Notes under the pieces: model-generated
Seen by the model: only the letters and a program-made list of their open reading frames with translations
The model's database searches: none
Told to the model about the DNA's origin: nothing
Shown here: positions 1-64,000 of the stretch, in pieces
How the letters are laid out: the number at the start of each line of letters is the position of its first letter
Numbering within the stretch: position 1 is the stretch's first letter
Made by a program: the position numbers and the translations under genes
Assembly (NCBI GenBank): GCA_947498325.1
Contig: CANMKE010000002.1
Location: 248,001-312,000 of the forward strand
Direction: 5' to 3'
Origin: an uncultured Persicobacter sp.
Lineage (GTDB): Bacteria; Bacteroidota; Bacteroidia; Cytophagales; Cyclobacteriaceae
DNA: 64,000 nt

Positions 1-700
1 CCAAATAGCGGTAGATAATTTTTGCCAACAACTTGATAGACGCAAAAAGTAATACCATGGAGATCACCACCACTACTGTACCGTTATTGATGATATTAAC
101 GAGCCAAAAAACCAAGGGGTCCAACGAGAGCCATTTGGCAGAAAAGAGATTATCCAAATTGATGATCGGGATATATTGTGCCAGTGCGGTTGCCGTATGG
201 GTGTATATCTGGAAGAAATATTCAAGCGGAAGGACGATCAGCACCGTGAAAATATTGAAGAAATCGTGCATGGATGCAGAGGAAATCGCCCGCTGAAAAG
301 TTTTTCGGTTACTGATAAACCCAAAGGAGACCAGCGTACTGGTAAGTGTGGTCCCAATATTTGCTCCAAGAATAATGGGCACCGCATTGGCCAGTGAAAT
401 ACTGCCCGAGGCCACCACAGCCACCAATGCCGCCGTAACGGTGGAACTACTCTGAAGAATAGCCGTGCAAAGCAACCCGACAAACAGCCCGACAAATGGG
501 CCAAGTTCATAGGTCAGCATCATATCTGTTGCCCGCGAGCCTACCAAAGCCAATGCCTTCACCATTAATTCAAGCGAAAAGGCGAATAAAAGTAATGTCA
601 GCGCAAATGAAATAATACCCTTAAACAGGTTTTTCCTTCGGTTAGGTTGATCTACCGGAGAGGATACTGGTTCGCTATATGATGTCAAATTTTCTTTCAT
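1..700 (-). CDS. Na/Pi cotransporter family protein (3' part missing)
   Basis: The gene reads leftwards from an ATG at 698-700 and leaves the window open, with 233 residues visible. Several hydrophobic segments are seen, and a QSSS motif lies at residues 83-86, followed by the glycine/alanine-rich stretch ending GANIGTT. This QSSS arrangement is the hallmark of the Na+/phosphate symporter family (PF02690, NptA type), which imports phosphate with sodium across the inner membrane. The N-terminal 25 residues are polar and precede the first membrane helix. A second QSSS repeat, expected in the missing half, cannot be checked. The family call is firm; the substrate is inferred from the family. Confidence 0.85.
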   Translation of the reverse strand, partial: MKENLTSYSEPVSSPVDQPNRRKNLFKGIISFALTLLLFAFSLELMVKALALVGSRATDMMLTYELGPFVGLFVGLLCTAILQSSSTVTAALVAVVASGSISLANAVPIILGANIGTTLTSTLVSFGFISNRKTFQRAISSASMHDFFNIFTVLIVLPLEYFFQIYTHTATALAQYIPIINLDNLFSAKWLSLDPLVFWLVNIINNGTVVVVISMVLLFASIKLLAKIIYRYL

Positions 701-729
701 TAAGTGGTCCCCTTATTTTATAGGGACTG

Positions 730-737
730 CAAATTTA
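730..737 (-). promoter_or_regulatory. -7 element for the Na/Pi gene
   Basis: On the minus strand this reads TAAATTTG, an exact match to the Bacteroidota -7 consensus TAnnTTTG, about 30 bases upstream of the ATG at 700. No convincing TTTG was seen at the -33 position, so the call rests on one element. Confidence 0.4.
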
Positions 738-861
738 TAAACCATTTTGTGTTAGCGGTCATCTCTAATGTAAAATGATTGTTAAATAATTCATGCCTGC
801 TGTGACCTTTGGTTAATAATTCAGTGGTAGAAAAGAAAGGCGTTATATTTTTTAATCTTAA

Positions 862-893
862 TTTGTAATTAGTCTAAATAAGATTTATTCTTG
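862..893 (+). promoter_or_regulatory. Bacteroidota-type promoter of the TonB receptor gene
   Basis: TTTG at 862-865 is followed after 20 bases by TATTCTTG at 886-893, one mismatch from TAnnTTTG. Spacing matches the phylum's sigma factor. Transcription would start near 900, about 24 bases before the ATG at 924. No Fur box was recognised, although the gene's product suggests iron control. Confidence 0.5.
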
Positions 894-923
894 TGATGAG
901 ATTCTAATTACGCTTAATTCATT

Positions 924-3374
924 ATGAAAAACATCTACACCTATTTAACTTTTGTACTGGCATTTTTTGCTATGAGCCAAGTGGCTATGGCGCAGGGGAA
1001 AATCTCTGGTCAGGTTTTAAGTCATCAACAGCAAACACTCGAAGGGGTAACAATTGGCATTGAAGGAACAACTGCTGGTGCAGTTACCGATGCTGAAGGA
1101 AAATTCATCATTGATCATGTGCCTTCGGGAAAAACAGTGCTGGTGAGCCGATCAGTTGGCTTTTCAGAAAACCGCATTCAGGTAATGGTTAAGAATGGAA
1201 AATCCTATCATTACCGAATTGTACTGAAACCTGCGGTAACAGACCTTGAAAATGTAACGATTAATGGTGGGTCTTTGACACGCTCTGGTGCCGGAATTGA
1301 GGCGATACCAGGTGCTAATCATTACATCTCTCCTGAGGAGTTGGCGGTTTTTAACTATCGGGATGTTAATAGTGTGTTGGCTTTTGTTCCAGGAATGAAC
1401 CTGGTTCAGGAAGACGGATGGGGACTTCGCCCTAATGTGGGGATCAGAGGTACAGGCTCTGAGCGTAGCTCCAAGGTAACATTGATGGAAGACGGGATTT
1501 TGATTGCTCCAGCGCCGTATGTGGCTCCTGCAGCTTATTACTTTCCTTCCGCAGGACGTATGGAAGCCTTTGAGATTCTAAAAGGTGCCAGCCAGATAAA
1601 ATATGGCCCAAATACTACTGGGGGGGCTCTGAATTTGGTTTCTACAGCGATCCCACAATCAACAACGGCTTTGGTAGACCTTAACGCAGGAAGTTACGGA
1701 CAAAAAAATGCCCATGTTTATGCGGGAACTTCTGGCGAGCAGTACGGAATTTTGGTAGAAACATTTCAGCAGTTTGCAGATGGATTCAAAACACTGCCGA
1801 ATAACGACAATACTGGTTTTGCTAAACAGGATTATATGATTAAAGGGCAGCTAAATACCAAAGCAGATGCGAAGGTATTTCAGTCTTTGCAATTTAAAGT
1901 GGGCTACAATAAGGAAACATCCCAGGAAACGTACCTCGGACTTACTGAGGAGGATTTTCAATTGGACCCTTATCAGCGATATATTGCCTCTCAGAAGGAT
2001 GAAATGACTTCTGAGCAAAAAAATTACTCCTTGCAGCATGTCATTGAGCCTACAGATTTTATGTCCGTTGTAACTTCGGTTTACCGTACCGATTTCGCTC
2101 GGAACTGGTACAAACTCAGCAAAGTGGGCGGGGTAAGTATTGGTAAAATACTTGACGACCCTTCGGCTTATCCAACAGAGTACGGCTACATGACAGGCGC
2201 TACAGAAGTGCCTGCCGATGGACTCGAAGTGAAGGCGAATAACAGGGCCTATTACTCTCAAGGAGTACAGACGCGTATTAACGCTGTATTCAATACTGGA
2301 AAATTCAAGCATATGCCTGAGGTAGGTTTCAGATATCATGAAGATGGTATGGATCGTTTTCAGTGGTCAGATAAATACAGCATGACCAATATGGAAATGA
2401 CCAAAACAACTGCAGGTGTTCAGGGTGTTGGCAGCGGTAATAACCGCCTGGAAAATGCCTATGCTTTTGCCACTTACCTTCAGTACAGCATGGAATATGG
2501 TGCCTTGTCGGTGATTCCTGGCGTACGCTACGAGTCCATTTATCAGGTTAGGAATGATTACGGTGCTGATGATCCAGACCGTACAGGCAAAGACCTTTCA
2601 GAAAAGTCGAATCAAGTGAGTGTAATATTACCTGGTGTAGGTGTTGAGTATGGTATTGGGCAGTATTGGGCGACTTTTGCAGGTGTGCACAAGGGCTTCT
2701 CCCCTCCTGGCTCTAAAGAGGAGACCAATCCTGAGGAAAGCGTTAACTATGAGGTGGGCTTACGTACCAACAGACCGATGTGGAGCGCTTCAGCGACTTA
2801 TTATTTCAATGATTATCAAAACCTGCTGACCAGCGATAATGAAGGTAGCGGTGGCGCTGGATCAGGAGATATGTTCAATGGTGGGCGTGTTCACTCAAAG
2901 GGAGTAGAGTTGGAGGCCAATGGTAATTTGCTCTATGGCAGAACGACAAAGTACCAGCTTCCTGTTAATTTTTCTTACAGCTATACTGTGGCCAATTTCC
3001 AAAACACTTTTGCTTCTGAATTTGAGCCATGGGGCGATGTTGAAAAAGGAGATTTCCTACCTTATGTAGCTCCTCACCAATGGGCGCTGGGTGCTGGTTT
3101 TGCCGCACCAAAATTTGCCGTGAACACCGTTGCCAAATATCAGGCAGCTATGAGAACCGTTGCAGGCATTGGAGAGATTCCTGCAGGAGAAGGCACTGAT
3201 AATATCTTCACCATGGACCTCAGTGTGCGTTATTATCCTCATGCCAAAGTAGAGATTTACGGGAATTGGAATAATATTATGAATCAAACTTATTTGGTAA
3301 GCCGTAGACCTGACGGATTAAGACCTAACATGCCGACGTCAGTGGTGCTTGGGGTGAAATTTCGCTGGAAATAA
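924..3374 (+). CDS. TonB-dependent receptor, ferric dicitrate (FecA)-like
   Basis: This 816-residue outer-membrane receptor imports a large ligand, probably a ferric chelate, using TonB energy. It has a signal peptide (residues 1 to about 23, ending AMAQ), a carboxypeptidase-like regulatory domain (about 26-110) typical of Bacteroidota receptors, a plug (about 120-260) with RPNVGIRGT and the FecA-like LMEDGILIAPAPY and ILKGASQIKYGP stretches, and then a beta-barrel ending in an aromatic-rich strand (VKFRWK). Similarity to FecA-type plugs and the imelysin-family gene downstream support iron uptake. The exact ligand is inferred. It has its own promoter and a strong terminator, so it is not strictly co-transcribed with the next gene. 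Confidence 0.88.
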   Translation: MKNIYTYLTFVLAFFAMSQVAMAQGKISGQVLSHQQQTLEGVTIGIEGTTAGAVTDAEGKFIIDHVPSGKTVLVSRSVGFSENRIQVMVKNGKSYHYRIVLKPAVTDLENVTINGGSLTRSGAGIEAIPGANHYISPEELAVFNYRDVNSVLAFVPGMNLVQEDGWGLRPNVGIRGTGSERSSKVTLMEDGILIAPAPYVAPAAYYFPSAGRMEAFEILKGASQIKYGPNTTGGALNLVSTAIPQSTTALVDLNAGSYGQKNAHVYAGTSGEQYGILVETFQQFADGFKTLPNNDNTGFAKQDYMIKGQLNTKADAKVFQSLQFKVGYNKETSQETYLGLTEEDFQLDPYQRYIASQKDEMTSEQKNYSLQHVIEPTDFMSVVTSVYRTDFARNWYKLSKVGGVSIGKILDDPSAYPTEYGYMTGATEVPADGLEVKANNRAYYSQGVQTRINAVFNTGKFKHMPEVGFRYHEDGMDRFQWSDKYSMTNMEMTKTTAGVQGVGSGNNRLENAYAFATYLQYSMEYGALSVIPGVRYESIYQVRNDYGADDPDRTGKDLSEKSNQVSVILPGVGVEYGIGQYWATFAGVHKGFSPPGSKEETNPEESVNYEVGLRTNRPMWSASATYYFNDYQNLLTSDNEGSGGAGSGDMFNGGRVHSKGVELEANGNLLYGRTTKYQLPVNFSYSYTVANFQNTFASEFEPWGDVEKGDFLPYVAPHQWALGAGFAAPKFAVNTVAKYQAAMRTVAGIGEIPAGEGTDNIFTMDLSVRYYPHAKVEIYGNWNNIMNQTYLVSRRPDGLRPNMPTSVVLGVKFRWK

Positions 3375-3437
3375 GTAAGATTTAAGGCAATTAATACCGC
3401 TATTAATGAGGATTATTTAGTAATAGAATCCCTTATC

Positions 3438-3477
3438 GAAAAGTCAGTTATTCAGTCAATAGAATAGCTGACTTTTT
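3438..3477 (+). terminator. Rho-independent terminator after the TonB receptor
   Basis: A stem of about 15 bp (AAAAGTCAGTTATTC pairing with GAATAGCTGACTTTTT, one G-T pair) with an 8-base loop runs into a T-rich tail. It sits 63 bases after the receptor stop codon. Confidence 0.75.
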
Positions 3478-3642
3478 ATTTTTATAAGTTATTTATTGGG
3501 GTTTCGCCAAATAAAATTGTTTCTTCATGTAAATTTCATCTCTGCTGTACTTTTTATGGATGCTTTCAAGGGCATTTGAAGGGGGAAACGGTGACTGTAT
3601 TTTGTTTTTGAGAAACTAAGGGTGTAAACATCAGAAAGAAAG

Positions 3643-4710
3643 ATGAGAAGATTGTTATCGATTATTGCAATTAGTCCGATTGTGTTTTTGAGCTTATCAT
3701 GTGAATCCGTTGATTTTAAAGATCATCGGCCGACCCATGATGTCGAACTTTTCGAACAGCTCGCTCAGGAAGTGGCAGATACCCTTGCTGTTCCCAATGC
3801 CAAAACCTTCAGACAGGATATGCGCACACTTGATATCGCCACCCAAGACCTTTTGAGATCACAGAGCTTGCAGGCTTTAAATACCATGCGCCTGGCATGG
3901 AAACAGGCCTATTTTACCTGGCAGGCAATTTCGCTACTGCATTTTGGTCCTGCTGAACAGTTGATGCTTTCCGAACTGATCGGTAAGTACCCTATTAACC
4001 CTGAAGGGATACTGCCCGCAGCTAATGGTCGCTATAAAGTGGCAGAAGAGGTGGGCTTGATGGCTGTAGAATACATGATTTTTGCTAAAGATAACGACGA
4101 GACGTTACAGCTGATCCGAAGCTCTGCGGCCTTCCGAATGGCATTAATAGATAAAGTGAAGGCCATGGAAGACATTGGCGTAAAGTACGATCAGTTATGG
4201 AACGATTACAAAGGTCAGTTTACCAGTAATACAGGTGTGGAAGCAGGGGAAGCGGTACCGATGTTGGTCAGTTCTGCCATAAAAACGATAGATTTGATGA
4301 ATGGCAAGCGTCTCGCCTTGCCGTTAGGAATAAACAATGGCGATCAGGTGAATTTTGAGCTTATTCAGGGTGCCTACTCAGGAGAGTCATTACGGGCACT
4401 CCGATTGCAGTGGGTTTTCTGGAAGGGGCTATGGGATGGATCAATAAGTGTAGGAGAAGAGCAATTACACTTTAAAGGCCTGGAGGCACTGTTGGAGGGC
4501 AAGCAAGAACTCGAGGAGCTTCATGAGCAAGTGCAGCTTGTTGATGCTGTTTTTGATCAGGTGCAACTTAAAGATATGGAGCAGGCAATCAGGTTATACC
4601 CTAACCAAATGCGGGCGTTGCAGCGTGCATTGGCTGATATGGAGGTGCTCACTCGTTCTCTGCCAAAAGTGATAGGGGTGGAGGTTTCTGCTGTGGAAGC
4701 TAAGAATTAA
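3643..4710 (+). CDS. Imelysin-family lipoprotein
   Basis: This 355-residue protein starts with a lipoprotein signal whose lipobox is LSLSC (Cys20), so it is probably anchored at the periplasmic or outer-membrane surface. It has two helical repeats characteristic of the imelysin/insulin-cleaving peptidase family (Peptidase_M75), including GPAEQLMLSELIGKYPI in the first repeat. The family's GxHxxE motif appears here as GLMAVE: the histidine is replaced by methionine, so metal binding or catalysis at this site is doubtful. Imelysins are often iron-regulated and sit beside iron receptors, as here. The family call is confident; its function in iron handling is inferred. Confidence 0.8.
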   Translation: MRRLLSIIAISPIVFLSLSCESVDFKDHRPTHDVELFEQLAQEVADTLAVPNAKTFRQDMRTLDIATQDLLRSQSLQALNTMRLAWKQAYFTWQAISLLHFGPAEQLMLSELIGKYPINPEGILPAANGRYKVAEEVGLMAVEYMIFAKDNDETLQLIRSSAAFRMALIDKVKAMEDIGVKYDQLWNDYKGQFTSNTGVEAGEAVPMLVSSAIKTIDLMNGKRLALPLGINNGDQVNFELIQGAYSGESLRALRLQWVFWKGLWDGSISVGEEQLHFKGLEALLEGKQELEELHEQVQLVDAVFDQVQLKDMEQAIRLYPNQMRALQRALADMEVLTRSLPKVIGVEVSAVEAKN

Positions 4711-4717
4711 CGGCCTT

Positions 4718-5155
4718 TTAAATTTTTCCCGATCTTCGCTGACTCACCATCGTTGGGTTGGCGATTTGCTTTCTTACTAATTCGATGGTTTCAATGCCAA
4801 ACTGAAGGTCGTTGGCGCATTGCTGATAGTGCCGAATAATTTGCAGTTGGGAGTCGCCATTGCTTTTACTTTCAATCAAAAGCTTCACATTGGATTTGAT
4901 CTCCTCTTGCTGAACAAGCAAAGTATGAATAATGGGGTAATTGGGATATGCAGGAATAAGCTGTTGATCAAGCCACTGTGGGAATCGCTCATCATAAATT
5001 AATTCCTCTAAACGGGTAGGCGACTCGTTTTTGTTGGCGACATAGGAGCGCAGGGCTTCAATCCATTGATCATAGTAAAAAATAACCTGATTTAAGCCGT
5101 CACGGTATTTCTCCGTTTCAAACTTGTAACTTTTTTGTTGGCGGTAGTTTAGCAT
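4718..5155 (-). CDS. Hypothetical helical protein
   Basis: A 145-residue protein on the minus strand, convergent with the imelysin gene and only 7 bases from it. No signal peptide or membrane segment is visible. The sequence is rich in Glu, Gln, Ile and Leu and probably forms a helical bundle; it contains conserved-looking aromatic pairs (FYYDQW near residue 28, FPQW near 60). I do not recognise a family. A chemoreceptor zinc-binding or hemerythrin-like bundle was considered, but the needed histidine pattern is not evident. The reading frame is long and uninterrupted compared with the opposite strand. Confidence 0.6.
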   Translation of the reverse strand: MLNYRQQKSYKFETEKYRDGLNQVIFYYDQWIEALRSYVANKNESPTRLEELIYDERFPQWLDQQLIPAYPNYPIIHTLLVQQEEIKSNVKLLIESKSNGDSQLQIIRHYQQCANDLQFGIETIELVRKQIANPTMVSQRRSGKI

Positions 5156-5346
5156 AACAGCGTTGATTGCTTCTAATTTACTAACTCCTATTTTATATTT
5201 TTGTAATTAAAATTTCATCAAATAAGTAGTTGTTGTACCATTTAAAGATAAATTATATCATTACAGCGGCTATATTGCGCTAATTATTAATATGGCATAT
5301 TCTTTGTTTTATAGGATTTGATATTGACGTAATACGGATTTATAGA

Positions 5347-5778
5347 ATGAAGAAATATTTGATCATCGCTTCCATGCTTTTGTTGGTAGGGCTGACCTAT
5401 AAGGGGCATCCTGGCACGGCAGGGGAAGTAACAGTAACTTTTTTAGCAGACAGCCAATATCTGAATATCCGGAACCTCAAAACGGATATTATAGGTGATT
5501 CCTCGGTTGTTCAGCTGGGGCACACTTATCATGTTCATGAAGGAAGTTACAGTGTCAAATATGATGTGCTTACGCCAGGAAAAGGCTGGGTCAGTAAGCG
5601 GGAGAAAATCAGCCTGAAGTCTGATAAAGGCCGTGACGGTAGTGCGTGGCGCTTTAATGAGAAAGGCTCTGACATTGATTATGTCTTTTATATTGACCAG
5701 GAGTTGCGGGTGAGGAAAAGCATACGAAATTTTCGTAAAGTGATCCGAAGTACGGGAGCGGATCAAAAAAATGCCTGA
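5347..5778 (+). CDS. Hypothetical secreted protein
   Basis: A 143-residue protein with an N-terminal signal sequence (hydrophobic residues 4-17, then TYKGHPGTAGE). The mature part is beta-rich with alternating charged residues and ends in a basic tail (KSIRNFRKVIRS). No known domain is recognised. The stop codon lies inside the terminator stem shared with the convergent branching-enzyme gene. Function unknown. Confidence 0.6.
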   Translation: MKKYLIIASMLLLVGLTYKGHPGTAGEVTVTFLADSQYLNIRNLKTDIIGDSSVVQLGHTYHVHEGSYSVKYDVLTPGKGWVSKREKISLKSDKGRDGSAWRFNEKGSDIDYVFYIDQELRVRKSIRNFRKVIRSTGADQKNA

Positions 5779-5805
5779 CGTTTTTGCGTCAGGCATTTTT
5801 TTTAT
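5766..5805. terminator. Shared bidirectional terminator
   Basis: ATGCCTGACG and CGTCAGGCAT pair around a 5-base loop, with an A-run before and a T-run after, so it can end transcription in both directions. The stop codon of the plus-strand gene (5776-5778) is inside the stem and the branching-enzyme stop (5802-5804) is in the T-run. Confidence 0.85.
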
Positions 5806-7853
5806 TTTTTAGTATTTCTCTTTTGGGCTTTGGTGGAAGCCTTCTTTTTTTTCTTTTTCTTAAATACCAGGCAGGTTCTGTTGGTCATGTAAATACTCAG
5901 CTTCTGGTCTTCATCGGTGTGGTAGGTCATCGAGGTGTCCACACGGTCAAAGCCCCCAAAGTCGGCACTGTCTGAAGAAAGAATGCACTCATACTCCCCT
6001 TCTGCAGGTACCCAGAACTTGTAATCTGGAATAGCATTGGTTGGGTGGAAGTTGAAAGCAAAAATCAGCTCTCCGCGCTGGAATATGATCGTATTGTTGG
6101 TATCATCCATATTTAGCTGAGAAGCCCCATTGGCCTGCAGCGTATGGTGCTGGCTTAAAGTCTTGACCATCGCCTTGTCAAAATCTTTCAGGAAGTGGTA
6201 CTTCAGGAAATCAGCATCGGCAAGGCTCCATTGTCGGCGGGCATGCTGGTAGCTCCAGTCATTTCCTTCACGAGGGAAGTCAATCCATTCTGGGTGACCA
6301 AACTCATTTCCCATAAAGTTCAGATAACCCTCGCCACCCAGTGCCATGGTGAAAATACGGATCATTTTATGCAGAGCAATACCGCGATCAATCACCAAAT
6401 TGTCGCTGTCTTTGCTCATGTGCCAGTACATCTCTTTGTCCATCAGCCAAAAAGCAACTGTTTTGTCACCAACAATGGCTTGGTCATGAGATTCCGCATA
6501 GGCAATAGAACGCTCGTTGGCTCTGCGGTTGGTCATCACACTCCAAAGTTCATGAATATTCCACTCCTCGTCTTTTTTGTGCTTCAGGTATTTAATCCAG
6601 AAATCAGGGATGCCCATTTGCAGGCGGAAATCAAAGCCAAGGCCTCCATCAAGAATTGGTCGGCAAAGACCAGGCATACCACTCATGTCTTCAGCAATAG
6701 AAATGGCCTCAGGGTTGAGTTCGTGGATCAGCGCATTGGCCAGTTGTAAATAGGTCAGCGCATCCCAGTCTACCTGATCGAGGAAATATTTATCATAGTG
6801 ATCAAAGGAAATATTGTCGCCGTGGTGCAAGTACATCAGGGAGGTTACGCCATCGAAGCGGTAGCCGTCCACATGATACTCCTCCATCCAATAGCGGACA
6901 TTGGAAAGCAAAAATTGTTGTACTTCTTTTTTGCCGTAATTGAAAAGCATGGAATCCCAGGCGCTGTGCTCTCCCCTGCCTCCAGGGTGAAAGTACTGAT
7001 CGTCGGAACCATCAAGCTTGTTAAGCCCTTCGCCGAGATTTTTTACCGCGTGTGAGTGTACCAGGTCAATGATAATCGCCAGGTCCAGTTTATGGGCTTT
7101 GTTGACTAAATATTTGAAATCTTCGGGTGTCCCAAAACGACACGAAGGCGCAAAGAAATTCGATACATGGTAGCCGAAGGAGCCATAATAAGGGTGTTCG
7201 GCGATGGCCATCAACTGAATGGTATTGTAGCCAAGTTTTTTGATGCGCGGCAGCACATCGTCCGCAAATTCACGGTAAGTACCTACCTTCGCTTCCTCGC
7301 AACCCATACCGATATGCCCTTCATAGATAATCGGGCTGGCTTTTTGTGCTGCGGAGGAGAATTTTTTATCGGTCCATCGGAAAGAAGGCGCTTTATAAGC
7401 CACGCCAGAATATCCATGGGTTTCAGGATCCTGCTGTACCAAATTAATGTAAGCAGGGATGCGGTCCAAAGTACCGTTGTCGCCCTTCACCTGAACCTTA
7501 ATCAATGATCCTTCCTGAATGGCTTCCTGCGGAAGACTGATCTCCCAGATGCCATCGGTTCCTTTGGTCAGTGGGTGACTGTTGCGGTCCCACTGATTGA
7601 AATCCCCGATAAGGTGTAGCGCCTGCGCTTTTGGAGCCCACTCACGGTAAGTCCATCTTTTTTTCTTTTTATCGAGCTGCAGCCCCATTTCTTTGTAGGC
7701 GCCTGCAAAGGCCGTGAGGCTATCTGCAAGGGATTCAATTTCCTTTTTGGCTGAGATAAATGACTCAATTCTTCGGTTAATTTCGTCTGTGTAAGGGGCT
7801 AACCATTGGTCGTCCTGAACCAGTTGAGGTAATTTCAACGCTGTTTTTGACAT
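5802..7853 (-). CDS. glgB: 1,4-alpha-glucan branching enzyme
   Basis: A 683-residue cytoplasmic enzyme that creates alpha-1,6 branches in glycogen. An N-terminal carbohydrate-binding module (about 60-160, with REWAP and GDFNQW) precedes the GH13 catalytic barrel. The four GH13 regions are visible: DLVHSH (about 260), DGYRFDGV with the nucleophile Asp (about 330), AEDMSG with the acid/base Glu (about 390), and ESHDQ (about 455). The layout is that of the eukaryote-like branching enzymes seen in Bacteroidota rather than E. coli GlgB. The C-terminus is an unusual lysine-rich tail (seven consecutive Lys, then a basic end). It is transcribed alone, with no other glycogen genes nearby. Confidence 0.93.
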   Translation of the reverse strand: MSKTALKLPQLVQDDQWLAPYTDEINRRIESFISAKKEIESLADSLTAFAGAYKEMGLQLDKKKKRWTYREWAPKAQALHLIGDFNQWDRNSHPLTKGTDGIWEISLPQEAIQEGSLIKVQVKGDNGTLDRIPAYINLVQQDPETHGYSGVAYKAPSFRWTDKKFSSAAQKASPIIYEGHIGMGCEEAKVGTYREFADDVLPRIKKLGYNTIQLMAIAEHPYYGSFGYHVSNFFAPSCRFGTPEDFKYLVNKAHKLDLAIIIDLVHSHAVKNLGEGLNKLDGSDDQYFHPGGRGEHSAWDSMLFNYGKKEVQQFLLSNVRYWMEEYHVDGYRFDGVTSLMYLHHGDNISFDHYDKYFLDQVDWDALTYLQLANALIHELNPEAISIAEDMSGMPGLCRPILDGGLGFDFRLQMGIPDFWIKYLKHKKDEEWNIHELWSVMTNRRANERSIAYAESHDQAIVGDKTVAFWLMDKEMYWHMSKDSDNLVIDRGIALHKMIRIFTMALGGEGYLNFMGNEFGHPEWIDFPREGNDWSYQHARRQWSLADADFLKYHFLKDFDKAMVKTLSQHHTLQANGASQLNMDDTNNTIIFQRGELIFAFNFHPTNAIPDYKFWVPAEGEYECILSSDSADFGGFDRVDTSMTYHTDEDQKLSIYMTNRTCLVFKKKKKKKASTKAQKRNTKK

Positions 7854-8231
7854 AGTAAAAAGCTAATATGAGCGGGTGAAAAAGAATGATGGTCAGTGAG
7901 GTTTGATGAATTATACATGACCGATCACTCCCAATTTATAATGTAGGAATGGTAATGCGAAAAAAGTCATAAATTATTACATAAAAAAAAGTTTTCATGA
8001 ACCATTTTCCTGGGCGATGATAGAAAAAATCCAGAAAGTGCCCTGAGGCCGTCAGTTTGAGATATTTCCCCTAATAAATTTTTAAGACCATCATTTTTTT
8101 TTAATAAAATGTCCCGAAACGGAATATTAAATTAATTCAATTAAAGCATTGTCATAACCCTCTTTAGGTTGATATAATCCTAAAATTAATATAAGTAAAG
8201 AATGAAACTGATGTAAGGTTTATGCCTCAAG
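7854..8231. other. Intergenic region, no gene seen
   Basis: AT-rich divergent promoter region between the branching enzyme and the oxidase operon. It has homopolymer A and T runs around 7980 and 8094. No ORF, RNA gene or repeat was recognised. Confidence 0.5.
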
Positions 8232-8243
8232 TGACAAATGTCA
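8232..8243. promoter_or_regulatory. Fnr/Crp-type operator candidate upstream of ccoNO
   Basis: TGACAAATGTCA has the TGAY-N4-RTCA spacing of Fnr/Crp-superfamily sites. It lies just upstream of the putative -33 element, and its centre is about 43 bases before the predicted start of transcription, the class II activator position. A 10-of-12 match lies upstream of nrfH at 27941-27952. Confidence 0.5.
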
Positions 8244-8246
8244 TGT

Positions 8247-8274
8247 TTTGGGGCGATCCATCTCTTTAAATTCG
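8247..8274 (+). promoter_or_regulatory. Candidate promoter of the cbb3 operon
   Basis: TTTG at 8247-8250 and TAAATTCG at 8267-8274 (one mismatch to TAnnTTTG) are separated by 16 bases, shorter than the usual 19-21. The sub-optimal spacing fits a promoter needing an activator bound at the adjacent palindrome. Confidence 0.4.
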
Positions 8275-8302
8275 GGAGAATCGAACTATTGTTTTTTTAG
8301 CT

Positions 8303-10435
8303 ATGCATTTAGAGAAGTTTCGTTATGACAACAAGATAGTAAAGTATTTTGCTATCGCCACCGTCATCTGGGGTATCGTCGGCATGTTGGTGGGGCTGAT
8401 CGTCGCATTGCAACTTTTTATTCCAGCACTCAACTTTGATACGGCGTTTTTAACCTTCGGCCGTATCCGTCCATTACACACCAATGCGGTGATTTTCGCA
8501 TTTGTGGGGAACGGAATTTTTGCGGGAGTTTATTATTCACTTCAGCGTTTATTGAAAGCGCGGATGTTCAATGATATCCTTTCGTGGGTTCACTTTTGGG
8601 GCTGGCAACTGATTATTGTTGCGGCTGCGATCACATTGCCTTTGGGGATCACGACCTCCAAAGAGTATGCAGAATTGGAATGGCCAATTGATATTGCCAT
8701 TACCTTAATTTGGGTGGTGTTCGGAGCCAATTTGCTCGGAACCATCTTCAAACGTCGTGAACGCCATATGTATGTGGCGGTATGGTTTTACATCGCAACT
8801 TTTGTAACAGTGGCGGTCTTGCATATTGTCAACTCTTTCGAGTTGCCAGTAACTTTCTGGAAGTCGTACTCGATGTACGCAGGGGTGCAAGATGCTTTGG
8901 TACAGTGGTGGTATGGGCATAATGCGGTAGCATTCTTCCTGACAACCCCTTATTTGGGCTTGATGTACTACTTCTTGCCGAAGGCGGCCAATCGTCCTGT
9001 TTACTCTTATAAGCTGTCCATTATTCACTATTGGGCACTGATCTTTATTTACATCTGGGCAGGTCCACACCATTTGCTTTACACTTCTTTGCCAGATTGG
9101 GCACAGACGTTGGGTACGGTGTTTTCAATCATGCTGATTGCACCATCTTGGGGTGGTATGCTGAATGGCCTTCTGACACTTCGTGGCGCATGGGACCGTG
9201 TGCGTGAAGATGCCGTACTGAAATTTATGGTAGTAGCCGTAACCTGTTATGGTATGGCGACTTTCGAAGGGCCAATGTTATCGCTGAAAAGTGTCAATGG
9301 TTTTGTACACTTTACCGACTGGATTATTGCTCACGTACACGTTGGTGCCCTGGGCTGGAACGGATTCCTGACCTTCGGGATGTTGTATTATTTGATTCCT
9401 AAAATGTGGAACACCAAATTATACTCCAGCAAATTGGCCAATGTACACTTCTGGGTGGGAACTCTCGGGATTGTATTCTATGCCATTCCAATGTATGTTT
9501 CAGGAGTTACGCAAGGCCTGATGTGGCGTCAGTTCACCATCGATGGGGTATTGCAGTACGGTAACTTCCTCGATACAGTAACGCAGATTATTCCATTTTA
9601 TGCATTGCGTGCCTTTGGTGGAGCCCTTTATTTGGGTGGTGCCTTTGTAATGGCCTATAACCTTTACAAAACGGCAGCGCAAGGAGTATTCCAGGAGGAA
9701 GAAGAGGCCGAAGCTCCCGCTTTGGAGAAAAAGAAAATTATTGGAGAATACTGGCACTCGAAACTGGAGCGCAAATCTATCGTGTTCTCTGGTCTTTCAA
9801 TTGTAGCGATTGCCATTGGTGGTGCCGTAGAAATGGTGCCGACCTTCCTGGTGGATTCAAATATCCCGACGATTGAAAGCGTTAAGCCTTATAGCCCGCT
9901 TGAATTGCAGGGACGTGATCTTTACATCCGTGAAGGTTGTGTGGGCTGTCACTCTCAGATGGTTCGCCCTTTCCGATTTGAAACCGAGCGTTTTGATGAG
10001 TATTCCAAAGCTGGGGAGTTTGTTTACGATCACCCATTCCTTTGGGGATCCAAGCGTACTGGTCCAGATTTGGCCCGCCTTGGTGGCCGATATTCAGATT
10101 CATGGCATTATAACCACATGATGGACCCAACAAGTACATCGGCAGGTTCTATTATGCCTCCTTACCCATGGTTGTTTGAGCAAGCCTACGATGCCGAATC
10201 AATTGTGCCAAAGGTAACAGCAATGCGCAAGCTTGGTGTTCCGTATGCGGAAGGATATGAAACGCAGGTGGTGGCTGATGTACAGGCACAGGCAAAACAA
10301 ATTGCGGGTAACCTGAAAGCACAAATAAATGTGGAGGTACAACCTGAGGCAGAGATCATTGCTTTGATTTCGTACTTGCAACGTTTAGGAACAGACATTA
10401 AAGTGAAGCCAGAACAAGTGGCTGTCGCAAAATAA
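8303..10435 (+). CDS. ccoN: cbb3-type cytochrome c oxidase, fused subunits I and II (CcoN-CcoO)
   Basis: A 710-residue fusion of the catalytic subunit CcoN and the haem-c subunit CcoO of the high-affinity terminal oxidase, which reduces O2 to water at the inner membrane. The CcoN part (about 1-500) has multiple helices and the haem/CuB ligands in RPLHTNA, WWYGHNAV, GPHHLLYTSLP and HVHVGALGWN. After a charged linker (about 465-490) and one membrane helix, the CcoO part carries CVGCH (Cys546) and the distal methionine in SIMPPYPW. Fusion of ccoN and ccoO is common in Bacteroidota. It is the first gene of the oxidase operon and is followed by an RNA hairpin before ccoQ. Confidence 0.96.
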   Translation: MHLEKFRYDNKIVKYFAIATVIWGIVGMLVGLIVALQLFIPALNFDTAFLTFGRIRPLHTNAVIFAFVGNGIFAGVYYSLQRLLKARMFNDILSWVHFWGWQLIIVAAAITLPLGITTSKEYAELEWPIDIAITLIWVVFGANLLGTIFKRRERHMYVAVWFYIATFVTVAVLHIVNSFELPVTFWKSYSMYAGVQDALVQWWYGHNAVAFFLTTPYLGLMYYFLPKAANRPVYSYKLSIIHYWALIFIYIWAGPHHLLYTSLPDWAQTLGTVFSIMLIAPSWGGMLNGLLTLRGAWDRVREDAVLKFMVVAVTCYGMATFEGPMLSLKSVNGFVHFTDWIIAHVHVGALGWNGFLTFGMLYYLIPKMWNTKLYSSKLANVHFWVGTLGIVFYAIPMYVSGVTQGLMWRQFTIDGVLQYGNFLDTVTQIIPFYALRAFGGALYLGGAFVMAYNLYKTAAQGVFQEEEEAEAPALEKKKIIGEYWHSKLERKSIVFSGLSIVAIAIGGAVEMVPTFLVDSNIPTIESVKPYSPLELQGRDLYIREGCVGCHSQMVRPFRFETERFDEYSKAGEFVYDHPFLWGSKRTGPDLARLGGRYSDSWHYNHMMDPTSTSAGSIMPPYPWLFEQAYDAESIVPKVTAMRKLGVPYAEGYETQVVADVQAQAKQIAGNLKAQINVEVQPEAEIIALISYLQRLGTDIKVKPEQVAVAK

Positions 10436-10440
10436 TCATC

Positions 10441-10469
10441 TCAGGGTCCCTGGTTTCCGGGGATGCTGA
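10441..10469 (+). terminator. Intercistronic hairpin between ccoNO and ccoQ
   Basis: TCAGGGTCCC pairs with GGGGATGCTGA (one internal mismatch) and is followed by AACAATTTTTTT. This can act as a partial terminator or mRNA-stabilising element that lowers ccoQ/ccoP expression relative to ccoNO. The effect is inferred. Confidence 0.5.
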
Positions 10470-10484
10470 ACAATTTTTTTAAAT

Positions 10485-10670
10485 ATGTTTAAGCATTATT
10501 TCGAGCGAGTATATAATGTAGAGGTATGGCCCATCATTTCTTTGGTGATCTTCTTTACATTTTTTGTGGGGTTGTTGTGGTATGTCTGGAAGATGTCTTC
10601 CTCGCATGTCGATAAGATGAAGAATATGCCGCTGGAAGAAGACCCTAACGATGATTTTGAGGATAATTAG
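10485..10670 (+). CDS. ccoQ: cbb3 oxidase small subunit CcoQ/FixQ
   Basis: A 61-residue protein with one membrane helix (about 15-35: ISLVIFFTFFVGLLWYVW) and an acidic C-terminal tail (EEDPNDDFEDN). Size, topology and position between ccoNO and ccoP match CcoQ, which stabilises the oxidase complex. Small CcoQ proteins are weakly conserved, so the call depends largely on position. Confidence 0.8.
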   Translation: MFKHYFERVYNVEVWPIISLVIFFTFFVGLLWYVWKMSSSHVDKMKNMPLEEDPNDDFEDN

Positions 10671-10692
10671 ATCAAGATATAACTCCTATCAA

Positions 10693-11535
10693 ATGAAATC
10701 AAAAGCACTAAAATACATGAGTATAATGTGTGTGGCCTTGGTTTTAGGTATGCTTCCCGAAACGGCATTCGCGCAGGCGGCTGGCGGCACGGATCAGATG
10801 AGCATCCTGAAGATCGTGCTGGGGCTGACCACCATTGTCTCTATTGCAGTATTGCTGGTCACCTTGTTTACGCTGAAGGTGGTGAAATCAGTAATGGACA
10901 ATGAGGCCAAGAAAAAAGCGGAGGCTGAAGGTGTGCCGCATGTGAAGCAAGACTGGTGGTGGAACATTGCCAACGATGCTGTCCCTATTGAGGAAGAGAA
11001 AAATATTTTGCTCGACCATAATTATGACGGCATTCAGGAACTTGACAACCACTTGCCACCATGGTGGAAAGGGCTATTTGCCGCAACGGTGGTTTTCGCA
11101 GTGGTTTATGTCGGTATCTTCCATGTTTTTAAAGTAGCACCACTTTCTGGTGAGGCCTATGACATTGAAGTGGCACAGGCAGCATTGAAAGCGGCTTCGG
11201 TAGATGAAACCAATGTTACTTTACTGACCGACGACAAGGCGATTGACCACGGGTCGGAAATTTTCGCCAAGAAATGTGTGGCTTGTCACGCTGCCGATGG
11301 CGGTGGAGGGATTGGTCCTAACCTAACGGATGAATACTGGATTCACGGCGGAGACATTAAAGATGTGTTCAAAGTAGTGAAAGACGGTGGACGCCCAGGC
11401 AAAGGGATGATCTCCTGGAAAAAACAACTCTCACCAAAGGATATTCAGAGTGTCGCCTCTTATATCCTGACACTCCAGGGTACTACGCCTGCCAAGGCGA
11501 AAGCACCAGAGGGAGATTTGTATAGCGCTAAGTAA
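10693..11535 (+). CDS. ccoP: cbb3 oxidase subunit III, CcoP (one-haem form)
   Basis: The start chosen is the ATG at 10693, 22 bases after ccoQ, because it begins directly with a signal-like segment (residues 1-28, ending TAFAQ); an upstream ATG inside ccoQ would add 14 non-signal residues. The 280-residue protein has a membrane helix at about 37-63, the CcoP N-terminal domain (DWWWNIAND, LDNHLPPWW), a second helix (about 127-146), and a cytochrome c domain with one CVACH (Cys195-His199) and a later methionine in GKGMISW. Classical CcoP has two haem-c sites; only one CXXCH occurs here. It delivers electrons to CcoO/CcoN. Confidence 0.92.
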   Translation: MKSKALKYMSIMCVALVLGMLPETAFAQAAGGTDQMSILKIVLGLTTIVSIAVLLVTLFTLKVVKSVMDNEAKKKAEAEGVPHVKQDWWWNIANDAVPIEEEKNILLDHNYDGIQELDNHLPPWWKGLFAATVVFAVVYVGIFHVFKVAPLSGEAYDIEVAQAALKAASVDETNVTLLTDDKAIDHGSEIFAKKCVACHAADGGGGIGPNLTDEYWIHGGDIKDVFKVVKDGGRPGKGMISWKKQLSPKDIQSVASYILTLQGTTPAKAKAPEGDLYSAK

Positions 11536-11560
11536 TAAAACTTTATATCAAAATATAAAA

Positions 11561-11590
11561 ATCGGGAGGACTTCAGTTCTCCCGCTTTTT
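11561..11590 (+). terminator. Terminator-like hairpin after ccoP
   Basis: CGGGAG and CTCCCG pair across a 10-base loop, followed by CTTTTT. It separates the structural genes from the assembly genes and may allow partial read-through into ccoG. Confidence 0.6.
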
Positions 11591-11631
11591 GGTTTATAAG
11601 GATCAACGATTTTTTAAGACTGAGGGAAGGT

Positions 11632-13059
11632 ATGGAACCAGAAAACAATATTTATGAATACGATGCCGAGTTTCGGGACGTCATTTCTACCGTAGATGCC
11701 GAGGGCAAGCGTGTTTGGGTGTACCCTAAAAAGCCCAAAGGCTATTTCCACCGTGCGCGGGCAGTAGTGGCGGTTTTTCTGCTTTCATTGTTCTTTTTGG
11801 TGCCGTTCATCAAAGTAGATGGCCACCCCTTTTTCCTTTTCAATGTTTTTGAGCGAAAGTTCATCATCTTTGGTGCTGCTTTCTGGCCCCAGGATTTTAT
11901 CCTTTTTGCTTTGGCATTTATTGCCTTTGTGGTTTTTATCGTCCTGTTTACCGTCATCTTTGGGCGCTTCTGGTGTGGCTGGGCTTGCCCGCAGACGGTC
12001 TTTATGGAGATGGTTTTCCGAAAAATAGAATACTGGATTGAAGGCGATGCCCCACAGCAACGCAAACTCGACAAAGCCCCATGGACACAGGAGAAAATCC
12101 TCAAGAAAACCAGTAAGCACATCATTTTCTTGCTGATTTCCCTGCTGATCGCCCATACGGCAATGGCTTACCTGATCGGGATTGATGAAGTCAGGGAGAT
12201 TGTTACCAAATCACCGATGGAAAACTTGTCGGGCTTCATTGGCCTGTTGGCTTTCACCGCTATCTTCTATGGCGTATTTGCCAGATTCAGAGAACAAGCC
12301 TGCACCACAGTTTGCCCTTACGGGCGATTTCAGGGGGTTTTTCTGGATAAAAAATCCATTGTTGTTGCCTATGACTGGCTTCGTGGTGAAAAGCGTGGGA
12401 AACTCAAGAAGAATGCCACGCCTCCCGCCGATCAGGGAGATTGTATCGACTGTAAACTGTGTGTGCATGTTTGCCCTACGGGGATAGATATTCGGAATGG
12501 TACCCAGCTCGAATGCGTGAATTGTACCGCCTGTATAGATGTTTGTGATGAGGTAATGGACAAGGTCAACAAACCCAAAGGCCTGATTCGCTATACTTCT
12601 GAAGAACAAATTCAGCATGGCCACAGCAAAATTTTCAATACCCGTTCCGTGGCTTACAGTGTGGTGCTGGTGGTGATCCTCGGATTGCTCACAACCCTGC
12701 TGGCTACACGTACCGATGTGGAGGCCACCATGCTTCGTGTACCTGGTATGTTGTATCAGAAAACCGACAATGGCGAAATTCAGAACTTGTACAATGTCAA
12801 GTTTATCAATAAAACCTTTTCGGACGTAAGCCTGGAACTGAAACTGGAAAACTTTTCCGATGGCACCATTGAGCGCGTTGGAGGGGAACCGATAAAAATT
12901 GGGCCCAATGATCTTACGGATGCCATGTTTTTTGTCCGCATACCGCAAGCTGAAATCCACGCAACCAAAACGGAACTTGAAGTGGGGGTTTATCACGACG
13001 GCGAGCTGATGGTGGTCGAAAAAACGAATTTTTTAGGACCGATTGTATTAAAAAAATAG
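11632..13059 (+). CDS. ccoG: Cytochrome c oxidase accessory protein CcoG
   Basis: A 475-residue membrane iron-sulfur protein (FixG/RdxA family), implicated in copper reduction during cbb3 oxidase assembly. It has membrane helices at about 42-60, 80-110, 160-180 and 200-215. A CGWACPQTV motif follows the second helix, a CTTVCPYGR motif lies near residue 228, two ferredoxin-like cysteine clusters follow (CIDCKLCVHVCP and CVNCTACIDVC, about 270-305), and a periplasmic immunoglobulin-like domain ends the protein. All features match the family and its usual length. It lies between ccoP and ccoH. Confidence 0.95.
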   Translation: MEPENNIYEYDAEFRDVISTVDAEGKRVWVYPKKPKGYFHRARAVVAVFLLSLFFLVPFIKVDGHPFFLFNVFERKFIIFGAAFWPQDFILFALAFIAFVVFIVLFTVIFGRFWCGWACPQTVFMEMVFRKIEYWIEGDAPQQRKLDKAPWTQEKILKKTSKHIIFLLISLLIAHTAMAYLIGIDEVREIVTKSPMENLSGFIGLLAFTAIFYGVFARFREQACTTVCPYGRFQGVFLDKKSIVVAYDWLRGEKRGKLKKNATPPADQGDCIDCKLCVHVCPTGIDIRNGTQLECVNCTACIDVCDEVMDKVNKPKGLIRYTSEEQIQHGHSKIFNTRSVAYSVVLVVILGLLTTLLATRTDVEATMLRVPGMLYQKTDNGEIQNLYNVKFINKTFSDVSLELKLENFSDGTIERVGGEPIKIGPNDLTDAMFFVRIPQAEIHATKTELEVGVYHDGELMVVEKTNFLGPIVLKK

Positions 13060-13092
13060 CCCATCGCTGACGATGGATAAAAAAGAAATTTT

Positions 13093-13533
13093 ATGAACTG
13101 GGGAAAAGGAATAATACTCGTAACAGGTGCTTTTATGGTCTTCATCATCTCGTTGGTGGTCATGATGTGCCGTACAGATCAGTTTTTGGTCGCAGAAGAT
13201 TATTACAAGCAGGAGTTGGCTTATCAGGATCAGATTGATCGCATAAAGAATGTACAGGGACTCGATGGCGTGGTTACTGTGGAGCTTTCATCAGATCGGA
13301 AAACCGCCTTTGTGGCTTTGCCTTCAGAAATGATCGGCAAAATTAAAGAGGGGCAAATCCATTGGTTTCGTCCCGACAATGCCCGCCTGGATGTTGCGCA
13401 GCCGATAGAAGACAATGAAATTGGCCGATGGGTTTGTGACCTCTCGCAAATGAAAAAAGGACGTTGGCGAGTGCGCACCACCTGGACTGATGGGCAAAAA
13501 GAATATTTTGACGAGAAGGTGATCACGCTCTAA
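13093..13533 (+). CDS. ccoH: FixH-family protein (CcoH)
   Basis: A 146-residue protein with one N-terminal membrane helix (about 6-26) followed by DQFLVAEDYYKQELAYQ, the stretch typical of FixH/CcoH, and a beta-rich periplasmic domain. CcoH binds the oxidase and supports its maturation and stability. It lies 33 bases after ccoG in the same direction, as in other ccoGHIS clusters. Confidence 0.88.
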   Translation: MNWGKGIILVTGAFMVFIISLVVMMCRTDQFLVAEDYYKQELAYQDQIDRIKNVQGLDGVVTVELSSDRKTAFVALPSEMIGKIKEGQIHWFRPDNARLDVAQPIEDNEIGRWVCDLSQMKKGRWRVRTTWTDGQKEYFDEKVITL

Positions 13534-13612
13534 ATTTCATCCGTCAGAAAAAAATACCCGACCAGCACTTTATTTCAGGCCTTGCCCTGATCTTATCTTA
13601 AAAAAATGGACT

Positions 13613-14317
13613 ATGCTTTTTTCCGTCGCATTCATGATCGGCCTAATGGGCAGCCTGCATTGCATGGGCATGTGCGGGCCAATCAGTATGGCATTGCCTG
13701 TTCCCAACCGTACCCCTGTTCGGGTATTGCAGGCGGCAATACTTTATAACATCAGCCGAACATTGGTTTATATGCTTTTGGGGGCAATTATTGGTTTGCT
13801 GGGCGTGAGTATCAGCTTTGCCGCCCCGCAGCAAAATCTGTCGGTGGCAATGGGGCTTCTGATGCTCCTGTTTGTTATCATGCCCAAAGCCTGGACTATG
13901 GCCATGGAAAAACGTGTGGGTAGCCAATGGGCGGCCAAGCTGAAAAAAGGCTTCGGTTATTTCTTCAGAAAACGAAGCCTGTGGTCCTTTGCGGGTGTCG
14001 GCTTATTGAACGGCCTGTTGCCCTGTGGCCTGGTTTACCTTGCCCTTGCAGGTGCGCTGGCTATTGGCGACTGGCAAAAGTCAGCCTTATATATGGGGGC
14101 TTTTGGGCTCGGAACATTCCCCATGATGCTGTCGGTAAATCTGTTGGGGAACTGGATCAAAGGGAAGTCTTTTTACCGTAATTTCTATCGCCTTGTTCCT
14201 GTTTTTACCCTCCTGATTGCCCTGATGTTTATCCTTCGCGGACTCAATTTGGGCATCCCCTACCTGAGCCCTCAGCTCAGAACAGCGGCAGGCACGCAGG
14301 TGGTTCAATGCGATTGA
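13613..14317 (+). CDS. Sulfite exporter TauE/SafE-family (DsbD_2-like) membrane protein
   Basis: A 234-residue protein with about six membrane helices. It begins with the motif GLMGSLHCMGMCGP, which has paired cysteines, and later has GLLNGLLPCGLVYLAL, both characteristic of the DsbD_2 / UreH-like group. Such proteins often end cbb3 assembly clusters in Bacteroidota and are thought to take part in copper or thiol-redox handling. The role is inferred from this position. It is the last gene of the oxidase operon. Confidence 0.8.
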   Translation: MLFSVAFMIGLMGSLHCMGMCGPISMALPVPNRTPVRVLQAAILYNISRTLVYMLLGAIIGLLGVSISFAAPQQNLSVAMGLLMLLFVIMPKAWTMAMEKRVGSQWAAKLKKGFGYFFRKRSLWSFAGVGLLNGLLPCGLVYLALAGALAIGDWQKSALYMGAFGLGTFPMMLSVNLLGNWIKGKSFYRNFYRLVPVFTLLIALMFILRGLNLGIPYLSPQLRTAAGTQVVQCD

Positions 14318-14527
14318 TCCACAGCTTCCAAACCCATCATCAACAAGCTCATTGCTGTTAAATTTAGCGCCCTAAAATTGCCCTTTTGTGTTATATAAAT
14401 CCCAATGGCTTCAATGGGGGCCTTCTTATGGAATTTTAACGCAGATTCGGTAAATTTAGGATGATTATTTTATACATTGATATCGATCCAATTCGGACTC
14501 ATTGCACGAATGATGTTTGTCATTTAT

Positions 14528-14559
14528 CTTGCTAATGAAGATCATGAAGTGTATTTTTG
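14528..14559 (+). promoter_or_regulatory. Promoter of glyA
   Basis: CTTG at 14528-14531 (one mismatch to TTTG) and TATTTTTG at 14552-14559, an exact TAnnTTTG, are 20 bases apart. The -7 element lies 36 bases before the glyA ATG. Confidence 0.55.
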
Positions 14560-14594
14560 AGAACTTTAATTAACCTAAACCACAGATCTCGGTC

Positions 14595-15866
14595 ATGACA
14601 AGAGATAACGTAATCTTTGACTTAATTGGCAAAGAGCAACAAAGACAAGAAGAAGGCATCGAGTTGATTGCCTCAGAGAACTTTACTTCGCGCCAGGTGA
14701 TGGAGGCGATGGGAAGCGTTTTGACAAATAAATACGCAGAAGGCTTGCCGAAGCGTCGTTATTACGGAGGCTGCCAGGTCGTCGATGAGATTGAGCAGTT
14801 GGCGATTGATCGAGCAAAGCAATTGTTCAATGCGGACTGGGCTAATGTTCAGCCGCACTCAGGAGCACAAGCAAATGCCGCTGTAATGTTGGCCGTGCTG
14901 AACCCTGGCGATGCCATTTTGGGCTTTGATCTTTCTCATGGTGGACACCTGACTCACGGCTCGCCTGTGAACTTCTCGGGTAAAACCTACCAGCCGAATT
15001 TCTACGGTGTGGAAAAAGAAACAGGAATCATTGACATGGACAAAGTTGCTGCCAAGGCAAAAGAAGTTCAGCCGAAACTGATTATCTGTGGTGCTTCTGC
15101 TTACAGCCGCGATTGGGATTATGCCCGTTTCCGTGAAATTGCTGATGAAGTAGGTGCTGTGCTATTGGCGGATGTTTCCCACCCTGCAGGTTTGATTGCT
15201 GCTGGTTTACTCAAAGATCCTTTGGCGCACTGTCATATTGTAACCACAACAACCCACAAAACCCTTCGTGGACCTCGTGGTGGTTTGATCATGACTCGCG
15301 GTGAAATGCCAAACCCTAAAGGTGATAAAACGCCTAAAGGAGAAGTTCGCTCTTTGAATGCGCAACTGGATATGGCGGTATTCCCTGGTACGCAAGGTGG
15401 TCCGTTGGAGCACGTAATTGCCGCCAAGGCAGTCGCTTTTGAAGAGGCTTTGAGCGATGAGTACAAAGTTTACGCCAAGCAGGTGATTAAAAATGCAGCA
15501 GCGATGGCCAAAGCTTTCGTGGATCGTGGTTATGAAATTATCTCTGGAGGTACCGACAACCACTGTATGTTAATTGACCTTCGTTCGAAAGGATTGACAG
15601 GGAAATTAGCGGAGAACACTTTGGTAAAAGCGGATATCACCATCAATAAAAATATGGTGCCATTTGATGATAAATCTCCTTTCGTTACTTCAGGGATGCG
15701 CGTAGGTACTGCGGCGGTTACTTCCCGAAATATGAAAGAAGCTGATATGGAAACTATCGTTTCGTTCATCGATGCGGTATTGAGCAACCCTGAGGATGAG
15801 GCAAAATTGGCCAAAGTGAAAAGTGAAATTAATGCGTGGATGAAAAATTTCCCACTTTACGCATAA
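14595..15866 (+). CDS. glyA: Serine hydroxymethyltransferase
   Basis: A 423-residue PLP enzyme that interconverts serine and glycine and charges tetrahydrofolate with a one-carbon unit in the cytoplasm. It has the substrate-binding opening ([10 protein letters not shown]), [10 protein letters not shown], and the PLP-lysine motif [14 protein letters not shown] with Lys222. Length and motifs are normal. Codon choice looks optimised, as expected for a highly expressed gene. It has its own promoter and terminator. Confidence 0.97.
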
Positions 15867-15889
15867 TCAGAAAATATAAATACATTGCT

Positions 15890-15940
15890 AAAGGATAGCG
15901 ACAAATGATACTTTAAGGTGTTATTTGCGCTATCCTTTTT
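15890..15940 (+). terminator. Terminator after glyA
   Basis: AAAGGATAGCG pairs with CGCTATCCTTT across a 27-base loop, which can pair further internally, and is followed by a T-run. Confidence 0.8.
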
Positions 15941-15981
15941 TATTTTTGACGTGGATTAACATTTATTTTGCGCGAATGGGC

Positions 15982-15989
15982 TAAATTTG
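15982..15989 (+). promoter_or_regulatory. -7 element upstream of tatC
   Basis: TAAATTTG matches the TAnnTTTG consensus 62 bases before the tatC start. A clear -33 TTTG at correct spacing was not seen. Confidence 0.4.
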
Positions 15990-16050
15990 TTTTTCGAATT
16001 TTTAACTGATTATTAATCGCTAACTTTTAGCACCATATATCTCATCTTTT

Positions 16051-16950
16051 ATGTCTATTAAGCAGGAGCAGGATATGACCTTTTTGGATCATCTGGAAGA
16101 ATTGCGGTGGCACCTGATTCGGGCGTTTGCCTCTATTTTTGTTTTTACCGTTGTGGCCTTCCTCTCAAAAACGATCCTTTTTCACGATATCATTTTGGCC
16201 CCTTCCCGATCCGACTTTTGGACCTATCGCATGTTTTGCGAATTCGGTAAGCTGGTAGGTTCCGATGCGCTGTGCATTGAAAAGCTACCGTTCATCTTGC
16301 AGTCAAGGCAAGTTACTGGGCAGTTTATGATGCACATTCAGTCCTCTTTTGTCGTCGGGATCATCTTGGCCTTCCCCTATGCTTTTTGGGAAATCTGGCG
16401 GTTTATTAAACCAGGCTTGCATAAAACAGAGCAGCGCGCAGCAAGAGGAGCGGTATTTTTTGTCAGTATTTTATTTTTGACTGGCGTTATGTTCGGCTAT
16501 TTTGTCGTAACACCAATCTCTTTGAACTTCCTGGCCAATTATCAGATCGACCCAAGTATTCTTAATGAGTTTGATATTGTCAGTTATGTAGGTACCATCA
16601 CCATGATCATTCTGGCATGTGCCTTGTTGTTTCAGCTACCCGTCGTGATTTACTTCCTGACGCAGGCAGGTGTGGTGAATTCACAAATGTTGATTGCCTA
16701 CCGAAAGCACGCCCTGATTGTGTTCCTGATCATAGCAGCAATCATGACGCCTCCAGATGTCATGAGTCAGATTATGCTGACCATCCCGCTGGGTTTCTTG
16801 TATGAAATCAGTATTGTGATTGCCAAAAGAATTGATAAGCGCAAACAGCTTGAAGAGCTCTCACTGATTGCCGAAGAGGAAGAATACCGTCAGCAACAAG
16901 CTGCTGAGCGCAAAAATATTTCGGGTCCTTTAGATCAAATGGAGGATTAA
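16051..16950 (+). CDS. tatC: Sec-independent protein translocase TatC
   Basis: A 299-residue inner-membrane protein with six helices and the family signatures MTFLDHLEELRWHLIR at the N-terminus, FPYAFWEIWRFIKPGL in the second cytoplasmic region and AIMTPPDVMSQ before the last helices. It recognises twin-arginine signal peptides and exports folded proteins. It carries a longer second-to-third helix loop and a charged glutamine-rich C-terminal tail. No tatA or tatB gene is adjacent. It is followed by rpiB after 45 bases and may be co-transcribed with it. Confidence 0.96.
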   Translation: MSIKQEQDMTFLDHLEELRWHLIRAFASIFVFTVVAFLSKTILFHDIILAPSRSDFWTYRMFCEFGKLVGSDALCIEKLPFILQSRQVTGQFMMHIQSSFVVGIILAFPYAFWEIWRFIKPGLHKTEQRAARGAVFFVSILFLTGVMFGYFVVTPISLNFLANYQIDPSILNEFDIVSYVGTITMIILACALLFQLPVVIYFLTQAGVVNSQMLIAYRKHALIVFLIIAAIMTPPDVMSQIMLTIPLGFLYEISIVIAKRIDKRKQLEELSLIAEEEEYRQQQAAERKNISGPLDQMED

Positions 16951-16995
16951 CCTGTTAAGGATAAAAGAGAATTTCAGTAAAAACAGCATATTAAG

Positions 16996-17433
16996 ATGTC
17001 CAAGAAAATAGCAATCGGTGGTGACCACGCTTCACCAGAATACAAAGCAGCGATCATTAAACAATTGGAAGAAAAAGGCTACGAAGTGAAAAACTTCGGT
17101 ACCGATACTTTCGATTCTGTGGATTACCCAGACTTCGCCCACCCAGTAGCCAAAGGGGTAAATGATGGTGAGTTTGACTTTGGTATTTTGATCTGTGGCT
17201 CCGCAAATGGGGTAGCCATGACGGCCAATAAATACCCTAACGTGCGTGCTGGACTTTGCTGGAACAAGGAAATCGTTTCTTTGGTTCGCCAGCATAACAA
17301 TGCCAATATTTTGGCCATTCCTGCGCGTTTCACCGCAAAAGAACAAGCTTTGGAAATGGTGGAGGTTTTCTTCGGTACTGATTTTGAAGGCGGACGCCAC
17401 GAAGGCCGTGTGAGCAAAATCGCTTGTAGCTAA
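16996..17433 (+). CDS. rpiB: Ribose 5-phosphate isomerase B
   Basis: A 145-residue cytoplasmic enzyme of the LacAB_RpiB family that interconverts ribose 5-phosphate and ribulose 5-phosphate in the pentose phosphate pathway. It shows GGDHASPEYKAAI at the N-terminus, the active-site ICGSANGVAMTANK with the catalytic cysteine (about residue 72) and RAGLCWN. Length is normal. A strong terminator follows. Confidence 0.95.
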   Translation: MSKKIAIGGDHASPEYKAAIIKQLEEKGYEVKNFGTDTFDSVDYPDFAHPVAKGVNDGEFDFGILICGSANGVAMTANKYPNVRAGLCWNKEIVSLVRQHNNANILAIPARFTAKEQALEMVEVFFGTDFEGGRHEGRVSKIACS

Positions 17434-17452
17434 GCAAAGATTTTAAAATGAG

Positions 17453-17489
17453 AAAAGCCCCCGCCGGATTCGTTCTGGCGGGGGCTTTT
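17453..17489. terminator. Strong terminator between rpiB and a convergent lipoprotein gene
   Basis: AAAAGCCCCCGCC pairs perfectly with GGCGGGGGCTTTT around an 11-base loop. The A and T ends make it usable in both directions. Confidence 0.9.
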
Positions 17490-17505
17490 GTGTTTAAGAA
17501 GTAAG

Positions 17506-18069
17506 TTATATACTTAAAGAGAATACGTCTGCTCTTTTGCCTTTTGCGTCAAATACTTTCTTTGCAAGGTCAAATCCATATGCTTCCACGGTTACCCCTG
17601 TTTTAGTGTCGCGAATATTAAAACCGTCGAGCTTGTCCCATTGCAGACTTTTATCCGCATCGAAAATAATCGTCTTTATGCCTTTATTATCGGGGTATTT
17701 AGGGTCATCGTTAATGACCATTTTAATAGCCGTAGGCTTGAATAGCCAAGCGGAACCATCATGGTATAAAATTTTAAATTCTATTGGATTCGTGTTCTGA
17801 ATTCCCTCAACAGGTACATCCATTTGAATCGTGAAGTGGTAACTCCCTGATGCCGTTGGAGCAGTCACATTCGATTCATTTTTAACAGGCTGCTCTTTAT
17901 TTTCCTCTGTCGATGGTTTATCGGTCGTTGAATTTGGTGAGGTACCTTGCACTTTTTGATGTGCTGCTTTGTGAGCAACAGGCTTGGGATCATCATTAGA
18001 TTTACTGCATGAGCACAATACGATAGCGCCCATTGCCAAGCTAAGTAGGTTTGTTTTGATTTTTTTCAT
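17506..18069 (-). CDS. Hypothetical lipoprotein
   Basis: A 187-residue protein with a lipoprotein signal (lipobox VLCSC, about residues 17-21). After the anchor comes a low-complexity linker rich in Lys, Ser, Thr and Glu (about 25-75), then a beta-rich domain with GSYHFTIQMDVP and WKLDG-like strands. No known domain is recognised. It is transcribed alone, convergent with rpiB. Confidence 0.65.
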   Translation of the reverse strand: MKKIKTNLLSLAMGAIVLCSCSKSNDDPKPVAHKAAHQKVQGTSPNSTTDKPSTEENKEQPVKNESNVTAPTASGSYHFTIQMDVPVEGIQNTNPIEFKILYHDGSAWLFKPTAIKMVINDDPKYPDNKGIKTIIFDADKSLQWDKLDGFNIRDTKTGVTVEAYGFDLAKKVFDAKGKRADVFSLSI

Positions 18070-18264
18070 GGTAAAATGGTTTTATTCTGATTTTGCAGAA
18101 AGTGTGCCCAATGACCATAAGGGATAAATATTGAATTCAAAGTAATGTTTATGATAATGAAGTTCGCTTGTTTTCAGATAGAAAGGAGACGCTTTGCCAT
18201 GCATTTGGCCCCCTGACAAATTGTTGTTACTTTCCAGGATTGGAAACCACTATTTGTAGATAAG

Positions 18265-21200
18265 ATGAAATTGACCGAAGGGATTTATGAGCAGCTAATC
18301 ACTTGTACTTTAGAGGAAAAGTTGCAGGAGGCAGATCAATATTTTATTGAACAAACGGAGATTGAACCCGCTGACGCAGCACGGATTTTATCAGAATATC
18401 TGCTGAAATTACTTCAATATGTACTCAATGAATTCAAAGGGAAACCGGCTGAAAGGCTACAGGCTCAACTGAATTTCACCAATCAACTCATTACAGACCT
18501 TGCTCAAAAGCTAAAGGATCAGGATCATTTTATTGATGAAAATCTTGTCGCTACAAAAGGGAACTTGCTGAAGCTTGTCCATTCGAAATTGGGGCATTCT
18601 GATACACAATTGAAGGGCAAATTAGCAGAATATTTTCCGGTGTCGGGTTTGCAGAAAAGTAGCTTATTTACCGGTAGCCATGCAGACCTGAACATGGATA
18701 CAGAACTGATCAAGGATATTTTATCCGCTGATCGGATCTATTGGGTGGTTTCATTTATCCGTTGGTCAGGAGTCCGGATTTACGAAGAAGCATTAAGGCG
18801 ATTTTTGGCGAACGGAGGACAGCTACAAGTTATCACAACAACTTACGTTGGTGCTACGGAGGCCAAAGCCGTTCAGTTTTTGGCTGATTTGCCCAATACC
18901 GAGGTCAAGGTTTCTTATAATACACAGCAGGAAAGGTTACATGCCAAATCTTATATATTTGAGCGAAATACGGGCTATGATACCGCTTATATTGGATCTT
19001 CAAACCTGTCGTATTCAGCCATGACCCGAGGGCTTGAGTGGAACATGAGGGTAACATCAGTAGAAAATACCCACATCATTCGTAAAGCCAAAGGAACATT
19101 TGAAACCTATTGGTCAAGTCCCGATTTTGAGGATTTCCGTCTCGGAGGTATAGAAAAGCTACAACAGGCACTGAGCTTCGGAAAAAGTAAAGGGGATAAA
19201 AAGGGCTTGATTTTGCCTATCTTCAAAATTCACCCCTACCCTTATCAGCAACAAATCCTGGATCGATTGGAGGCTGAAAGAAGCATTCATCATCGGTATC
19301 GAAATTTGGTCGTAGCAGCCACGGGAACGGGGAAAACAGTTATTTCTGCATTTGATTTTTTAAGGTATAAGAAGAAAAATCCGTCGGCCAAGCTGTTGTT
19401 TGTAGCGCATAGAAAAGAGATCCTCGAACAATCTCAACGGACTTTTGCGGCTTTACTCAAAGATGCCAATTTTGGCGAGTTGTGGGTGGGTGAACATCAA
19501 CCCGAATATGGTCATGAACAACTCTTCGTTTCCGTTCAAACGCTCAACAATCAAAGAGCATTTTTTGAAGAGCGTTTGGGAGCACATTATTACGATTTCA
19601 TTATCGTTGATGAGGCACACCACGGTCAGGCGAGTTCTTACCGTTTTGTGTTTGATTATTTTGAGCCTGAAATTCTTTTGGGACTTACGGCTACTCCTGA
19701 ACGGATGGATGGGCGCGATATTCGGGAAGATTTTGATCATCGCATCAGTGCAGAGATCCGATTGCCTGACGCCATGCATTTGCAATTGCTGACTCCTTTT
19801 CAATATTTTGTGGTAACAGATGACAGCGTTGATTTGTCGCGGGTTGCTTGGAAAAATGGAGGCTATGACAAAGCTGAATTGAGCAGAGTTTATACCGGAA
19901 ATGATCAGCGTGTACAATTGATTTTGGATAAGTTGGCACACTACCTCAATGATTATCAACAATGTTGTGCACTTGGTTTTTGTACCACTAAAGAGCATGC
20001 ACAATACATGTCGGGGAAATTTCAGATTGCGGGATTGGCAGCTGATTATCTGACAAGCGATCAATCAAGAGAACATCGTCAGCAGGTAGTCGCCAAGCTT
20101 CGTTCGGGAAAAATCAATTATCTTTTTGTGGTGGATTTATTCAATGAAGGAGTAGATATTCCGGAGGTGGATACGGTACTTTTTCTTCGACCTACGGAAA
20201 GCTTAACCGTATTTTTGCAGCAGCTTGGGCGTGGCTTGCGCTTGCAGGAAAACAAGGAATGTTTGACCGTTCTGGATTTTGTGGGGCAGGTACATCAGGC
20301 TTATGATTTTACTAAAAAGTTCCGTGCTTTGGTGGGAAAAGCACCTTATGGCTTAACCAAAGAAATCACGCAGGGCTTTCCTCATGTGACTTTTGGTTGC
20401 TCGATTATAATGGAACAGAAAGCGCAGCAGGTCGTCTTGGAGCATATTCGGGCAGCTGTCGTCAATCGACGTTCTTTGGTCTCCAAACTTGAAAATTGGC
20501 ATTCCGAAACCACTCAGCAACTGACACTATCCAACTTCTTGTCCTTTCATGATTTGGATATACGGGCGGTGTATAAAGTGGGATGTTGGACACAGCTTAA
20601 GCTTTGGGCAGGCATGATTGACCTTGATGATAATGACAACTATTTCAAGAAGATCGTAGCCGGACTCAAAAGATTAATTACGGCTAATGATCAGGCGTAT
20701 CTACAATATTTACGTGCTTATGTGGCAGGTAAATCAGCCACTCAAAAGGAAGCACTCAACCGGATGTTCCACTATCTCATTTGGGATGATGCAGGAAAGA
20801 AACTGAACTTTGAAAATGAGCAGCAGGCGGTAAATAAATTGAAAGATTTTCCTGATCTCTTGCAGGAGTTTAATGAGATCATTGAACAACGACTGGATCA
20901 GATTGATTACGTGATACCGACTTCATCTTTTGCATTTCCCTGTCAGTTAACCTTACATGCTCAATACAGCAGAACAGAGATTTTGGCCGCTTTTGGTGAC
21001 AGTACGTTTGAGAAAAAATCCTCTTCAAGGGAAGGGGTATTGAGTATCAAAAAGGACAATATCGATCTGTTGTTTGTTACTTTGGATAAATCTGAACGAG
21101 ACTTTTCCACTTCGACAATGTATGAGGATTATGCCATAAGTGATACCTTATTTCATTGGCAATCGCAAAATAGTGCCACCCCTTTGCGCGGCGTAGGCCT

Positions 21201-21411
21201 TTCTTATATCGAACAAAAACGAAATAAGAAAAACATTCTACTATTTGTCCGAGAAAAGAAACGGGATGAATACGGCCTGACAATGCCATTTACCTTTTTA
21301 GGACCTGTGGCTTATAGAAAACATCGTGGCGAAAAGCCGATGAGTATCGAATGGGCATTAGATGTACCGATGCCGGCAAGTTTGGTCTCAGTAAGTAAAA
21401 AGATGGGGTAA
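18265..21411 (+). CDS. PLD-like nuclease / superfamily 2 helicase fusion with DUF3427-type C-terminus
   Basis: A 1048-residue protein. The N-terminal part (about 130-290) is a phospholipase-D-like nuclease domain with HAKSYIF (about 226) followed by GSSNLSYSAM. A DEAD/DEAH-type helicase follows: Walker A ATGTGKT (about 352), DEAHHGQ (about 449), GLTATPERMDG (about 473), and motif VI QLGRGLR (about 655). The C-terminal third (about 690-1048) matches my memory of the DUF3427 region found on such helicases. It is probably a DNA-acting enzyme, possibly in defence or repair. It stands alone, with no methylase or other restriction partner nearby. The domain order is seen; the role is inferred. Confidence 0.82.
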   Translation: MKLTEGIYEQLITCTLEEKLQEADQYFIEQTEIEPADAARILSEYLLKLLQYVLNEFKGKPAERLQAQLNFTNQLITDLAQKLKDQDHFIDENLVATKGNLLKLVHSKLGHSDTQLKGKLAEYFPVSGLQKSSLFTGSHADLNMDTELIKDILSADRIYWVVSFIRWSGVRIYEEALRRFLANGGQLQVITTTYVGATEAKAVQFLADLPNTEVKVSYNTQQERLHAKSYIFERNTGYDTAYIGSSNLSYSAMTRGLEWNMRVTSVENTHIIRKAKGTFETYWSSPDFEDFRLGGIEKLQQALSFGKSKGDKKGLILPIFKIHPYPYQQQILDRLEAERSIHHRYRNLVVAATGTGKTVISAFDFLRYKKKNPSAKLLFVAHRKEILEQSQRTFAALLKDANFGELWVGEHQPEYGHEQLFVSVQTLNNQRAFFEERLGAHYYDFIIVDEAHHGQASSYRFVFDYFEPEILLGLTATPERMDGRDIREDFDHRISAEIRLPDAMHLQLLTPFQYFVVTDDSVDLSRVAWKNGGYDKAELSRVYTGNDQRVQLILDKLAHYLNDYQQCCALGFCTTKEHAQYMSGKFQIAGLAADYLTSDQSREHRQQVVAKLRSGKINYLFVVDLFNEGVDIPEVDTVLFLRPTESLTVFLQQLGRGLRLQENKECLTVLDFVGQVHQAYDFTKKFRALVGKAPYGLTKEITQGFPHVTFGCSIIMEQKAQQVVLEHIRAAVVNRRSLVSKLENWHSETTQQLTLSNFLSFHDLDIRAVYKVGCWTQLKLWAGMIDLDDNDNYFKKIVAGLKRLITANDQAYLQYLRAYVAGKSATQKEALNRMFHYLIWDDAGKKLNFENEQQAVNKLKDFPDLLQEFNEIIEQRLDQIDYVIPTSSFAFPCQLTLHAQYSRTEILAAFGDSTFEKKSSSREGVLSIKKDNIDLLFVTLDKSERDFSTSTMYEDYAISDTLFHWQSQNSATPLRGVGLSYIEQKRNKKNILLFVREKKRDEYGLTMPFTFLGPVAYRKHRGEKPMSIEWALDVPMPASLVSVSKKMG

Positions 21412-21434
21412 GGGATATCGAGGCTATTAGAGCT

Positions 21435-21457
21435 ATCACGAGAGGGACTCTCGCGAT
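21435..21457. repeat. REP-like hairpin
   Basis: ATCACGAGAG and CTCTCGCGAT form a near-perfect palindrome around GGA in the gap between the convergent helicase and ung genes. A similar hairpin with a GGGGAT loop occurs at 60239-60266. Confidence 0.45.
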
Positions 21458-21471
21458 AGACAGGGTAAAAT

Positions 21472-21500
21472 AAAAATCATGGTAATCCTTTTCATCAAGG
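21472..21500. repeat. Dispersed 29-bp repeat, copy 1
   Basis: A 29-base stretch beginning AAAAATCATGGTAATCCTTT and ending ATCAAGG. It differs from the copy at 60745-60773 at two bases. The minus strand reads KDYHDF in both copies. It lies in a non-coding gap, so it is a mobile or decayed repeat rather than a gene. Confidence 0.6.
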
Positions 21501-21609
21501 TCCTTTTCAACACTTGCTAATGTTTCATTTTTCATGGAATAAATCTCATGCCTATTACGAAAAGCCTTTGTCATGGCTCTTGTGCCGAAGGAGCATTGAG
21601 TAATAGCTT

Positions 21610-21623
21610 CGGGTTTTAACCCG
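21610..21623. repeat. Short palindrome in the helicase-ung gap
   Basis: CGGGTTTTAACCCG is an inverted repeat with a 2-base centre. Similar CGGGTT/AACCCG hairpins are, to my recollection, frequent intergenic repeats in Bacteroidota. Confidence 0.35.
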
Positions 21624-21652
21624 ATGAAAATAAAGATTAAGATTTGAGATTC

Positions 21653-22318
21653 TCACCACTCCACCTCCTTCAACCCCTTTTCCTTCAAATATTTATTCGT
21701 TTTACTGAAGTGCTCATTGCCCAAAAAACCGCGGTGTGCTGATAGTGGCGAAGGGTGTGCGGAGGTTAAAATACAATGTTTACTTTCATCAATTAAGCTC
21801 GCCTTCTTTTGTGCATAAGCGCCCCAAAGGATGAAAACGACATGCTCCTTTTCATCTGCAATTTTTTGAATTACCGCATCAGTAAATGTTTCCCAACCTT
21901 GCTTTTGGTGGCTTCCTGCTTTCCCATTCTCTACCGTTAGCGTGGCATTCAACAGCAAAACTCCTTGGTCGGCCCAACGTTCCAAATTACCGCTGAAGGG
22001 AGGGTCAATGTCCAGATCACGCTTCAGTTCTTTGAAAATATTGCGTAATGAAGGTGGGAAGGCGACCCCATCCATCACCGAAAAACTCAATCCATGTGCT
22101 TGGCCCATGCCGTGGTAAGGGTCCTGTCCCAATATTACAACTCGGGTATTTTGAAATATCGACCGCTCAAAAGCATTGAATACCATGGGTTTTGGCGGGT
22201 AAACGATACTGTTTTTATAGGCTTCGTCCACAAATTTTTCCAGTGATTTAAAATAGGGCTGAGCGGTTTCATGAGCCAGTATTGTCTGCCAGTCGGCAGG
22301 GAGTTGGAGGGAGTTCAT
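21653..22318 (-). CDS. ung: Uracil-DNA glycosylase
   Basis: A 221-residue enzyme that removes uracil from DNA to begin base excision repair. The chosen start (ATG at 22316-22318) gives the usual family length; an ATG 39 bases upstream would add a hydrophobic, non-conserved extension. Motifs: GQDPYHG with the catalytic Asp66, GVAFPPSLRNIFKEL, LLLNATLTVE, and HPSPLSAHRGF with the active-site histidine (about 190). It is convergent with the helicase gene. Confidence 0.96.
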   Translation of the reverse strand: MNSLQLPADWQTILAHETAQPYFKSLEKFVDEAYKNSIVYPPKPMVFNAFERSIFQNTRVVILGQDPYHGMGQAHGLSFSVMDGVAFPPSLRNIFKELKRDLDIDPPFSGNLERWADQGVLLLNATLTVENGKAGSHQKQGWETFTDAVIQKIADEKEHVVFILWGAYAQKKASLIDESKHCILTSAHPSPLSAHRGFLGNEHFSKTNKYLKEKGLKEVEW

Positions 22319-22481
22319 ATCAATCGTATGGTTTAAAAGGAAGTCCAAAATTAACAATTTTTACCGAGAAGCGTTATGCCTCCGAACAGTTAGTGAGCAA
22401 ATACAGAAATATAGAAAATTGTATATTTGATTAAAAAAATTACCTACTAACTTACAGCTTTTACGACATGTTGCTTAGTTA

Positions 22482-23627
22482 ATGAAAAAAAAGGGATTGA
22501 TTTTGATGCTATTGTGTACTGCGTTTATTTCCGCATTTGCACAGGATGTAGTAGAAGGGCAGGATAATTTTGAGAAAGGATCCATGGAATTTGTGGAGCA
22601 AGTAATGGACTTGATCACTATTGACCGTCCAAAATATACACTTTCATTTTATCCTCTGCTGGATTACAGTGAGCAGGTTGGCCTGGATGTGGGCATCATG
22701 CCTGTGATCGTTTTTAAATCTCATCTGCAGGAAGTTCAGAAAAGTAAGTACAGCCGCCCAACTTCTATTGTCCCCTCTTTTTCTTACTCTACAAAAGGAC
22801 AACTGCACCTTGATGCCGATTTAATTTATTATAATCCAAATGGGTGGCTGGTGACCTCTCGAATGTTATGGACACGTATTCCCGATACTTTTTTTGGAAT
22901 TGGTGGACCGACAGGCGAAGAAACGAGTTTTTTCGCCAATACCTTTGGCCTTGAAGGCGTAGTGTTGCACCCTATCACGGACAAGTTCTTTCTGGGAGGT
23001 TCTTATGACCTTTCCTGGGTAAGCAATTCAGGCTTCTCGAATGGTGGACTGAATGAAAATATAAATGGGTATGAAGGAGGTTTTTTAACGGGAATAGGGC
23101 TTGATGCGCGTTTCGACACGAGAAATGACATTCTCTATCCTACCAAAGGTGAGATTTTTACTTTTGATTACCGCTATTATTTCGGTGATTTTACTTTTCA
23201 GCATTTTGAGCTTGATTTGGCCTCCTTTTGGTCGATTGGTTCGCCCAAAAATGTGATCGGTGTGCAAGGGTATTATGAGTTTGTGGTGGGAGACGATGTG
23301 CCATTTTACAAATTACCCTCCTTGGGTGGCAGTCGATTGCTGCGTTCAATAGGCCACCCAAACAAGTATATCGATAATCATATCTATTATTTGCAGACAG
23401 AATATCGCCGTCATATTTATGGCCGATTTGGTGCCGCTTTTTTCGGTGGTTGGGGTAACCGTCGGGAAGATTGGTCGGCCTCCCTGACCCGAGATGGCAA
23501 GTGGATGTACGGTGCGGGGCTTCGGTTTCAGTTATTGCCTAAAGATCACATCAATTTCAGGCTTGATATCGGGAAGAGTCCTGGGGAAGAAGTGGCTATT
23601 TTCTTTACCATGCGGGAATCTTTTTAA
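22482..23627 (+). CDS. BamA/TamA-family outer-membrane barrel protein
   Basis: A 381-residue protein with a signal peptide (1-20, ending AFAQ) and a beta-barrel resembling the Omp85 surface-antigen domain, without POTRA repeats. The family-like GLDARFDTRNDILYPTKG (about 205-222) and LGGSRLLRSIGH (about 283) are visible, and the protein ends in an aromatic (RESF), as barrel proteins do. Omp85 relatives this short are usually lone barrels of unknown cargo. It has its own promoter region and lies near ung and nth without functional linkage. Confidence 0.8.
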   Translation: MKKKGLILMLLCTAFISAFAQDVVEGQDNFEKGSMEFVEQVMDLITIDRPKYTLSFYPLLDYSEQVGLDVGIMPVIVFKSHLQEVQKSKYSRPTSIVPSFSYSTKGQLHLDADLIYYNPNGWLVTSRMLWTRIPDTFFGIGGPTGEETSFFANTFGLEGVVLHPITDKFFLGGSYDLSWVSNSGFSNGGLNENINGYEGGFLTGIGLDARFDTRNDILYPTKGEIFTFDYRYYFGDFTFQHFELDLASFWSIGSPKNVIGVQGYYEFVVGDDVPFYKLPSLGGSRLLRSIGHPNKYIDNHIYYLQTEYRRHIYGRFGAAFFGGWGNRREDWSASLTRDGKWMYGAGLRFQLLPKDHINFRLDIGKSPGEEVAIFFTMRESF

Positions 23628-23901
23628 GCTGTTAAGTGTTCAGTCAATACATCGCCTGAGTAAATGCTTAAACTAATGGTGTAGCTCCTGCATTATTGCA
23701 CGGCGTCATATTGTCAACAGATGTTCATAGATTTTTTATTTGGTAAATCGAATATCACCAACCTCAAATCATCTTCATTATCAACTGACGGCTACTGATT
23801 CGGCTTTATTCACATTTAATCAGCTTGGGCAGTTTTTTATCCAAATCTGAAATACGATATTGAGTATTTTATACCTGAAAGCACATTTCGATCGAATTAG
23901 C

Positions 23902-24552
23902 ATGACCCGAAAAGAAAGATACGAAGGCATATTAAGTTATTTTGCCGAAGCGCAACCCGAAGTAGAAACGGAGCTGCATTACTCCAACCCTTTTGAACTC
24001 ATTGTGGCGGTGGCACTTTCTGCCCAATGCACCGACAAGCGGGTGAATATGGTAACCCCTGCCCTGTTTCAGGATTTTCCTACGCCAGCGCATTTGGCCA
24101 ACGCTCATTTTGATGAGCTATTTCCATATATTCGAAGCATCAGTTACCCCAACAATAAGACTAAACACCTGATTGGAATGGGTAAAATGCTTGTAGAGGA
24201 TTTCAATAGCGAGGTGCCTTCAACGATCAAAGAGCTGGTAAAATTGCCTGGGGTTGGTCGGAAAACGGCCAATGTAATCGTATCGGTGGTTTATGATCAG
24301 CCTGCAATGGCCGTGGACACGCATGTGTATCGGGTTTCTAAACGTATTGGTTTGGTCAACATGACCTCCTCAACTCCTTTGGAAGTCGAAAAACAATTGA
24401 TGCGGCATATTCCTACGGAGGTGGTGCCCAAAGCACACCATTGGCTGATTTTGCATGGGCGATATGTTTGTCTGGCGCGCCGTCCTAAATGTGAAGATTG
24501 CAAGATCACGGCTTTTTGTAAGGCTTATGATAAGCAAGTATTTACCTTTTAA
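23902..24552 (+). CDS. nth: Endonuclease III
   Basis: A 216-residue DNA glycosylase/AP lyase that removes oxidised pyrimidines. The start at 23902 is chosen because it opens with the conserved TRKERYEGIL region; an ATG 42 bases upstream would add a non-conserved extension. The helix-hairpin-helix LPGVGRKTAN holds catalytic Lys121 and is followed by VDTHVYRV with catalytic Asp139. The C-terminal cysteines are spaced C-x6-C-x2-C-x5-C, the standard iron-sulfur loop. Confidence 0.96.
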   Translation: MTRKERYEGILSYFAEAQPEVETELHYSNPFELIVAVALSAQCTDKRVNMVTPALFQDFPTPAHLANAHFDELFPYIRSISYPNNKTKHLIGMGKMLVEDFNSEVPSTIKELVKLPGVGRKTANVIVSVVYDQPAMAVDTHVYRVSKRIGLVNMTSSTPLEVEKQLMRHIPTEVVPKAHHWLILHGRYVCLARRPKCEDCKITAFCKAYDKQVFTF

Positions 24553-24625
24553 ATTTATCACTGAGGAGCATTTTATATGACTCCTTTTTTATTGATTATC
24601 CATTTCCAAAAAATCGATCTTCTTT

Positions 24626-26461
24626 ATGTCTGCAATACACCTCATCTGGGACAAGCAAAATCAAAACGGCGAAGCACTGATCAACAAAATGCTTGGTGCA
24701 TGTGAACACATGGGAAACCAGCCGTTGAGTTATCAACAAATACCTTTATCAATAGGAACAATTTACCTTGCGGTGAATAATTTGCTGATCGGTGAACTGG
24801 AGAAAGCGACACTTCAGCCGCTCAGTGATAAAGAAAGCACTTGTTTTGCAGCAATGGAAGGCGATTTATTTAACTATCATGATATTAAGAATAACTTAAT
24901 GGATAGTGGGGTGCATTTCAGCTCTCTTTCCGATGCTGAAGTGTGGATGGAATGGTGCAAAAATGACGAATTTGAAGCCTTTTCTAACCTAAACGGGGAT
25001 TTTGTGGGCTTTTTTGTGGATAAGTCTGTTGATAAGTTGATAATTGTGGATAACTCGAAGAGTGGTCGGTCGGTTTATCATTATGAAGACAAGAATTATT
25101 TGGTATTATCCTCCGCTTTTCAGGCAATTTCAGCGACAGCGTTACCTGTTAAATCCATTGATAATTTGGTAGTTAGTCAAATTTTGGCGCAGGGTTTTGC
25201 TTCAGGTAATCAAACTTTGTTTAAAAACATTCAAAAGCTTACATCATTAAAAGTATATAAATATGACTGTGGAGATCTGTCTGATAACTTATCCACAATC
25301 GTGGGTAAGTCCGTGGATAAAGTTTCTCAAGGTGAAAATATCACCAATTTAGATGCTTTGGAGGAAGCTCTGGTCGATGCCTTATTCATGGAAACTACTG
25401 CTGAAAAGAACATCGGTTTATTGTTTACCGGAGGGCAAATTTCTACCTCTTTGGCTACTGCAGGGCGTGTTGGAGGGGTAAGGGCAGCCTTGACTTACAG
25501 CTTGGCTAATGCCCCCAAAGAAGGTGATAAACGCTACGGTGATTTCCGCTTTGCTGAAGATACGTCCTATGAGGAGGGATTAGCATTATATCAAGAAGTC
25601 CTCTCTGATAAATCTTTGGAGTTGTGGGATGAATTTATTCAGAAAATGGAAAGCCCGGTATTGACAGCATCAGCCTTTGTCCATTTTGTTTTGAGTAAAT
25701 TTGTTGGTGAGCGGTCGCACATTTTATTGTCAGGCTTTGGTGCCGATGCCCTGGCCTTGTCAGATTTAAAAACTTATGCCTATTATCAGTATATCAAATA
25801 TTATGACAGCCTGAAGCCGTGGATTCCCATGCTGAAAAAAATGAAAGGCTTACTGCCTGAAAAAAGTATGCTGCCAGTGAAGAAGCACCTCGATTTGCTG
25901 AATATACTCGGGCAGCATATTGATGAAGACCCTAAGGAGGTAAAACGAAAGCTGTTCAGTATTTTGGAGGAGTTTACTGAGGGAACTGCTGCGATGCCAT
26001 TGGAAGAGATGAAGTATGAAAATTGCTTTGAAAAGGTTGGCGACCACCTGAATGCGGAAGTGCGGCAGATTTTCAGGGCAAATCAGCAACAAGTCAGAAT
26101 GCCTTTTCTGAATGACCTTGTGGTTGGGCAGTTTGTTAATTCATCGGTAGAGGATTTGCTGGAGAATGGGCGGAATGCACATTTAAAGGCGATGCTCAGG
26201 GCATGGGGAAAAGAGACCGTGGCTTCCCGACCGAAGTATCAGACTAAATTGCCGTGGATTTCATGGCTGAAAGCAGGTGGCGCAATACCCGTGAAAACAC
26301 AGCTTGCACGTCGGGAATCGGCTATTTATGAGTTTGTGGATTTTGAGCAAACGCAACAATACCTCGACGAGGCTTTGCAGGGGAAGTCAGATCAGCATGA
26401 GCGACTCTGGGCCATTGCCGTGATGGGCGCCTGGCTGGATAAGCATGGTGCTATCGCCTGA
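24626..26461 (+). CDS. Asparagine-synthetase-like protein with degenerate active sites
   Basis: A 611-residue protein with the layout of glutamine-hydrolysing asparagine synthetase (AsnB): an N-terminal glutaminase-like domain (about 1-190, with LNGDFVGFF) and a synthetase-like domain (about 240-600, with LLSGFGADALAL and VRMPFLNDLVV). The N-terminus begins MSAIHLIW, so the catalytic Cys2 is absent, and the ATP-binding SGGxDS motif is changed to TGGQISTS (about 268). Normal asparagine synthesis is therefore unlikely. It may be a diverged amide ligase, as in some natural-product pathways, or a non-catalytic homologue. No biosynthetic neighbours are seen. The coding DNA holds a cluster of DnaA boxes at 25015-25320. 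Confidence 0.75.
   Translation: MSAIHLIWDKQNQNGEALINKMLGACEHMGNQPLSYQQIPLSIGTIYLAVNNLLIGELEKATLQPLSDKESTCFAAMEGDLFNYHDIKNNLMDSGVHFSSLSDAEVWMEWCKNDEFEAFSNLNGDFVGFFVDKSVDKLIIVDNSKSGRSVYHYEDKNYLVLSSAFQAISATALPVKSIDNLVVSQILAQGFASGNQTLFKNIQKLTSLKVYKYDCGDLSDNLSTIVGKSVDKVSQGENITNLDALEEALVDALFMETTAEKNIGLLFTGGQISTSLATAGRVGGVRAALTYSLANAPKEGDKRYGDFRFAEDTSYEEGLALYQEVLSDKSLELWDEFIQKMESPVLTASAFVHFVLSKFVGERSHILLSGFGADALALSDLKTYAYYQYIKYYDSLKPWIPMLKKMKGLLPEKSMLPVKKHLDLLNILGQHIDEDPKEVKRKLFSILEEFTEGTAAMPLEEMKYENCFEKVGDHLNAEVRQIFRANQQQVRMPFLNDLVVGQFVNSSVEDLLENGRNAHLKAMLRAWGKETVASRPKYQTKLPWISWLKAGGAIPVKTQLARRESAIYEFVDFEQTQQYLDEALQGKSDQHERLWAIAVMGAWLDKHGAIA
25015..25320. other. Cluster of DnaA-box sequences inside a coding region
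   Basis: Exact DnaA boxes (TTATCCACA or its complement) occur at 25015-25023, 25045-25053 and 25289-25297. One-mismatch boxes occur at 25027-25035 (TGTTGATAA) and 25312-25320 (CGTGGATAA), and another at 24730-24738. The first group is head to tail at about 10-12 bp steps; the last two face each other. This may be an initiator-binding or titration site, or a by-product of the Val-Asp-Lys/Asn codons here. Confidence 0.45.
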
Positions 26462-26471
26462 GGGCAGCCAT

Positions 26472-26501
26472 TGAGATCGTAGCCCCCCTCCCCTGATCTC
26501 A
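26472..26501. terminator. Weak hairpin between convergent genes
   Basis: TGAGATC and GATCTCA pair across a 16-base C-rich loop, just after the asparagine-synthetase-like gene. The following tail is only ATTTG, so terminator activity is uncertain. Confidence 0.3.
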
Positions 26502-26602
26502 TTTGATGGCGTATACTGACTCAAAACTATCGCCCACCCCTGACCGATAAGTGCATTTATCCATCACGAGTTAGTGGGACTTCTGCACGCCACTCATTTT
26601 TG

Positions 26603-27622
26603 TTATCCTTTGTATTTCGATTTGGCCAACACTGCGGGTGCACTGTCAGTTTTCAGGAAGTCCTGAATGTGGGTGTGTTTTCGCGCCTGCATGTATTTTT
26701 CCACGATTTCCCAACCTACCCATTGACCGATTCTCCCAGGGCATTTTTCTCCCATTTCGATGGTTTTTGGTCGCTCTCCAATAAATTTCTTTTTCATCTC
26801 GTGGCCTGTTTCATAGAGCATCTTGTTTTTTACAAGGTTTGCCCAGATAATTTGGCTGTGGTCTTTGGATTCTTGGAGCTCTTCGGCGGTGTATCCGATA
26901 ATGACCGAATCTGGTGTACAGGGCGCCATGGTTTTGGTAAAGTAAAATGCCTTGCCAAAGAAAATCATATCGGCGAGTAAGCTGTGGTCTTTTGGGTTGT
27001 TACCAATATATTTATTGGCCATCTGATTCAGTACCGAGGGCACAATATAGGTGGGAGTATATCTTTTTAGAATGTATTCAGGAATACCAATGGGGCGGTA
27101 TTTAGATTGTGGCCCAAGGAAATAATCAAGGCCGATGACGATCAGGGAATCCGAAACATAAAGGTCATCATCCAAGCCCTGAAAGTTGGTGTCAAAGCCT
27201 GTAATTCCAGTGATAATTCTCGGTGCTTGAAATGCAGGGTAATAAAATTTTATATTCCTGAAAGCTTGTTCAAACTGCCCTTTTAAATCTACCTGATTGA
27301 AGGTGGAATCGGTGAGTTTCTTCAGTTCCAAAAACGAGGGGTGGTTGATTCTGTGATAAAGGTCATTTACTAAAATGGAATCGTGAGGCTGTTGCCCGCG
27401 CTTTAAAAACAAGGTGGCAAAAGCAGGATGCTCTTCGAGAAATTTTTGAATGCCCGCTTTGCTGCGATCCTGCATTAGGGCAGTTTCTGTTTGCTCAAAC
27501 TGAAGGTCTATATTGATGTTTGACGTGTCGGGTTGTTTTGCGCATCGGTCGTCTTGTGGGGAACAACTGAAGATTAAAAGCAGTGCGCTGAAGGCTAATA
27601 AATAGCTGGATATTTTTTTCAT
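26603..27622 (-). CDS. gldB: Gliding motility lipoprotein GldB
   Basis: A 339-residue lipoprotein needed for gliding motility in Bacteroidota. The start at 27622 places the signal peptide (residues 1-20, lipobox IFSC) at the N-terminus; an upstream ATG would add 25 residues before it. GldB-type stretches are clear: ITGITGFDTN, IGLDYFLG, PCTPDSVIIGYTAEEL, and SPGRIGQWVGWEIV near the end, closing with KSKYKG. The family signature is strong. It stands alone here without other gld genes. Confidence 0.92.
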   Translation of the reverse strand: MKKISSYLLAFSALLLIFSCSPQDDRCAKQPDTSNINIDLQFEQTETALMQDRSKAGIQKFLEEHPAFATLFLKRGQQPHDSILVNDLYHRINHPSFLELKKLTDSTFNQVDLKGQFEQAFRNIKFYYPAFQAPRIITGITGFDTNFQGLDDDLYVSDSLIVIGLDYFLGPQSKYRPIGIPEYILKRYTPTYIVPSVLNQMANKYIGNNPKDHSLLADMIFFGKAFYFTKTMAPCTPDSVIIGYTAEELQESKDHSQIIWANLVKNKMLYETGHEMKKKFIGERPKTIEMGEKCPGRIGQWVGWEIVEKYMQARKHTHIQDFLKTDSAPAVLAKSKYKG

Positions 27623-27940
27623 CGGTGTAAATCTTTCCACAAAATTAAGCAAGTCCACTAAACCACAAAATTTCTGTCCTACGATTCCATTTTCCAAAAC
27701 CTGGCAGGCGGTAATTGCAAGCGGAACGTTGGCCAGGTACCGTGTAGGATTTTAGTTGGTTATTCATCAATATCGAGTCACTTTCCCATCGTTTTATGAA
27801 GCGATAAATAAAAGTATAATATTTTTTCTCCTGATCACTGATATTTATAATGATATAATTATGATTTATATCTCTTGATCGGCTGATGAATTATCATTAT
27901 TTCAATGAAGCTAATAGATTTTTAATACAATGTCATTATA
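27623..27940. other. AT-rich divergent intergenic region
   Basis: Between gldB and nrfH. The part from about 27800 to 27940 is very AT-rich and full of TGAT and ATCA words, including TGATGAATTATCA near 27880. No gene was seen. It probably holds the promoters of both flanking genes. Confidence 0.5.
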
Positions 27941-27952
27941 TGATAATTGTCA
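27941..27952. promoter_or_regulatory. Fnr/Crp-type operator candidate upstream of nrfH
   Basis: TGATAATTGTCA fits TGAY-N4-RTCA and matches the ccoNO site (TGACAAATGTCA) at 10 of 12 bases. It lies 73 bases before the nrfH ATG. A -7-like TACCTTTA is at 27981-27988. Confidence 0.5.
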
Positions 27953-28024
27953 GCTGCGCACCTTTCGATTGTCTGATTAATACCTTTACATAATCTCGAA
28001 ATTAGACCAAAATCAAGAAAAAAT

Positions 28025-28603
28025 ATGGGAAAGATTTTCAAATTTTTCGTGCCGCCGAAGCAATGGCGACTCCCGGTAACCATACTTCTTGGGGTATTTT
28101 TTGGGTTAGCAACCTATACTGTTTACGTTTCTAAGGCGTGGGTTTATCTGTCAGATGATCCTGCGGCATGTGTGAATTGCCATATTATGGCACCACAATA
28201 TGCAACGTGGCAACATAGTGCGCATAGGGAACAGGCAACTTGTAATGACTGCCACGTTCCGCATGATTCAGCTCTGAGAAAGTATTATTTCAAGGCAATG
28301 GATGGTTTGCGTCACGCAACGATGTTCACCTTGAGAATGGAACCTCAAGTGATAAAAATCCATGAGGCCGGTGCTGGAGTTGTTCAGGAAAACTGTCAGC
28401 GTTGTCATGATCACCTAACAGAGACCAACAAGAATTTACAAGTCTCTTACCAAGAAGCCGAGCATGGCAAAGGAAAGTTATGCTGGGATTGCCACAGGGA
28501 AGTACCCCATGGGCGAGTGAACAGTTTATCTTCTACACCAAATGCTCGTGTGCCATTACCGTCGTCGGTCGTGCCAGAGTGGTTAAGAAAAATCAAAAAG
28601 TAA
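28025..28603 (+). CDS. nrfH: Cytochrome c nitrite reductase small subunit NrfH
   Basis: A 192-residue membrane-anchored tetrahaem cytochrome of the NapC/NirT family that passes electrons from menaquinol to NrfA. One N-terminal helix (about 18-36) anchors it. Four CXXCH haem sites are seen: CVNCH (49-53), CNDCH (73-77), CQRCH (about 123) and CWDCH (about 155). It lies 24 bases before nrfA in the same operon. Confidence 0.95.
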   Translation: MGKIFKFFVPPKQWRLPVTILLGVFFGLATYTVYVSKAWVYLSDDPAACVNCHIMAPQYATWQHSAHREQATCNDCHVPHDSALRKYYFKAMDGLRHATMFTLRMEPQVIKIHEAGAGVVQENCQRCHDHLTETNKNLQVSYQEAEHGKGKLCWDCHREVPHGRVNSLSSTPNARVPLPSSVVPEWLRKIKK

Positions 28604-28627
28604 AAAGTTAAATTAATAATTTTCGAT

Positions 28628-30124
28628 ATGTCAAATATTTCCAAAAGTGTAAACAACAAACCATGGCTTGGTTGGTTGTTATTTGGCCTTTCGCTGGTCG
28701 CAGTGTTTTGTTTAGGGCTATTGGCCTCTTCAATTACTGAGCGTCGTGTGGAAGCACAGATGGTCAACAAACCAATGACTGCGCTTGGCAAGACAGAAGC
28801 AAAAAATGAATTATGGGGTAAGAATTACCCAAGAGAATACCAATCATGGGAAGCGACTAAAGAAATGGACTTCTCCTCGAAATACAACGGTAATGTGATG
28901 CGTGATATGTTGGAGGAAGATCCAAACTTGCCAATTCTTTGGGCAGGTTACGGTTTCTCTAAAGATTACAATGCTCCACGTGGCCACATGTATGCGATTG
29001 AGGATATTCAGAATACTTTGCGTACAGGTGCTCCTACTGGTCCGGATGACGGCCCAATGCCAGCAACATGTTGGTCATGTAAATCACCAGATGTACCACG
29101 TATGATGGAAGAGCATGGTGTAGCGGAATTCTACAAAGGAAAATGGGCAGGTAAAGGTGCTGAGATCGTGAACCCAATCGGTTGTGCGGATTGTCACGAT
29201 TCAGAAACGATGAACTTGCAGATCAGTCGCCCGGCATTGAAAGAGGCTTTCGAGCGTCAGGGTAAAGATATCGAGAAAGCTTCCCATCAGGAGATGCGTT
29301 CTTTGGTTTGTGCGCAGTGTCACGTAGAGTATTATTTCGACAAGTCGGAAGGAAAACAAAACTACCTGACTTTCCCATGGGATAAAGGAACAACGGTTGA
29401 AGATATGGAAGCATATTACGATGCCATTGACTTCAAAGACTGGACACACAAAATCTCTAAGGCTCCAATGTTGAAAGCTCAGCACCCAGGTTATGAAACT
29501 TGGAAAATGGGTATTCACGGTCAGCGTGGGGTATCTTGTGCAGATTGTCACATGCCATATAAAACGGAAGGTGGACAAAAATTCACCGATCACCATATTC
29601 AGTCGCCATTGAACAATGTAGCGAACTCTTGTCAGGTTTGTCACCGCGAGGAGGAAAAAACATTGATCAGCAATGTTTACGAACGTCAGGATGCCATCAA
29701 AGAAACACGTGATAAAGTAGAGCGCGAATTGTCGATTGCTCACTTGGAAGCAGGTTTCGCATGGGAAAAAGGCGCAACTGAAAAGCAAATGAAAAAAGCA
29801 TTGACTTTGATTCGCCATGCTGGATGGAGATGGGATTTTGCTGTAGCATCTCACGGTGCCGCATTCCACGCACCAATCGAAATCGGTCGTATTTTGGGTA
29901 GTGCATTGGAGAAATCTTACCAAGCAAGAATGGAAATCAAGAAGGTGTTGATCGAGTTGGGTTACACTGGCGAGGTACCACTTCCTGATTACTCTACAAA
30001 AGAGAAAGCTCAAAAAGTAGCAGGCTTGGATATGGACAAACTGAACAAAGATAAAGAGACCTTCAAGCAAAATTTATTGCCGGAGTGGATCAAAGAAGCA
30101 AAGGCCAAAGGGAAATTGCTTTAA
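28628..30124 (+). CDS. nrfA: Ammonia-forming cytochrome c nitrite reductase NrfA
   Basis: A 498-residue periplasmic pentahaem enzyme that reduces nitrite to ammonium with six electrons. A signal/anchor helix lies at about 14-34. The catalytic haem has the special CWSCK site (Cys148, Lys152), and four CXXCH sites follow: two CADCH, one CAQCH and one CQVCH. Length and motif order are typical. With nrfH it supports respiratory nitrite ammonification and detoxification. Confidence 0.97.
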   Translation: MSNISKSVNNKPWLGWLLFGLSLVAVFCLGLLASSITERRVEAQMVNKPMTALGKTEAKNELWGKNYPREYQSWEATKEMDFSSKYNGNVMRDMLEEDPNLPILWAGYGFSKDYNAPRGHMYAIEDIQNTLRTGAPTGPDDGPMPATCWSCKSPDVPRMMEEHGVAEFYKGKWAGKGAEIVNPIGCADCHDSETMNLQISRPALKEAFERQGKDIEKASHQEMRSLVCAQCHVEYYFDKSEGKQNYLTFPWDKGTTVEDMEAYYDAIDFKDWTHKISKAPMLKAQHPGYETWKMGIHGQRGVSCADCHMPYKTEGGQKFTDHHIQSPLNNVANSCQVCHREEEKTLISNVYERQDAIKETRDKVERELSIAHLEAGFAWEKGATEKQMKKALTLIRHAGWRWDFAVASHGAAFHAPIEIGRILGSALEKSYQARMEIKKVLIELGYTGEVPLPDYSTKEKAQKVAGLDMDKLNKDKETFKQNLLPEWIKEAKAKGKLL

Positions 30125-30155
30125 ATTAATAATTGATTAATTTTACAAAATATTT

Positions 30156-30187
30156 AAAGCGAGGGACTTATTTTTCCCTCGCTTTTT
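30156..30187 (+). terminator. Terminator after nrfA
   Basis: AAAGCGAGGGA pairs with TCCCTCGCTTT across an 8-base loop, followed by a T-run. Downstream resB/ccsA may rely on read-through or their own promoter. Confidence 0.8.
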
Positions 30188-30210
30188 AAGTTTTTTAATC
30201 ATTAAGTCAG

Positions 30211-31470
30211 ATGGAGAATAGTAGGAAAAGGAAGTTGTGGACGGGCCCAATGGGTTACGCCGAAGCAACCGTGGTGGCGGCAGGCCTATGGGGTATCGGA
30301 GCAGTATTGCAGTGGATGAATGGGCCACTTCCTGAGATCGCCATGCAATGGCCGTCAAATATCATCTGTGGAAGTGCGCTGTTTTTCGGCATTGTGGTGC
30401 TGTATTTACTCAACAGAAAAAAAGCCTGGGTGAAGTGGATTTCCGGTGTTCCGGCAGCGATCGTCAGTCTGGTGTTTTTTGGCTTGCTCTCTACGATCAT
30501 GGCCCTTACGCCTCAGCAACCACACCTTGATCCACACTGGATCATGACCTTGGGCTGGAACCAAATGACCGGTTCTTACCCTTTCATTCTTTCCTATATA
30601 TTCCTGTTAGTGACTTTAGGATTTGCGACGATGAAGCGATGCTTCCCGTGGCGAAATAAAAACTGGGGATTTTTTGCCAATCATGCCGGTTTATGGATTG
30701 CCCTTTGGGCGGCAGGTTTTGGTGCTTACGATGTGCAGCGATTGTCAATGGACCTATATACAGGGCAGGCAGAATGGCGTGCATACGATGCCCAGGATCG
30801 TGTTCATGAACTTGATATGGCATTGGAACTTCAGCAGTTTATCATGGAGGAATATGCTCCGAAACTGATGATGGTCAACCCTACGGATGGAGCGATTTAC
30901 GATCAGGACCCACAGTTCTTCATGATGGTGGAATCAGATTCCACATCAGGAGATATTATGGGTTATAAGATCCAGACCAGCCGAATGATGAAATCGGCAG
31001 CCTATGTAGCAAGTGCAGGAAAAGCCCGTTACGAAGAGGTTAATGAATATGGTGCTTCCCCTACGGCTTATGTAACGGTTACATTGCCGAATGGCGAGCA
31101 GAAAGAAGGCTGGATCAGTGCAGGAAGTTTTGCGGCTTCACCGGCATGGCTGGCTTTGGACAGCACCCATACCTTGGCCATGGCACCGCCAGAACCCAAG
31201 CGTTTTGCATCCCGCGTAAAAGTTTTCAAAAAAGGCGAACAGGAAGCTGTTGAAGATTTGGTGGAAGTAAACCACCCAATTTCAGTAGGTGACTGGAAAA
31301 TTTATCAGTTAAGCTATGACGACTCCAAAGGTCGTTGGTCCAACCTCTCGGTAGTAGAGTTGGTCAGAGATCCATGGCTGTGGGTAGTTTACATTGGCGT
31401 ATTCATGATGATCGTCGGTGCATTGTACCTGTTTACTTTAAATAAAGACGACGTTAGTCCTGTAGCATAA
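30211..31470 (+). CDS. ResB-like cytochrome c maturation protein
   Basis: A 419-residue membrane protein with helices near 20-36, 48-65, 73-92, 120-140, 158-174 and 390-410, and a large periplasmic domain (about 180-385). The stretch VNHPISVGDWKIYQLSYDD and the following VVELVRDPWLWVVYIG are typical of ResB, the partner of CcsA in system II haem attachment. It lies directly before ccsA (12 bases) and after nrfHA, whose nine haems would need this system. The family call is good though the sequence is divergent. Confidence 0.82.
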   Translation: MENSRKRKLWTGPMGYAEATVVAAGLWGIGAVLQWMNGPLPEIAMQWPSNIICGSALFFGIVVLYLLNRKKAWVKWISGVPAAIVSLVFFGLLSTIMALTPQQPHLDPHWIMTLGWNQMTGSYPFILSYIFLLVTLGFATMKRCFPWRNKNWGFFANHAGLWIALWAAGFGAYDVQRLSMDLYTGQAEWRAYDAQDRVHELDMALELQQFIMEEYAPKLMMVNPTDGAIYDQDPQFFMMVESDSTSGDIMGYKIQTSRMMKSAAYVASAGKARYEEVNEYGASPTAYVTVTLPNGEQKEGWISAGSFAASPAWLALDSTHTLAMAPPEPKRFASRVKVFKKGEQEAVEDLVEVNHPISVGDWKIYQLSYDDSKGRWSNLSVVELVRDPWLWVVYIGVFMMIVGALYLFTLNKDDVSPVA

Positions 31471-31482
31471 ATTTTTGAAAAG

Positions 31483-32262
31483 ATGAGTTGGATGATTTTT
31501 CCTTTTATCGGTGTGGGCAGCGCAGCGTTCTGGCTTACCGGTACCTTTTCCGCTTACAAAAAGTGGGATAGCCGATTAACAACCGTATTGTTCATTTTAG
31601 GTTCCCTGATTTTTGGGGGCTTTGTGGCTGCCATGTGGGTGCACCTCGACCGCCCACCACTGAGAACCCTCGGCGAAACCCGCCTGTGGTACTCCTTATT
31701 TATTCCTTTAATTGGCTTGTTTGCCTATCGTCGCTGGAAGTACTTCTGGCTGTTGGCCTACTCTGCAGGAATGGCCGTGATGTTTATCACGATCAACATC
31801 ATGCACCCGGAGGCCATGAATAAAGCTTTGATGCCCGCCCTGAAATCGCTGTGGTTTGTGCCACACGTTATCGTATATCTTTTTGCTTACGCGATACTTT
31901 CGGCATCTTCAGTGGTGGCTATTCAGGGGCTTATTCAGCCACAAAAAAGCCTTAATTTACTGAAAGTGGCCGATCACCTTGTCAATGTAGGAACGGCATT
32001 TTTGACGCTGGGCTTGTTGTTTGGTGCATTATGGGCAAAAGAAGCCTGGGGCCATTACTGGACCTGGGATCCTAAGGAAACATGGGCTTTCATTACCTGG
32101 CTGTCTTATATGGTTTACATCCATTACAGACACTTCCATCCGAAAAAAGAAAATGTAGCACTCTGGACGCTGGCCATTGCTTTCATTGTCCTGCTGATCT
32201 GCTGGTTTGGTATCAATTACCTTCCTTCAGCCCAAATGAGTGTGCATACTTATACATCATAA
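31483..32262 (+). CDS. ccsA: Cytochrome c biogenesis protein CcsA/ResC
   Basis: A 259-residue protein with eight membrane helices and the tryptophan-rich haem-handling WWD motif WGHYWTWDPKETWAFITWL (about 189-207). Conserved histidines lie near residues 105 and 128. It moves haem to the periplasm and attaches it to apocytochromes with the ResB-like partner encoded 12 bases upstream. It may serve the cbb3 oxidase cytochromes as well as NrfHA. Confidence 0.95.
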   Translation: MSWMIFPFIGVGSAAFWLTGTFSAYKKWDSRLTTVLFILGSLIFGGFVAAMWVHLDRPPLRTLGETRLWYSLFIPLIGLFAYRRWKYFWLLAYSAGMAVMFITINIMHPEAMNKALMPALKSLWFVPHVIVYLFAYAILSASSVVAIQGLIQPQKSLNLLKVADHLVNVGTAFLTLGLLFGALWAKEAWGHYWTWDPKETWAFITWLSYMVYIHYRHFHPKKENVALWTLAIAFIVLLICWFGINYLPSAQMSVHTYTS

Positions 32263-32286
32263 CATTACTTAATCGAATTTTTTTAA

Positions 32287-33621
32287 ATGAAAAATCTTTA
32301 CATCGCCGCCTTGGGGATGGTTGCCATGCTATGGTCGCCTCTTCAGGTTTCAGCACAAGAACAACAGGATAACGCTTCCAAATTGGAGGTGAAAGCACAA
32401 ATTCGCCCTCGTGCGGAATACAGAAATGGTGCTTTGGGGTCTACAGGCAGCACACCTGCTTTCTTCGTAAATAACCGTGCTCGTTTGAGTGCTTATTATA
32501 CTGATGCCTCAGGAAAATTGACCGTCGGTATGTCGGGCCAAAATGTTTCTGTTTGGGGTGCAACACCACAGGTAGAATCAGTTGGTACATTTATGCTGAA
32601 CGAGGCCTGGGCAGAATTGAAAGCCTCTGAGCATTTCGCTTTCCGCATTGGTCGTCAGCAACTCGCTTACGATGATGATCGTATCCTCGGTACTTTGGAC
32701 TGGCAGGTGTCAGGAAGATGGCATGATGCCTTCCTGACCAAAATGAAGTTTGATAACTTTCAGGCACACGTAGGTTTGGCATTCAACCAGAATGCAGAAA
32801 CAAAAGACAATACGTGGTACAATCCAACCGGCGCACAGCCATACAAAACCATGCAGTTTTTATGGATGAGCCAAAAGTTCAATGAGCGATTCTCGGCAAC
32901 GGCTTTGTTGATGAACCTTGGTTTTCAGAAAATGGAAAACGGAAGTGCTGTTGATGGCATTTACGATTTGCAAACTTTGGGAGCGAACCTTCACTTCAAA
33001 GAAGGCGCTTGGAAAATTAATGGTACTTTTTATAAGCAATTAGGTCAGAATAACAGTGGCCAAGGGGTAAATGCCCATATGTTGGCTTTGAAAGCTATTT
33101 TTGCTGAGCAGGGATCTGCCTGGAGCTTCGCCGGTGGCTTGGATTACTTGTCAGGTAACGATGCTGAACTGGATGCCGATGGGGAAATTAACCCAACCGT
33201 TAAAGACAACACACAAAAGGCATTTGATCCATTGTTTGGAACACACCACAAATTCTATGGTTTCATGGATTACTTCTATGTGGGTAACCATGGCAGAAAT
33301 ATCGGTTTGTTCGATAAGCACATTGGTGCGACTTACAAGGTGAATCCAAAATTGTCGATCACAGGTACAGCACACCACTTTAACGGTGCTGGAAGTATCA
33401 AATCTGAATCAGGTGCTACAGAAAGCAACTATTTAGGAACTGAAGCGGATTTCTCCTTCAAGTACAAAATGATGAAAGATGTTGTACTGATGGGTGGTTT
33501 CTCGCAAATGTTCGGAACAGATGCCTTGAACCAATTGTATCCTGGAACCAACCAAAATGGCCAAAACTGGGGATGGTTGATGATCAACATCAACCCAACA
33601 ATCTTCTCAAGCAAGTTTTAA
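32287..33621 (+). CDS. Outer-membrane beta-barrel protein (alginate-export-like)
   Basis: A 444-residue protein with a signal peptide (1-24, ending VSAQ) followed by alternating beta strands and a C-terminal phenylalanine. The early motif QIRPRAEYRNG and the later RIGRQQLAYDDDRILGTLDWQ resemble the alginate_exp barrel family (PF13372), whose members form outer-membrane channels. It starts 24 bases after ccsA, so it belongs to the nrf operon and may admit nitrite or release ammonium. That role is inferred from position only. Confidence 0.75.
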   Translation: MKNLYIAALGMVAMLWSPLQVSAQEQQDNASKLEVKAQIRPRAEYRNGALGSTGSTPAFFVNNRARLSAYYTDASGKLTVGMSGQNVSVWGATPQVESVGTFMLNEAWAELKASEHFAFRIGRQQLAYDDDRILGTLDWQVSGRWHDAFLTKMKFDNFQAHVGLAFNQNAETKDNTWYNPTGAQPYKTMQFLWMSQKFNERFSATALLMNLGFQKMENGSAVDGIYDLQTLGANLHFKEGAWKINGTFYKQLGQNNSGQGVNAHMLALKAIFAEQGSAWSFAGGLDYLSGNDAELDADGEINPTVKDNTQKAFDPLFGTHHKFYGFMDYFYVGNHGRNIGLFDKHIGATYKVNPKLSITGTAHHFNGAGSIKSESGATESNYLGTEADFSFKYKMMKDVVLMGGFSQMFGTDALNQLYPGTNQNGQNWGWLMININPTIFSSKF

Positions 33622-33642
33622 AAAATACACTATTTTAATATG

Positions 33643-33674
33643 AAAAGCTACCTCTTAGGGGGTGGCTTTTTTTG
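33643..33674 (+). terminator. Terminator of the nrf operon
   Basis: AAGCTACC pairs with GGTGGCTT (one G-T pair) and is followed by TTTTT. It closes the nrfH-to-barrel block. Confidence 0.75.
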
Positions 33675-33869
33675 TGTCTTTACCGCCCTGTGGATCACTG
33701 GCAAGCATTTGTGATCAACGGGTTGATTGCGGGGTGAAATTCCATACGTGCAAAAAAATGGTGTTCATCATTAAATAGGGAAATTTCATAACTACTGATA
33801 ACAAAGCCTGTTACAGCCAATAGTATGATACCGAACGGTATATAACTTGTATCACTTTAATCTGTAGCT

Positions 33870-34565
33870 ATGCTAAAAAACAGAAAAATTTGGCTGCCAG
33901 CTGTCTTGCTTTGCTTGATGGTCGGATTATGGAGTGCGGACCACATTGACGCTCCATTAGTCGGAACCTTGGATGGGGGGAGTTCACTCGCTGACATCAC
34001 GGACTATTATGCTTTTGAAAGTCCTGAAAACAGCGATAATTATGTATTTGTAGGGAATGTTTATGGCTTGATTGCACCAGACAATACTGCAGATGTTAGC
34101 TTCTCTGAAGATTACCTTTATGAAATTAACCTTGATTATGATGGCGATGCGATTGAAGACGCGGTCATTCAGGTGATTTTTCGTGGCGACAAAGCCATAT
34201 TTATCGGCCCTGTTGCCCCTTCAGCAACTGGCCTTGATTCTGAAATCATGGGTTCTGCTCCTCGTGTAATGGTAGATGTTACCAAAGCAGGAGAAGAAGC
34301 CAAAGTGATGGAGGAGAACGGCATTAAAGTTTTTGCCGGACCAAGAGATGATCCATTCTTTATGGATTTCTTCAAGTTTGTAGCTATTGTGAACGGTGCC
34401 GGTGGTGCGGAGAACCCTCCAACCAGTTTTGACCGTGATGGCGGAGCGGATACCTTCGCAGGTACAAACGTGATGTCGATGGTTATTGAGCTTCCAAAAT
34501 CGATGCTCGGTGGGAATGAAACCACCAAATTTACTTCTTGGTTGGAATCTAAATCGAAAAAATAA
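33870..34565 (+). CDS. DUF4331-family secreted protein
   Basis: A 231-residue protein with a signal sequence (about 1-22) followed at once by SADHIDAPLV, the family's start, then LADITDYYAFESPEN and NVYGLIAPDN. Aspartate-rich strands follow. DUF4331 proteins are secreted and of unknown function. It lies 1 base before the second DUF4331-like gene and heads a three-gene cassette. Confidence 0.82.
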   Translation: MLKNRKIWLPAVLLCLMVGLWSADHIDAPLVGTLDGGSSLADITDYYAFESPENSDNYVFVGNVYGLIAPDNTADVSFSEDYLYEINLDYDGDAIEDAVIQVIFRGDKAIFIGPVAPSATGLDSEIMGSAPRVMVDVTKAGEEAKVMEENGIKVFAGPRDDPFFMDFFKFVAIVNGAGGAENPPTSFDRDGGADTFAGTNVMSMVIELPKSMLGGNETTKFTSWLESKSKK

Positions 34566-34566
34566 G

Positions 34567-35400
34567 ATGAAGAAATTTAATATCTACCTCCCCTTGCTCC
34601 TATTGTTGGGGGTGTTTGCAATTTCATGTAGCAGCGATGATAACGACAACCCGGCACCAAGCCCAAGTCCAGCACCGCCAGCACTGGCCGCTGATTTTCT
34701 GCTTGATGATGAGTACGACGTCCTTGACATGATTAACCTCGATGGATCAAACTCTGCAGGAACTAACCTGACTTACGACTGGACCGTGACCGATTCAGAT
34801 GGCAATGAGATGACCGTATTGAATGCCAATACAGATATGGCGACTTTCATGCCTGAAATGGCGGGTGACTATACCGTAAGCTTGATGGTCAACGGAACTG
34901 AAGGCGATGATACCCTTGAAGAAACCATTACTGTTTTAAGCCCTGTATTCATGACTAAAGATCAGATGGGACGCCCTGCGATTAACACGGTTTTCAACTT
35001 CTTTGGTGATGCAGATACAAAAAATGCCTACAATCAGACCTTGCCTTCAGATGGGGCTCAGAATGCAGATGCATTTAAAGGTATTTTCGACGCTTTGCAA
35101 ACTTATATTGGCTTGGATCCTGCAACTTACACTAACATTTTAGGACTTGACAATGCAACTACAGCGAGTGTTTTGGCTGTTGATGTACTGCAATCGGATA
35201 AGTCTTCAGCAACAAGCTATGGCACCTTGAATGGCCGTGGATTAGCAGATGATGTTGTTGATGTTACTTTGATTTTGACTTTCGGTGGACCAGACCTAAA
35301 TAATATCAATGATACCCAGAAGGGCTTGATCAGTGATTTTGTTAATGCCAACGACAAAGAATTTTCGACTTCTTTCCCATATGTGGCAGCACCGAATTAA
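34567..35400 (+). CDS. PKD-domain lipoprotein with DUF4331-like C-terminus
   Basis: A 277-residue protein; the start at 34567 is one base after the preceding stop codon and gives a lipoprotein signal with lipobox AISC (about 18-21). A Pro/Ser linker follows, then a PKD-like domain (about 38-118, with INLDGSNSAGTNLTYDWTV). The C-terminal part (about 120-277) has MGRPAINTVFN and VDVTLILTFGGPD, which resemble the C-terminal half of DUF4331 proteins. The two genes may therefore be complementary halves of one surface system. This is an inference. Confidence 0.75.
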   Translation: MKKFNIYLPLLLLLGVFAISCSSDDNDNPAPSPSPAPPALAADFLLDDEYDVLDMINLDGSNSAGTNLTYDWTVTDSDGNEMTVLNANTDMATFMPEMAGDYTVSLMVNGTEGDDTLEETITVLSPVFMTKDQMGRPAINTVFNFFGDADTKNAYNQTLPSDGAQNADAFKGIFDALQTYIGLDPATYTNILGLDNATTASVLAVDVLQSDKSSATSYGTLNGRGLADDVVDVTLILTFGGPDLNNINDTQKGLISDFVNANDKEFSTSFPYVAAPN

Positions 35401-35420
35401 TTAGGAATTACATAACACAT

Positions 35421-35460
35421 GCTCTGATTCAAGCATCTCGCTTGGATCAGAGCTTTTTAT
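35421..35460 (+). terminator. Hairpin after the PKD/DUF4331 gene
   Basis: GCTCTGAT and ATCAGAGC pair, with a further inner CAAG/CTTG pair, and a T-run follows. Confidence 0.75.
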
Positions 35461-35531
35461 TTTTACCGCAAGCGATAGGCTTGACCTAAATTATGGCAGG
35501 GGAAGCCCTGCTTCTACCATAACCAACCCCC

Positions 35532-36869
35532 ATGAAAAAAATATTCTACCTCTTGATGTTGATTCCTGCGATGTGGGCTTGTCAGGATGATGCCGATTCC
35601 CCAAACATTGCTGAAAATCCCCCCACAGTAACCAATGTAGCCGATTACCAATTTGCTATTGATGCCTCCGCAGAAACCCTGATGAATGAAAGTGTGGCGA
35701 AAAATGCATCAGTGAAAAAATTCTGGGAAGAAAAGCGGTCGGAACAGCTGAATAATTTTCTTTACAAGCAAAAGCTGGCAGAAACGGCCATTGAACATTA
35801 TGAACTGACGGGTGATATCGGCCAGTTGGCCATAGCGGACGATTACCTGCAGAAAGCACTTACCTTTGCACCTGCACCAGCCCAGGAACCGCTGTTCCAG
35901 CTGCGCAGTAGCAATGCCGTTCAACGCCACGATTTCCAGACGGCTAAAACAAGTGCTGAACAGGCGTTGTCTGTTACCGGAAACCCTTATTCCAGCCGTT
36001 TGCTATTGGTAGATGCCATTTTTGAGACGCAAGGCCTGCGCCCTGCCCTTGATGAGTTTGAAAAAATTGAAGAGACACAAGGTATCGGCTACCACATCCG
36101 GTTGGCAAGAATTTATGATGCACAAGGCAAGCTGGATCAGGCAATAGAAACTATGGAGCGAATTGTTCCTGCTATTCCTGAAGATCAAAAAGTACTTTTT
36201 GTTTGGGCACATTCCAATTTGGGAGATTTCTACGGACATAATAATGAGGTGGAAAAAAGCTACGAGCAATATTTAATGGCACTCAAAGTTTCCCCCCTTT
36301 CTTTTCATGCGCTTAAGGGCATCGCGTGGATCAACTTTTCGGGAGAAAGAAATGCCGATAAAGCCGAAGCCATAGCCGATCACCTGCTGAAGGTCCGCTC
36401 GGAAGATCCCGGGATGTTACTGATGAAAGCCGATTTGGCAGAATACCGAGGCGACAGCCAGAGTGCAGAAAGCTTTATGCAACAGTTCGCTGACCTGGTA
36501 AGTCAGGAAAAATACGGCGATACCTATAACCATGATTTGGTGAAGTATTGGCTCAGTAAGCCCAATACGCAGGATAAAGCTTTGCAGTTAGCGGAGCATG
36601 AGCGTTCATTGCGGGATTTACCAGACGTGGAGGCGCTTTTAGCCTATGCGCAGTATATCAACGGACAAAATGATACTGCCAAAAAGACGGCACTTGACCT
36701 TTTGGATGAGGATGGTTTGCCACCAGACAGCCAGTTTTTAGTCGCTAAAATTCTGCTGAATACGGGTGAGGAAGGTGAAGGGCGGGCCTTACTGAAAGAA
36801 CTTCAGGGTGCTGTTTATGAATTGGGTCCCAATGCTGAAAAAGAAATCAACCAATTGTTGGGGGAATAA
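35532..36869 (+). CDS. TPR-repeat lipoprotein
   Basis: A 445-residue protein with a lipoprotein signal (lipobox AMWAC, Cys17). The body is a series of helix pairs of TPR type; clear repeats lie at about 95-125, 185-220 (RLARIYDAQGKLDQAIETME) and 225-260 (SNLGDFYGHNNEVEKSYEQY). It is likely a protein-interaction scaffold in the cell envelope. It follows the DUF4331 genes and probably works with them. Confidence 0.8.
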   Translation: MKKIFYLLMLIPAMWACQDDADSPNIAENPPTVTNVADYQFAIDASAETLMNESVAKNASVKKFWEEKRSEQLNNFLYKQKLAETAIEHYELTGDIGQLAIADDYLQKALTFAPAPAQEPLFQLRSSNAVQRHDFQTAKTSAEQALSVTGNPYSSRLLLVDAIFETQGLRPALDEFEKIEETQGIGYHIRLARIYDAQGKLDQAIETMERIVPAIPEDQKVLFVWAHSNLGDFYGHNNEVEKSYEQYLMALKVSPLSFHALKGIAWINFSGERNADKAEAIADHLLKVRSEDPGMLLMKADLAEYRGDSQSAESFMQQFADLVSQEKYGDTYNHDLVKYWLSKPNTQDKALQLAEHERSLRDLPDVEALLAYAQYINGQNDTAKKTALDLLDEDGLPPDSQFLVAKILLNTGEEGEGRALLKELQGAVYELGPNAEKEINQLLGE

Positions 36870-36873
36870 TATG

Positions 36874-36908
36874 AAAAAAGAGACGTTCCGAAAAACGTCT
36901 CTTTTTTT
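36874..36908. terminator. Terminator after the TPR gene
   Basis: AAAAAAGAGACGTT pairs with AACGTCTCTTTTTT, giving a strong stem with both A and T flanks. It may also serve the convergent minus-strand gene ending at 37029. Confidence 0.88.
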
Positions 36909-37028
36909 ATGGATACCATGGAATGGATTCCATGCCTTTTTTGAAAAAGCCTTTCAGGGTGTATGTACCGAAAGTACACTTTAGCCTCGGGTTTTAAAAC
37001 GTAGAAAATAAAATATAAGGCTACATTG

Positions 37029-38792
37029 TTATCTCGCCAGCCACTCCACCATCTTCTCCGCCACAGCCTCCGCCGAAGCAGGGTTCTGCCCCGTGATCAC
37101 TCGCTGATCTGCCACTGAGAACTCTTCCCATTTATTTCCATGCTCAAAAATGCCTCCTTTGGCCTTCAGCTGATCTTCCAATAGGAAGGGAACAATTTTG
37201 TCCAGCTTCACCGCTTTTTCTTCCGCATTGGTAAAGCCGTTCACCTTCTTTCCGTCAATCAGTGCCTTGCCATTGGAGAGTGTAACAGGTAGCAATCCGG
37301 CAGGTCCATGACAAACGGCCCCTACGACACCCCCATTTTCATAAATTTGCTGCGCCACATTCGCTAAAGGTTCGCTCTTGGGAAAGTCCCACATTGTTCC
37401 ATGTCCCCCGGCATAGTAGATCGCCCGATAACCTTTCGGTTTAATATCCTGAGCGGCAATGCTGTTGTTGATTTTTTGTTGCGCCTGATCATCTTTGAGA
37501 AAGCGGGCATTTTGCGCATCGGTGGTATCGACCCCATCCATATAGCTTTTGCCTCCTTTTGGACTGACAAATTCCACCTCATAGCCGGCTGCCTTAAAGG
37601 TGTAGTAGGCATGGCTCACCTCAGAGAGATAATAGCCCGTTTTTTTAGCGTCTTCTGAAGTGCCCAATTTCTGATGACTCGTAATGGCCAGCAGTATTTT
37701 ACCCTTTGATTTTGGAAGGGTCGGTTTTTGGTTCAGCTTATAAATTGCATAAGTTTGTTGCTCATCCTGCCCGTAGTTGATTTCCGAAGTGGTGAAGTAC
37801 ATATTCCCCTTACTGTCTTTGGCAAAAGTGTCAGCCCATCGGATTCGGCGATCTTTAATCCACCGGAAATAATAGCCTTCCTTATAAATGGCAATGGCTT
37901 CGTTTTCAAGGTCACCCAGGTATAAGTTTCCCTCCTGATCGAACATCATGCCATCGGGGGCATTAATTGAAGCTACTCGCTCCACATGTTCCACATAGTT
38001 TTCATTATTATAAGCAGGATGGTCGAGCACTTCTGTAGAAATCCGATAGAGGCTATGCCCTGAAAGTGCCGCGTAATAGAGGTGCTTTTTGTCAGGGCTC
38101 AGGGCGATGCCATCCGCATGAATATTGCGTTTCCACAAGCCATTTTTCAGCTTCAGGTAGCCGGTCTCCGCATGTGTGGAAGGGTGGTTGGCCAATATTT
38201 TTCTTGAAACACCTGTATTGAGATCCAAAATAATCAAACCACCTGCACCGGAATCGGTAATGTAGATCATGTCATTTTTATGATTGATACGCAGGTCGTT
38301 GAAATAGGAGTTCTGACTGTAAACGCTTGAGTCGAAATAAATGGTTTTTACGTATTCGTCATGGTCGCCATGCAAATGGAAAAGGTGAATTCTTGGCCCT
38401 TTGTTATCAACTCCTGTAAACTTGGGGTTGGCAGGGTCAAGTACCCACAAAAAGCCCGCCTCATCCGCCACTACCGACTGTACAGCAATAAAATGGGGTT
38501 CGTCTTTTTTGGTGTTTTGATAGTTGTTCCACTTTTTATTGGGAAACGGAACAACTTTCCCATCCACAATTTCTCCTACTGAAATCGGGACATTATCTGA
38601 CCATCGGGGAAAGTTGACAAACATTCGTCCTTCGGGGCTGATGGTAATTCCTGTCCATTGATTTTTGGAGCTTGCCACGAGGGTCAGCGGGTCATCTGTG
38701 GAAGCAGAAGGAGCGTCTTTATTTTCCTGTTTGTCAGCGCAAGCACTGAAAGTAAACAATAAGGCCAGCAAATAGAAGTGGAGAACTTTCAT
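37029..38792 (-). CDS. Major-royal-jelly-like / DJ-1-PfpI fusion lipoprotein
   Basis: A 587-residue protein with a lipoprotein signal (lipobox TFSAC, about residues 14-18). Residues about 30-355 form a beta-propeller of the yellow/major royal jelly protein type, with GRMFVNFPRW, ADEAGFLWVLDPAN and HADGIALSPDKKHLYY. From about 365 a DJ-1/PfpI domain of the Hsp31/YajL type follows, with GKILLAITS, SEVSHAYYTFKAAGYEVEFVS, GGHGTMWD and the nucleophile motif AVCHGPAGLL (Cys about 491). The two halves are normally separate proteins. A periplasmic glyoxalase or chaperone with a sugar- or lactone-acting propeller is possible; the function is unknown. Confidence 0.85.
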   Translation of the reverse strand: MKVLHFYLLALLFTFSACADKQENKDAPSASTDDPLTLVASSKNQWTGITISPEGRMFVNFPRWSDNVPISVGEIVDGKVVPFPNKKWNNYQNTKKDEPHFIAVQSVVADEAGFLWVLDPANPKFTGVDNKGPRIHLFHLHGDHDEYVKTIYFDSSVYSQNSYFNDLRINHKNDMIYITDSGAGGLIILDLNTGVSRKILANHPSTHAETGYLKLKNGLWKRNIHADGIALSPDKKHLYYAALSGHSLYRISTEVLDHPAYNNENYVEHVERVASINAPDGMMFDQEGNLYLGDLENEAIAIYKEGYYFRWIKDRRIRWADTFAKDSKGNMYFTTSEINYGQDEQQTYAIYKLNQKPTLPKSKGKILLAITSHQKLGTSEDAKKTGYYLSEVSHAYYTFKAAGYEVEFVSPKGGKSYMDGVDTTDAQNARFLKDDQAQQKINNSIAAQDIKPKGYRAIYYAGGHGTMWDFPKSEPLANVAQQIYENGGVVGAVCHGPAGLLPVTLSNGKALIDGKKVNGFTNAEEKAVKLDKIVPFLLEDQLKAKGGIFEHGNKWEEFSVADQRVITGQNPASAEAVAEKMVEWLAR

Positions 38793-38914
38793 GTTTGAAT
38801 AGATAAGTAGGATAATGGTATCTCACTAAAATAATCAAAATTTATGATTATTCTGTTTTTATGCGCTTGCATTCAAACGGTATCATAGTCTTTTTCTATT
38901 TTATATTGCTGTAA

Positions 38915-39061
38915 ATGAGGTTTTTTGAGTGTAATCCGAACGATTGTGCTGCGGAGTCTGAAAGTGTATTTCAAAGATTTTTAAATGACATTACCATCAT
39001 TTCTACCCCCATTCATTTTGAAGAAGCATTGGCTGAAGTGGCTGGTGAACGGCAGACTTGA
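38915..39061 (+). CDS. Candidate small protein (48 residues)
   Basis: An ATG-to-TGA frame of 48 residues, too small for standard length cut-offs, begins MRFFECNPNDC and ends AEVAGERQT. It lies on the plus strand between two minus-strand genes. A strong plus-strand terminator starts inside its last codons, which implies a real plus-strand transcript. The protein is acidic, has two early cysteines (residues 6 and 11) and no membrane segment. No family is recognised. The transcript could instead be a non-coding RNA. Confidence 0.35.
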   Translation: MRFFECNPNDCAAESESVFQRFLNDITIISTPIHFEEALAEVAGERQT

Positions 39062-39086
39062 CGGCTTCGTTCACCAGCCATTTTTT
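39040..39086 (+). terminator. Plus-strand terminator between two minus-strand genes
   Basis: GGCTGGTGAAC pairs perfectly with GTTCACCAGCC and is followed by ATTTTTT. The T-run exists only on the plus strand, so it ends a plus-strand transcript, although both flanking genes are on the minus strand. Confidence 0.75.
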
Positions 39087-39126
39087 ACCAGTTGATTTTT
39101 CAGCATAGGGGAACTTTTTCCGGAAC

Positions 39127-40437
39127 TTAAATCAGTTCAGCAGGGATTTTTTCTGATTTGTCCTTTGGTAGTTCGGAGCTTCTTCTTCGCCACCATGAGG
39201 CCAGAGAGGAGCCTGTTACGTTCATCATAGACCCGAAAATAGCGGCTGCAAGGCCCAAGGTTGCTGTTTTTCCAAGCTCTACGGCAATGCCTGAGGCCAG
39301 GCCTCCATTTTGCATCCCCACTTCAAGTGCAATGGTGCGGCAATCCTGTTCTTTCAGTCGGAAAAGCCTACTCAGGCCGTAGCCAAGGGTGTACCCCATA
39401 CAATTGTGGAGCAGGCACGCGAGTATTAGGATTTGCCCCACCTGTAGAAGGCTGTCCCGTCCAGCAGCCGTGATGATGGTGATGATTAAACCGATACCTG
39501 CCATGGAGATAAAAGAAAGGATTTTTTCAAGGTCAATGGCCTGATGGTTTTGTTGATAATAGCGCAGGGCGGTGGCCAGCGCAATAGGCAGACCAGCAAA
39601 CAAAGCCATATCGGTACCGAAATTAATCATCAGGGTGTTGGTTTCCATTGGAGCTGTCAGGAAGCTGATCACGTTTTTGAGCAGGATAATACCACTCAGT
39701 ACAAGAAGCTGTAATTGGTCGTTTTGCTTCATACTGATGCGGTGCATAAACATATTGAAAATCAGACCTGCGCATATTGGCAGAATCACCATACTGAAAA
39801 TCCCGATCATCATGCCCCAGAAATCAATGGCGACCATGTGGCCTACCAGTAATTTCATCAGCAGGGGTGTCATGAAAGGTGCCAAAAGGGTGGCACAGGC
39901 GGTAATGGTTACCGATAACGCTAAATTGGCCTTGGCGATAAACGACATCACATTGGAGGCCATACCACTTGGCGAAGAACCGATCAGGATAATTCCTGCG
40001 GCTATTTCAGCAGGAAAATTGAAGATATAAATGATGATAAAACCAACGATGGGCATGATGGTAAACTGGCAGCACAGGCCGATCAGTACGCCCTTGGGCA
40101 TCTTGATCACCCCAGCAAAATCATTTAGGCTCATTTGCGATCCCATGCCAAACATGATGATTTGTAACAGGGGGACGATGAGGTTTTTCATCTGAAATGA
40201 ACCTACCAGGACAAAGGGGGCAGGAAAATACAAAGAGACTGCTACGGCGGTCAGGATCATTAAAGAATAGGAAAAACCACTGAATTTCTCTGTACCTTTT
40301 GCTGTGATGGCCATCGCCAGCAAGGCGGTAATCAGGCAGGGCCCTTCCCAAGTGGTGATGTCCGTGAGTTGGAAACAAAGGAATAGCAAAAAGGCGACAA
40401 CCGAAATGAGGCCTGTAACTTTGTACTTGGTTTGCAT
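39127..40437 (-). CDS. BASS-family (bile acid:sodium symporter) transporter
   Basis: A 436-residue inner-membrane protein with about ten helices. The start at 40437 (MQTKYK) is preferred because the alternative 51 bases upstream adds only polar residues. Family features are MFGMGSQMSLNDF, GVLIGLCCQFTIMPIVGF, ILIGSSPSGMASNVMSF and, near the end, EVGMQNGGLASGIA. These match the sodium-dependent BASS transporters, which import organic acids such as bile acids, pantothenate or pyruvate. The substrate cannot be read from the sequence. Confidence 0.9.
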   Translation of the reverse strand: MQTKYKVTGLISVVAFLLFLCFQLTDITTWEGPCLITALLAMAITAKGTEKFSGFSYSLMILTAVAVSLYFPAPFVLVGSFQMKNLIVPLLQIIMFGMGSQMSLNDFAGVIKMPKGVLIGLCCQFTIMPIVGFIIIYIFNFPAEIAAGIILIGSSPSGMASNVMSFIAKANLALSVTITACATLLAPFMTPLLMKLLVGHMVAIDFWGMMIGIFSMVILPICAGLIFNMFMHRISMKQNDQLQLLVLSGIILLKNVISFLTAPMETNTLMINFGTDMALFAGLPIALATALRYYQQNHQAIDLEKILSFISMAGIGLIITIITAAGRDSLLQVGQILILACLLHNCMGYTLGYGLSRLFRLKEQDCRTIALEVGMQNGGLASGIAVELGKTATLGLAAAIFGSMMNVTGSSLASWWRRRSSELPKDKSEKIPAELI

Positions 40438-40594
40438 TGTTAAATTTTTATTGACTGAAAAATGATCGTTACGGATGGAGTCAATCAATGCGCAAAAATT
40501 ACTGATTGATGCGGCAGGTAATCGGGCTTGATCAATAAAATAAATTTAAGAATTGACTTTATAAAATCCTAAGATTGGTTAACCAAATAAAGCG

Positions 40595-40636
40595 CAAAAA
40601 AAACAGCCATCACTTTACAGTAAAAGTGATGGCTGT
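40595..40636 (-). terminator. Terminator of the ClC gene
   Basis: ACAGCCATCACTTT and AAAGTGATGGCTGT form a 14-bp perfect stem with a 6-base loop. On the minus strand it is followed by a T-run (A-run at 40595-40602 on the plus strand). It lies 27 bases after the ClC stop codon. Confidence 0.88.
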
Positions 40637-40662
40637 TTGGTATCAATAAAAACGGAAACCAA

Positions 40663-42453
40663 TTACACTTTGTGCTGTTGGCGTTGCAGTTTTGTCCTGT
40701 AAGCATTAAATATTCGAGCTTTGGAAACGAAGCCTAAATATTGGTTATCATTCTCTTTGTCGATTACAGGCAAGTTCCAGTCGCCTGTACGCTGAAATTT
40801 AGTCATAACGTTACGCATATGTTCCGTAGGATCCACCTCGGCATGAGGCTTGTGCATGATCGTTTTAATGACCACCTCTTTGCGCTTGGTTTCATCGAAC
40901 ATCAGTTCACGGATATCATCAAGTGTAACAATCCCTCTCAGGTGCCCTTCCTCATTCACCACAGGGAAGATATTTCGCTTCGACTCTTTGATCAGCGGAA
41001 TCATTTCTTCAATGGTCGCCGTTGGCAAAACCTTCAGCAGATCGGTCTCAATGAGTTTCGAGATATTCAGTGAATTCAGTACCTGACCATCGCGGTCGTC
41101 CTGGAAAATCTGTCCTCTTTCAATCAATTTCTTGGTATAAATAGAGTGTTTTTCAAAGAGCATACTGACAAAGAAACTCATGGCGGAAACGATCATCAGC
41201 GGTACCATCAGGGCATAACCACCCGTAATTTCTGCGATCAGGAAGATCCCCATCAGTGGAGCATGCAGGACACCACTCATGACCCCAGCCATACCTACCA
41301 GGCTAAAGTTGATAGGCGAACAAAGGGTATAACCCGCAATCAGGTTAATAACCGTAGCGAACAAAAATCCAGCAATACCGCCTAAGAAGAGCGAAGGCGC
41401 AAAGATACCCCCACAGCCTCCAGAACCGATCGTCAGGGAGGTCGCGAATGGTTTCAGTAGCAAAATACCGGCAAGCATGGCAATCAGGATGTATGGCCCT
41501 TGCCCTGAATTATGGAAGAAGAAGCCTGCAAAGTGGAATACCTCATGGCCTTGTCCATTCAGAAGTGCTTTGATGGTTTCATAACCCTCACCGTAAATGG
41601 AAGGGAACAAAACGATAATGAAGGCCAGGGCCAAACCACCAGCCAGTGCGCGCAGTGCGTAATGTTTAATGTTGTGAAGGCGTGGCTCCACGAAGTAAGA
41701 AACGCGAGTGAAATAAACAGAAATCAGTGCACAGAAGGCGCCAAGACCAATAAACCAAACGGCATCGCTGGCACTGAAAGCATCAATATGTTTAAAGGAG
41801 AACATGATCTCATGGCTTCCCAAAGCAAGGCTTGTCAGGGTTCCTACGGAAGAAGCGATGAGTAGCGGAATGAAAGCAGATACGGAGATATCTGAAAGAA
41901 TGACCTCAATGGCGAAAATTACCCCCGCAATAGGCGAGTTAAAGATTGCGGCAATGGCGGCGGCGGAACCACAACCAATCATCAGTGAGCGGCGGTTGTA
42001 ATCCAGGTGCATCATCGATGCGAGGTTGGAACCAATGGCAGAGCCTGTTACTACAATTGGGGCCTCCAGTCCTACTGAACCCCCAAAACCTACAGTAATG
42101 GCAGAAAGCATCATGCGTGACCATGTTTTGCCTCGTGCCATGACGGCTGATTTCTGGGAAATATTGAACAGGATGTCGGAGATTCCGTGCCCTACCCTTT
42201 CCTTCATGATGTAACGGGAAATAATTACCGTCAGCAAAATACCAATGATGGGGTACAGAATGTAGTAAGGAGTTTCATAAAGCTCTGTGTGGCTCCCCTG
42301 GAGCAAATGTTGCAAGGCGTGTACCGTCTCTTTCAGCAGTACAGCGGATACCCCCGCTAAAATCCCAACAACACCACTGAGCAAAATGGTGAAGTGTTGA
42401 TTACTGATATGCTTTACCCTCCAGAAGAGGAATTTTCGTAGCATTTTCTTCAT
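40663..42453 (-). CDS. ClC-type chloride channel/antiporter with CBS domains
   Basis: A 596-residue protein: about ten ClC membrane helices (about 22-425) and two C-terminal CBS domains (about 455-590). GHGIS (87-91) aligns with the selectivity motif GSGIP, so the chloride-coordinating serine is replaced by His89. GLEAP keeps the gating glutamate (Glu130), and AIEVIL keeps the internal proton-path glutamate (Glu183), which suggests a H+-coupled antiporter. GGIFAPSLFLG forms the second selectivity loop. The CBS pair probably senses nucleotides. Anion choice is uncertain because of His89. Confidence 0.92.
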   Translation of the reverse strand: MKKMLRKFLFWRVKHISNQHFTILLSGVVGILAGVSAVLLKETVHALQHLLQGSHTELYETPYYILYPIIGILLTVIISRYIMKERVGHGISDILFNISQKSAVMARGKTWSRMMLSAITVGFGGSVGLEAPIVVTGSAIGSNLASMMHLDYNRRSLMIGCGSAAAIAAIFNSPIAGVIFAIEVILSDISVSAFIPLLIASSVGTLTSLALGSHEIMFSFKHIDAFSASDAVWFIGLGAFCALISVYFTRVSYFVEPRLHNIKHYALRALAGGLALAFIIVLFPSIYGEGYETIKALLNGQGHEVFHFAGFFFHNSGQGPYILIAMLAGILLLKPFATSLTIGSGGCGGIFAPSLFLGGIAGFLFATVINLIAGYTLCSPINFSLVGMAGVMSGVLHAPLMGIFLIAEITGGYALMVPLMIVSAMSFFVSMLFEKHSIYTKKLIERGQIFQDDRDGQVLNSLNISKLIETDLLKVLPTATIEEMIPLIKESKRNIFPVVNEEGHLRGIVTLDDIRELMFDETKRKEVVIKTIMHKPHAEVDPTEHMRNVMTKFQRTGDWNLPVIDKENDNQYLGFVSKARIFNAYRTKLQRQQHKV

Positions 42454-42471
42454 ATTGTTCTCAAGTCATTT

Positions 42472-42490
42472 CGTTCCCCGTATGGGAACG
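42472..42490. promoter_or_regulatory. Inverted repeat in the ClC leader
   Basis: CGTTCCC and GGGAACG flank a 5-base centre within the leader of the ClC gene, between its -7 element and its ATG. It could be an operator or an mRNA hairpin. It does not match the fluoride riboswitch as I know it. Confidence 0.4.
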
Positions 42491-42513
42491 GTATCTAAGC
42501 ATATTAATTGACG

Positions 42514-42521
42514 CAAATATA
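42514..42521 (-). promoter_or_regulatory. -7 element of the ClC gene
   Basis: The minus strand reads TATATTTG, an exact TAnnTTTG, about 61 bases upstream of the ClC ATG at 42453. No clear TTTG at -33. Confidence 0.4.
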
Positions 42522-42707
42522 ACTAAAGCATTAGACCTTAATGGTTTTTCGCCCTATAAATACCTGTGGTAATAGTGAAATATTTCTTCCAAATCTATGC
42601 CAAGAACCACAAATTAGTAATCACTTATAATTGATTGGTGTTTTTATTAACTTAATCTTTAGGATATTGTCTTTTTAATTAAGGAGTATTTAATTTTTTT
42701 TAATCCT

Positions 42708-43667
42708 ATGGAAAATTCGCTGTGTAAATTATTAGGGATAAAGCTGCCGATTATTCAGGCAGGAATGGTTTGGGTTAGTGGCTGGAGGCTGGCGGCAACG
42801 GTCTCAAACAGTGGTGGTTTGGGGGTGATTGGTGCCGGATCGATGCATCCTGAAATGTTGCTTGATCATATCCGGTCGTTTCGGGCAGTAAGCCAAGCAA
42901 CATTTGCGGTGAATGTACCGCTGATGTACCCGGAAATTGACAGGATTATGGAAATTCTCATTAAAGAAAAAGTGCCGGTTGTAATTACTTCCGCAGGAAA
43001 TCCCAAATTATGGACGGAGAAGCTGAAGAAGTCTGGGGCGAAGGTACTCCATGTGGTATCGAGTGTAAAATTTGCACTAAAGGCAGAACAGGCAGGCGCT
43101 GATGCGATTATCGCCGAAGGCTTTGAAGCCGGTGGGCACAATGGGCGTGAAGAAACCACAACTTTTTGCCTGATTCCTGAGGTTGCCAAAGCGGTGAAGG
43201 TGCCAGTGGTTGCGGCAGGAGGGGTAGGTTCCGGAAAGTCGATACTGGCAGCAATGGCACTTGGAGCAAGTGGTGTGCAGGTCGGGACGTTGTTTGCAGT
43301 GGCGGAGGAATCTTCGGCACATCACAATTACAAACAACAAATGGTGGAGGCCACTGAAGGGGCGACGGTGCTGACGCTGAAAAGTGTCAGCCCGACAAGA
43401 ATGCTTAAGAATGCTTTTTACCAATCGGTGAAGCAGATGGAAGAGACCGGCGCATCAGGCGAAGTTATCCGTGAGCATTTAGGTCGAGGACGAGCCAAGA
43501 AAGGGATTTTTGAAGGAGATCTGACGGAAGGAGAGTTGGAAATTGGGCAGATTGTTTCATCGGTTGATCGAATCCGTCCGGCTAAAGAAATACTGGAGCA
43601 GTTGTGGGAAGAGTTTTTGGCAGAGCGGAAGCTGCTCGTGGAGGCGCTTGCTGATGAGCAGTTGTAG
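42708..43667 (+). CDS. Nitronate monooxygenase / FabK-like flavoprotein
   Basis: A 319-residue TIM-barrel FMN enzyme of the 2-nitropropane dioxygenase family. It has the opening GIKLPIIQAGMVWVSGW, the glycine-rich GGLGVIGAGSM, AEGFEAGGHNG (about 139-149), in which the histidine is the catalytic base of nitronate monooxygenases, and the phosphate-binding AAGGVGSGKS and GASGVQVGT. It oxidises alkyl nitronates or, in close relatives, acts as an enoyl-ACP reductase. The family call is firm; the substrate is not determined. Confidence 0.85.
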   Translation: MENSLCKLLGIKLPIIQAGMVWVSGWRLAATVSNSGGLGVIGAGSMHPEMLLDHIRSFRAVSQATFAVNVPLMYPEIDRIMEILIKEKVPVVITSAGNPKLWTEKLKKSGAKVLHVVSSVKFALKAEQAGADAIIAEGFEAGGHNGREETTTFCLIPEVAKAVKVPVVAAGGVGSGKSILAAMALGASGVQVGTLFAVAEESSAHHNYKQQMVEATEGATVLTLKSVSPTRMLKNAFYQSVKQMEETGASGEVIREHLGRGRAKKGIFEGDLTEGELEIGQIVSSVDRIRPAKEILEQLWEEFLAERKLLVEALADEQL

Positions 43668-43854
43668 ATATTCAGAATTGCCCAGTGAGCTAAGCGGGGC
43701 TACAAAAACGTACTACCCTACTGTAAATTCAGATTACTGGAATTGATGTTGAATTATTTATCACCTCTAAAATACTTCGAATTTCAAGTTTTGAACACGC
43801 TTTAAGGGAGTACAAATTAAAGGGGCAGCGATGCGATTCATTATTTGTAGGGCA

Positions 43855-43889
43855 TTTCACGTTCACGCTTTTTTAAGCGTGAGGTGAAA
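43855..43889. repeat. REP-like interrupted palindrome
   Basis: TTTCAC and GTGAAA form outer arms and CACGCTT and AAGCGTG inner arms, around TTTT. It lies in the 290-base gap between the nitronate monooxygenase and OmpA-like genes. The rest of that gap shows nothing recognisable. Confidence 0.45.
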
Positions 43890-43957
43890 CGCCTTTCAAA
43901 ATTCATGGCAGTCCTTTCCATGGCTAAAATATGACCATTGGCATATCAAGTACTCCA

Positions 43958-44716
43958 TTATTCGTTCTGCGGCATAAAGATCTTAAAGTCCACCCGACGG
44001 TTTTTTTGTCGGCCTTCTTCGGTGCTGTTATCATAGGTTGGGTTTTCTTCCCCATAGCCAATCACGGAAATCTGCTCGTCCATTACCCCGATTTCAATCA
44101 TCAGTCGCTCAATTTGCCGTACACGTTTCATGGAAAGCTGAAGGTTGTCTTCTTCTTTACCGATACTGTCGGTGTAGCCTTCCACCAATACAATTGCTCC
44201 CCGCAAAGCATACTCCACGGCAATCAGGAAGGGATCAAAATTGACATAGGCAAATTCATCCTGACCTGTAATAAAGTAGAGGGATTCCACCATTTCATCA
44301 GGAGAGCCTCCGGACTTTTCTCTTTTATCGATCATTTCCCGAATACGTGCATGATCAGGGTTGATAGGCTCGGGGAGAATTCTGTCCGAAACTTTTGCCA
44401 ACTCAGGCTGATGTTTCAACTCGGTTGGTGGTACACTCATTTGAGGTACCGGAGGGGTGGTGACCACTCGGCTTTTTGGAGCTTCCGTAGGTGTTGAAAC
44501 CACGACCACCTTATAGTCCTTTTTAGTGGCCTTTACTTTTTTGCGCCTTGCGCTGTATTTTACACGCTTCTTTTTCCGCCCTTTCTTACATTCCCTTTTG
44601 GGCTTGTGGTAGCGGGTTTTGTGACGAATACTGAATTGGTTAAAGCTCTGCGCTTTGCATTCTTCGGCGCATGAAAGCGACAAAATAGCTATAAGGAGAT
44701 AAAATATGAATCTCAA
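43958..44716 (-). CDS. OmpA-family peptidoglycan-binding protein
   Basis: A 252-residue protein with a signal sequence (about 1-22). It may be a lipoprotein, since LSLSC occurs at 13-17. A strikingly basic stretch (about 30-70, many Lys and Arg) and a proline/threonine linker follow. The C-terminal OmpA domain (about 150-250) shows VLVEGYTDSIGKEEDN, LSMKRVRQIERLM, VIGYGEENP and NRRVDFKI, the peptidoglycan-binding signature. It probably ties the outer membrane to the cell wall. No barrel domain is present. Confidence 0.85.
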   Translation of the reverse strand: MRFIFYLLIAILSLSCAEECKAQSFNQFSIRHKTRYHKPKRECKKGRKKKRVKYSARRKKVKATKKDYKVVVVSTPTEAPKSRVVTTPPVPQMSVPPTELKHQPELAKVSDRILPEPINPDHARIREMIDKREKSGGSPDEMVESLYFITGQDEFAYVNFDPFLIAVEYALRGAIVLVEGYTDSIGKEEDNLQLSMKRVRQIERLMIEIGVMDEQISVIGYGEENPTYDNSTEEGRQKNRRVDFKIFMPQNE

Positions 44717-45046
44717 AGCAGATTGGTTTATGTTGGAAATAGGTTCAATCTTGGGGCATTATTGAACGCCAATAAGATGCAATATAATTATTATTCATAA
44801 TTATTCCGCTTAATGTGGTTATTATGAAGGTTATACTACTGGGGTACTTTTTGGTTTGAAGGCTTCAAATAGCTGACCAATAGGGCAAATATGTGATTGG
44901 TGATGAGAGGGTGGCGAATAGCGATGATCATTGCCCGCTGCAACGGTGGACTTGCAGAATGGAAGTGCCAATGAAAAGGGCGCTTGTTGATAGGCAATGA
45001 AAGCGAATCAGTCTGATGTGGTAATATAACGGTCGGGCAGCAACAT
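44717..45046. other. Intergenic region, no gene seen
   Basis: Between the OmpA-like gene and the M23 terminator. No credible ORF, RNA or repeat was recognised. It should include the OmpA-like promoter. Confidence 0.4.
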
Positions 45047-45088
45047 AAAAAAAAGCACTTTGTACGATTGGCCGTTCAAAGTGCTTTT
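45047..45088 (-). terminator. Terminator of the M23 peptidase gene
   Basis: AAAAGCACTTTG and CAAAGTGCTTTT form a perfect 12-bp stem. The A-run at its left end gives a T-run on the minus strand, 39 bases after the gene's stop. Confidence 0.88.
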
Positions 45089-45127
45089 ATTGCAGGTGAA
45101 ACTGTCACCTTTTAATGATTTATTACA

Positions 45128-46465
45128 TCAAATATTAAGACTATCGGGTGTACAAACACCAGTAACTTTTTCGTGTAAATCAATGCGAGGTTCATCGTAG
45201 TGAACCTGGTTCAGGCGCTTGACCATCTCATCGCGTACGATATTGTAAGCCTCGCGCTGATCGTCAGCAATGGGCTTTGCCGCTGGAATTTTTTGACGGC
45301 GAGGATCCACCTGTTTTCCATTTTTCCAGAATCGGAAACAACAATGTGGGCCAGTCGCCAGGCCGGTCATGCCGACATAGCCAATCACCTGCCCTTGTTT
45401 TATATGAACACCTGGACGAATCCCTTTGGCAATTTTAGACATGTGCAGGTATTGGGTGGTATAGGTGGCGTTATGCCTTACCTTAACGTAATTTCCGTTG
45501 AATCGCTTGTAGCGGGCATCCGTAATTACCCCATCTCCTACCGACATAATCGGTGTACCTGTTGGGGCGGCATAGTCGGTGCCGAGGTGTGCTTTCCAGC
45601 GTTTTTGTACCGGGTGAAAACGACGGCGGCTGAAGCTTGAGCTTATTCTGCTGTATTTCAATGGTGCCTTCAGGAATGCCTTGCGCATGGAATTTCCTTC
45701 CTCATCATAGTAAGAGTCCTGCGTTCCACTTTGGTAATAAATTCCCCAGTAATCGTTGCCCGCATGGTGGAAGTAAGCCCCTTCAATACGGTCAATTCCG
45801 ACACTTTTTCCGTCTACCTGTTTTTCTTTGTAGATGACTTTAAACCGATCGCCTTTTTGCACATGGAAGAAATCCACCTGCCAGGCATAAAGGTCTGAAA
45901 GTTCATTGGCCAGCACGGGCGTTGCGCCTTCCTCGATCATAGTCTGATATAAAGAGCTGGTAATTTTTCCGGCAATTGCTTTTTCAACAATTTCTACCGG
46001 CCGTTGACCTTTGCGTACATAAACAGAATCTTTGAAGTTGAAGATTACAAAATTGACAGGATCAATTTCATAGATCATCTGCTCGGCAGTTTGAGCGGAA
46101 TCCTGTGCGCAAATCAGGGTGTATTGATGTTCATAATTGATTCTTCTGACATCATATACTTTTTTACTTTTTTGAGCGACTTCGTTGATTTTTGAATAAG
46201 GAACATTATAAGGTTCCAGCAATTTGCTCAGCGGCTCGTTTCGCCTTATTCTATCCTGAATAATTACTTTATCATCCACGGGCACACAGCCATAAAGCAT
46301 TTGCGGACTTTCCACGGTAACCTTTTTGATCGCTGCGGCATCTATGGGAAGATCCTGGCTATTGGTGCTGAACTGTTGCTGGTGCTGAAGGTGATTTAAT
46401 AAATAGTATGAACCTGAAGAAATGAGTAACAAGAATAAAAGCCACCCGAACCATTTTTTTTTCAT
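45128..46465 (-). CDS. M23-family peptidoglycan metallopeptidase
   Basis: A 445-residue envelope protein with an N-terminal signal anchor (about 4-24), a central region resembling the N-terminal domains of Csd3/MepM-like enzymes (about 60-270) and a C-terminal M23 domain (about 290-410). The zinc motif HLGTDYAAP supplies the first His and Asp, and YLHMSK is present. The usual HxH near the end is GPHCCF, so the second histidine, normally a zinc ligand, is a cysteine. Cys can bind zinc, so the enzyme may still be active. It likely cuts peptide cross-links in the cell wall. Confidence 0.88.
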   Translation of the reverse strand: MKKKWFGWLLFLLLISSGSYYLLNHLQHQQQFSTNSQDLPIDAAAIKKVTVESPQMLYGCVPVDDKVIIQDRIRRNEPLSKLLEPYNVPYSKINEVAQKSKKVYDVRRINYEHQYTLICAQDSAQTAEQMIYEIDPVNFVIFNFKDSVYVRKGQRPVEIVEKAIAGKITSSLYQTMIEEGATPVLANELSDLYAWQVDFFHVQKGDRFKVIYKEKQVDGKSVGIDRIEGAYFHHAGNDYWGIYYQSGTQDSYYDEEGNSMRKAFLKAPLKYSRISSSFSRRRFHPVQKRWKAHLGTDYAAPTGTPIMSVGDGVITDARYKRFNGNYVKVRHNATYTTQYLHMSKIAKGIRPGVHIKQGQVIGYVGMTGLATGPHCCFRFWKNGKQVDPRRQKIPAAKPIADDQREAYNIVRDEMVKRLNQVHYDEPRIDLHEKVTGVCTPDSLNI

Positions 46466-46611
46466 AAGACTGTATATGCGCTCACTGGTTTATCGACATT
46501 GGAGTGTGGTGAGATAAACCAGTTTTAATTTCAATTATAATTTACAAAGTTAGGCTTTATAATTTTGAATAGGTCTTTTTAACAAATGTTAACAAAGTGA
46601 TATTGACCTAT

Positions 46612-46641
46612 AAAAAAAGGAGTAAGATCGCCCTACTCCTT
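46612..46641 (-). terminator. Terminator of prmA
   Basis: AAGGAGTA and TACTCCTT pair around a 9-base loop; the preceding A-run gives a T-run on the minus strand. It lies 48 bases after the prmA stop. Confidence 0.75.
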
Positions 46642-46688
46642 CAAAGATAATATTTTTGATGCTGATAATCAGGCTTATACCTGATTCT

Positions 46689-47525
46689 TTAAGCGTTTTT
46701 TAGAAAATGTACTGATACCCAATTATTTTCTTTGATATAGCCAATTTTCGTCAGACCGTGTTTTTTTGCTTCTTCCTCAATCACGGGAATGTCTTCTTCA
46801 TAGAAACCACTCAGCAGTAGATGCCCACCACTTTTCAGGTTTTGGCTATAATCGCCCATTTCATGAACTAAAATGTTACGGTTAATATTGGCGATAAGAA
46901 TATCGAAAGGAGTTGAAAAATTCATCTCTGCAATGGTTCCCTGATAAACCGGAAAACCTTCCATATCATTCAATGAGTAGTTCTCTTTGGAGTTTTCCAC
47001 ACACCACTCATCAATATCATAAGCTTCTACCACATCGGCACCAAGTTGCTTAGCCATAATGGCCAGAATACCTGTTCCTGTTCCGGCATCCAGAACGCTT
47101 TTATTCTTATGGTCAATCTTGAGCATGTTTTGGATCATCAGGCGGGTGGTCTGATGGTGCCCTGTACCGAAAGACATCTTTGGCGTGATGGTAATATCGT
47201 AAGGGAATTGCTTTGGCAATTCATGGAAGTGTGCATGAATAGCTACCTGATCACCAATAAAAATCGGTTCATAGTTTTTCTCCCATTCCTCGTTCCAGTT
47301 TTGCTTTTCGATTTCAACAAGCTCATAGCTCAGGGGCGTCATTGCTGTATAGCGATCCATGACCTCCTCCGTTGCTGCCTTGTCAAAGGCGCTCACCTCT
47401 GCCCAGCCGTCGAAACCTTCGGCATTGTCCATAAATGAACTGAACCCGGCGGCCTCTGCCAATTCAGCCTGGAGAATCTCCCCAAACTCAGGAGTGCTCT
47501 TTACTTTTATTTCTATGAATTCCAT
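46689..47525 (-). CDS. prmA: Ribosomal protein L11 methyltransferase
   Basis: A 278-residue cytoplasmic enzyme that methylates ribosomal protein L11 with S-adenosylmethionine. The start at 47525 (MEFIEIKVK) matches the family's beginning; an ATG 45 bases upstream adds an unrelated stretch. The SAM-binding motif VLDAGTGTGILAIMA (about 145-159), ITPKMSFGTGHHQTT just before it, and LIANINRNIL (NxN-type motif) are visible. Confidence 0.93.
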   Translation of the reverse strand: MEFIEIKVKSTPEFGEILQAELAEAAGFSSFMDNAEGFDGWAEVSAFDKAATEEVMDRYTAMTPLSYELVEIEKQNWNEEWEKNYEPIFIGDQVAIHAHFHELPKQFPYDITITPKMSFGTGHHQTTRLMIQNMLKIDHKNKSVLDAGTGTGILAIMAKQLGADVVEAYDIDEWCVENSKENYSLNDMEGFPVYQGTIAEMNFSTPFDILIANINRNILVHEMGDYSQNLKSGGHLLLSGFYEEDIPVIEEEAKKHGLTKIGYIKENNWVSVHFLKNA

Positions 47526-47647
47526 AACTAATATTTCCGATGACGGTAATGCTAACCTGTTTCGGGGCAAGGATGTTCCGCCCCATAAAAACAGATGCGC
47601 AATTTAAGGCAATTAATTGAGTCTGCGGGGGCGGGGGCAAATTTTTT

Positions 47648-47998
47648 CTATCGGCGGTTGCAGCCGGCAAAGCTTTCGGTATCGGTAAAATAGACGGTGA
47701 AGTGCGCCAGTGAACGGTCTTCAACAAAGGCGACCGTGAAGTTGGACTGTTCGATATTATCGACAAAGTGCCACAGGCCGGGCTTTGTGCAGTATAGCCA
47801 GTTGTCTTCTTCGTAAACAACCACATCGGCGCTGCTTTCATACTCTTCCTCATACACCAGGAATTGGGCAAACTTGGGGTTTTTGACTTCATAGACTTTG
47901 CCAAAAAGCTCGCATGGAGAGGCGTATTGTGCTTGTGCCGTGGAGGCTAAGCCTGCCCAGCATATCAGGAAGAAAAAAAATAGGACGAACTTTTTCAT
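47648..47998 (-). CDS. Small secreted protein, DUF6150-like
   Basis: A 116-residue protein with a signal peptide (1-24, ending AQAQ). The mature part has repeated short strands of the pattern VYEV..., FLVYEEEYESSADVVVYEE, and TVYFTDTESFAGC, resembling the repeated V-Y-x-V-D/E-x-E pattern of DUF6150 proteins as I remember it. Two or three cysteines could form disulfides. The function is unknown. Confidence 0.6.
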   Translation of the reverse strand: MKKFVLFFFFLICWAGLASTAQAQYASPCELFGKVYEVKNPKFAQFLVYEEEYESSADVVVYEEDNWLYCTKPGLWHFVDNIEQSNFTVAFVEDRSLAHFTVYFTDTESFAGCNRR

Positions 47999-48128
47999 GG
48001 TGATTTTTGCCTTGCCTTGGCCGTATGGTGCGGCCCTGGCATAGGGAACATTTTTTGGGTTGGTGAATTGATCTTTGAAAGATAAGGCCTTAGTGGCATG
48101 GAAAAAAATTGCCTTCTGATTTTTGAGC

Positions 48129-48162
48129 CAAAAAAAACACAGCCCGTTGCCAAGCTGTGTTC
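48129..48162 (-). terminator. Terminator of tpiA
   Basis: ACACAGC and GCTGTGT pair around a 10-base loop, with an A-run at 48130-48137 giving a T-run on the minus strand. Confidence 0.75.
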
Positions 48163-48196
48163 TTATCTATTTTTTTCTTGATCAGAAAAGCTTTGC

Positions 48197-48964
48197 TTAG
48201 AAAGCCTTAACGATGTCGATGAAGTCACGAGATGCCAAAGATGCACCACCGATCAAACCACCATCTACATCAGCACCAGCGAAGATTTCGTTAGCGTTTG
48301 ATGGCTTACAAGATCCACCATAAAGGATTGATACAGAATCAGCAACTTCCTGACCGTATTTAGCAGCGATGTGCTTACGGATTTCAGCGTGCATTAATTG
48401 TGCTTGTTCAGCAGAAGCTGTACGGCCAGTACCGATCGCCCAGATTGGTTCGTAAGCGATGATGAAACCAGTCATTACTTCAGCAGACAAGTGGAACAAT
48501 GAAGCAGTCAATTGGTCGCAAACAAATTTGTAAGCAACGTCATCACCTTGCTCACGAGTTTCCAAAGCTTCACCACAACAGAAGATTGGCTTTAGGCCTG
48601 CAGCCAAAGCGATGTCTGTTTTAGCAGCCAACAATTCGTTAGACTCATTGTGGTACTCACGACGCTCAGAGTGACCCAAGATTACGTACTCAGCACCTAC
48701 AGAGTTGATTTGAGATACAGAGATCTCACCAGTGTAAGCACCTGACTCATGTGAGCTACAGTCCTGAGCAGCAACAGCTACGTTTGCTGAATCTTTCACC
48801 AATTTACCTACGGCATCCAAGTGGATCGCAGGCGTACCCATGATTACGGTTACATCAGATGGTGCTTCATCAGCGGCCATGTTTACTACTTCAGACGCTA
48901 AAACTTTACCTTCTTCCAAGGTTTTGTTCATCTTCCAGTTACCTGCAACAATTTTCTTTCTCAT
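48197..48964 (-). CDS. tpiA: Triosephosphate isomerase
   Basis: A 255-residue glycolytic enzyme that interconverts dihydroxyacetone phosphate and glyceraldehyde 3-phosphate. It opens with GNWKMNK (catalytic Lys), and has ILGHSERR with the catalytic His (about 100) and AYEPIWAIGTG with the catalytic Glu (about 170), then the phosphate-binding YGGSCKPSN and GGLIGGASL. Length is normal and codon use looks optimised. It has its own promoter and terminator. Confidence 0.97.
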   Translation of the reverse strand: MRKKIVAGNWKMNKTLEEGKVLASEVVNMAADEAPSDVTVIMGTPAIHLDAVGKLVKDSANVAVAAQDCSSHESGAYTGEISVSQINSVGAEYVILGHSERREYHNESNELLAAKTDIALAAGLKPIFCCGEALETREQGDDVAYKFVCDQLTASLFHLSAEVMTGFIIAYEPIWAIGTGRTASAEQAQLMHAEIRKHIAAKYGQEVADSVSILYGGSCKPSNANEIFAGADVDGGLIGGASLASRDFIDIVKAF

Positions 48965-49005
48965 GATCGGTTATATCAATAATGAATGTAAGTTTCTATT
49001 TTCGA

Positions 49006-49013
49006 CAAATATA
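49006..49013 (-). promoter_or_regulatory. -7 element of tpiA
   Basis: The minus strand reads TATATTTG, an exact consensus match, about 42 bases before the tpiA ATG. A clear -33 was not seen. Confidence 0.5.
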
Positions 49014-49159
49014 GGAGAATCCCAAAGGTAAACTTATGATCTATGTGGTATTTTCTTATTGCTTTTAAGGGATATGTGAAATCATGTGCGTAAAATTGAG
49101 GAATTACCTCCGATCTTTAGGATCTAACAATTACTTTGCGGTTAAAATTTCCTTTTATA

Positions 49160-49636
49160 ATGAACAAGTTTCGCATAATTTCTCTGACTTTCCTGGTGAT
49201 TTGCAGCTGGGCCACCACTGCCATCGGGCAGACTGTTGACCGGGGGCAGTGGCTCGACCGCCGTTTTGTCATCCGTCAGATTTCCCTCAATAATCAGCCC
49301 CTGACACCGATGAATGGGCAGTTGATTGTGAAGAAGGATGAGATGATGATCAAGTTTGAAGGGAGCAGGTCGGTGGTTTTTACCATTGAAACACGACAGG
49401 TACCAGGAAAGCGACAGCAATTTTTCTTTACAGGAATAGACAATCAGGGCAGGAATTATTCTGCCAAAATGGAAAATAAAATTTACCCTGACCTGCAAGG
49501 GCATTACGTTGCACTGAATATGGATATTCGTAAAGGCGGGCATATGCACCTGATTCTGGAGGATAATTTGCTGAAAAAACAGGCCCCCTCGGATTCCCTG
49601 AAAATCACGTTGCCTAAAAAGAAATTTACAGAATAA
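49160..49636 (+). CDS. Hypothetical secreted protein, first of a pair
   Basis: A 158-residue protein; the start at 49160 (MNKFRI) gives a clean signal peptide (1-23, ending AIGQ), whereas an ATG 24 bases upstream adds charged residues before it. The mature part is beta-rich and basic, ending TLPKKKFTE. It may be lipocalin-like in fold, but no family is recognised. It lies 17 bases before the next gene and is probably co-transcribed with it. Confidence 0.65.
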   Translation: MNKFRIISLTFLVICSWATTAIGQTVDRGQWLDRRFVIRQISLNNQPLTPMNGQLIVKKDEMMIKFEGSRSVVFTIETRQVPGKRQQFFFTGIDNQGRNYSAKMENKIYPDLQGHYVALNMDIRKGGHMHLILEDNLLKKQAPSDSLKITLPKKKFTE

Positions 49637-49653
49637 ATAAAGACAACCACGAC

Positions 49654-50814
49654 ATGAACCATTTGCTTAGAATTTTCAGCCTGCTATTGATCGCAATGCT
49701 GTGGGGAGCGAGCCCTGCGCACTGCCAGGACGATGATATTGAGAACCTCAATGCGGCAACAGGCCTCCGTTTTCTGGATTTCGGGAACAAATTACCCGAT
49801 GATGCCCTTTCGAGCCGATCGATTGTGCTGGTATCGATGCCCACCAAGGCCGATGGTACCACGGGCCGTACAGGCTGGGAGGCTTTTGCTACCCAGGCAC
49901 ATAAAGGCTTGAAAAAAGCACATATTGATGCTGTGGCCTACTATTACTATGATGATGTAATGGCGAATACGGATGTTACCGCAGCATTTGTAAAGGAATG
50001 GCGTGCCCGCCGGATCTCCAATATTGTGTTTTTATCCAAAGTAGAGCTGAAGATTCGCAAAAAGCCTTCGCTGAGAAATGTTGTGGTGGTCACCTCTTTC
50101 AATGGTAAAAGCTCGCTGACTAAAACGGGGCAACTGGCCTGGATGGATCAGAACAAAGACCTGAACAATGTGATGAAGAAGCTTTACAAGACCAGTCAGC
50201 GGGACGATCAGCCGGTGGAGAATAACCTGATTATCGATCAGCCGGAAATTTTTCGGTCAACGGATTTGTTCGGTAAAGGCAAACGCTACACTTCTTTCAG
50301 CATTAACCTGAAAACGGATAAAGTGGGGGTGGTGAAATTTCGGAAAATCAATATTCCGAATGATATCCCTGGAGGGATGATCAACAAAAACTTAATGAAG
50401 CAGGCCAAAAAGATGAATGCGGAAATTGACCGCGCCAATGATCAGCTGGCTGAGATGATGAAGCAGTACCCCTTCAAATATGAAATGCTGGACTATAACC
50501 CTTCCAAATTCAAAGAACTAAGAAAGCAGGGCATTCAGGTGATTTTGATCCCTATGAATACCTCTGGTAAAGCTATTCAGGAATTTTTGAGGTATGAGGT
50601 GGATCCGAACGAAACGGACATTATTACGGTGAAACAAAAGCCTAATGGGGCTATTTTCCGTTCTATTCCAGCCAATGCACCCGTGTATAAATGGTACATG
50701 AGATCGACGATTAACGGGGCAATCTACCTTGGCGATAAATGGGATGCTGACGAAACGTGGCAGGAGGCATTAACCAATCACCTCAACAATCTGAGGAGCG
50801 AATACAAAATGTAA
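49654..50814 (+). CDS. Hypothetical secreted protein, second of a pair
   Basis: A 386-residue protein with a signal peptide (1-24, ending AHCQ). Early segments (SRSIVLVSMP, then HIDAVAYYYYDDVM) look like an alpha/beta fold with parallel strands; a second part (about 200-300) is basic and helical. I recognise no known domain; it has the look of a Bacteroidota-specific envelope protein. It is probably transcribed with the preceding gene and ends at the hairpin around 50845-50900. Confidence 0.65.
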   Translation: MNHLLRIFSLLLIAMLWGASPAHCQDDDIENLNAATGLRFLDFGNKLPDDALSSRSIVLVSMPTKADGTTGRTGWEAFATQAHKGLKKAHIDAVAYYYYDDVMANTDVTAAFVKEWRARRISNIVFLSKVELKIRKKPSLRNVVVVTSFNGKSSLTKTGQLAWMDQNKDLNNVMKKLYKTSQRDDQPVENNLIIDQPEIFRSTDLFGKGKRYTSFSINLKTDKVGVVKFRKINIPNDIPGGMINKNLMKQAKKMNAEIDRANDQLAEMMKQYPFKYEMLDYNPSKFKELRKQGIQVILIPMNTSGKAIQEFLRYEVDPNETDIITVKQKPNGAIFRSIPANAPVYKWYMRSTINGAIYLGDKWDADETWQEALTNHLNNLRSEYKM

Positions 50815-50829
50815 TTGATGGCACCTGCC

Positions 50830-51145
50830 GTGAAACTTTGTGAAACACCTGTTGGTCATTTTCAAAACATTGATTTTGTGATGATTGACAGGTGTTTTTT
50901 TATGGGGCACAGTATTCACTGGCTTTTGTGGAACACCGTGAAACAAAGAGGCGAGTCCCATTACAGGGTACTCAGCCCGAATAGCTGAGGACCGAGGCAG
51001 CCCCCACAAGCTCAGCTCCCTTATTGCCCTCCGTTTTATTTTAAAATTCCCGTGAAACACTGTGAAACAGAAAAGAGTGAAGTGGTAACTGATTGATTAT
51101 AGTTGTTTTAATGCATGACGGAGGAGTCGTGAAACACTGTGGAAC
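50830..51145. repeat. Four paired GTGRAAC repeats (10-bp period) in a convergent gap
   Basis: Four copies of GTGRAAC-N3-GTGRAAC begin at 50830, 50928, 51052 and 51129. Within each copy the two heptamers are exactly 10 bp apart, about one DNA turn. Two heptamers carry G instead of A at position 4 (GTGGAAC at 50928 and 51139). Nearly the whole 348-base gap between two convergent genes is occupied by these units and a GC-rich stretch (50950-51030) with a CTCAGC/GCTGAG hairpin. No gene was seen in the gap. Confidence 0.7.
50845..50900 (+). terminator. Probable terminator of the 49160-50814 pair
   Basis: ACACCTGT and ACAGGTGT pair across a 35-base stretch that can itself fold, followed by TTTTT. 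The left arm overlaps the first GTGAAAC repeat pair. Confidence 0.6.
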
Positions 51146-51162
51146 AGTATTTGGGATTCGTC

Positions 51163-52650
51163 TCAACGGCTTTCTGTGGTGGAAGGAATGTAAAAGGCAC
51201 TGTTTTTCCTATTCACAATCCCCTCGGCCATTCCCTGAAATATAAAAGCATGGAACGGAAATACCGCCCACCAGTAGGCGCGCCCACTCACACCAACAGG
51301 TCGGAAAGTTGCATTTTGCACCAATACGTAGGGTTTGTCGGGGTCGTCATTTTTTTCAATTTTAAATTCCAGCCAAGCCTCGCCGGGTAATTTCATTTCA
51401 GCATACAACAACAAGCGCCCCGCTTCCCGATCGGCGACCAGCACCCGCCAGAAGTCCAGGGCATCACCGGCAATCAGTTGATTTGGGCTGCGCCGGCCTC
51501 TTCGGAGCCCTACCCCACCAGCCACCTTATCCAAAAATCCACGCAGTCGCCACAGTGAATCCCACTTGTACCAGCCGCGGTCTCCCCCGATGCTCCAGAT
51601 GTTATCAATAACTTCTTCTTTGGATCGCCCGAAGGCTACCTTGCGAACATCCCGGAAGCAACCATTTTTAGGGATTTTAATATACTTTTTACTGTCCGTA
51701 TGAAAGTTGCTTTCAGAATAAGCATCCTTCCAGCTACTGATCACCTCATTTTGTTCAATTTTACTGAAAGCCAGTTCCAGGGCTTCCTGATAGGTGAGTA
51801 AGTCCTGCGGAATCAGTTCCCGAATACCTTTTTTCTGAACCACAACCTCATTTTTCATGCTGTCCACTAAGCTTCGGGCCAAAGCAAAAGAGGTGGTTGT
51901 AACAAAATATAACCACCATGATGACAACCGCGGGGATACAAAGGGAACAGTGATGATGTGGCGTGTCAGGTTTCGCACCTCTGCATACTTGAGCAGCATT
52001 TCTTTATAGGTCAGCACTTCCGGCCCACCAATGTCATACACTTGCTGATAGGACTCTTCGTGGTCAATCACTTTCGCCAGATAATGAATCACATTTCTGA
52101 CACCGATAGGCTGGCATTTGGTTTTTAGCCATTTTGGGGTGATCATCATCGGGAGCTTTTCCACCAGGTCACGGATAATCTCAAAAGAAGCCCCACCAGA
52201 ACCGATAATAATGGCCGCGCGCAAAACAGTGGCCGGAATTCTGCAAGCTAAAAACACCTTCTCCACGGCCAGTCGAGAAGCCAAATGCTTGGAAAGGTCG
52301 TTGTCATTCACAATTCCACTCAGGTAAACAATCTGTCGGCATTGGGTAGGGTTTAGAATCTGCACACAGGCTTCGGCGGCTTTTTGCTCTAAATCCTTGA
52401 AGTCAGAATAACTCTGGCCCATCGAATGCACCAGGTAGTAGCAAAGTTCAATATCTTCCGGCAGTTTAAAATCATCGCCCATTTTCAGCAAATCTCCCTC
52501 AATCAGGGCGACCTTTCCCTCCCACTCTTCTTCAAGTTCAATTCGGCCTTTATCCCGCACCAGGCAGTACACAAAATGTCCTTCGCGAATCAGTACGGGC
52601 AATAATCGGCGGCCGATATACCCATTGGCTCCTGTCAAAAATATCTTCAT
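51163..52650 (-). CDS. SDR-family NAD(P)-binding protein with DUF2867 domain
   Basis: A 495-residue protein. The N-terminal half is an extended NmrA/epimerase-like Rossmann domain: TGANGYIGRRLLPVL binds the nucleotide, and IVYLSGIV and YDIGGPEVLTYKEM follow. The C-terminal half (about 320-480) matches the DUF2867 arrangement, with RDVRKVAFGRSKEEV, WYKWDSLWRLRGFLDK, AGDALDFWRV and WLEFKI. Proteins with this two-domain layout are widespread but of unknown substrate. The stop codon lies 18 bases from the last GTGRAAC repeat. Confidence 0.85.
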   Translation of the reverse strand: MKIFLTGANGYIGRRLLPVLIREGHFVYCLVRDKGRIELEEEWEGKVALIEGDLLKMGDDFKLPEDIELCYYLVHSMGQSYSDFKDLEQKAAEACVQILNPTQCRQIVYLSGIVNDNDLSKHLASRLAVEKVFLACRIPATVLRAAIIIGSGGASFEIIRDLVEKLPMMITPKWLKTKCQPIGVRNVIHYLAKVIDHEESYQQVYDIGGPEVLTYKEMLLKYAEVRNLTRHIITVPFVSPRLSSWWLYFVTTTSFALARSLVDSMKNEVVVQKKGIRELIPQDLLTYQEALELAFSKIEQNEVISSWKDAYSESNFHTDSKKYIKIPKNGCFRDVRKVAFGRSKEEVIDNIWSIGGDRGWYKWDSLWRLRGFLDKVAGGVGLRRGRRSPNQLIAGDALDFWRVLVADREAGRLLLYAEMKLPGEAWLEFKIEKNDDPDKPYVLVQNATFRPVGVSGRAYWWAVFPFHAFIFQGMAEGIVNRKNSAFYIPSTTESR

Positions 52651-52816
52651 AGTTTATTTGAAATGATTTGGGAAAGAAAAATGTTCTAAGGGAGGAAGCC
52701 CCGTTGGCAGGAAGAACGATTTTATTGTAGGGTGATGCCATAAAAGTTGATGTTTTAATATTCGGAAAGCAGGGTTTTTCGTTTAAAAGGTTATATCAAC
52801 CATAACCCCCAAAACG

Positions 52817-53260
52817 ATGAACGCAAACCCTATTTTTTCCCCCTCAGATTATGCGTCTGCACAAAGCTTGCGGGTTTTGATGCTTGGCAACAACCCCATT
52901 GAACTTGGGCGACTTTACGATTTACTGCAGGCAAGCAAGGAGCAGGAGTACCAGCTTGAGGTCAGTTTTAATGAGCATGACGCCCTGCGAAAAGCGACCA
53001 ATTTTAAGCCTGACTGTATTGTGCTTGATGATAACCTGGACAAAGAGCAGATTCAGCATTTTTCGGAAATGTTGCAGCAGGACCAGTATTTGCGCCATGT
53101 GCCTATTACATTGGTGAAGAACAGTAACCGGTGGTCGGTGGTTGCCAAGGGCATTCATGAATATGTTCTCAAAAATATGCTCAGTACCAAAACCCTTTCG
53201 CGGGCAGTATTGAATGCCGTGCGGTACGGGAAGGTGTTTCGTAAATGGCTAAAATCCTGA
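52817..53260 (+). CDS. Degenerate response-regulator receiver protein
   Basis: A 147-residue single-domain protein with a CheY-like receiver fold (about 17-140). The first strand RVLMLGNNP lacks the acidic pair that normally binds magnesium (GN instead of DD/DE), while CIVLDDNL keeps an aspartate at the phosphorylation position (about 77), and YVLKNML supplies the conserved lysine. Phosphorylation is therefore doubtful. No kinase is adjacent. It is followed by a terminator and then ccoI. Confidence 0.7.
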   Translation: MNANPIFSPSDYASAQSLRVLMLGNNPIELGRLYDLLQASKEQEYQLEVSFNEHDALRKATNFKPDCIVLDDNLDKEQIQHFSEMLQQDQYLRHVPITLVKNSNRWSVVAKGIHEYVLKNMLSTKTLSRAVLNAVRYGKVFRKWLKS

Positions 53261-53291
53261 TCATTCAGCATTTATTATCTGAACAGATGAC

Positions 53292-53330
53292 AAAAGGAGA
53301 AAAGGGCGTGTAGTCTTTTTCTCCTTTTTT
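53292..53330 (+). terminator. Terminator before ccoI
   Basis: AAAAGGAGAAAA and TTTTCTCCTTTT pair around a 12-base loop and run into a T-run. Confidence 0.85.
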
Positions 53331-53399
53331 TGTAATTTTGTGCTTCTTCAGCGTGAGGGAATCTTCACGCTTATTTTTTTAGAGAAGGGACAGGATAAT

Positions 53400-55814
53400 A
53401 TGAGCGAGCTACCATCAAACTTAATGGAACAAACCCAATGCTACCACTGTGGAGGCCCCTGCGAAGAGGAACATTTACGTTTTGATCAGAGGGATTTTTG
53501 TTGCCACGGCTGCCAGACGGTCTATGATATCCTGAAGGAAAATGACCTCGGAGATTATTATAACTTGGAGCAAAACCCGGGCATCAATCTGAAGCCACAG
53601 GATTTTGAAGACCAATATGCGTTCCTTGACCATGATGAAATTCAGGAAAAGCTGCTTGACTTCACCGATGGAAAGATGAGCCGTGTACGTTTATTGTTAC
53701 CGGCAATTCATTGTTCGTCGTGTATCTGGTTGCTCGAGAATCTTTACAAGCTGAAAGGGGGGATTCGTCAGTCGCGGGTTAATTTCGGGAAGAAACAGCT
53801 GATGGTGGAATTCAGTAATGAAGCGCTGAGTTTACGGCAGCTGGTAGAAACACTGGTCTCTATTGGTTACGAACCTCATATTTCTCTGGAAGAAAACGAT
53901 CAGCAGAAAAAAAGTTCCCCAAACCGCACCCTCTTCCTGAAAATTGGCGTGGCCGCTTTTTGCTTTGGCAATATCATGCTGTTGAGCTTCCCCGAATATT
54001 TTGGTTTTGATGGCGGATGGGATGATGAGTATCGCCGATTTTTCTCCTGGCTGAATGTATTTCTTTCCCTGCCGATCATTGGTTTTTGCAGTACAGATTA
54101 TTTCAAAAGTGCCTATCAGGGGCTCAAACACCGACATATTAATATTGATGTGCCGATTGCTATCGGGATCGTTACGCTGTTCGTGCGTTCGGTCTTGGAG
54201 GTTGGTTTCGATTGGGGATCGGGTTATTTTGATTCGCTCGGGGGCTTGCTGTTTTTCCTTTTGACGGGAAAATGGTTTCAGTCCAAATCCTACGAGTCAC
54301 TTTCTTTTGATCGGGATTACAAATCGTATTTTCCTTTGGCGATTAACCGAAAAGAGGACGAGCAAATGAAGCCCGTTCCTGTGGCGAATTTGCAGGTGGG
54401 TGATCAGATCATGGTTAGGAATCATGAGATTATTCCTGCCGACAGCGTCTTGACTTCCGTGGAGGCCAATATTGATTACAGCTTTGTTACGGGGGAATCG
54501 GAACCCGTGCGGAAAGTGCAGGGAGAAAAGATTTTTGCAGGTGGCCGACAGGTCGGTGCCTCGATTGAATTGGTGGTGAAAAAGCCGGTTTCGCAAAGCT
54601 ACCTGACGCAGTTGTGGAATCAGGGAAAAGCGATGGAGGATGATGCGCAGGATCGCCGTTCGATGATCAATCAGATCAGTAAATATTTCACGGTGGTGGT
54701 TTTGCTGATTGCCTTTGCTTCGGCGGGCTATTGGGCGTTGGTGGATCCAAGTAAAATCCTCAATGCCTTTACGGCGGTATTGATTGTGGCCTGCCCTTGC
54801 GCCCTGACTTTGGCGACACCTTTTACGCTGAGTGCGGTTTTGAGTGTTTTCGGAAGGCAACATTTCTACCTGAAAAATACCGCTTCGGTGGAGAATTTGG
54901 CAGGTATTGATACTTTGATTTTTGATAAAACGGGAACGATCACTTATTCAGCCAAGGGCAAAGTCGAATACAAAGGCAAGGCGATTAGTAAGGATGAATT
55001 GGCGATTTTGGCGAATATGGTTCAGCATTCTACCCACCCACTGAGCCGGAAATTGGCGGAGTATATGGGGGAAGGAACTACTTTGGCTTTGGCGCAATAT
55101 CAGGAGTTTGCAGGCAAAGGGCAGTCCTCGGTTTTTGAAGGTAAAACCTATTTGTTGGGTTCAGCCAAGTTTACGGAAGCCGACTATGTGGGTGCTACTC
55201 TATCGGGCGCTTCGAAGGTTTATGTGAAAATTGACGGGGAGTTCAGGGGCTATTTTATCCTGCATAATCAATATCGAAAAGGACTGAAAAGTTTGATTGA
55301 TGCGCTGAAAGGTCATTTTTCGATGGCACTGATTTCGGGGGATAATGACAGTGAAGCCGAACAGTTGCGTGAATATTTTCCGAAGGAAGTCCCTTTGATG
55401 TTCAATCAGACGCCAGACCAAAAGCGGGCATTTGTGGAACAAAAACAGCAAGATGGCGCTTCGGTAGCGATGTTGGGCGACGGGCTGAATGATGCGGTGG
55501 CTTTGCAACAGGCAGATTTTGGTATTGCCGTAACGGATGATATCGGGGCTTTCACCCCTGCCTGCGATGCGATCTTGGATGCCGAAAAACTGCCGATGCT
55601 TCAGCGACTGATCCGTTTTTCGCATACCGCCAAAAAGATCATCATTGCTTCTTTTGTGATTTCTTTTGCCTATAACATCATCGGACTGAGTTTTGCCGTG
55701 GCAGGCATGCTGACGCCCGTCTTGGGTGCAATCCTGATGCCTGTCAGTAGCATTTCAGTGGTGGCTTTCGCGACCTTGTCGGTGCAGGTGTTGGCGCGCA
55801 GGTATCGGTTGTGA
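53400..55814 (+). CDS. ccoI: Copper-translocating P-type ATPase CcoI
   Basis: An 804-residue heavy-metal P-type ATPase that exports copper for cbb3 oxidase assembly. The start at 53400 (MSELPSN) fits better than an ATG 60 bases upstream, whose extension is unlike the family. An N-terminal cysteine-rich zinc-ribbon-like region (CYHCGGPC, CCHGCQTV) and an HMA-like site (CSSCIW, about 98) precede eight helices. CPCALT (about 464) is the transport motif, DKTGTIT (about 509) holds the phosphorylated Asp, and GDGLNDAVAL is the hinge motif. These match the CcoI/FixI subgroup. ccoS, its usual neighbour, is 2.4 kb downstream. Confidence 0.93.
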   Translation: MSELPSNLMEQTQCYHCGGPCEEEHLRFDQRDFCCHGCQTVYDILKENDLGDYYNLEQNPGINLKPQDFEDQYAFLDHDEIQEKLLDFTDGKMSRVRLLLPAIHCSSCIWLLENLYKLKGGIRQSRVNFGKKQLMVEFSNEALSLRQLVETLVSIGYEPHISLEENDQQKKSSPNRTLFLKIGVAAFCFGNIMLLSFPEYFGFDGGWDDEYRRFFSWLNVFLSLPIIGFCSTDYFKSAYQGLKHRHINIDVPIAIGIVTLFVRSVLEVGFDWGSGYFDSLGGLLFFLLTGKWFQSKSYESLSFDRDYKSYFPLAINRKEDEQMKPVPVANLQVGDQIMVRNHEIIPADSVLTSVEANIDYSFVTGESEPVRKVQGEKIFAGGRQVGASIELVVKKPVSQSYLTQLWNQGKAMEDDAQDRRSMINQISKYFTVVVLLIAFASAGYWALVDPSKILNAFTAVLIVACPCALTLATPFTLSAVLSVFGRQHFYLKNTASVENLAGIDTLIFDKTGTITYSAKGKVEYKGKAISKDELAILANMVQHSTHPLSRKLAEYMGEGTTLALAQYQEFAGKGQSSVFEGKTYLLGSAKFTEADYVGATLSGASKVYVKIDGEFRGYFILHNQYRKGLKSLIDALKGHFSMALISGDNDSEAEQLREYFPKEVPLMFNQTPDQKRAFVEQKQQDGASVAMLGDGLNDAVALQQADFGIAVTDDIGAFTPACDAILDAEKLPMLQRLIRFSHTAKKIIIASFVISFAYNIIGLSFAVAGMLTPVLGAILMPVSSISVVAFATLSVQVLARRYRL

Positions 55815-55828
55815 TATGGAATTGTAGG

Positions 55829-55846
55829 TGCAGGGCATGCCCTGCA
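55829..55846. repeat. 18-bp perfect palindrome after ccoI
   Basis: TGCAGGGCATGCCCTGCA is identical to its own complement. Its right half ATGCCCTGCA recurs at 56628-56637, on the other side of an AT-rich unknown gene. It may be an intergenic REP-like element or the edge of an inserted segment. Confidence 0.6.
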
Positions 55847-56034
55847 TCCAAAATTCATATTTCTTTATACATCCTTTTGAAGGATTCCAAGACTGATTTT
55901 TTGTTTGAAAATTCCTATAAGTCAAAAAGAATAAATGCAAATAGCTGGTAACTCATGTGTTATGTATTTGCATTAACTTAGACAATACAGTACCTTATAA
56001 AGATATTGTATGATAAATATGGGGATTAATTTAG

Positions 56035-56619
56035 TTGATGGAATCTTTACTTAGAATTTTTAAATGCAGTTTTGGGCAAACCGCTTTATTTACGATCATT
56101 AGGCAATCGTTATTTTCCTTGGCCTTTATAAGCCTGTCATTAATTGTGTATGGGCAAGATAATGATAGCCGAAGTACCCATAAGCTTGATGTTATTGGTG
56201 CTTTTGGATTTTCCTATGGAGTACAGTCGTTATCTATTCCACCTTTCCAAAACAAAGTATCGGTAGGGTTAAACTATACAAGAAATAAGACTTCATTTTA
56301 TGTCCTACCTGGTATTACTGCAGGAATATCTCCTGTAGGTACAGTAAACTTTGAATCGGGCTTTAGGTATAATTTCCTTACACTTGATTATAGCTATAGC
56401 AGTTCAAAAAATGACACTAAACCAGCGCCATATATTACTCGCAATCTTAATCTTGGGTTGCAGTTCAAACTAAACCCTTACAGGGGAGATAACCTATGGA
56501 TTTGGGCAAAAGGAGGAAAAGACCTTTATAACTCTGGTTATTCGGAAGAAGATCCTATGCCTTTAAAAGGCTATAACTTTGAATTGAAAGTTATCTATGA
56601 GCTCTATAAATTAAGGTAA
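56035..56619 (+). CDS. Hypothetical envelope protein in an AT-rich segment
   Basis: A 194-residue protein with an internal hydrophobic signal (about 20-40, ending IVYGQD), preceded by a long polar N-terminus. The alternative ATG one codon later is equally possible. The mature part has alternating strands (FGFSYGVQS, VSVGLNYTRNKTSFYV, LNLGLQFKLNP) and ends in an aromatic and basic tail, like a small outer-membrane barrel. Base composition is clearly more AT-rich than its neighbours, and ATGCCCTGCA occurs on both sides, so it may be acquired DNA. No family is recognised. Confidence 0.55.
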   Translation: MMESLLRIFKCSFGQTALFTIIRQSLFSLAFISLSLIVYGQDNDSRSTHKLDVIGAFGFSYGVQSLSIPPFQNKVSVGLNYTRNKTSFYVLPGITAGISPVGTVNFESGFRYNFLTLDYSYSSSKNDTKPAPYITRNLNLGLQFKLNPYRGDNLWIWAKGGKDLYNSGYSEEDPMPLKGYNFELKVIYELYKLR

Positions 56620-56661
56620 TACAGGTTATGCCCTGCACTTGCGATTGGCAACATTGATGCA

Positions 56662-57678
56662 TCAATATTTCATAAACTCATCCACCTTATTGAAGGTATC
56701 GCGGATCTGATCGGCTGAAACATCATATTGCTTGGCGATATTCGCCTCAATGGTATCATATGAATCATTGCTCTGATTGAGCATCTCCATTTCAATAAAA
56801 TAAATATCAAACTCCTGAGCGGTCGGCAGGTCGGCTTCGGTCAGTCGGCCTACCTTATCCTTGATCTCATAAGTGGGCTCCTCATCCCCTGCCTGCCAAC
56901 GCAATCGTCCATAAGAAAAACCATTGTTGATATTTCGCTCATCGGCATAGGCCAAAACCTGAACCTTTTCCGTACGTCCTGCTTTGGCCAAACATTGTTG
57001 ATAAGCATCGAAAAGCGTGGCTTTGAGACTGTCGTAACCAATCAATGGATCCACCAAAATGCGGGCTTCCATGCCGTTAAGTCCTATGGGTTCCATGTTT
57101 ACGGTCTGATATGCTCCAAATTCACCAAAAGGATTCGGTTCGGTGTTGCGATTACTGTAAGTTTTGGTGGTGATGTTTCCGTTGTTGTTGGTCGTATAGG
57201 TGATGTTGAAATCATCCGCTATGTCATCAACCGTCAGACTTCCATAAACAAAAACGAATAACAAGGCTACCGCAACAAGCCCTCCTGCGATCTTTCCACG
57301 CTTGGCTTCTTCGGCGTGCTGATCAGCGATAATGGTCTGTGCAGGCGCATTTTTTCGGTTTTCATGTGCTTGACGCAAAGCACTGATCCGATTTTGATAT
57401 TCTTCTTCAGAAATAATGTTTTCTTCTTTCAGGTCTTTGAGTTCCTGCACTTTTTTGCTGATGTCGTTCAGGTGCTCTTCGGCAGGTCTTTGCTGAGCTT
57501 CCATGGTGCGTTGCATTTGGCGAACACTTGATTCACTCAATAGCGATACCACGATCAACCCTATTAACGGAGTCAGGAAGAAAGAAAGAAAAAAGGCTTT
57601 GACACCCGATCGTCCTTTGGTGGAAGCGTAATATGCGACCAAAAGGTCCAAAATGACATATATAGAAAATCCCGTCAT
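56662..57678 (-). CDS. Membrane protein with SHOCT-like motif
   Basis: A 338-residue protein with two N-terminal membrane segments (about 5-18 and 28-46, with GVKAFFLSFFLTPLIGLIVV), a SHOCT-like helix pair (about 75-105, ELKDLKEENIISEEEYQNRI), a third helix (about 128-148) and a large C-terminal domain (about 150-338) with no known relatives. Its first 100 residues resemble the complete small protein encoded 11 bases upstream, so the two are paralogues. Function unknown; SHOCT motifs usually mediate oligomerisation. Confidence 0.7.
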   Translation of the reverse strand: MTGFSIYVILDLLVAYYASTKGRSGVKAFFLSFFLTPLIGLIVVSLLSESSVRQMQRTMEAQQRPAEEHLNDISKKVQELKDLKEENIISEEEYQNRISALRQAHENRKNAPAQTIIADQHAEEAKRGKIAGGLVAVALLFVFVYGSLTVDDIADDFNITYTTNNNGNITTKTYSNRNTEPNPFGEFGAYQTVNMEPIGLNGMEARILVDPLIGYDSLKATLFDAYQQCLAKAGRTEKVQVLAYADERNINNGFSYGRLRWQAGDEEPTYEIKDKVGRLTEADLPTAQEFDIYFIEMEMLNQSNDSYDTIEANIAKQYDVSADQIRDTFNKVDEFMKY

Positions 57679-57689
57679 GGTAAATTAAA

Positions 57690-57998
57690 TTAAAGGTTGC
57701 TGTAATATTTCTTGCGAAGTCGGCTCAACTGTCGCTCGTATTCATCGACGGTCAGGATGCCTTCCTCCAATAGCAAGCGTAAATTACGAATCTTCTGAGC
57801 GACGGAGGAATTTTCGGTGCAATTATTTATGTATTGTTCGCAGGGGAATCCCTTGGAATAATCATGTAGGAGTGCCACGACAATCAGCCCAATGATGGGA
57901 GAGAAAAAAAAGGAGACCAAAAAGGCTTTAGCGGTAGAGCGTTTTTTGTTGTGTGCCAAAACACAGACCAACAAGCAGAATGCGATGTATGTAAGCAT
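57690..57998 (-). CDS. Small SHOCT-like membrane protein
   Basis: A 102-residue protein with two hydrophobic segments (about 2-15 and 24-44, TAKAFLVSFFFSPIIGLIVVAL) and a C-terminal SHOCT-like region (LRLLLEEGILTVDEYERQLSRL, about 71-92). It matches the N-terminal third of the following gene in order and spacing, pointing to a tandem duplication. The two minus-strand genes form one transcription unit that lies between ccoI and ccoS. Confidence 0.7.
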   Translation of the reverse strand: MLTYIAFCLLVCVLAHNKKRSTAKAFLVSFFFSPIIGLIVVALLHDYSKGFPCEQYINNCTENSSVAQKIRNLRLLLEEGILTVDEYERQLSRLRKKYYSNL

Positions 57999-58158
57999 GG
58001 TTTAATATTTTGTTCCAATGAATGTAGGTTTCTTGGATTATATAGGCCAAACAATATGCCAAGTAAAAATTTAAATGTATTTTTACTATAATCCCGCCTG
58101 GCGGTATTTAAACGCCCTATTTGGGGTGCTCAAAATTTGATCTGCTGCACTGTTTTAG

Positions 58159-58181
58159 CGGACAATCGTACGCATTGTCCG
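58159..58181. promoter_or_regulatory. Palindrome upstream of ccoS
   Basis: CGGACAAT and ATTGTCCG form a perfect inverted repeat around a 7-base centre, 25 bases before the ccoS ATG. Its position suits an operator or a leader hairpin. It does not match the Fnr-like sites of ccoNO and nrfH. Confidence 0.4.
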
Positions 58182-58206
58182 ATATCGTACATCAAAATAT
58201 CTACCC

Positions 58207-58398
58207 ATGTCTGTCATCTTTATTCTGATTTCTATCAGCATCGTGGTTGCGGTGATCTTTCTTTCCGCTTTTTTCTGGTCGGTTAAATCGGGGCAGTATG
58301 AAGATACTGTATCCCCTGGGGTCAGGATATTAATGGACGACCGCAAGACGGAAGTTGAGGATAACAAATCCCCAAAAAATAAGCAGATATCTAACTAA
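58207..58398 (+). CDS. ccoS: cbb3 oxidase assembly protein CcoS
   Basis: A 63-residue protein with one membrane helix (about 2-23, ISISIVVAVIFLSAFFW) followed by SVKSGQYEDTVSPGVRIL, the FixS/CcoS signature (W-x-x-K/x-G-Q-Y-x-D). It is needed for inserting cofactors into CcoN. It normally follows ccoI directly; here an AT-rich gene and two minus-strand genes separate them. The C-terminal 20 residues are polar. Confidence 0.85.
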   Translation: MSVIFILISISIVVAVIFLSAFFWSVKSGQYEDTVSPGVRILMDDRKTEVEDNKSPKNKQISN

Positions 58399-58518
58399 AA
58401 TACCGATTTAGGCGCTGTTTATCGCCTTTCTTTTGGAAAAATAACAAACGTCATTTTATTTTATCTGAATAATGATGAATATCACATATTCAGTTTTTTT
58501 TTAATCCTTCGGGTTAAT

Positions 58519-58526
58519 TACATTTG
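58519..58526 (+). promoter_or_regulatory. -7 element of mdh
   Basis: TACATTTG matches TAnnTTTG and lies 56 bases before the mdh ATG. A palindromic TGATGAATATCA at 58473-58484 upstream also fits TGAY-N4-RTCA, but in AT-rich DNA this may be chance. Confidence 0.45.
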
Positions 58527-58582
58527 TCTATACCATAATAATATATTTTTTAATTTGATTTTTTAAATAAAACAATAAAACA

Positions 58583-59515
58583 ATGAAAGTAACAGTAGTA
58601 GGAGCCGGAGCCGTAGGAGCAAGTTGTGCAGAGTACATTGCCATTAAAGATTTCGCTGATGAAATCGTTTTGGTGGACATCAAGGAAGGTTTTGCTGAAG
58701 GTAAAGCGATGGACTTGATGCAGACTGCTTCATTGAATGGCTTTGATTCAACAATTACAGGAACAACAGGTGATTATACCAAAACAGCCAACAGTGATGT
58801 TGCTGTAATCACAAGTGGTATTCCTCGTAAGCCGGGCATGACGCGCGAAGAGTTGATCGGGATCAATGCTGGTATTGTAAAAACAGTAGCAGAAAACCTG
58901 ATCGCACAATCTCCAAACGTGATCATCATTGTGGTTTCTAACCCTATGGATACCATGACATATCTTGCTGCGAAAGCGACAGGCCTTCCTAAAAACCGTA
59001 TCATCGGTATGGGTGGTGCTTTGGATAGCGCACGTTTCAAGTATCGTTTGGCGGAAGCTTTGGGTTGCCCTCAGTCAGATGTTGCAGGAATGGTTATTGG
59101 TGGCCACTCGGATACCGGTATGGTGCCGTTGATCGCTAAAGCAACACGTAACAGTGTACCTGTTACTGAATTCCTTTCTGCTGAACAGCAAGAAGAAATC
59201 GTTCAGGCTACAAAAGTTGGTGGTGCTACATTAACTAAATTGTTGGGAACTTCAGCTTGGTATGCTCCAGGTGCGGCAGTTTCTGAATTGGTTAAAGCCA
59301 TTGCATTGGATTCTAAGAAAATGTTCCCTTGTTCAGCATTGTTGGAAGGCGAGTATGGTCTTTCTGACCTTTGTATCGGTGTTCCGGTAATTATCGGTAA
59401 AAACGGTATCGAGCAAATCGTAGAGGTTGCTTTGAATGAAGACGAAAAAGCAAAATTGACTGCTTCAGCGGAAGGCGTGAAGAAAACCAATGGTCTTTTG
59501 ACACAGGAAGCTTAA
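58583..59515 (+). CDS. mdh: Malate dehydrogenase
   Basis: A 310-residue cytoplasmic enzyme of the LDH-like MDH group that interconverts malate and oxaloacetate with NAD. It shows the nucleotide fold VVGAGAVGASCAEYI, the NAD-selecting LVDIKEG, the substrate-binding SGIPRKPGMTREEL, SNPMD, and the catalytic histidine in MVIGGHSDTGMVPL. Codon use looks optimised for high expression. A terminator follows. Confidence 0.96.
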   Translation: MKVTVVGAGAVGASCAEYIAIKDFADEIVLVDIKEGFAEGKAMDLMQTASLNGFDSTITGTTGDYTKTANSDVAVITSGIPRKPGMTREELIGINAGIVKTVAENLIAQSPNVIIIVVSNPMDTMTYLAAKATGLPKNRIIGMGGALDSARFKYRLAEALGCPQSDVAGMVIGGHSDTGMVPLIAKATRNSVPVTEFLSAEQQEEIVQATKVGGATLTKLLGTSAWYAPGAAVSELVKAIALDSKKMFPCSALLEGEYGLSDLCIGVPVIIGKNGIEQIVEVALNEDEKAKLTASAEGVKKTNGLLTQEA

Positions 59516-59540
59516 TTTTAGCTTAAAAAAATAAATTGAT

Positions 59541-59570
59541 AAAGCTCACCCATTGTGGTGGGCTTTTTTA
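59541..59570 (+). terminator. Terminator after mdh
   Basis: AGCTCACC and GGTGGGCT pair (one G-T pair) around a 6-base loop and are followed by a T-run. It ends 11 bases before the next ATG. Confidence 0.75.
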
Positions 59571-59580
59571 CTTTTGCAGC

Positions 59581-60225
59581 ATGAAGAAGATTGTTTTAGC
59601 CTTAGGAATGCTTTGTGCTCAGCAGGCATTTGCCCAGGATCTTAACCATATGCAGTGGTTCAATGAGCCTGCTCAGTGGAGCATCAAAAATCAGGAGTTG
59701 AAAATGCAGGTTACTCCGCAGTCAGATTATTGGGTAAAAACCCATTATGGCTTTACCGTTGACGATGGTCCATTTTTATATACCCTTCGGGGAGGAGAGT
59801 TTGAAACTTCGGTAAAGATTGAGGGGGCTTATAAATCCCGCTATGACCAAATGGGCTTGATGTTGCGGGTAGATGAAAAGCACTGGATTAAAACGGGCAT
59901 TGAATACGTTGATGGGGTTTATCATTTCAGTGTAGTGACCACCAATGGTGTCAGCAGCTGGGGAGTAACTGCCCTCAAGGAAAAACCAGATGCCATTTGG
60001 ATTAAAGCAACGCGTCGCCGAGATGGGGTGGAAATTTTCTATTCTACGGACGGTAAAAACTATGCCATGGCTGGCCTCTCCTATTTGCCCGAGCAGGTGC
60101 CTGTTAAGGTTGGAATGATGGCCGCAAGCCCTGATGGTGATGGATTTGAGGCGACTTTCAAGGATTTCAAGGTGAAGCATCTCGCAGATGAGCGCCGACT
60201 GGAATGGCTGAAGGATCATCAGTAA
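59581..60225 (+). CDS. DUF1349 (concanavalin-like) secreted protein
   Basis: A 214-residue protein. The start at 59581 (MKKIVLALGM) begins a clear signal peptide (1-18, ending AFAQ); an ATG 45 bases upstream lies within the mdh terminator region. The mature part matches the DUF1349 jelly-roll family: FNEPAQWSI, DYWVKTHYGFTVDDGPFL, QMGLMLRVDEKHWIKTGIE, and VKVGMMAASPDGDGFEATF. The family is thought to bind carbohydrates. No active-site residues are assignable, and the role here is unknown. Confidence 0.82.
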   Translation: MKKIVLALGMLCAQQAFAQDLNHMQWFNEPAQWSIKNQELKMQVTPQSDYWVKTHYGFTVDDGPFLYTLRGGEFETSVKIEGAYKSRYDQMGLMLRVDEKHWIKTGIEYVDGVYHFSVVTTNGVSSWGVTALKEKPDAIWIKATRRRDGVEIFYSTDGKNYAMAGLSYLPEQVPVKVGMMAASPDGDGFEATFKDFKVKHLADERRLEWLKDHQ

Positions 60226-60238
60226 AATACAATTATAG

Positions 60239-60266
60239 CTGGTCGTAGCGGGGATGCTACAACCAG
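60239..60266. repeat. REP-like hairpin after the DUF1349 gene
   Basis: CTGGTCGTAGC and GCTACAACCAG pair (one mismatch) around GGGGAT. No T-run follows, so it is more like a repeat element than a terminator. Confidence 0.5.
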
Positions 60267-60427
60267 TTCAGTAGGTATTATGATTTGGCCATCAGGGGCT
60301 GTTGCACAACCATAATCTGATTTTATATCACGAAATTTTATTTGGTCACTGTATGGGCTGACCGATGTGTCTGCCCGATTCATCATAATTTTTGTAGGGT
60401 TTGGATACACACATAGGTGCATCCGCT

Positions 60428-60645
60428 ATGTCATTAAGTTAAGAAACAGCCGATCATTTATTCGAAATTATGACTTTAAAGCAGGTTAAACCAAAGGGAA
60501 TTCGGAGAGGTATGAGTTGAAAGGTCATTTAATGTGTTTTTAAGATTTCTGTTTTTATATCCCGAAGGGATTTTCCTTTCATTCTTCAAAGAATTATTCA
60601 AATTAACACATACCTTCAAGCAATATGCCCTTAACTTAATGACAT
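60428..60645. repeat. 16-bp inverted repeat flanking a 186-bp segment
   Basis: ATGTCATTAAGTTAAG at 60428-60443 recurs inverted at 60630-60645. GTGCATCCG lies near both arms but in the same direction. The segment between is non-coding. With the 29-bp dispersed repeat at 60745 it makes up most of a 654-base gap without genes; it looks like a decayed small mobile or REP-type element. Confidence 0.5.
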
Positions 60646-60744
60646 TGGGTGCATCCGTACAGCTAACGAAATAATCTTTTGTGCTAAATTCATAGAACTG
60701 AGTTATGCGACAGCCTCCGATAGGGTATGCTCGTGCAAAAAACA

Positions 60745-60773
60745 AAAAATCATGGTAATCCTTTAAATCAAGG
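60745..60773. repeat. Dispersed 29-bp repeat, copy 2
   Basis: Matches the copy at 21472-21500 with two mismatches, in the same orientation. The core AATCATGG recurs again just downstream (60774-60784 region). Confidence 0.6.
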
Positions 60774-60825
60774 TAATCATGGTCTAAAACACCCATCCAA
60801 TTTATCTACGAACCAAAAATCAGGA

Positions 60826-60856
60826 CACAAAAAAACCACGCCCAAAAGCGTGGTTT
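60826..60856 (-). terminator. Terminator of trxA
   Basis: AAACCACGC and GCGTGGTTT form a perfect 9-bp stem with a 6-base loop; the A-run on its left gives a T-run on the minus strand, 24 bases after the trxA stop. Confidence 0.85.
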
Positions 60857-60879
60857 CAGTGTTTTATATCGACGGTAGC

Positions 60880-61200
60880 TTACAGCTGAGCGTCCAATTT
60901 AGCCGCTAAAGCTGTTTTGGCTGCAACACCAACTTGCTTGTCTACAACTTCGCCATTTTTGAATACCAACAAAGTTGGGATAGAACGAATACCGAATTGT
61001 CCTGGAGTAGATGGGTTAGCATCAACATCCATTTTACCGATTACTGCTTTACCTTCGTACTCACCCGCCAATTCCTCAACTACTGGCCCAATCATTTTAC
61101 ATGGTCCACACCATTCAGCCCAAAAGTCAACCAATACTGGCGTGTCGCTGTTGATGATTTCTTGGAAGTTTGCGTCGGTAATTTCAATAGCTTTACCCAT
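60880..61200 (-). CDS. trxA: Thioredoxin
   Basis: A 106-residue cytoplasmic thiol-disulfide reductase. The active site WCGPCK (Cys31, Cys34), the preceding VLVDFWAEW and the cis-proline region IRSIPTLLVFKNG are all present, and length is standard. It has no signal peptide. It is transcribed alone with its own promoter and terminator. Confidence 0.97.
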   Translation of the reverse strand: MGKAIEITDANFQEIINSDTPVLVDFWAEWCGPCKMIGPVVEELAGEYEGKAVIGKMDVDANPSTPGQFGIRSIPTLLVFKNGEVVDKQVGVAAKTALAAKLDAQL

Positions 61201-61250
61201 AGTAGTAAAATTAATTTTTTATGTATTAGATTTTAAATGCTTTAGATAAT

Positions 61251-61258
61251 CAAATGTA
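61251..61258 (-). promoter_or_regulatory. -7 element of trxA
   Basis: The minus strand reads TACATTTG, an exact TAnnTTTG match, 51 bases before the trxA ATG. No clear -33 element at the standard spacing. Confidence 0.45.
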
Positions 61259-61537
61259 CGCTGAACACGCCCAAAGGGATTGTCAGCTAACAGGCATTTA
61301 CGTGTTTTGTAGTCATAAATCAGACCAAGCTCAAAAGCCTGCCTTTCTGTCAGTTATAGATGACATTAGGCCTTACAAACCACGCAGGCGGTTAATTGTA
61401 ATTTGATACCCCAAATATTGTCATTCTAAATTACAAAATAAATTTTATTTTATACTCTTTGCTAATGAGTCTATAAGGCTTTTCAATCAGAGATTTTTTT
61501 AAGCCTCAGCAAGCTGCTTTTCAACTGCTGAATTGCC
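61259..61537. other. Intergenic region, no gene seen
   Basis: Divergent gap between trxA and the sigma factor gene. It is AT-rich around 61430-61460. No gene, RNA or repeat is recognised. Confidence 0.4.
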
Positions 61538-61545
61538 TATCTTTG
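61538..61545 (+). promoter_or_regulatory. Candidate -7 element of the sigma factor operon
   Basis: TATCTTTG fits TAnnTTTG, about 160 bases before the sigma factor ATG. The leader would be long, and no -33 was found, so this is tentative. Confidence 0.3.
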
Positions 61546-61705
61546 TTTTTGAAAAAGTTTTTTCGGGTCTAATTAACTCTTTTACAGGGTTTTGTTGTTA
61601 TTCTTTTGAGCGGGAGATTTTTTTTCAAATCTTCATGCAACCATTTGCCCCCTGCGATCATCATGTAGGTGAACATCCTGAAATTTATGCTATATCATTT
61701 ACCCC

Positions 61706-62281
61706 ATGTTTTTACGTTTTAAGCCAAAATCTAAAGAGGATCGCCTCTTGGAGGGCTGCCGAAAGGGCGACCCTCAGCAGCAGCGATTGCTCTATGAGCA
61801 AGTGGCCCCGCAGATGCTGTCGGTTTGCCGACGCTATGTGGCGGATGCTCAGGAGGCGGAAAGCGTCATGGTACAGGGGTTTCTGAAGGTGTTCGAGTGT
61901 ATTGATTCTTTTAGTGGTGAAGGGAAGCTGCAGGCATGGATTCGCAAAATTATGGTGAACGAATGCCTGATGTACCTGAGAAAGGAAAAGCGAGCGGTGC
62001 TTTTTGTGGAGGTGGAAGAAGCATCCCATGAAGCCCCTTTGCAAGCAGACAGTGACCTGCAAGCGGATGAACTGATGATGCTTATTGAGCAGTTGCCTAC
62101 AGGTTACCGAACGGTTTTTAACCTGTATGCCATAGAGGGCTTTAGTCATCAGGAAATCGCTGACCAACTTGAGATCAGTATCAATACCTCAAAGTCACAG
62201 CTGAGCCGTGCACGACAACTGCTTCAGCAACAAATAAAAGCATTGGAAAAAATTGAAATAAAGGGAAATGGAAATTTTTGA
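61706..62281 (+). CDS. ECF-type RNA polymerase sigma-70 factor
   Basis: A 191-residue sigma factor. Region 2 (about 25-95) includes LYEQVAPQMLSVCRRYV and WIRKIMVNECLMYLR; region 4 (about 130-180) has LPTGYRTVFNLYAIEGFSH followed by the helix-turn-helix EIADQLEISINTSKSQLSRAR. It directs polymerase to an envelope-stress or similar regulon. Its stop overlaps the start of the next gene by 14 bases, so translation is coupled to the likely anti-sigma factor. Confidence 0.9.
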   Translation: MFLRFKPKSKEDRLLEGCRKGDPQQQRLLYEQVAPQMLSVCRRYVADAQEAESVMVQGFLKVFECIDSFSGEGKLQAWIRKIMVNECLMYLRKEKRAVLFVEVEEASHEAPLQADSDLQADELMMLIEQLPTGYRTVFNLYAIEGFSHQEIADQLEISINTSKSQLSRARQLLQQQIKALEKIEIKGNGNF

Positions 62282-63029
62282 TCAAGAATTCAAGGATAAA
62301 TTATCCCAGCACGAAACCCCACCTTCTGCTGAGGCATGGAGCCAAATTGCTATGGGGCTTCAGCAAAAGTCTTCCTCGAGAAGGGGCATGCCTTACTGGC
62401 GGGTGGCAGCAAGTTTATTGCTGTTGCTGAGTTTTGTTGGCGGGGGCTATTATTTATCATTAAGAACGGTGCTGCGGCAGGTGCCGATGCTGAGCCAGCA
62501 GGTGGAGGACACCAAGGTGGAGCAGAAGCACCAGCTGATTAAGCCTGATGTTTCAGCCTTGGCGACCAACATTTCGAAGGCAGAAACCACCACGCCGAGC
62601 CGTGGAGCCACGGAAATTGCGGCAGCAGTGCCAAAGAAGGCACACAAGCGACCGCAACACAGGGCACCGAAAATAGCGAAAGCAAGGCCAACGCCCGTGA
62701 AGGAACGGGCTGTGGTAAAGGCCCTTCCTGTTCAGACCCTCGCGATGGCTGCGCCTGAACCTGTAAAAATTGAAATGCATACTGAAGTGGCATTGGAAGA
62801 GGTGGAAAAAGTGATTGCGGCACCTGCGGCAGCGTCAGACGAGTCACTTTTGGCGATGGAGGAAAGTTTGCCCGATCAGCGGAGTGGTGTAGCGGTGACG
62901 ATCACCTATATTCCTTCCGAAGAAAAACCGATCGACAAAGTGAAAGGCTTTTTGGAAAAGAAGTGGAACCAACGTCAGGACGGCGAGCAATTTATCGCCA
63001 AACAATTTTCAAAACTTAGAAGAAGATAA
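62268..63029 (+). CDS. Probable anti-sigma factor, membrane protein
   Basis: A 253-residue protein with a cytoplasmic N-terminus (1-43, PPSAEAWSQI), one membrane helix (about 44-64, VAASLLLLLSFVGGGYYLSL) and a long alanine-, lysine- and proline-rich periplasmic part. The end (about 210-253) is basic. This topology and the overlap with the sigma gene mark it as the cognate anti-sigma factor. It lacks a recognisable zinc-binding motif. The periplasmic part is low-complexity and GC-richer than its surroundings. Confidence 0.7.
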   Translation: MEIFDQEFKDKLSQHETPPSAEAWSQIAMGLQQKSSSRRGMPYWRVAASLLLLLSFVGGGYYLSLRTVLRQVPMLSQQVEDTKVEQKHQLIKPDVSALATNISKAETTTPSRGATEIAAAVPKKAHKRPQHRAPKIAKARPTPVKERAVVKALPVQTLAMAAPEPVKIEMHTEVALEEVEKVIAAPAAASDESLLAMEESLPDQRSGVAVTITYIPSEEKPIDKVKGFLEKKWNQRQDGEQFIAKQFSKLRRR

Positions 63030-63049
63030 CAACCTTATAATTCATACTC

Positions 63050-64000
63050 ATGGACAATCAATATCGCAAAATCGTATTTTGCCTCATTTGCTGTGTTTAT
63101 TTTTCGGTGCAGGCCCTGGCCTCAGGCACCTCACCAGTAACCGACACCCTCAAGGTGGAAACCAATAAAGGGGCGAAAATCTTGATCATCGCTAATGATA
63201 AAGAGGCCTTGAAAGAGCTGAAAGTACTTGACGTCAATCAGATTCTGCAAGATATGGACGTGGCGGCAGACTCGGTCAAAAAGGAGAAGCTGGTGATTAA
63301 AAAGACTGATGACACTTACCTGAGGGCTGAAAATACCCTTGAGCCTTTCGATGCACCGCTTGAAGATCATTCCGATGAGGCTTTCAGAAAGCGCGGGAAG
63401 AAATATCAGAAACAGCCTTTGAAAGAGAAGAAACGGTTGATTATCCATTACGGAAAGGATTCTGAGATGAACAAGGATCTTGAGGCCCAAGGAGCGATGC
63501 GCTTTGATAATGACGAAGGCATGGGCATTTATTGGGGCGAGAAATACAAGATGGAGATTAATAAAAAGTACCGTGACAAGCCTGCCAAACGTCGCTCTTA
63601 TGGCTATGGCCTGATAGATTTCGGCGGAAACAACTGGCTGGAAGATGGCAAGACGGTCAGTGGAAATCAACCTTATAACGTAAGACCGTGGGGGTCGTGG
63701 TATGTGGGGCTTGGTGGAGGTTATATGCTGATGCTTGGCAACCATTTTGGGTTTGATTTTTCCACCAGCATTTCATGGTATAACTTCAAGTTTCAGGATG
63801 CTACTGTTCGGTTGGTCAAAGGGCCTGACGAGCTGGAATTTGTTCATGAAACGGCGCCAAATATCAGTTCTATCAAATCTAAACTGACGGTGCCTTACAT
63901 TAACGCTTCGTTTATTCCGACTTTTAAAATTGGTCCTCGCTATCGTGGGTTAAGTATTGGTGCAGGGGTTTATGGCGGTTACCGAATAGGGGCGCACACC
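63050..64000 (+). CDS. Secreted outer-membrane-like protein (3' part missing)
   Basis: An ATG at 63050, 20 bases after the anti-sigma gene, opens a frame that remains open to the window end (317 residues). A signal peptide (about 1-23, ending ALASG) is followed by a charged, lysine-rich region (about 30-180) and then by glycine/aromatic beta strands (WYVGLGGGYMLMLGNHFGF, and GLSIGAGVYGGYRIGAHT at the end) typical of an outer-membrane barrel. It completes a sigma/anti-sigma/barrel unit common in Bacteroidota. An opposite-strand frame of 204 codons here is a shadow. Confidence 0.7.
   Translation, partial: MDNQYRKIVFCLICCVYFSVQALASGTSPVTDTLKVETNKGAKILIIANDKEALKELKVLDVNQILQDMDVAADSVKKEKLVIKKTDDTYLRAENTLEPFDAPLEDHSDEAFRKRGKKYQKQPLKEKKRLIIHYGKDSEMNKDLEAQGAMRFDNDEGMGIYWGEKYKMEINKKYRDKPAKRRSYGYGLIDFGGNNWLEDGKTVSGNQPYNVRPWGSWYVGLGGGYMLMLGNHFGFDFSTSISWYNFKFQDATVRLVKGPDELEFVHETAPNISSIKSKLTVPYINASFIPTFKIGPRYRGLSIGAGVYGGYRIGAHT

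Follow-up and report, generated by a model that had tools for sequence, protein, structure and literature searches.

Among proteins of solved structure, Anabaena variabilis Ava_4197 (2qe8, a putative hydrolase) is the best structural and profile match to the N-terminal half of the protein analyzed here, but it is a single-domain protein without a DJ-1 domain, and to our knowledge its function has not been established. The insect yellow/dopachrome conversion enzyme (9w1k; dopachrome is a quinone), the royal jelly protein MRJP1 (5yyl), and LJM11 (3q6k) have the same propeller fold at 16 to 19% identity and likewise lack DJ-1. We know of no established function for bacterial proteins of this MRJP/yellow family. 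The C-terminal half resembles Francisella REP24 (4p5p), yeast Hsp31, and Candida glyoxalase III, which we take to be class III DJ-1/Hsp31 proteins; these are standalone, whereas the protein studied here is of the exported type and carries the domain fused behind a propeller. A described gene neighborhood of related type is catDE of Bacillus subtilis; DUF24 and HxlR denote one family, CatD belongs to the DoxX-like proteins, and CatE adopts the VOC fold. According to an excerpt of the report on this system (CatR/YodB), the repressor is of the DUF24 type and catechols are detoxified by a dioxygenase (PMC6212828). A C-terminal DJ-1-superfamily domain likewise occurs in a large-subunit catalase, where a catalase takes the place of the propeller, and the excerpted report states that this Hsp31-derived domain gives stability and chaperone activity (PMC9137513).

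A literature search covering few subscription papers yielded no prior description of an MRJP/DJ-1 fusion. The stretch of 64,000 nucleotides of an uncultured Persicobacter sp. analyzed here, in the following called the window, contains such a gene. It represents a new domain architecture built from known families and is as such of modest interest.

Architecture and predicted export of the fusion protein

The fusion gene has an ATG start codon and encodes 587 amino acids without internal stop codons. The gene, its parts, and its upstream neighbor are as follows.

37029..38792, minus strand: fusion gene encoding an export signal, an MRJP/yellow-type propeller, and a DJ-1/Hsp31-type domain, 587 aa (ORF, Pfam, AlphaFold2)
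38739..38792, minus strand: signal with lipobox-like FSAC, residues 1-18 (sequence, our own rule, model helix 2-17)
37728..38690, minus strand: propeller, six-bladed MRJP/yellow fold, residues 35-355 (Pfam MRJP, structural match 2qe8)
37701..37727, minus strand: linker, residues 356-364 (alignments of six fusions)
37032..37700, minus strand: DJ-1/Hsp31-type domain, residues 365-587 (Pfam DJ-1_PfpI, structural match 4p5p)
37620..37622, minus strand: Glu391, conserved acidic residue in the DJ-1 domain (40 of 40 rows, including six fusions)
37308..37313, minus strand: Cys494-His495, DJ-1 nucleophile and histidine (40 of 40 rows, including six fusions)
39127..40488, minus strand: sodium/bile-acid-symporter-type transporter, upstream neighbor, with no evidence of a link to the fusion (Pfam SBF)

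The initial annotation had described one uninterrupted frame with a lipoprotein-type signal, a propeller, and a DJ-1 domain retaining its glutamate and nucleophile, and this was confirmed by the ORF, the Pfam matches, our own export rule, and the 40 aligned DJ-1 sequences. The AlphaFold2 model of the protein (34 aligned rows) had a mean pLDDT of 91.1 and a pTM of 0.81, with values below 50 solely at residues 18-31 when stretches of at least three residues were counted. In the alignment of the six known fusions the linker occupied the same position, the linkers of the two Bacteroidales proteins (L067, L068) being two residues shorter.

The propeller half matched Pfam MRJP (PF03022) at residues 103-305 with an E value of 1.6e-23 and 84 bits (cut-off 19.8). 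It also passed the cut-off of the SMP-30/gluconolactonase family (PF08450, SGL) with 32.3 versus 26.3 bits, far under the MRJP score. A sequence search of solved structures returned 2qe8 for this half, with an E value of 4.4e-48 in a profile comparison, and 2qe8 was also the best structural match (Z 42.0 over 308 residues, model range 35-357, 25% identity; VIA-align), followed by MRJP1 (5yyl; Z 38.7, rmsd 1.9 over 312), the Aedes dopachrome conversion enzyme (9w1k; Z 36.9, rmsd 2.6 over 329), and LJM11 (3q6k; Z 34.2). Matches to designed Pizza proteins and to TRIM NHL domains merely reflect the common propeller fold and were set aside. Solved lactonases scored Z 25-27, compared to Z 34-42 for the royal-jelly/yellow/dopachrome-conversion structures. 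Of the two examples of a shared metabolite named in the initial annotation, a dicarbonyl and a lactone, the lactone is by this comparison the weaker guess. Bacterial relatives of the propeller appear in plasmid records under the names "L-dopachrome tautomerase-related" and "major royal jelly family."

Among 24 propeller rows, six of them fusions, 29 positions were invariant, including Q45, R56, N60, W64, N165, D166, D227, D280, W319, and D321. W319 aligned with a tryptophan of 2qe8 that is Trp-291 by our own count, and in an excerpt of a published comparison Trp-291 of 2qe8 is equated with Phe-325 of LJM11 (PMC6678240). Among the pore residues of LJM11 and the dopachrome conversion enzyme, the profile alignment placed the aromatic W319 at the Phe-325 position; Q105 and D321, the latter a possible counterpart of the pore aspartate, were off by one.

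The DJ-1 half matched Pfam DJ-1_PfpI (PF01965) at residues 390-583 (E 1.3e-11, 45 bits, cut-off 26.6) and contained the motifs SEVSH (Glu391) and AVCHGP (Cys494, His495). These three residues, which we take to be the catalytic ones, were identical in all 40 DJ-1 rows and were also kept in the alignments with 4p5p and 1qvv. No NCBIfam cut-off was reached by the fusion protein. The nearest model was the E. coli-type HchA glyoxalase III equivalog (NF003168, 57.2 versus 365 bits), and the PfpI/YhbO subfamily (TIGR01382, 39.3 versus 139.05 bits) and the DJ-1 family glyoxalase III equivalog (TIGR01383, 27 versus 131.25 bits) were missed as well. By structure, 4p5p came first (Z 36.1, 40% identity, model range 363-587; VIA-align), with yeast Hsp31 (1qvw; Z 34.0, 35%) and Candida glyoxalase III (4lru; Z 33.4, 32%) behind it; E. 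coli Hsp31 scored lower (Z 27.8), after 4p5p, 1u9c, 1qvw/1qvv, and 4lru. A sequence search of solved structures returned 4p5p, 1u9c, yeast YDR533c/Hsp31, and Candida glyoxalase III. Both by sequence and by structure, the closest relatives thus form the Hsp31/GLX3-like group (yeast Hsp31, Candida GLX3, REP24).

The N terminus, MKVLHFYLLALLFTFSAC, combines a hydrophobic stretch with the lipobox-like FSAC, in which Cys18 is the candidate lipidated residue, and was classed as a lipoprotein signal by our own, crude rule, which looks for a hydrophobic stretch, a basic N-terminal start, and a motif of the cleavage or lipobox kind. The same class was assigned to L034 and L003, whereas L035 (AWAC) came out as a plain signal and the Bacteroidales fusions L067 and L068 begin in the manner of a signal peptide but carry no lipobox. 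Lipidation is hence, as judged from these N termini, not general among the fusions, and the envelope anchoring assumed in the initial annotation would not extend to the Bacteroidales copies.

That annotation had also started from a cytoplasmic picture of DJ-1 proteins and regarded an exported one as unusual, which did not hold for this group. By the crude rule, an export-type N terminus was present in 32 of 40 DJ-1 rows, namely in all six fusions and in 26 of the 34 unfused relatives, and 53 of 69 propeller rows looked exported; these counts refer to rows close to the query, with near-copies kept and some gene starts uncertain. Export looks ordinary for this DJ-1 group in the sampled Bacteroidota, so that the special part of the fusion would be its partner. 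The standalone DJ-1 paralogue in the window's own genome (L002) has no signal and sits after a gene which we presume to be of the LysR type.

Distribution and gene neighborhoods

The same fusion was found in six genomes from three Bacteroidota lineages, i.e., Persicobacter, another Cytophagales family, and two Bacteroidales MAGs. The full-length homologues show 99% identity within the species (G285), 65% within the genus (G342), 53% in another family of the same order (G172), and 52% in the Bacteroidales MAGs (L067, L068). In a Saprospiraceae MAG (L083) the gene ends at a contig edge inside the propeller. Fusions were present in 2 of 241 genomes of the order, 3 of 148 of the own family, 1 of 18 of the family of G172, 1 of 395 across the phylum, and 3 of 23 loci in the genome contigs set, where the own genome is included wherever it was searched and the genome sets overlap in part; none was found in 658 proteobacterial genomes. 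These low counts in several lineages indicate that the fusion is rare but spread. A sequencing artefact or frameshift, which would have undone the initial annotation, was rejected, as an intact frame was also present in another genome of the species and in four more genomes beyond it. Both halves are evidently under purifying selection (window versus L034, dN 0.004, dS 0.035, dN/dS ~0.12; L067 versus L068, dN 0.072, dS 1.096, dN/dS ~0.07). The fusion is a real, selected two-domain protein with a predicted export signal.

In a tree of the DJ-1 halves (40 rows), holding the fusions together was better by 4.17 lnL (p-AU 0.602), and in a tree of the propeller halves (29 rows chosen from 69) it was worse by 10.1 lnL (p-AU 0.088). 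A first propeller tree had been computed with 68 of the 69 rows, one near-copy having been dropped. Single-domain propellers branch among the fused ones. A single origin of the fusion would be compatible with both trees and was not rejected; more than one origin, or secondary loss of the DJ-1 half, is also conceivable.

No single theme covers all four fusion neighborhoods. In the window, the fusion is flanked by the SBF transporter gene upstream and by a single TPR-protein gene on the other strand, and a gene for a nitronate-monooxygenase/FabK-type flavoprotein lies two genes further upstream; none of the electrophile-related gene types discussed below adjoins the fusion there. In Persicobacter sp. 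CCB-QB2, VOC and HxlR genes precede the fusion, and a search run without a positive control found no homologue of this VOC protein in the window's genome. In both Bacteroidales MAGs a DoxX-type gene is located directly upstream (assigned by Pfam in L067 and by likeness in L068). The G172 fusion is preceded by a peroxiredoxin-type gene and followed on the same strand by galactose-pathway genes, the first ~280 bases downstream, whose products have epimerase, galactokinase, galactose-1-phosphate uridyltransferase, and aldose 1-epimerase domains.

In six loci (L052, L149, L150, L156, L168, L169), DJ-1 and MRJP were found together as individual genes, and this supports the suggestion of the initial annotation that the two halves act in a common pathway. 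In L052 (G250, Cytophagales), the gene for an exported MRJP protein lies ~60 bases beyond a DJ-1 lipoprotein gene; HxlR, SDR, and one small membrane-protein gene are found within four genes. As a type of neighborhood, catDE resembles L052, L054, L067, and L068, an analogy drawn on few loci; catDE itself comprises neither MRJP nor DJ-1. Plasmids of Sphingomonas parapaucimobilis (LysR, DJ-1, OYE, MRJP, VOC) and Azotobacter chroococcum (LysR, DJ-1, SDR, quinol monooxygenase, MRJP) carry operons with both genes, as do plasmids of Sphingobium, Sphingopyxis, and Qipengyuania (LysR, DJ-1, VOC, OYE, MRJP, SDR, ABM, formaldehyde dehydrogenase, DJ-1-type). The order of nine genes is common to the plasmids of three Sphingomonadales genera (L156, L168, L169), perhaps by exchange. 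Three translated DJ-1 proteins of the plasmid operons had no signal on inspection by eye, whereas the MRJP proteins had one, suggesting that the two would occupy different compartments there.

MRJP/DJ-1 pairing is a minority arrangement. None of the 10 MRJP matches in the 658 proteobacterial genomes lay beside a DJ-1 match at an E value of 1e-30, and two of these ten are in G755 and G752, which were chosen as centers for holding one. Nineteen plasmid regions with an MRJP gene were viewed, a 20th being a DJ-1 record without annotation. DJ-1 was in the same gene run in 5 of the 19, which is not a rate, as H1 and H2 were opened because the search joined both halves and H36 and H38 because they resembled H29. 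In the other 14 regions, a zinc alcohol dehydrogenase gene was directly before MRJP in four, one contained alcohol dehydrogenase and ABM genes, one had formaldehyde dehydrogenase directly before and alcohol dehydrogenases further off, SDR was within a few genes in three, and none of the discussed neighbors was present in five; these are raw counts, and genes for SDR and alcohol dehydrogenase are widespread in general. For 124 MRJP and 615 DJ-1 plasmid places, 0.063 adjacent pairs are expected under a uniform density, which ignores record size and redundancy, and a ceiling of one DJ-1 per MRJP record gives between 1.3 pairs (500-kb records) and 4.4 pairs (150-kb records). At least six MRJP-DJ-1 records were seen (H1, H2, H3, H29, H36, H38), several of them near-copies and H3 from the listing alone.

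For the general context of propeller genes, 128 loci were available, of which we used L052 onwards except L055-L058, L062, L065, L066, and L086, set aside for duplicate genes or a different architecture; 69 were left and 65 could be anchored. HxlR, DoxX, and VOC as a general propeller context were rejected, being near solely in the five of these 65 loci that had supplied the seeds, and SDR was not enriched (near in 2, far in 4). A DJ-1-type gene was near the propeller in L052 and in one further locus, L126 (G151), in which it adjoins the propeller gene on the opposite strand (L126:6426-7025).

Of 20 standalone DJ-1 genes of Bacteroidota (L129-L148), 14 were immediately preceded, on their own strand, by a Crp/Fnr-type regulator gene. 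Such genes lay no more than three genes away in 17 loci and at a greater distance in 5; the one regulator tested has a cNMP_binding domain. Regulator and DJ-1 gene thus appear as a conserved regulator-enzyme pair. Apart from HxlR, part of VOC, and a single propeller seed, the seeds behind these neighbor counts were themselves drawn from a subset of the 20 loci. ABM genes were within three genes of DJ-1 in 5 of the 20 loci, two of them seed loci, and far in none, while MdaB-like flavodoxin-fold genes were near in two and OYE in one. No near-excess was observed around these 20 genes for aldo-keto reductase (2 near, 2 far), VOC (1 and 1), or HxlR (0 and 1). In two loci, a secreted SGL- or NHL-type propeller gene adjoins DJ-1 (L133:6781-7707, L148:5739-6695), for which phmmer detected no relation to the query propeller.

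Proposed function and alternatives

We propose, with a probability of about 0.5, that the fusion is an exported, envelope-located protein for detoxification of electrophiles such as a quinone or a dicarbonyl. The likeliest role of the DJ-1 half, judged from the conserved residues and what is known of the family, is that of an active enzyme of the Hsp31/glyoxalase III type. In it Cys494, together with Glu391 and His495, would attack the carbonyl of a reactive dicarbonyl, a quinone, or another electrophile of this kind, and no cofactor would be needed. The central pore of the propeller most likely accommodates a related compound, cyclic or quinoid, that would be bound or isomerized there, and the two halves, joined and exported, would form the envelope arm of an electrophile-detoxification response. 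Electrophile handling is suggested by the company of OYE, VOC, SDR, ABM, and dehydrogenase genes that the DJ-1 group and MRJP keep in part of the genomes, and by the yellow family, which, in an excerpt of the literature, includes dopachrome-converting enzymes (PMC6678240). The main results against it are the galactose context in G172, the window without such neighbors, and the low frequency of the pairing in the broader samples.

The galactose genes downstream of the G172 fusion would fit a role in sugar handling instead, in which the propeller is an exported sugar-lactonase or aldose-binding domain and DJ-1 clears reactive or glycated sugar by-products. Persicobacter sp. CCB-QB2 degrades agar according to an excerpt of its description (PMC5300873), and the propeller does exceed the SGL cut-off. 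This context, however, was seen in one of four fusion neighborhoods, the viewed stretches of the plasmid operons are free of sugar genes, and the propeller is matched better by MRJP and dopachrome-conversion structures than by lactonases, so that we consider a sugar function unlikely. A DJ-1 domain serving as a stabilizing or chaperone module of the propeller would have a precedent of the same order, enzyme followed by Hsp31-type domain, in the large-subunit catalases (PMC9137513), and the pTM of 0.81 for the two-domain chain fits a defined packing. Nothing in a purely structural role, however, would require Glu, Cys, and His to be retained, as they are in all 40 rows, and relatives exist as standalone proteins, which makes this role distinctly improbable. 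No better are the prospects of a neutral fusion between two exported proteins whose tasks have nothing in common: both halves mostly occur alone, both are commonly exported, and MRJP-DJ-1 adjacency is rare in wider samples, but the fusion was kept in three lineages under purifying selection, and operonic pairing is found in other phyla, against the 0.063 adjacent plasmid pairs expected under uniform density.

A broader view can be offered, tentatively and with considerable doubt. Bacterial yellow/royal-jelly proteins might in general be part of electrophile detoxification, operon-linked in some Proteobacteria to DJ-1, Old Yellow, VOC, and quinol-monooxygenase proteins and in some Bacteroidota, with two of these enzymes fused, moved to the envelope as a bifunctional enzyme. 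An ancestral bacterial role would then be at hand for the family that became the insect yellow and royal jelly proteins. Independently of this broader view, the fusion and the DJ-1/MRJP operons constitute Rosetta-stone evidence tying the propeller to carbonyl or quinone chemistry.

Additional observations

Other domains are joined to DJ-1 domains of the same group. L055:3247-4377 and L056:4712-5842 encode a Lumazine_bd_2 domain fused to DJ-1 behind a signal-like start, L057:4580-6004 encodes a DJ-1 domain with two ABM (quinol-monooxygenase-type) stretches and also a signal-like start, and in L031 a second DJ-1-like domain was seen on inspection.

About 5 kb from the fusion, positions 28025-33621 of the window encode NapC/NirT-type and c552-type cytochromes, ResB-type and cytochrome-c-assembly proteins, and an Alginate_exp-type porin, and by inspection a similar cytochrome cluster adjoins the fusion of Persicobacter sp. 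CCB-QB2 (L054), following the fusion gene. Between the window's cluster and the fusion gene, at 33870-35400, a DUF4331 domain is seemingly divided between two neighboring, apparently exported proteins, the second of which has a PKD-like region and matches solely the C-terminal end of the DUF4331 profile.
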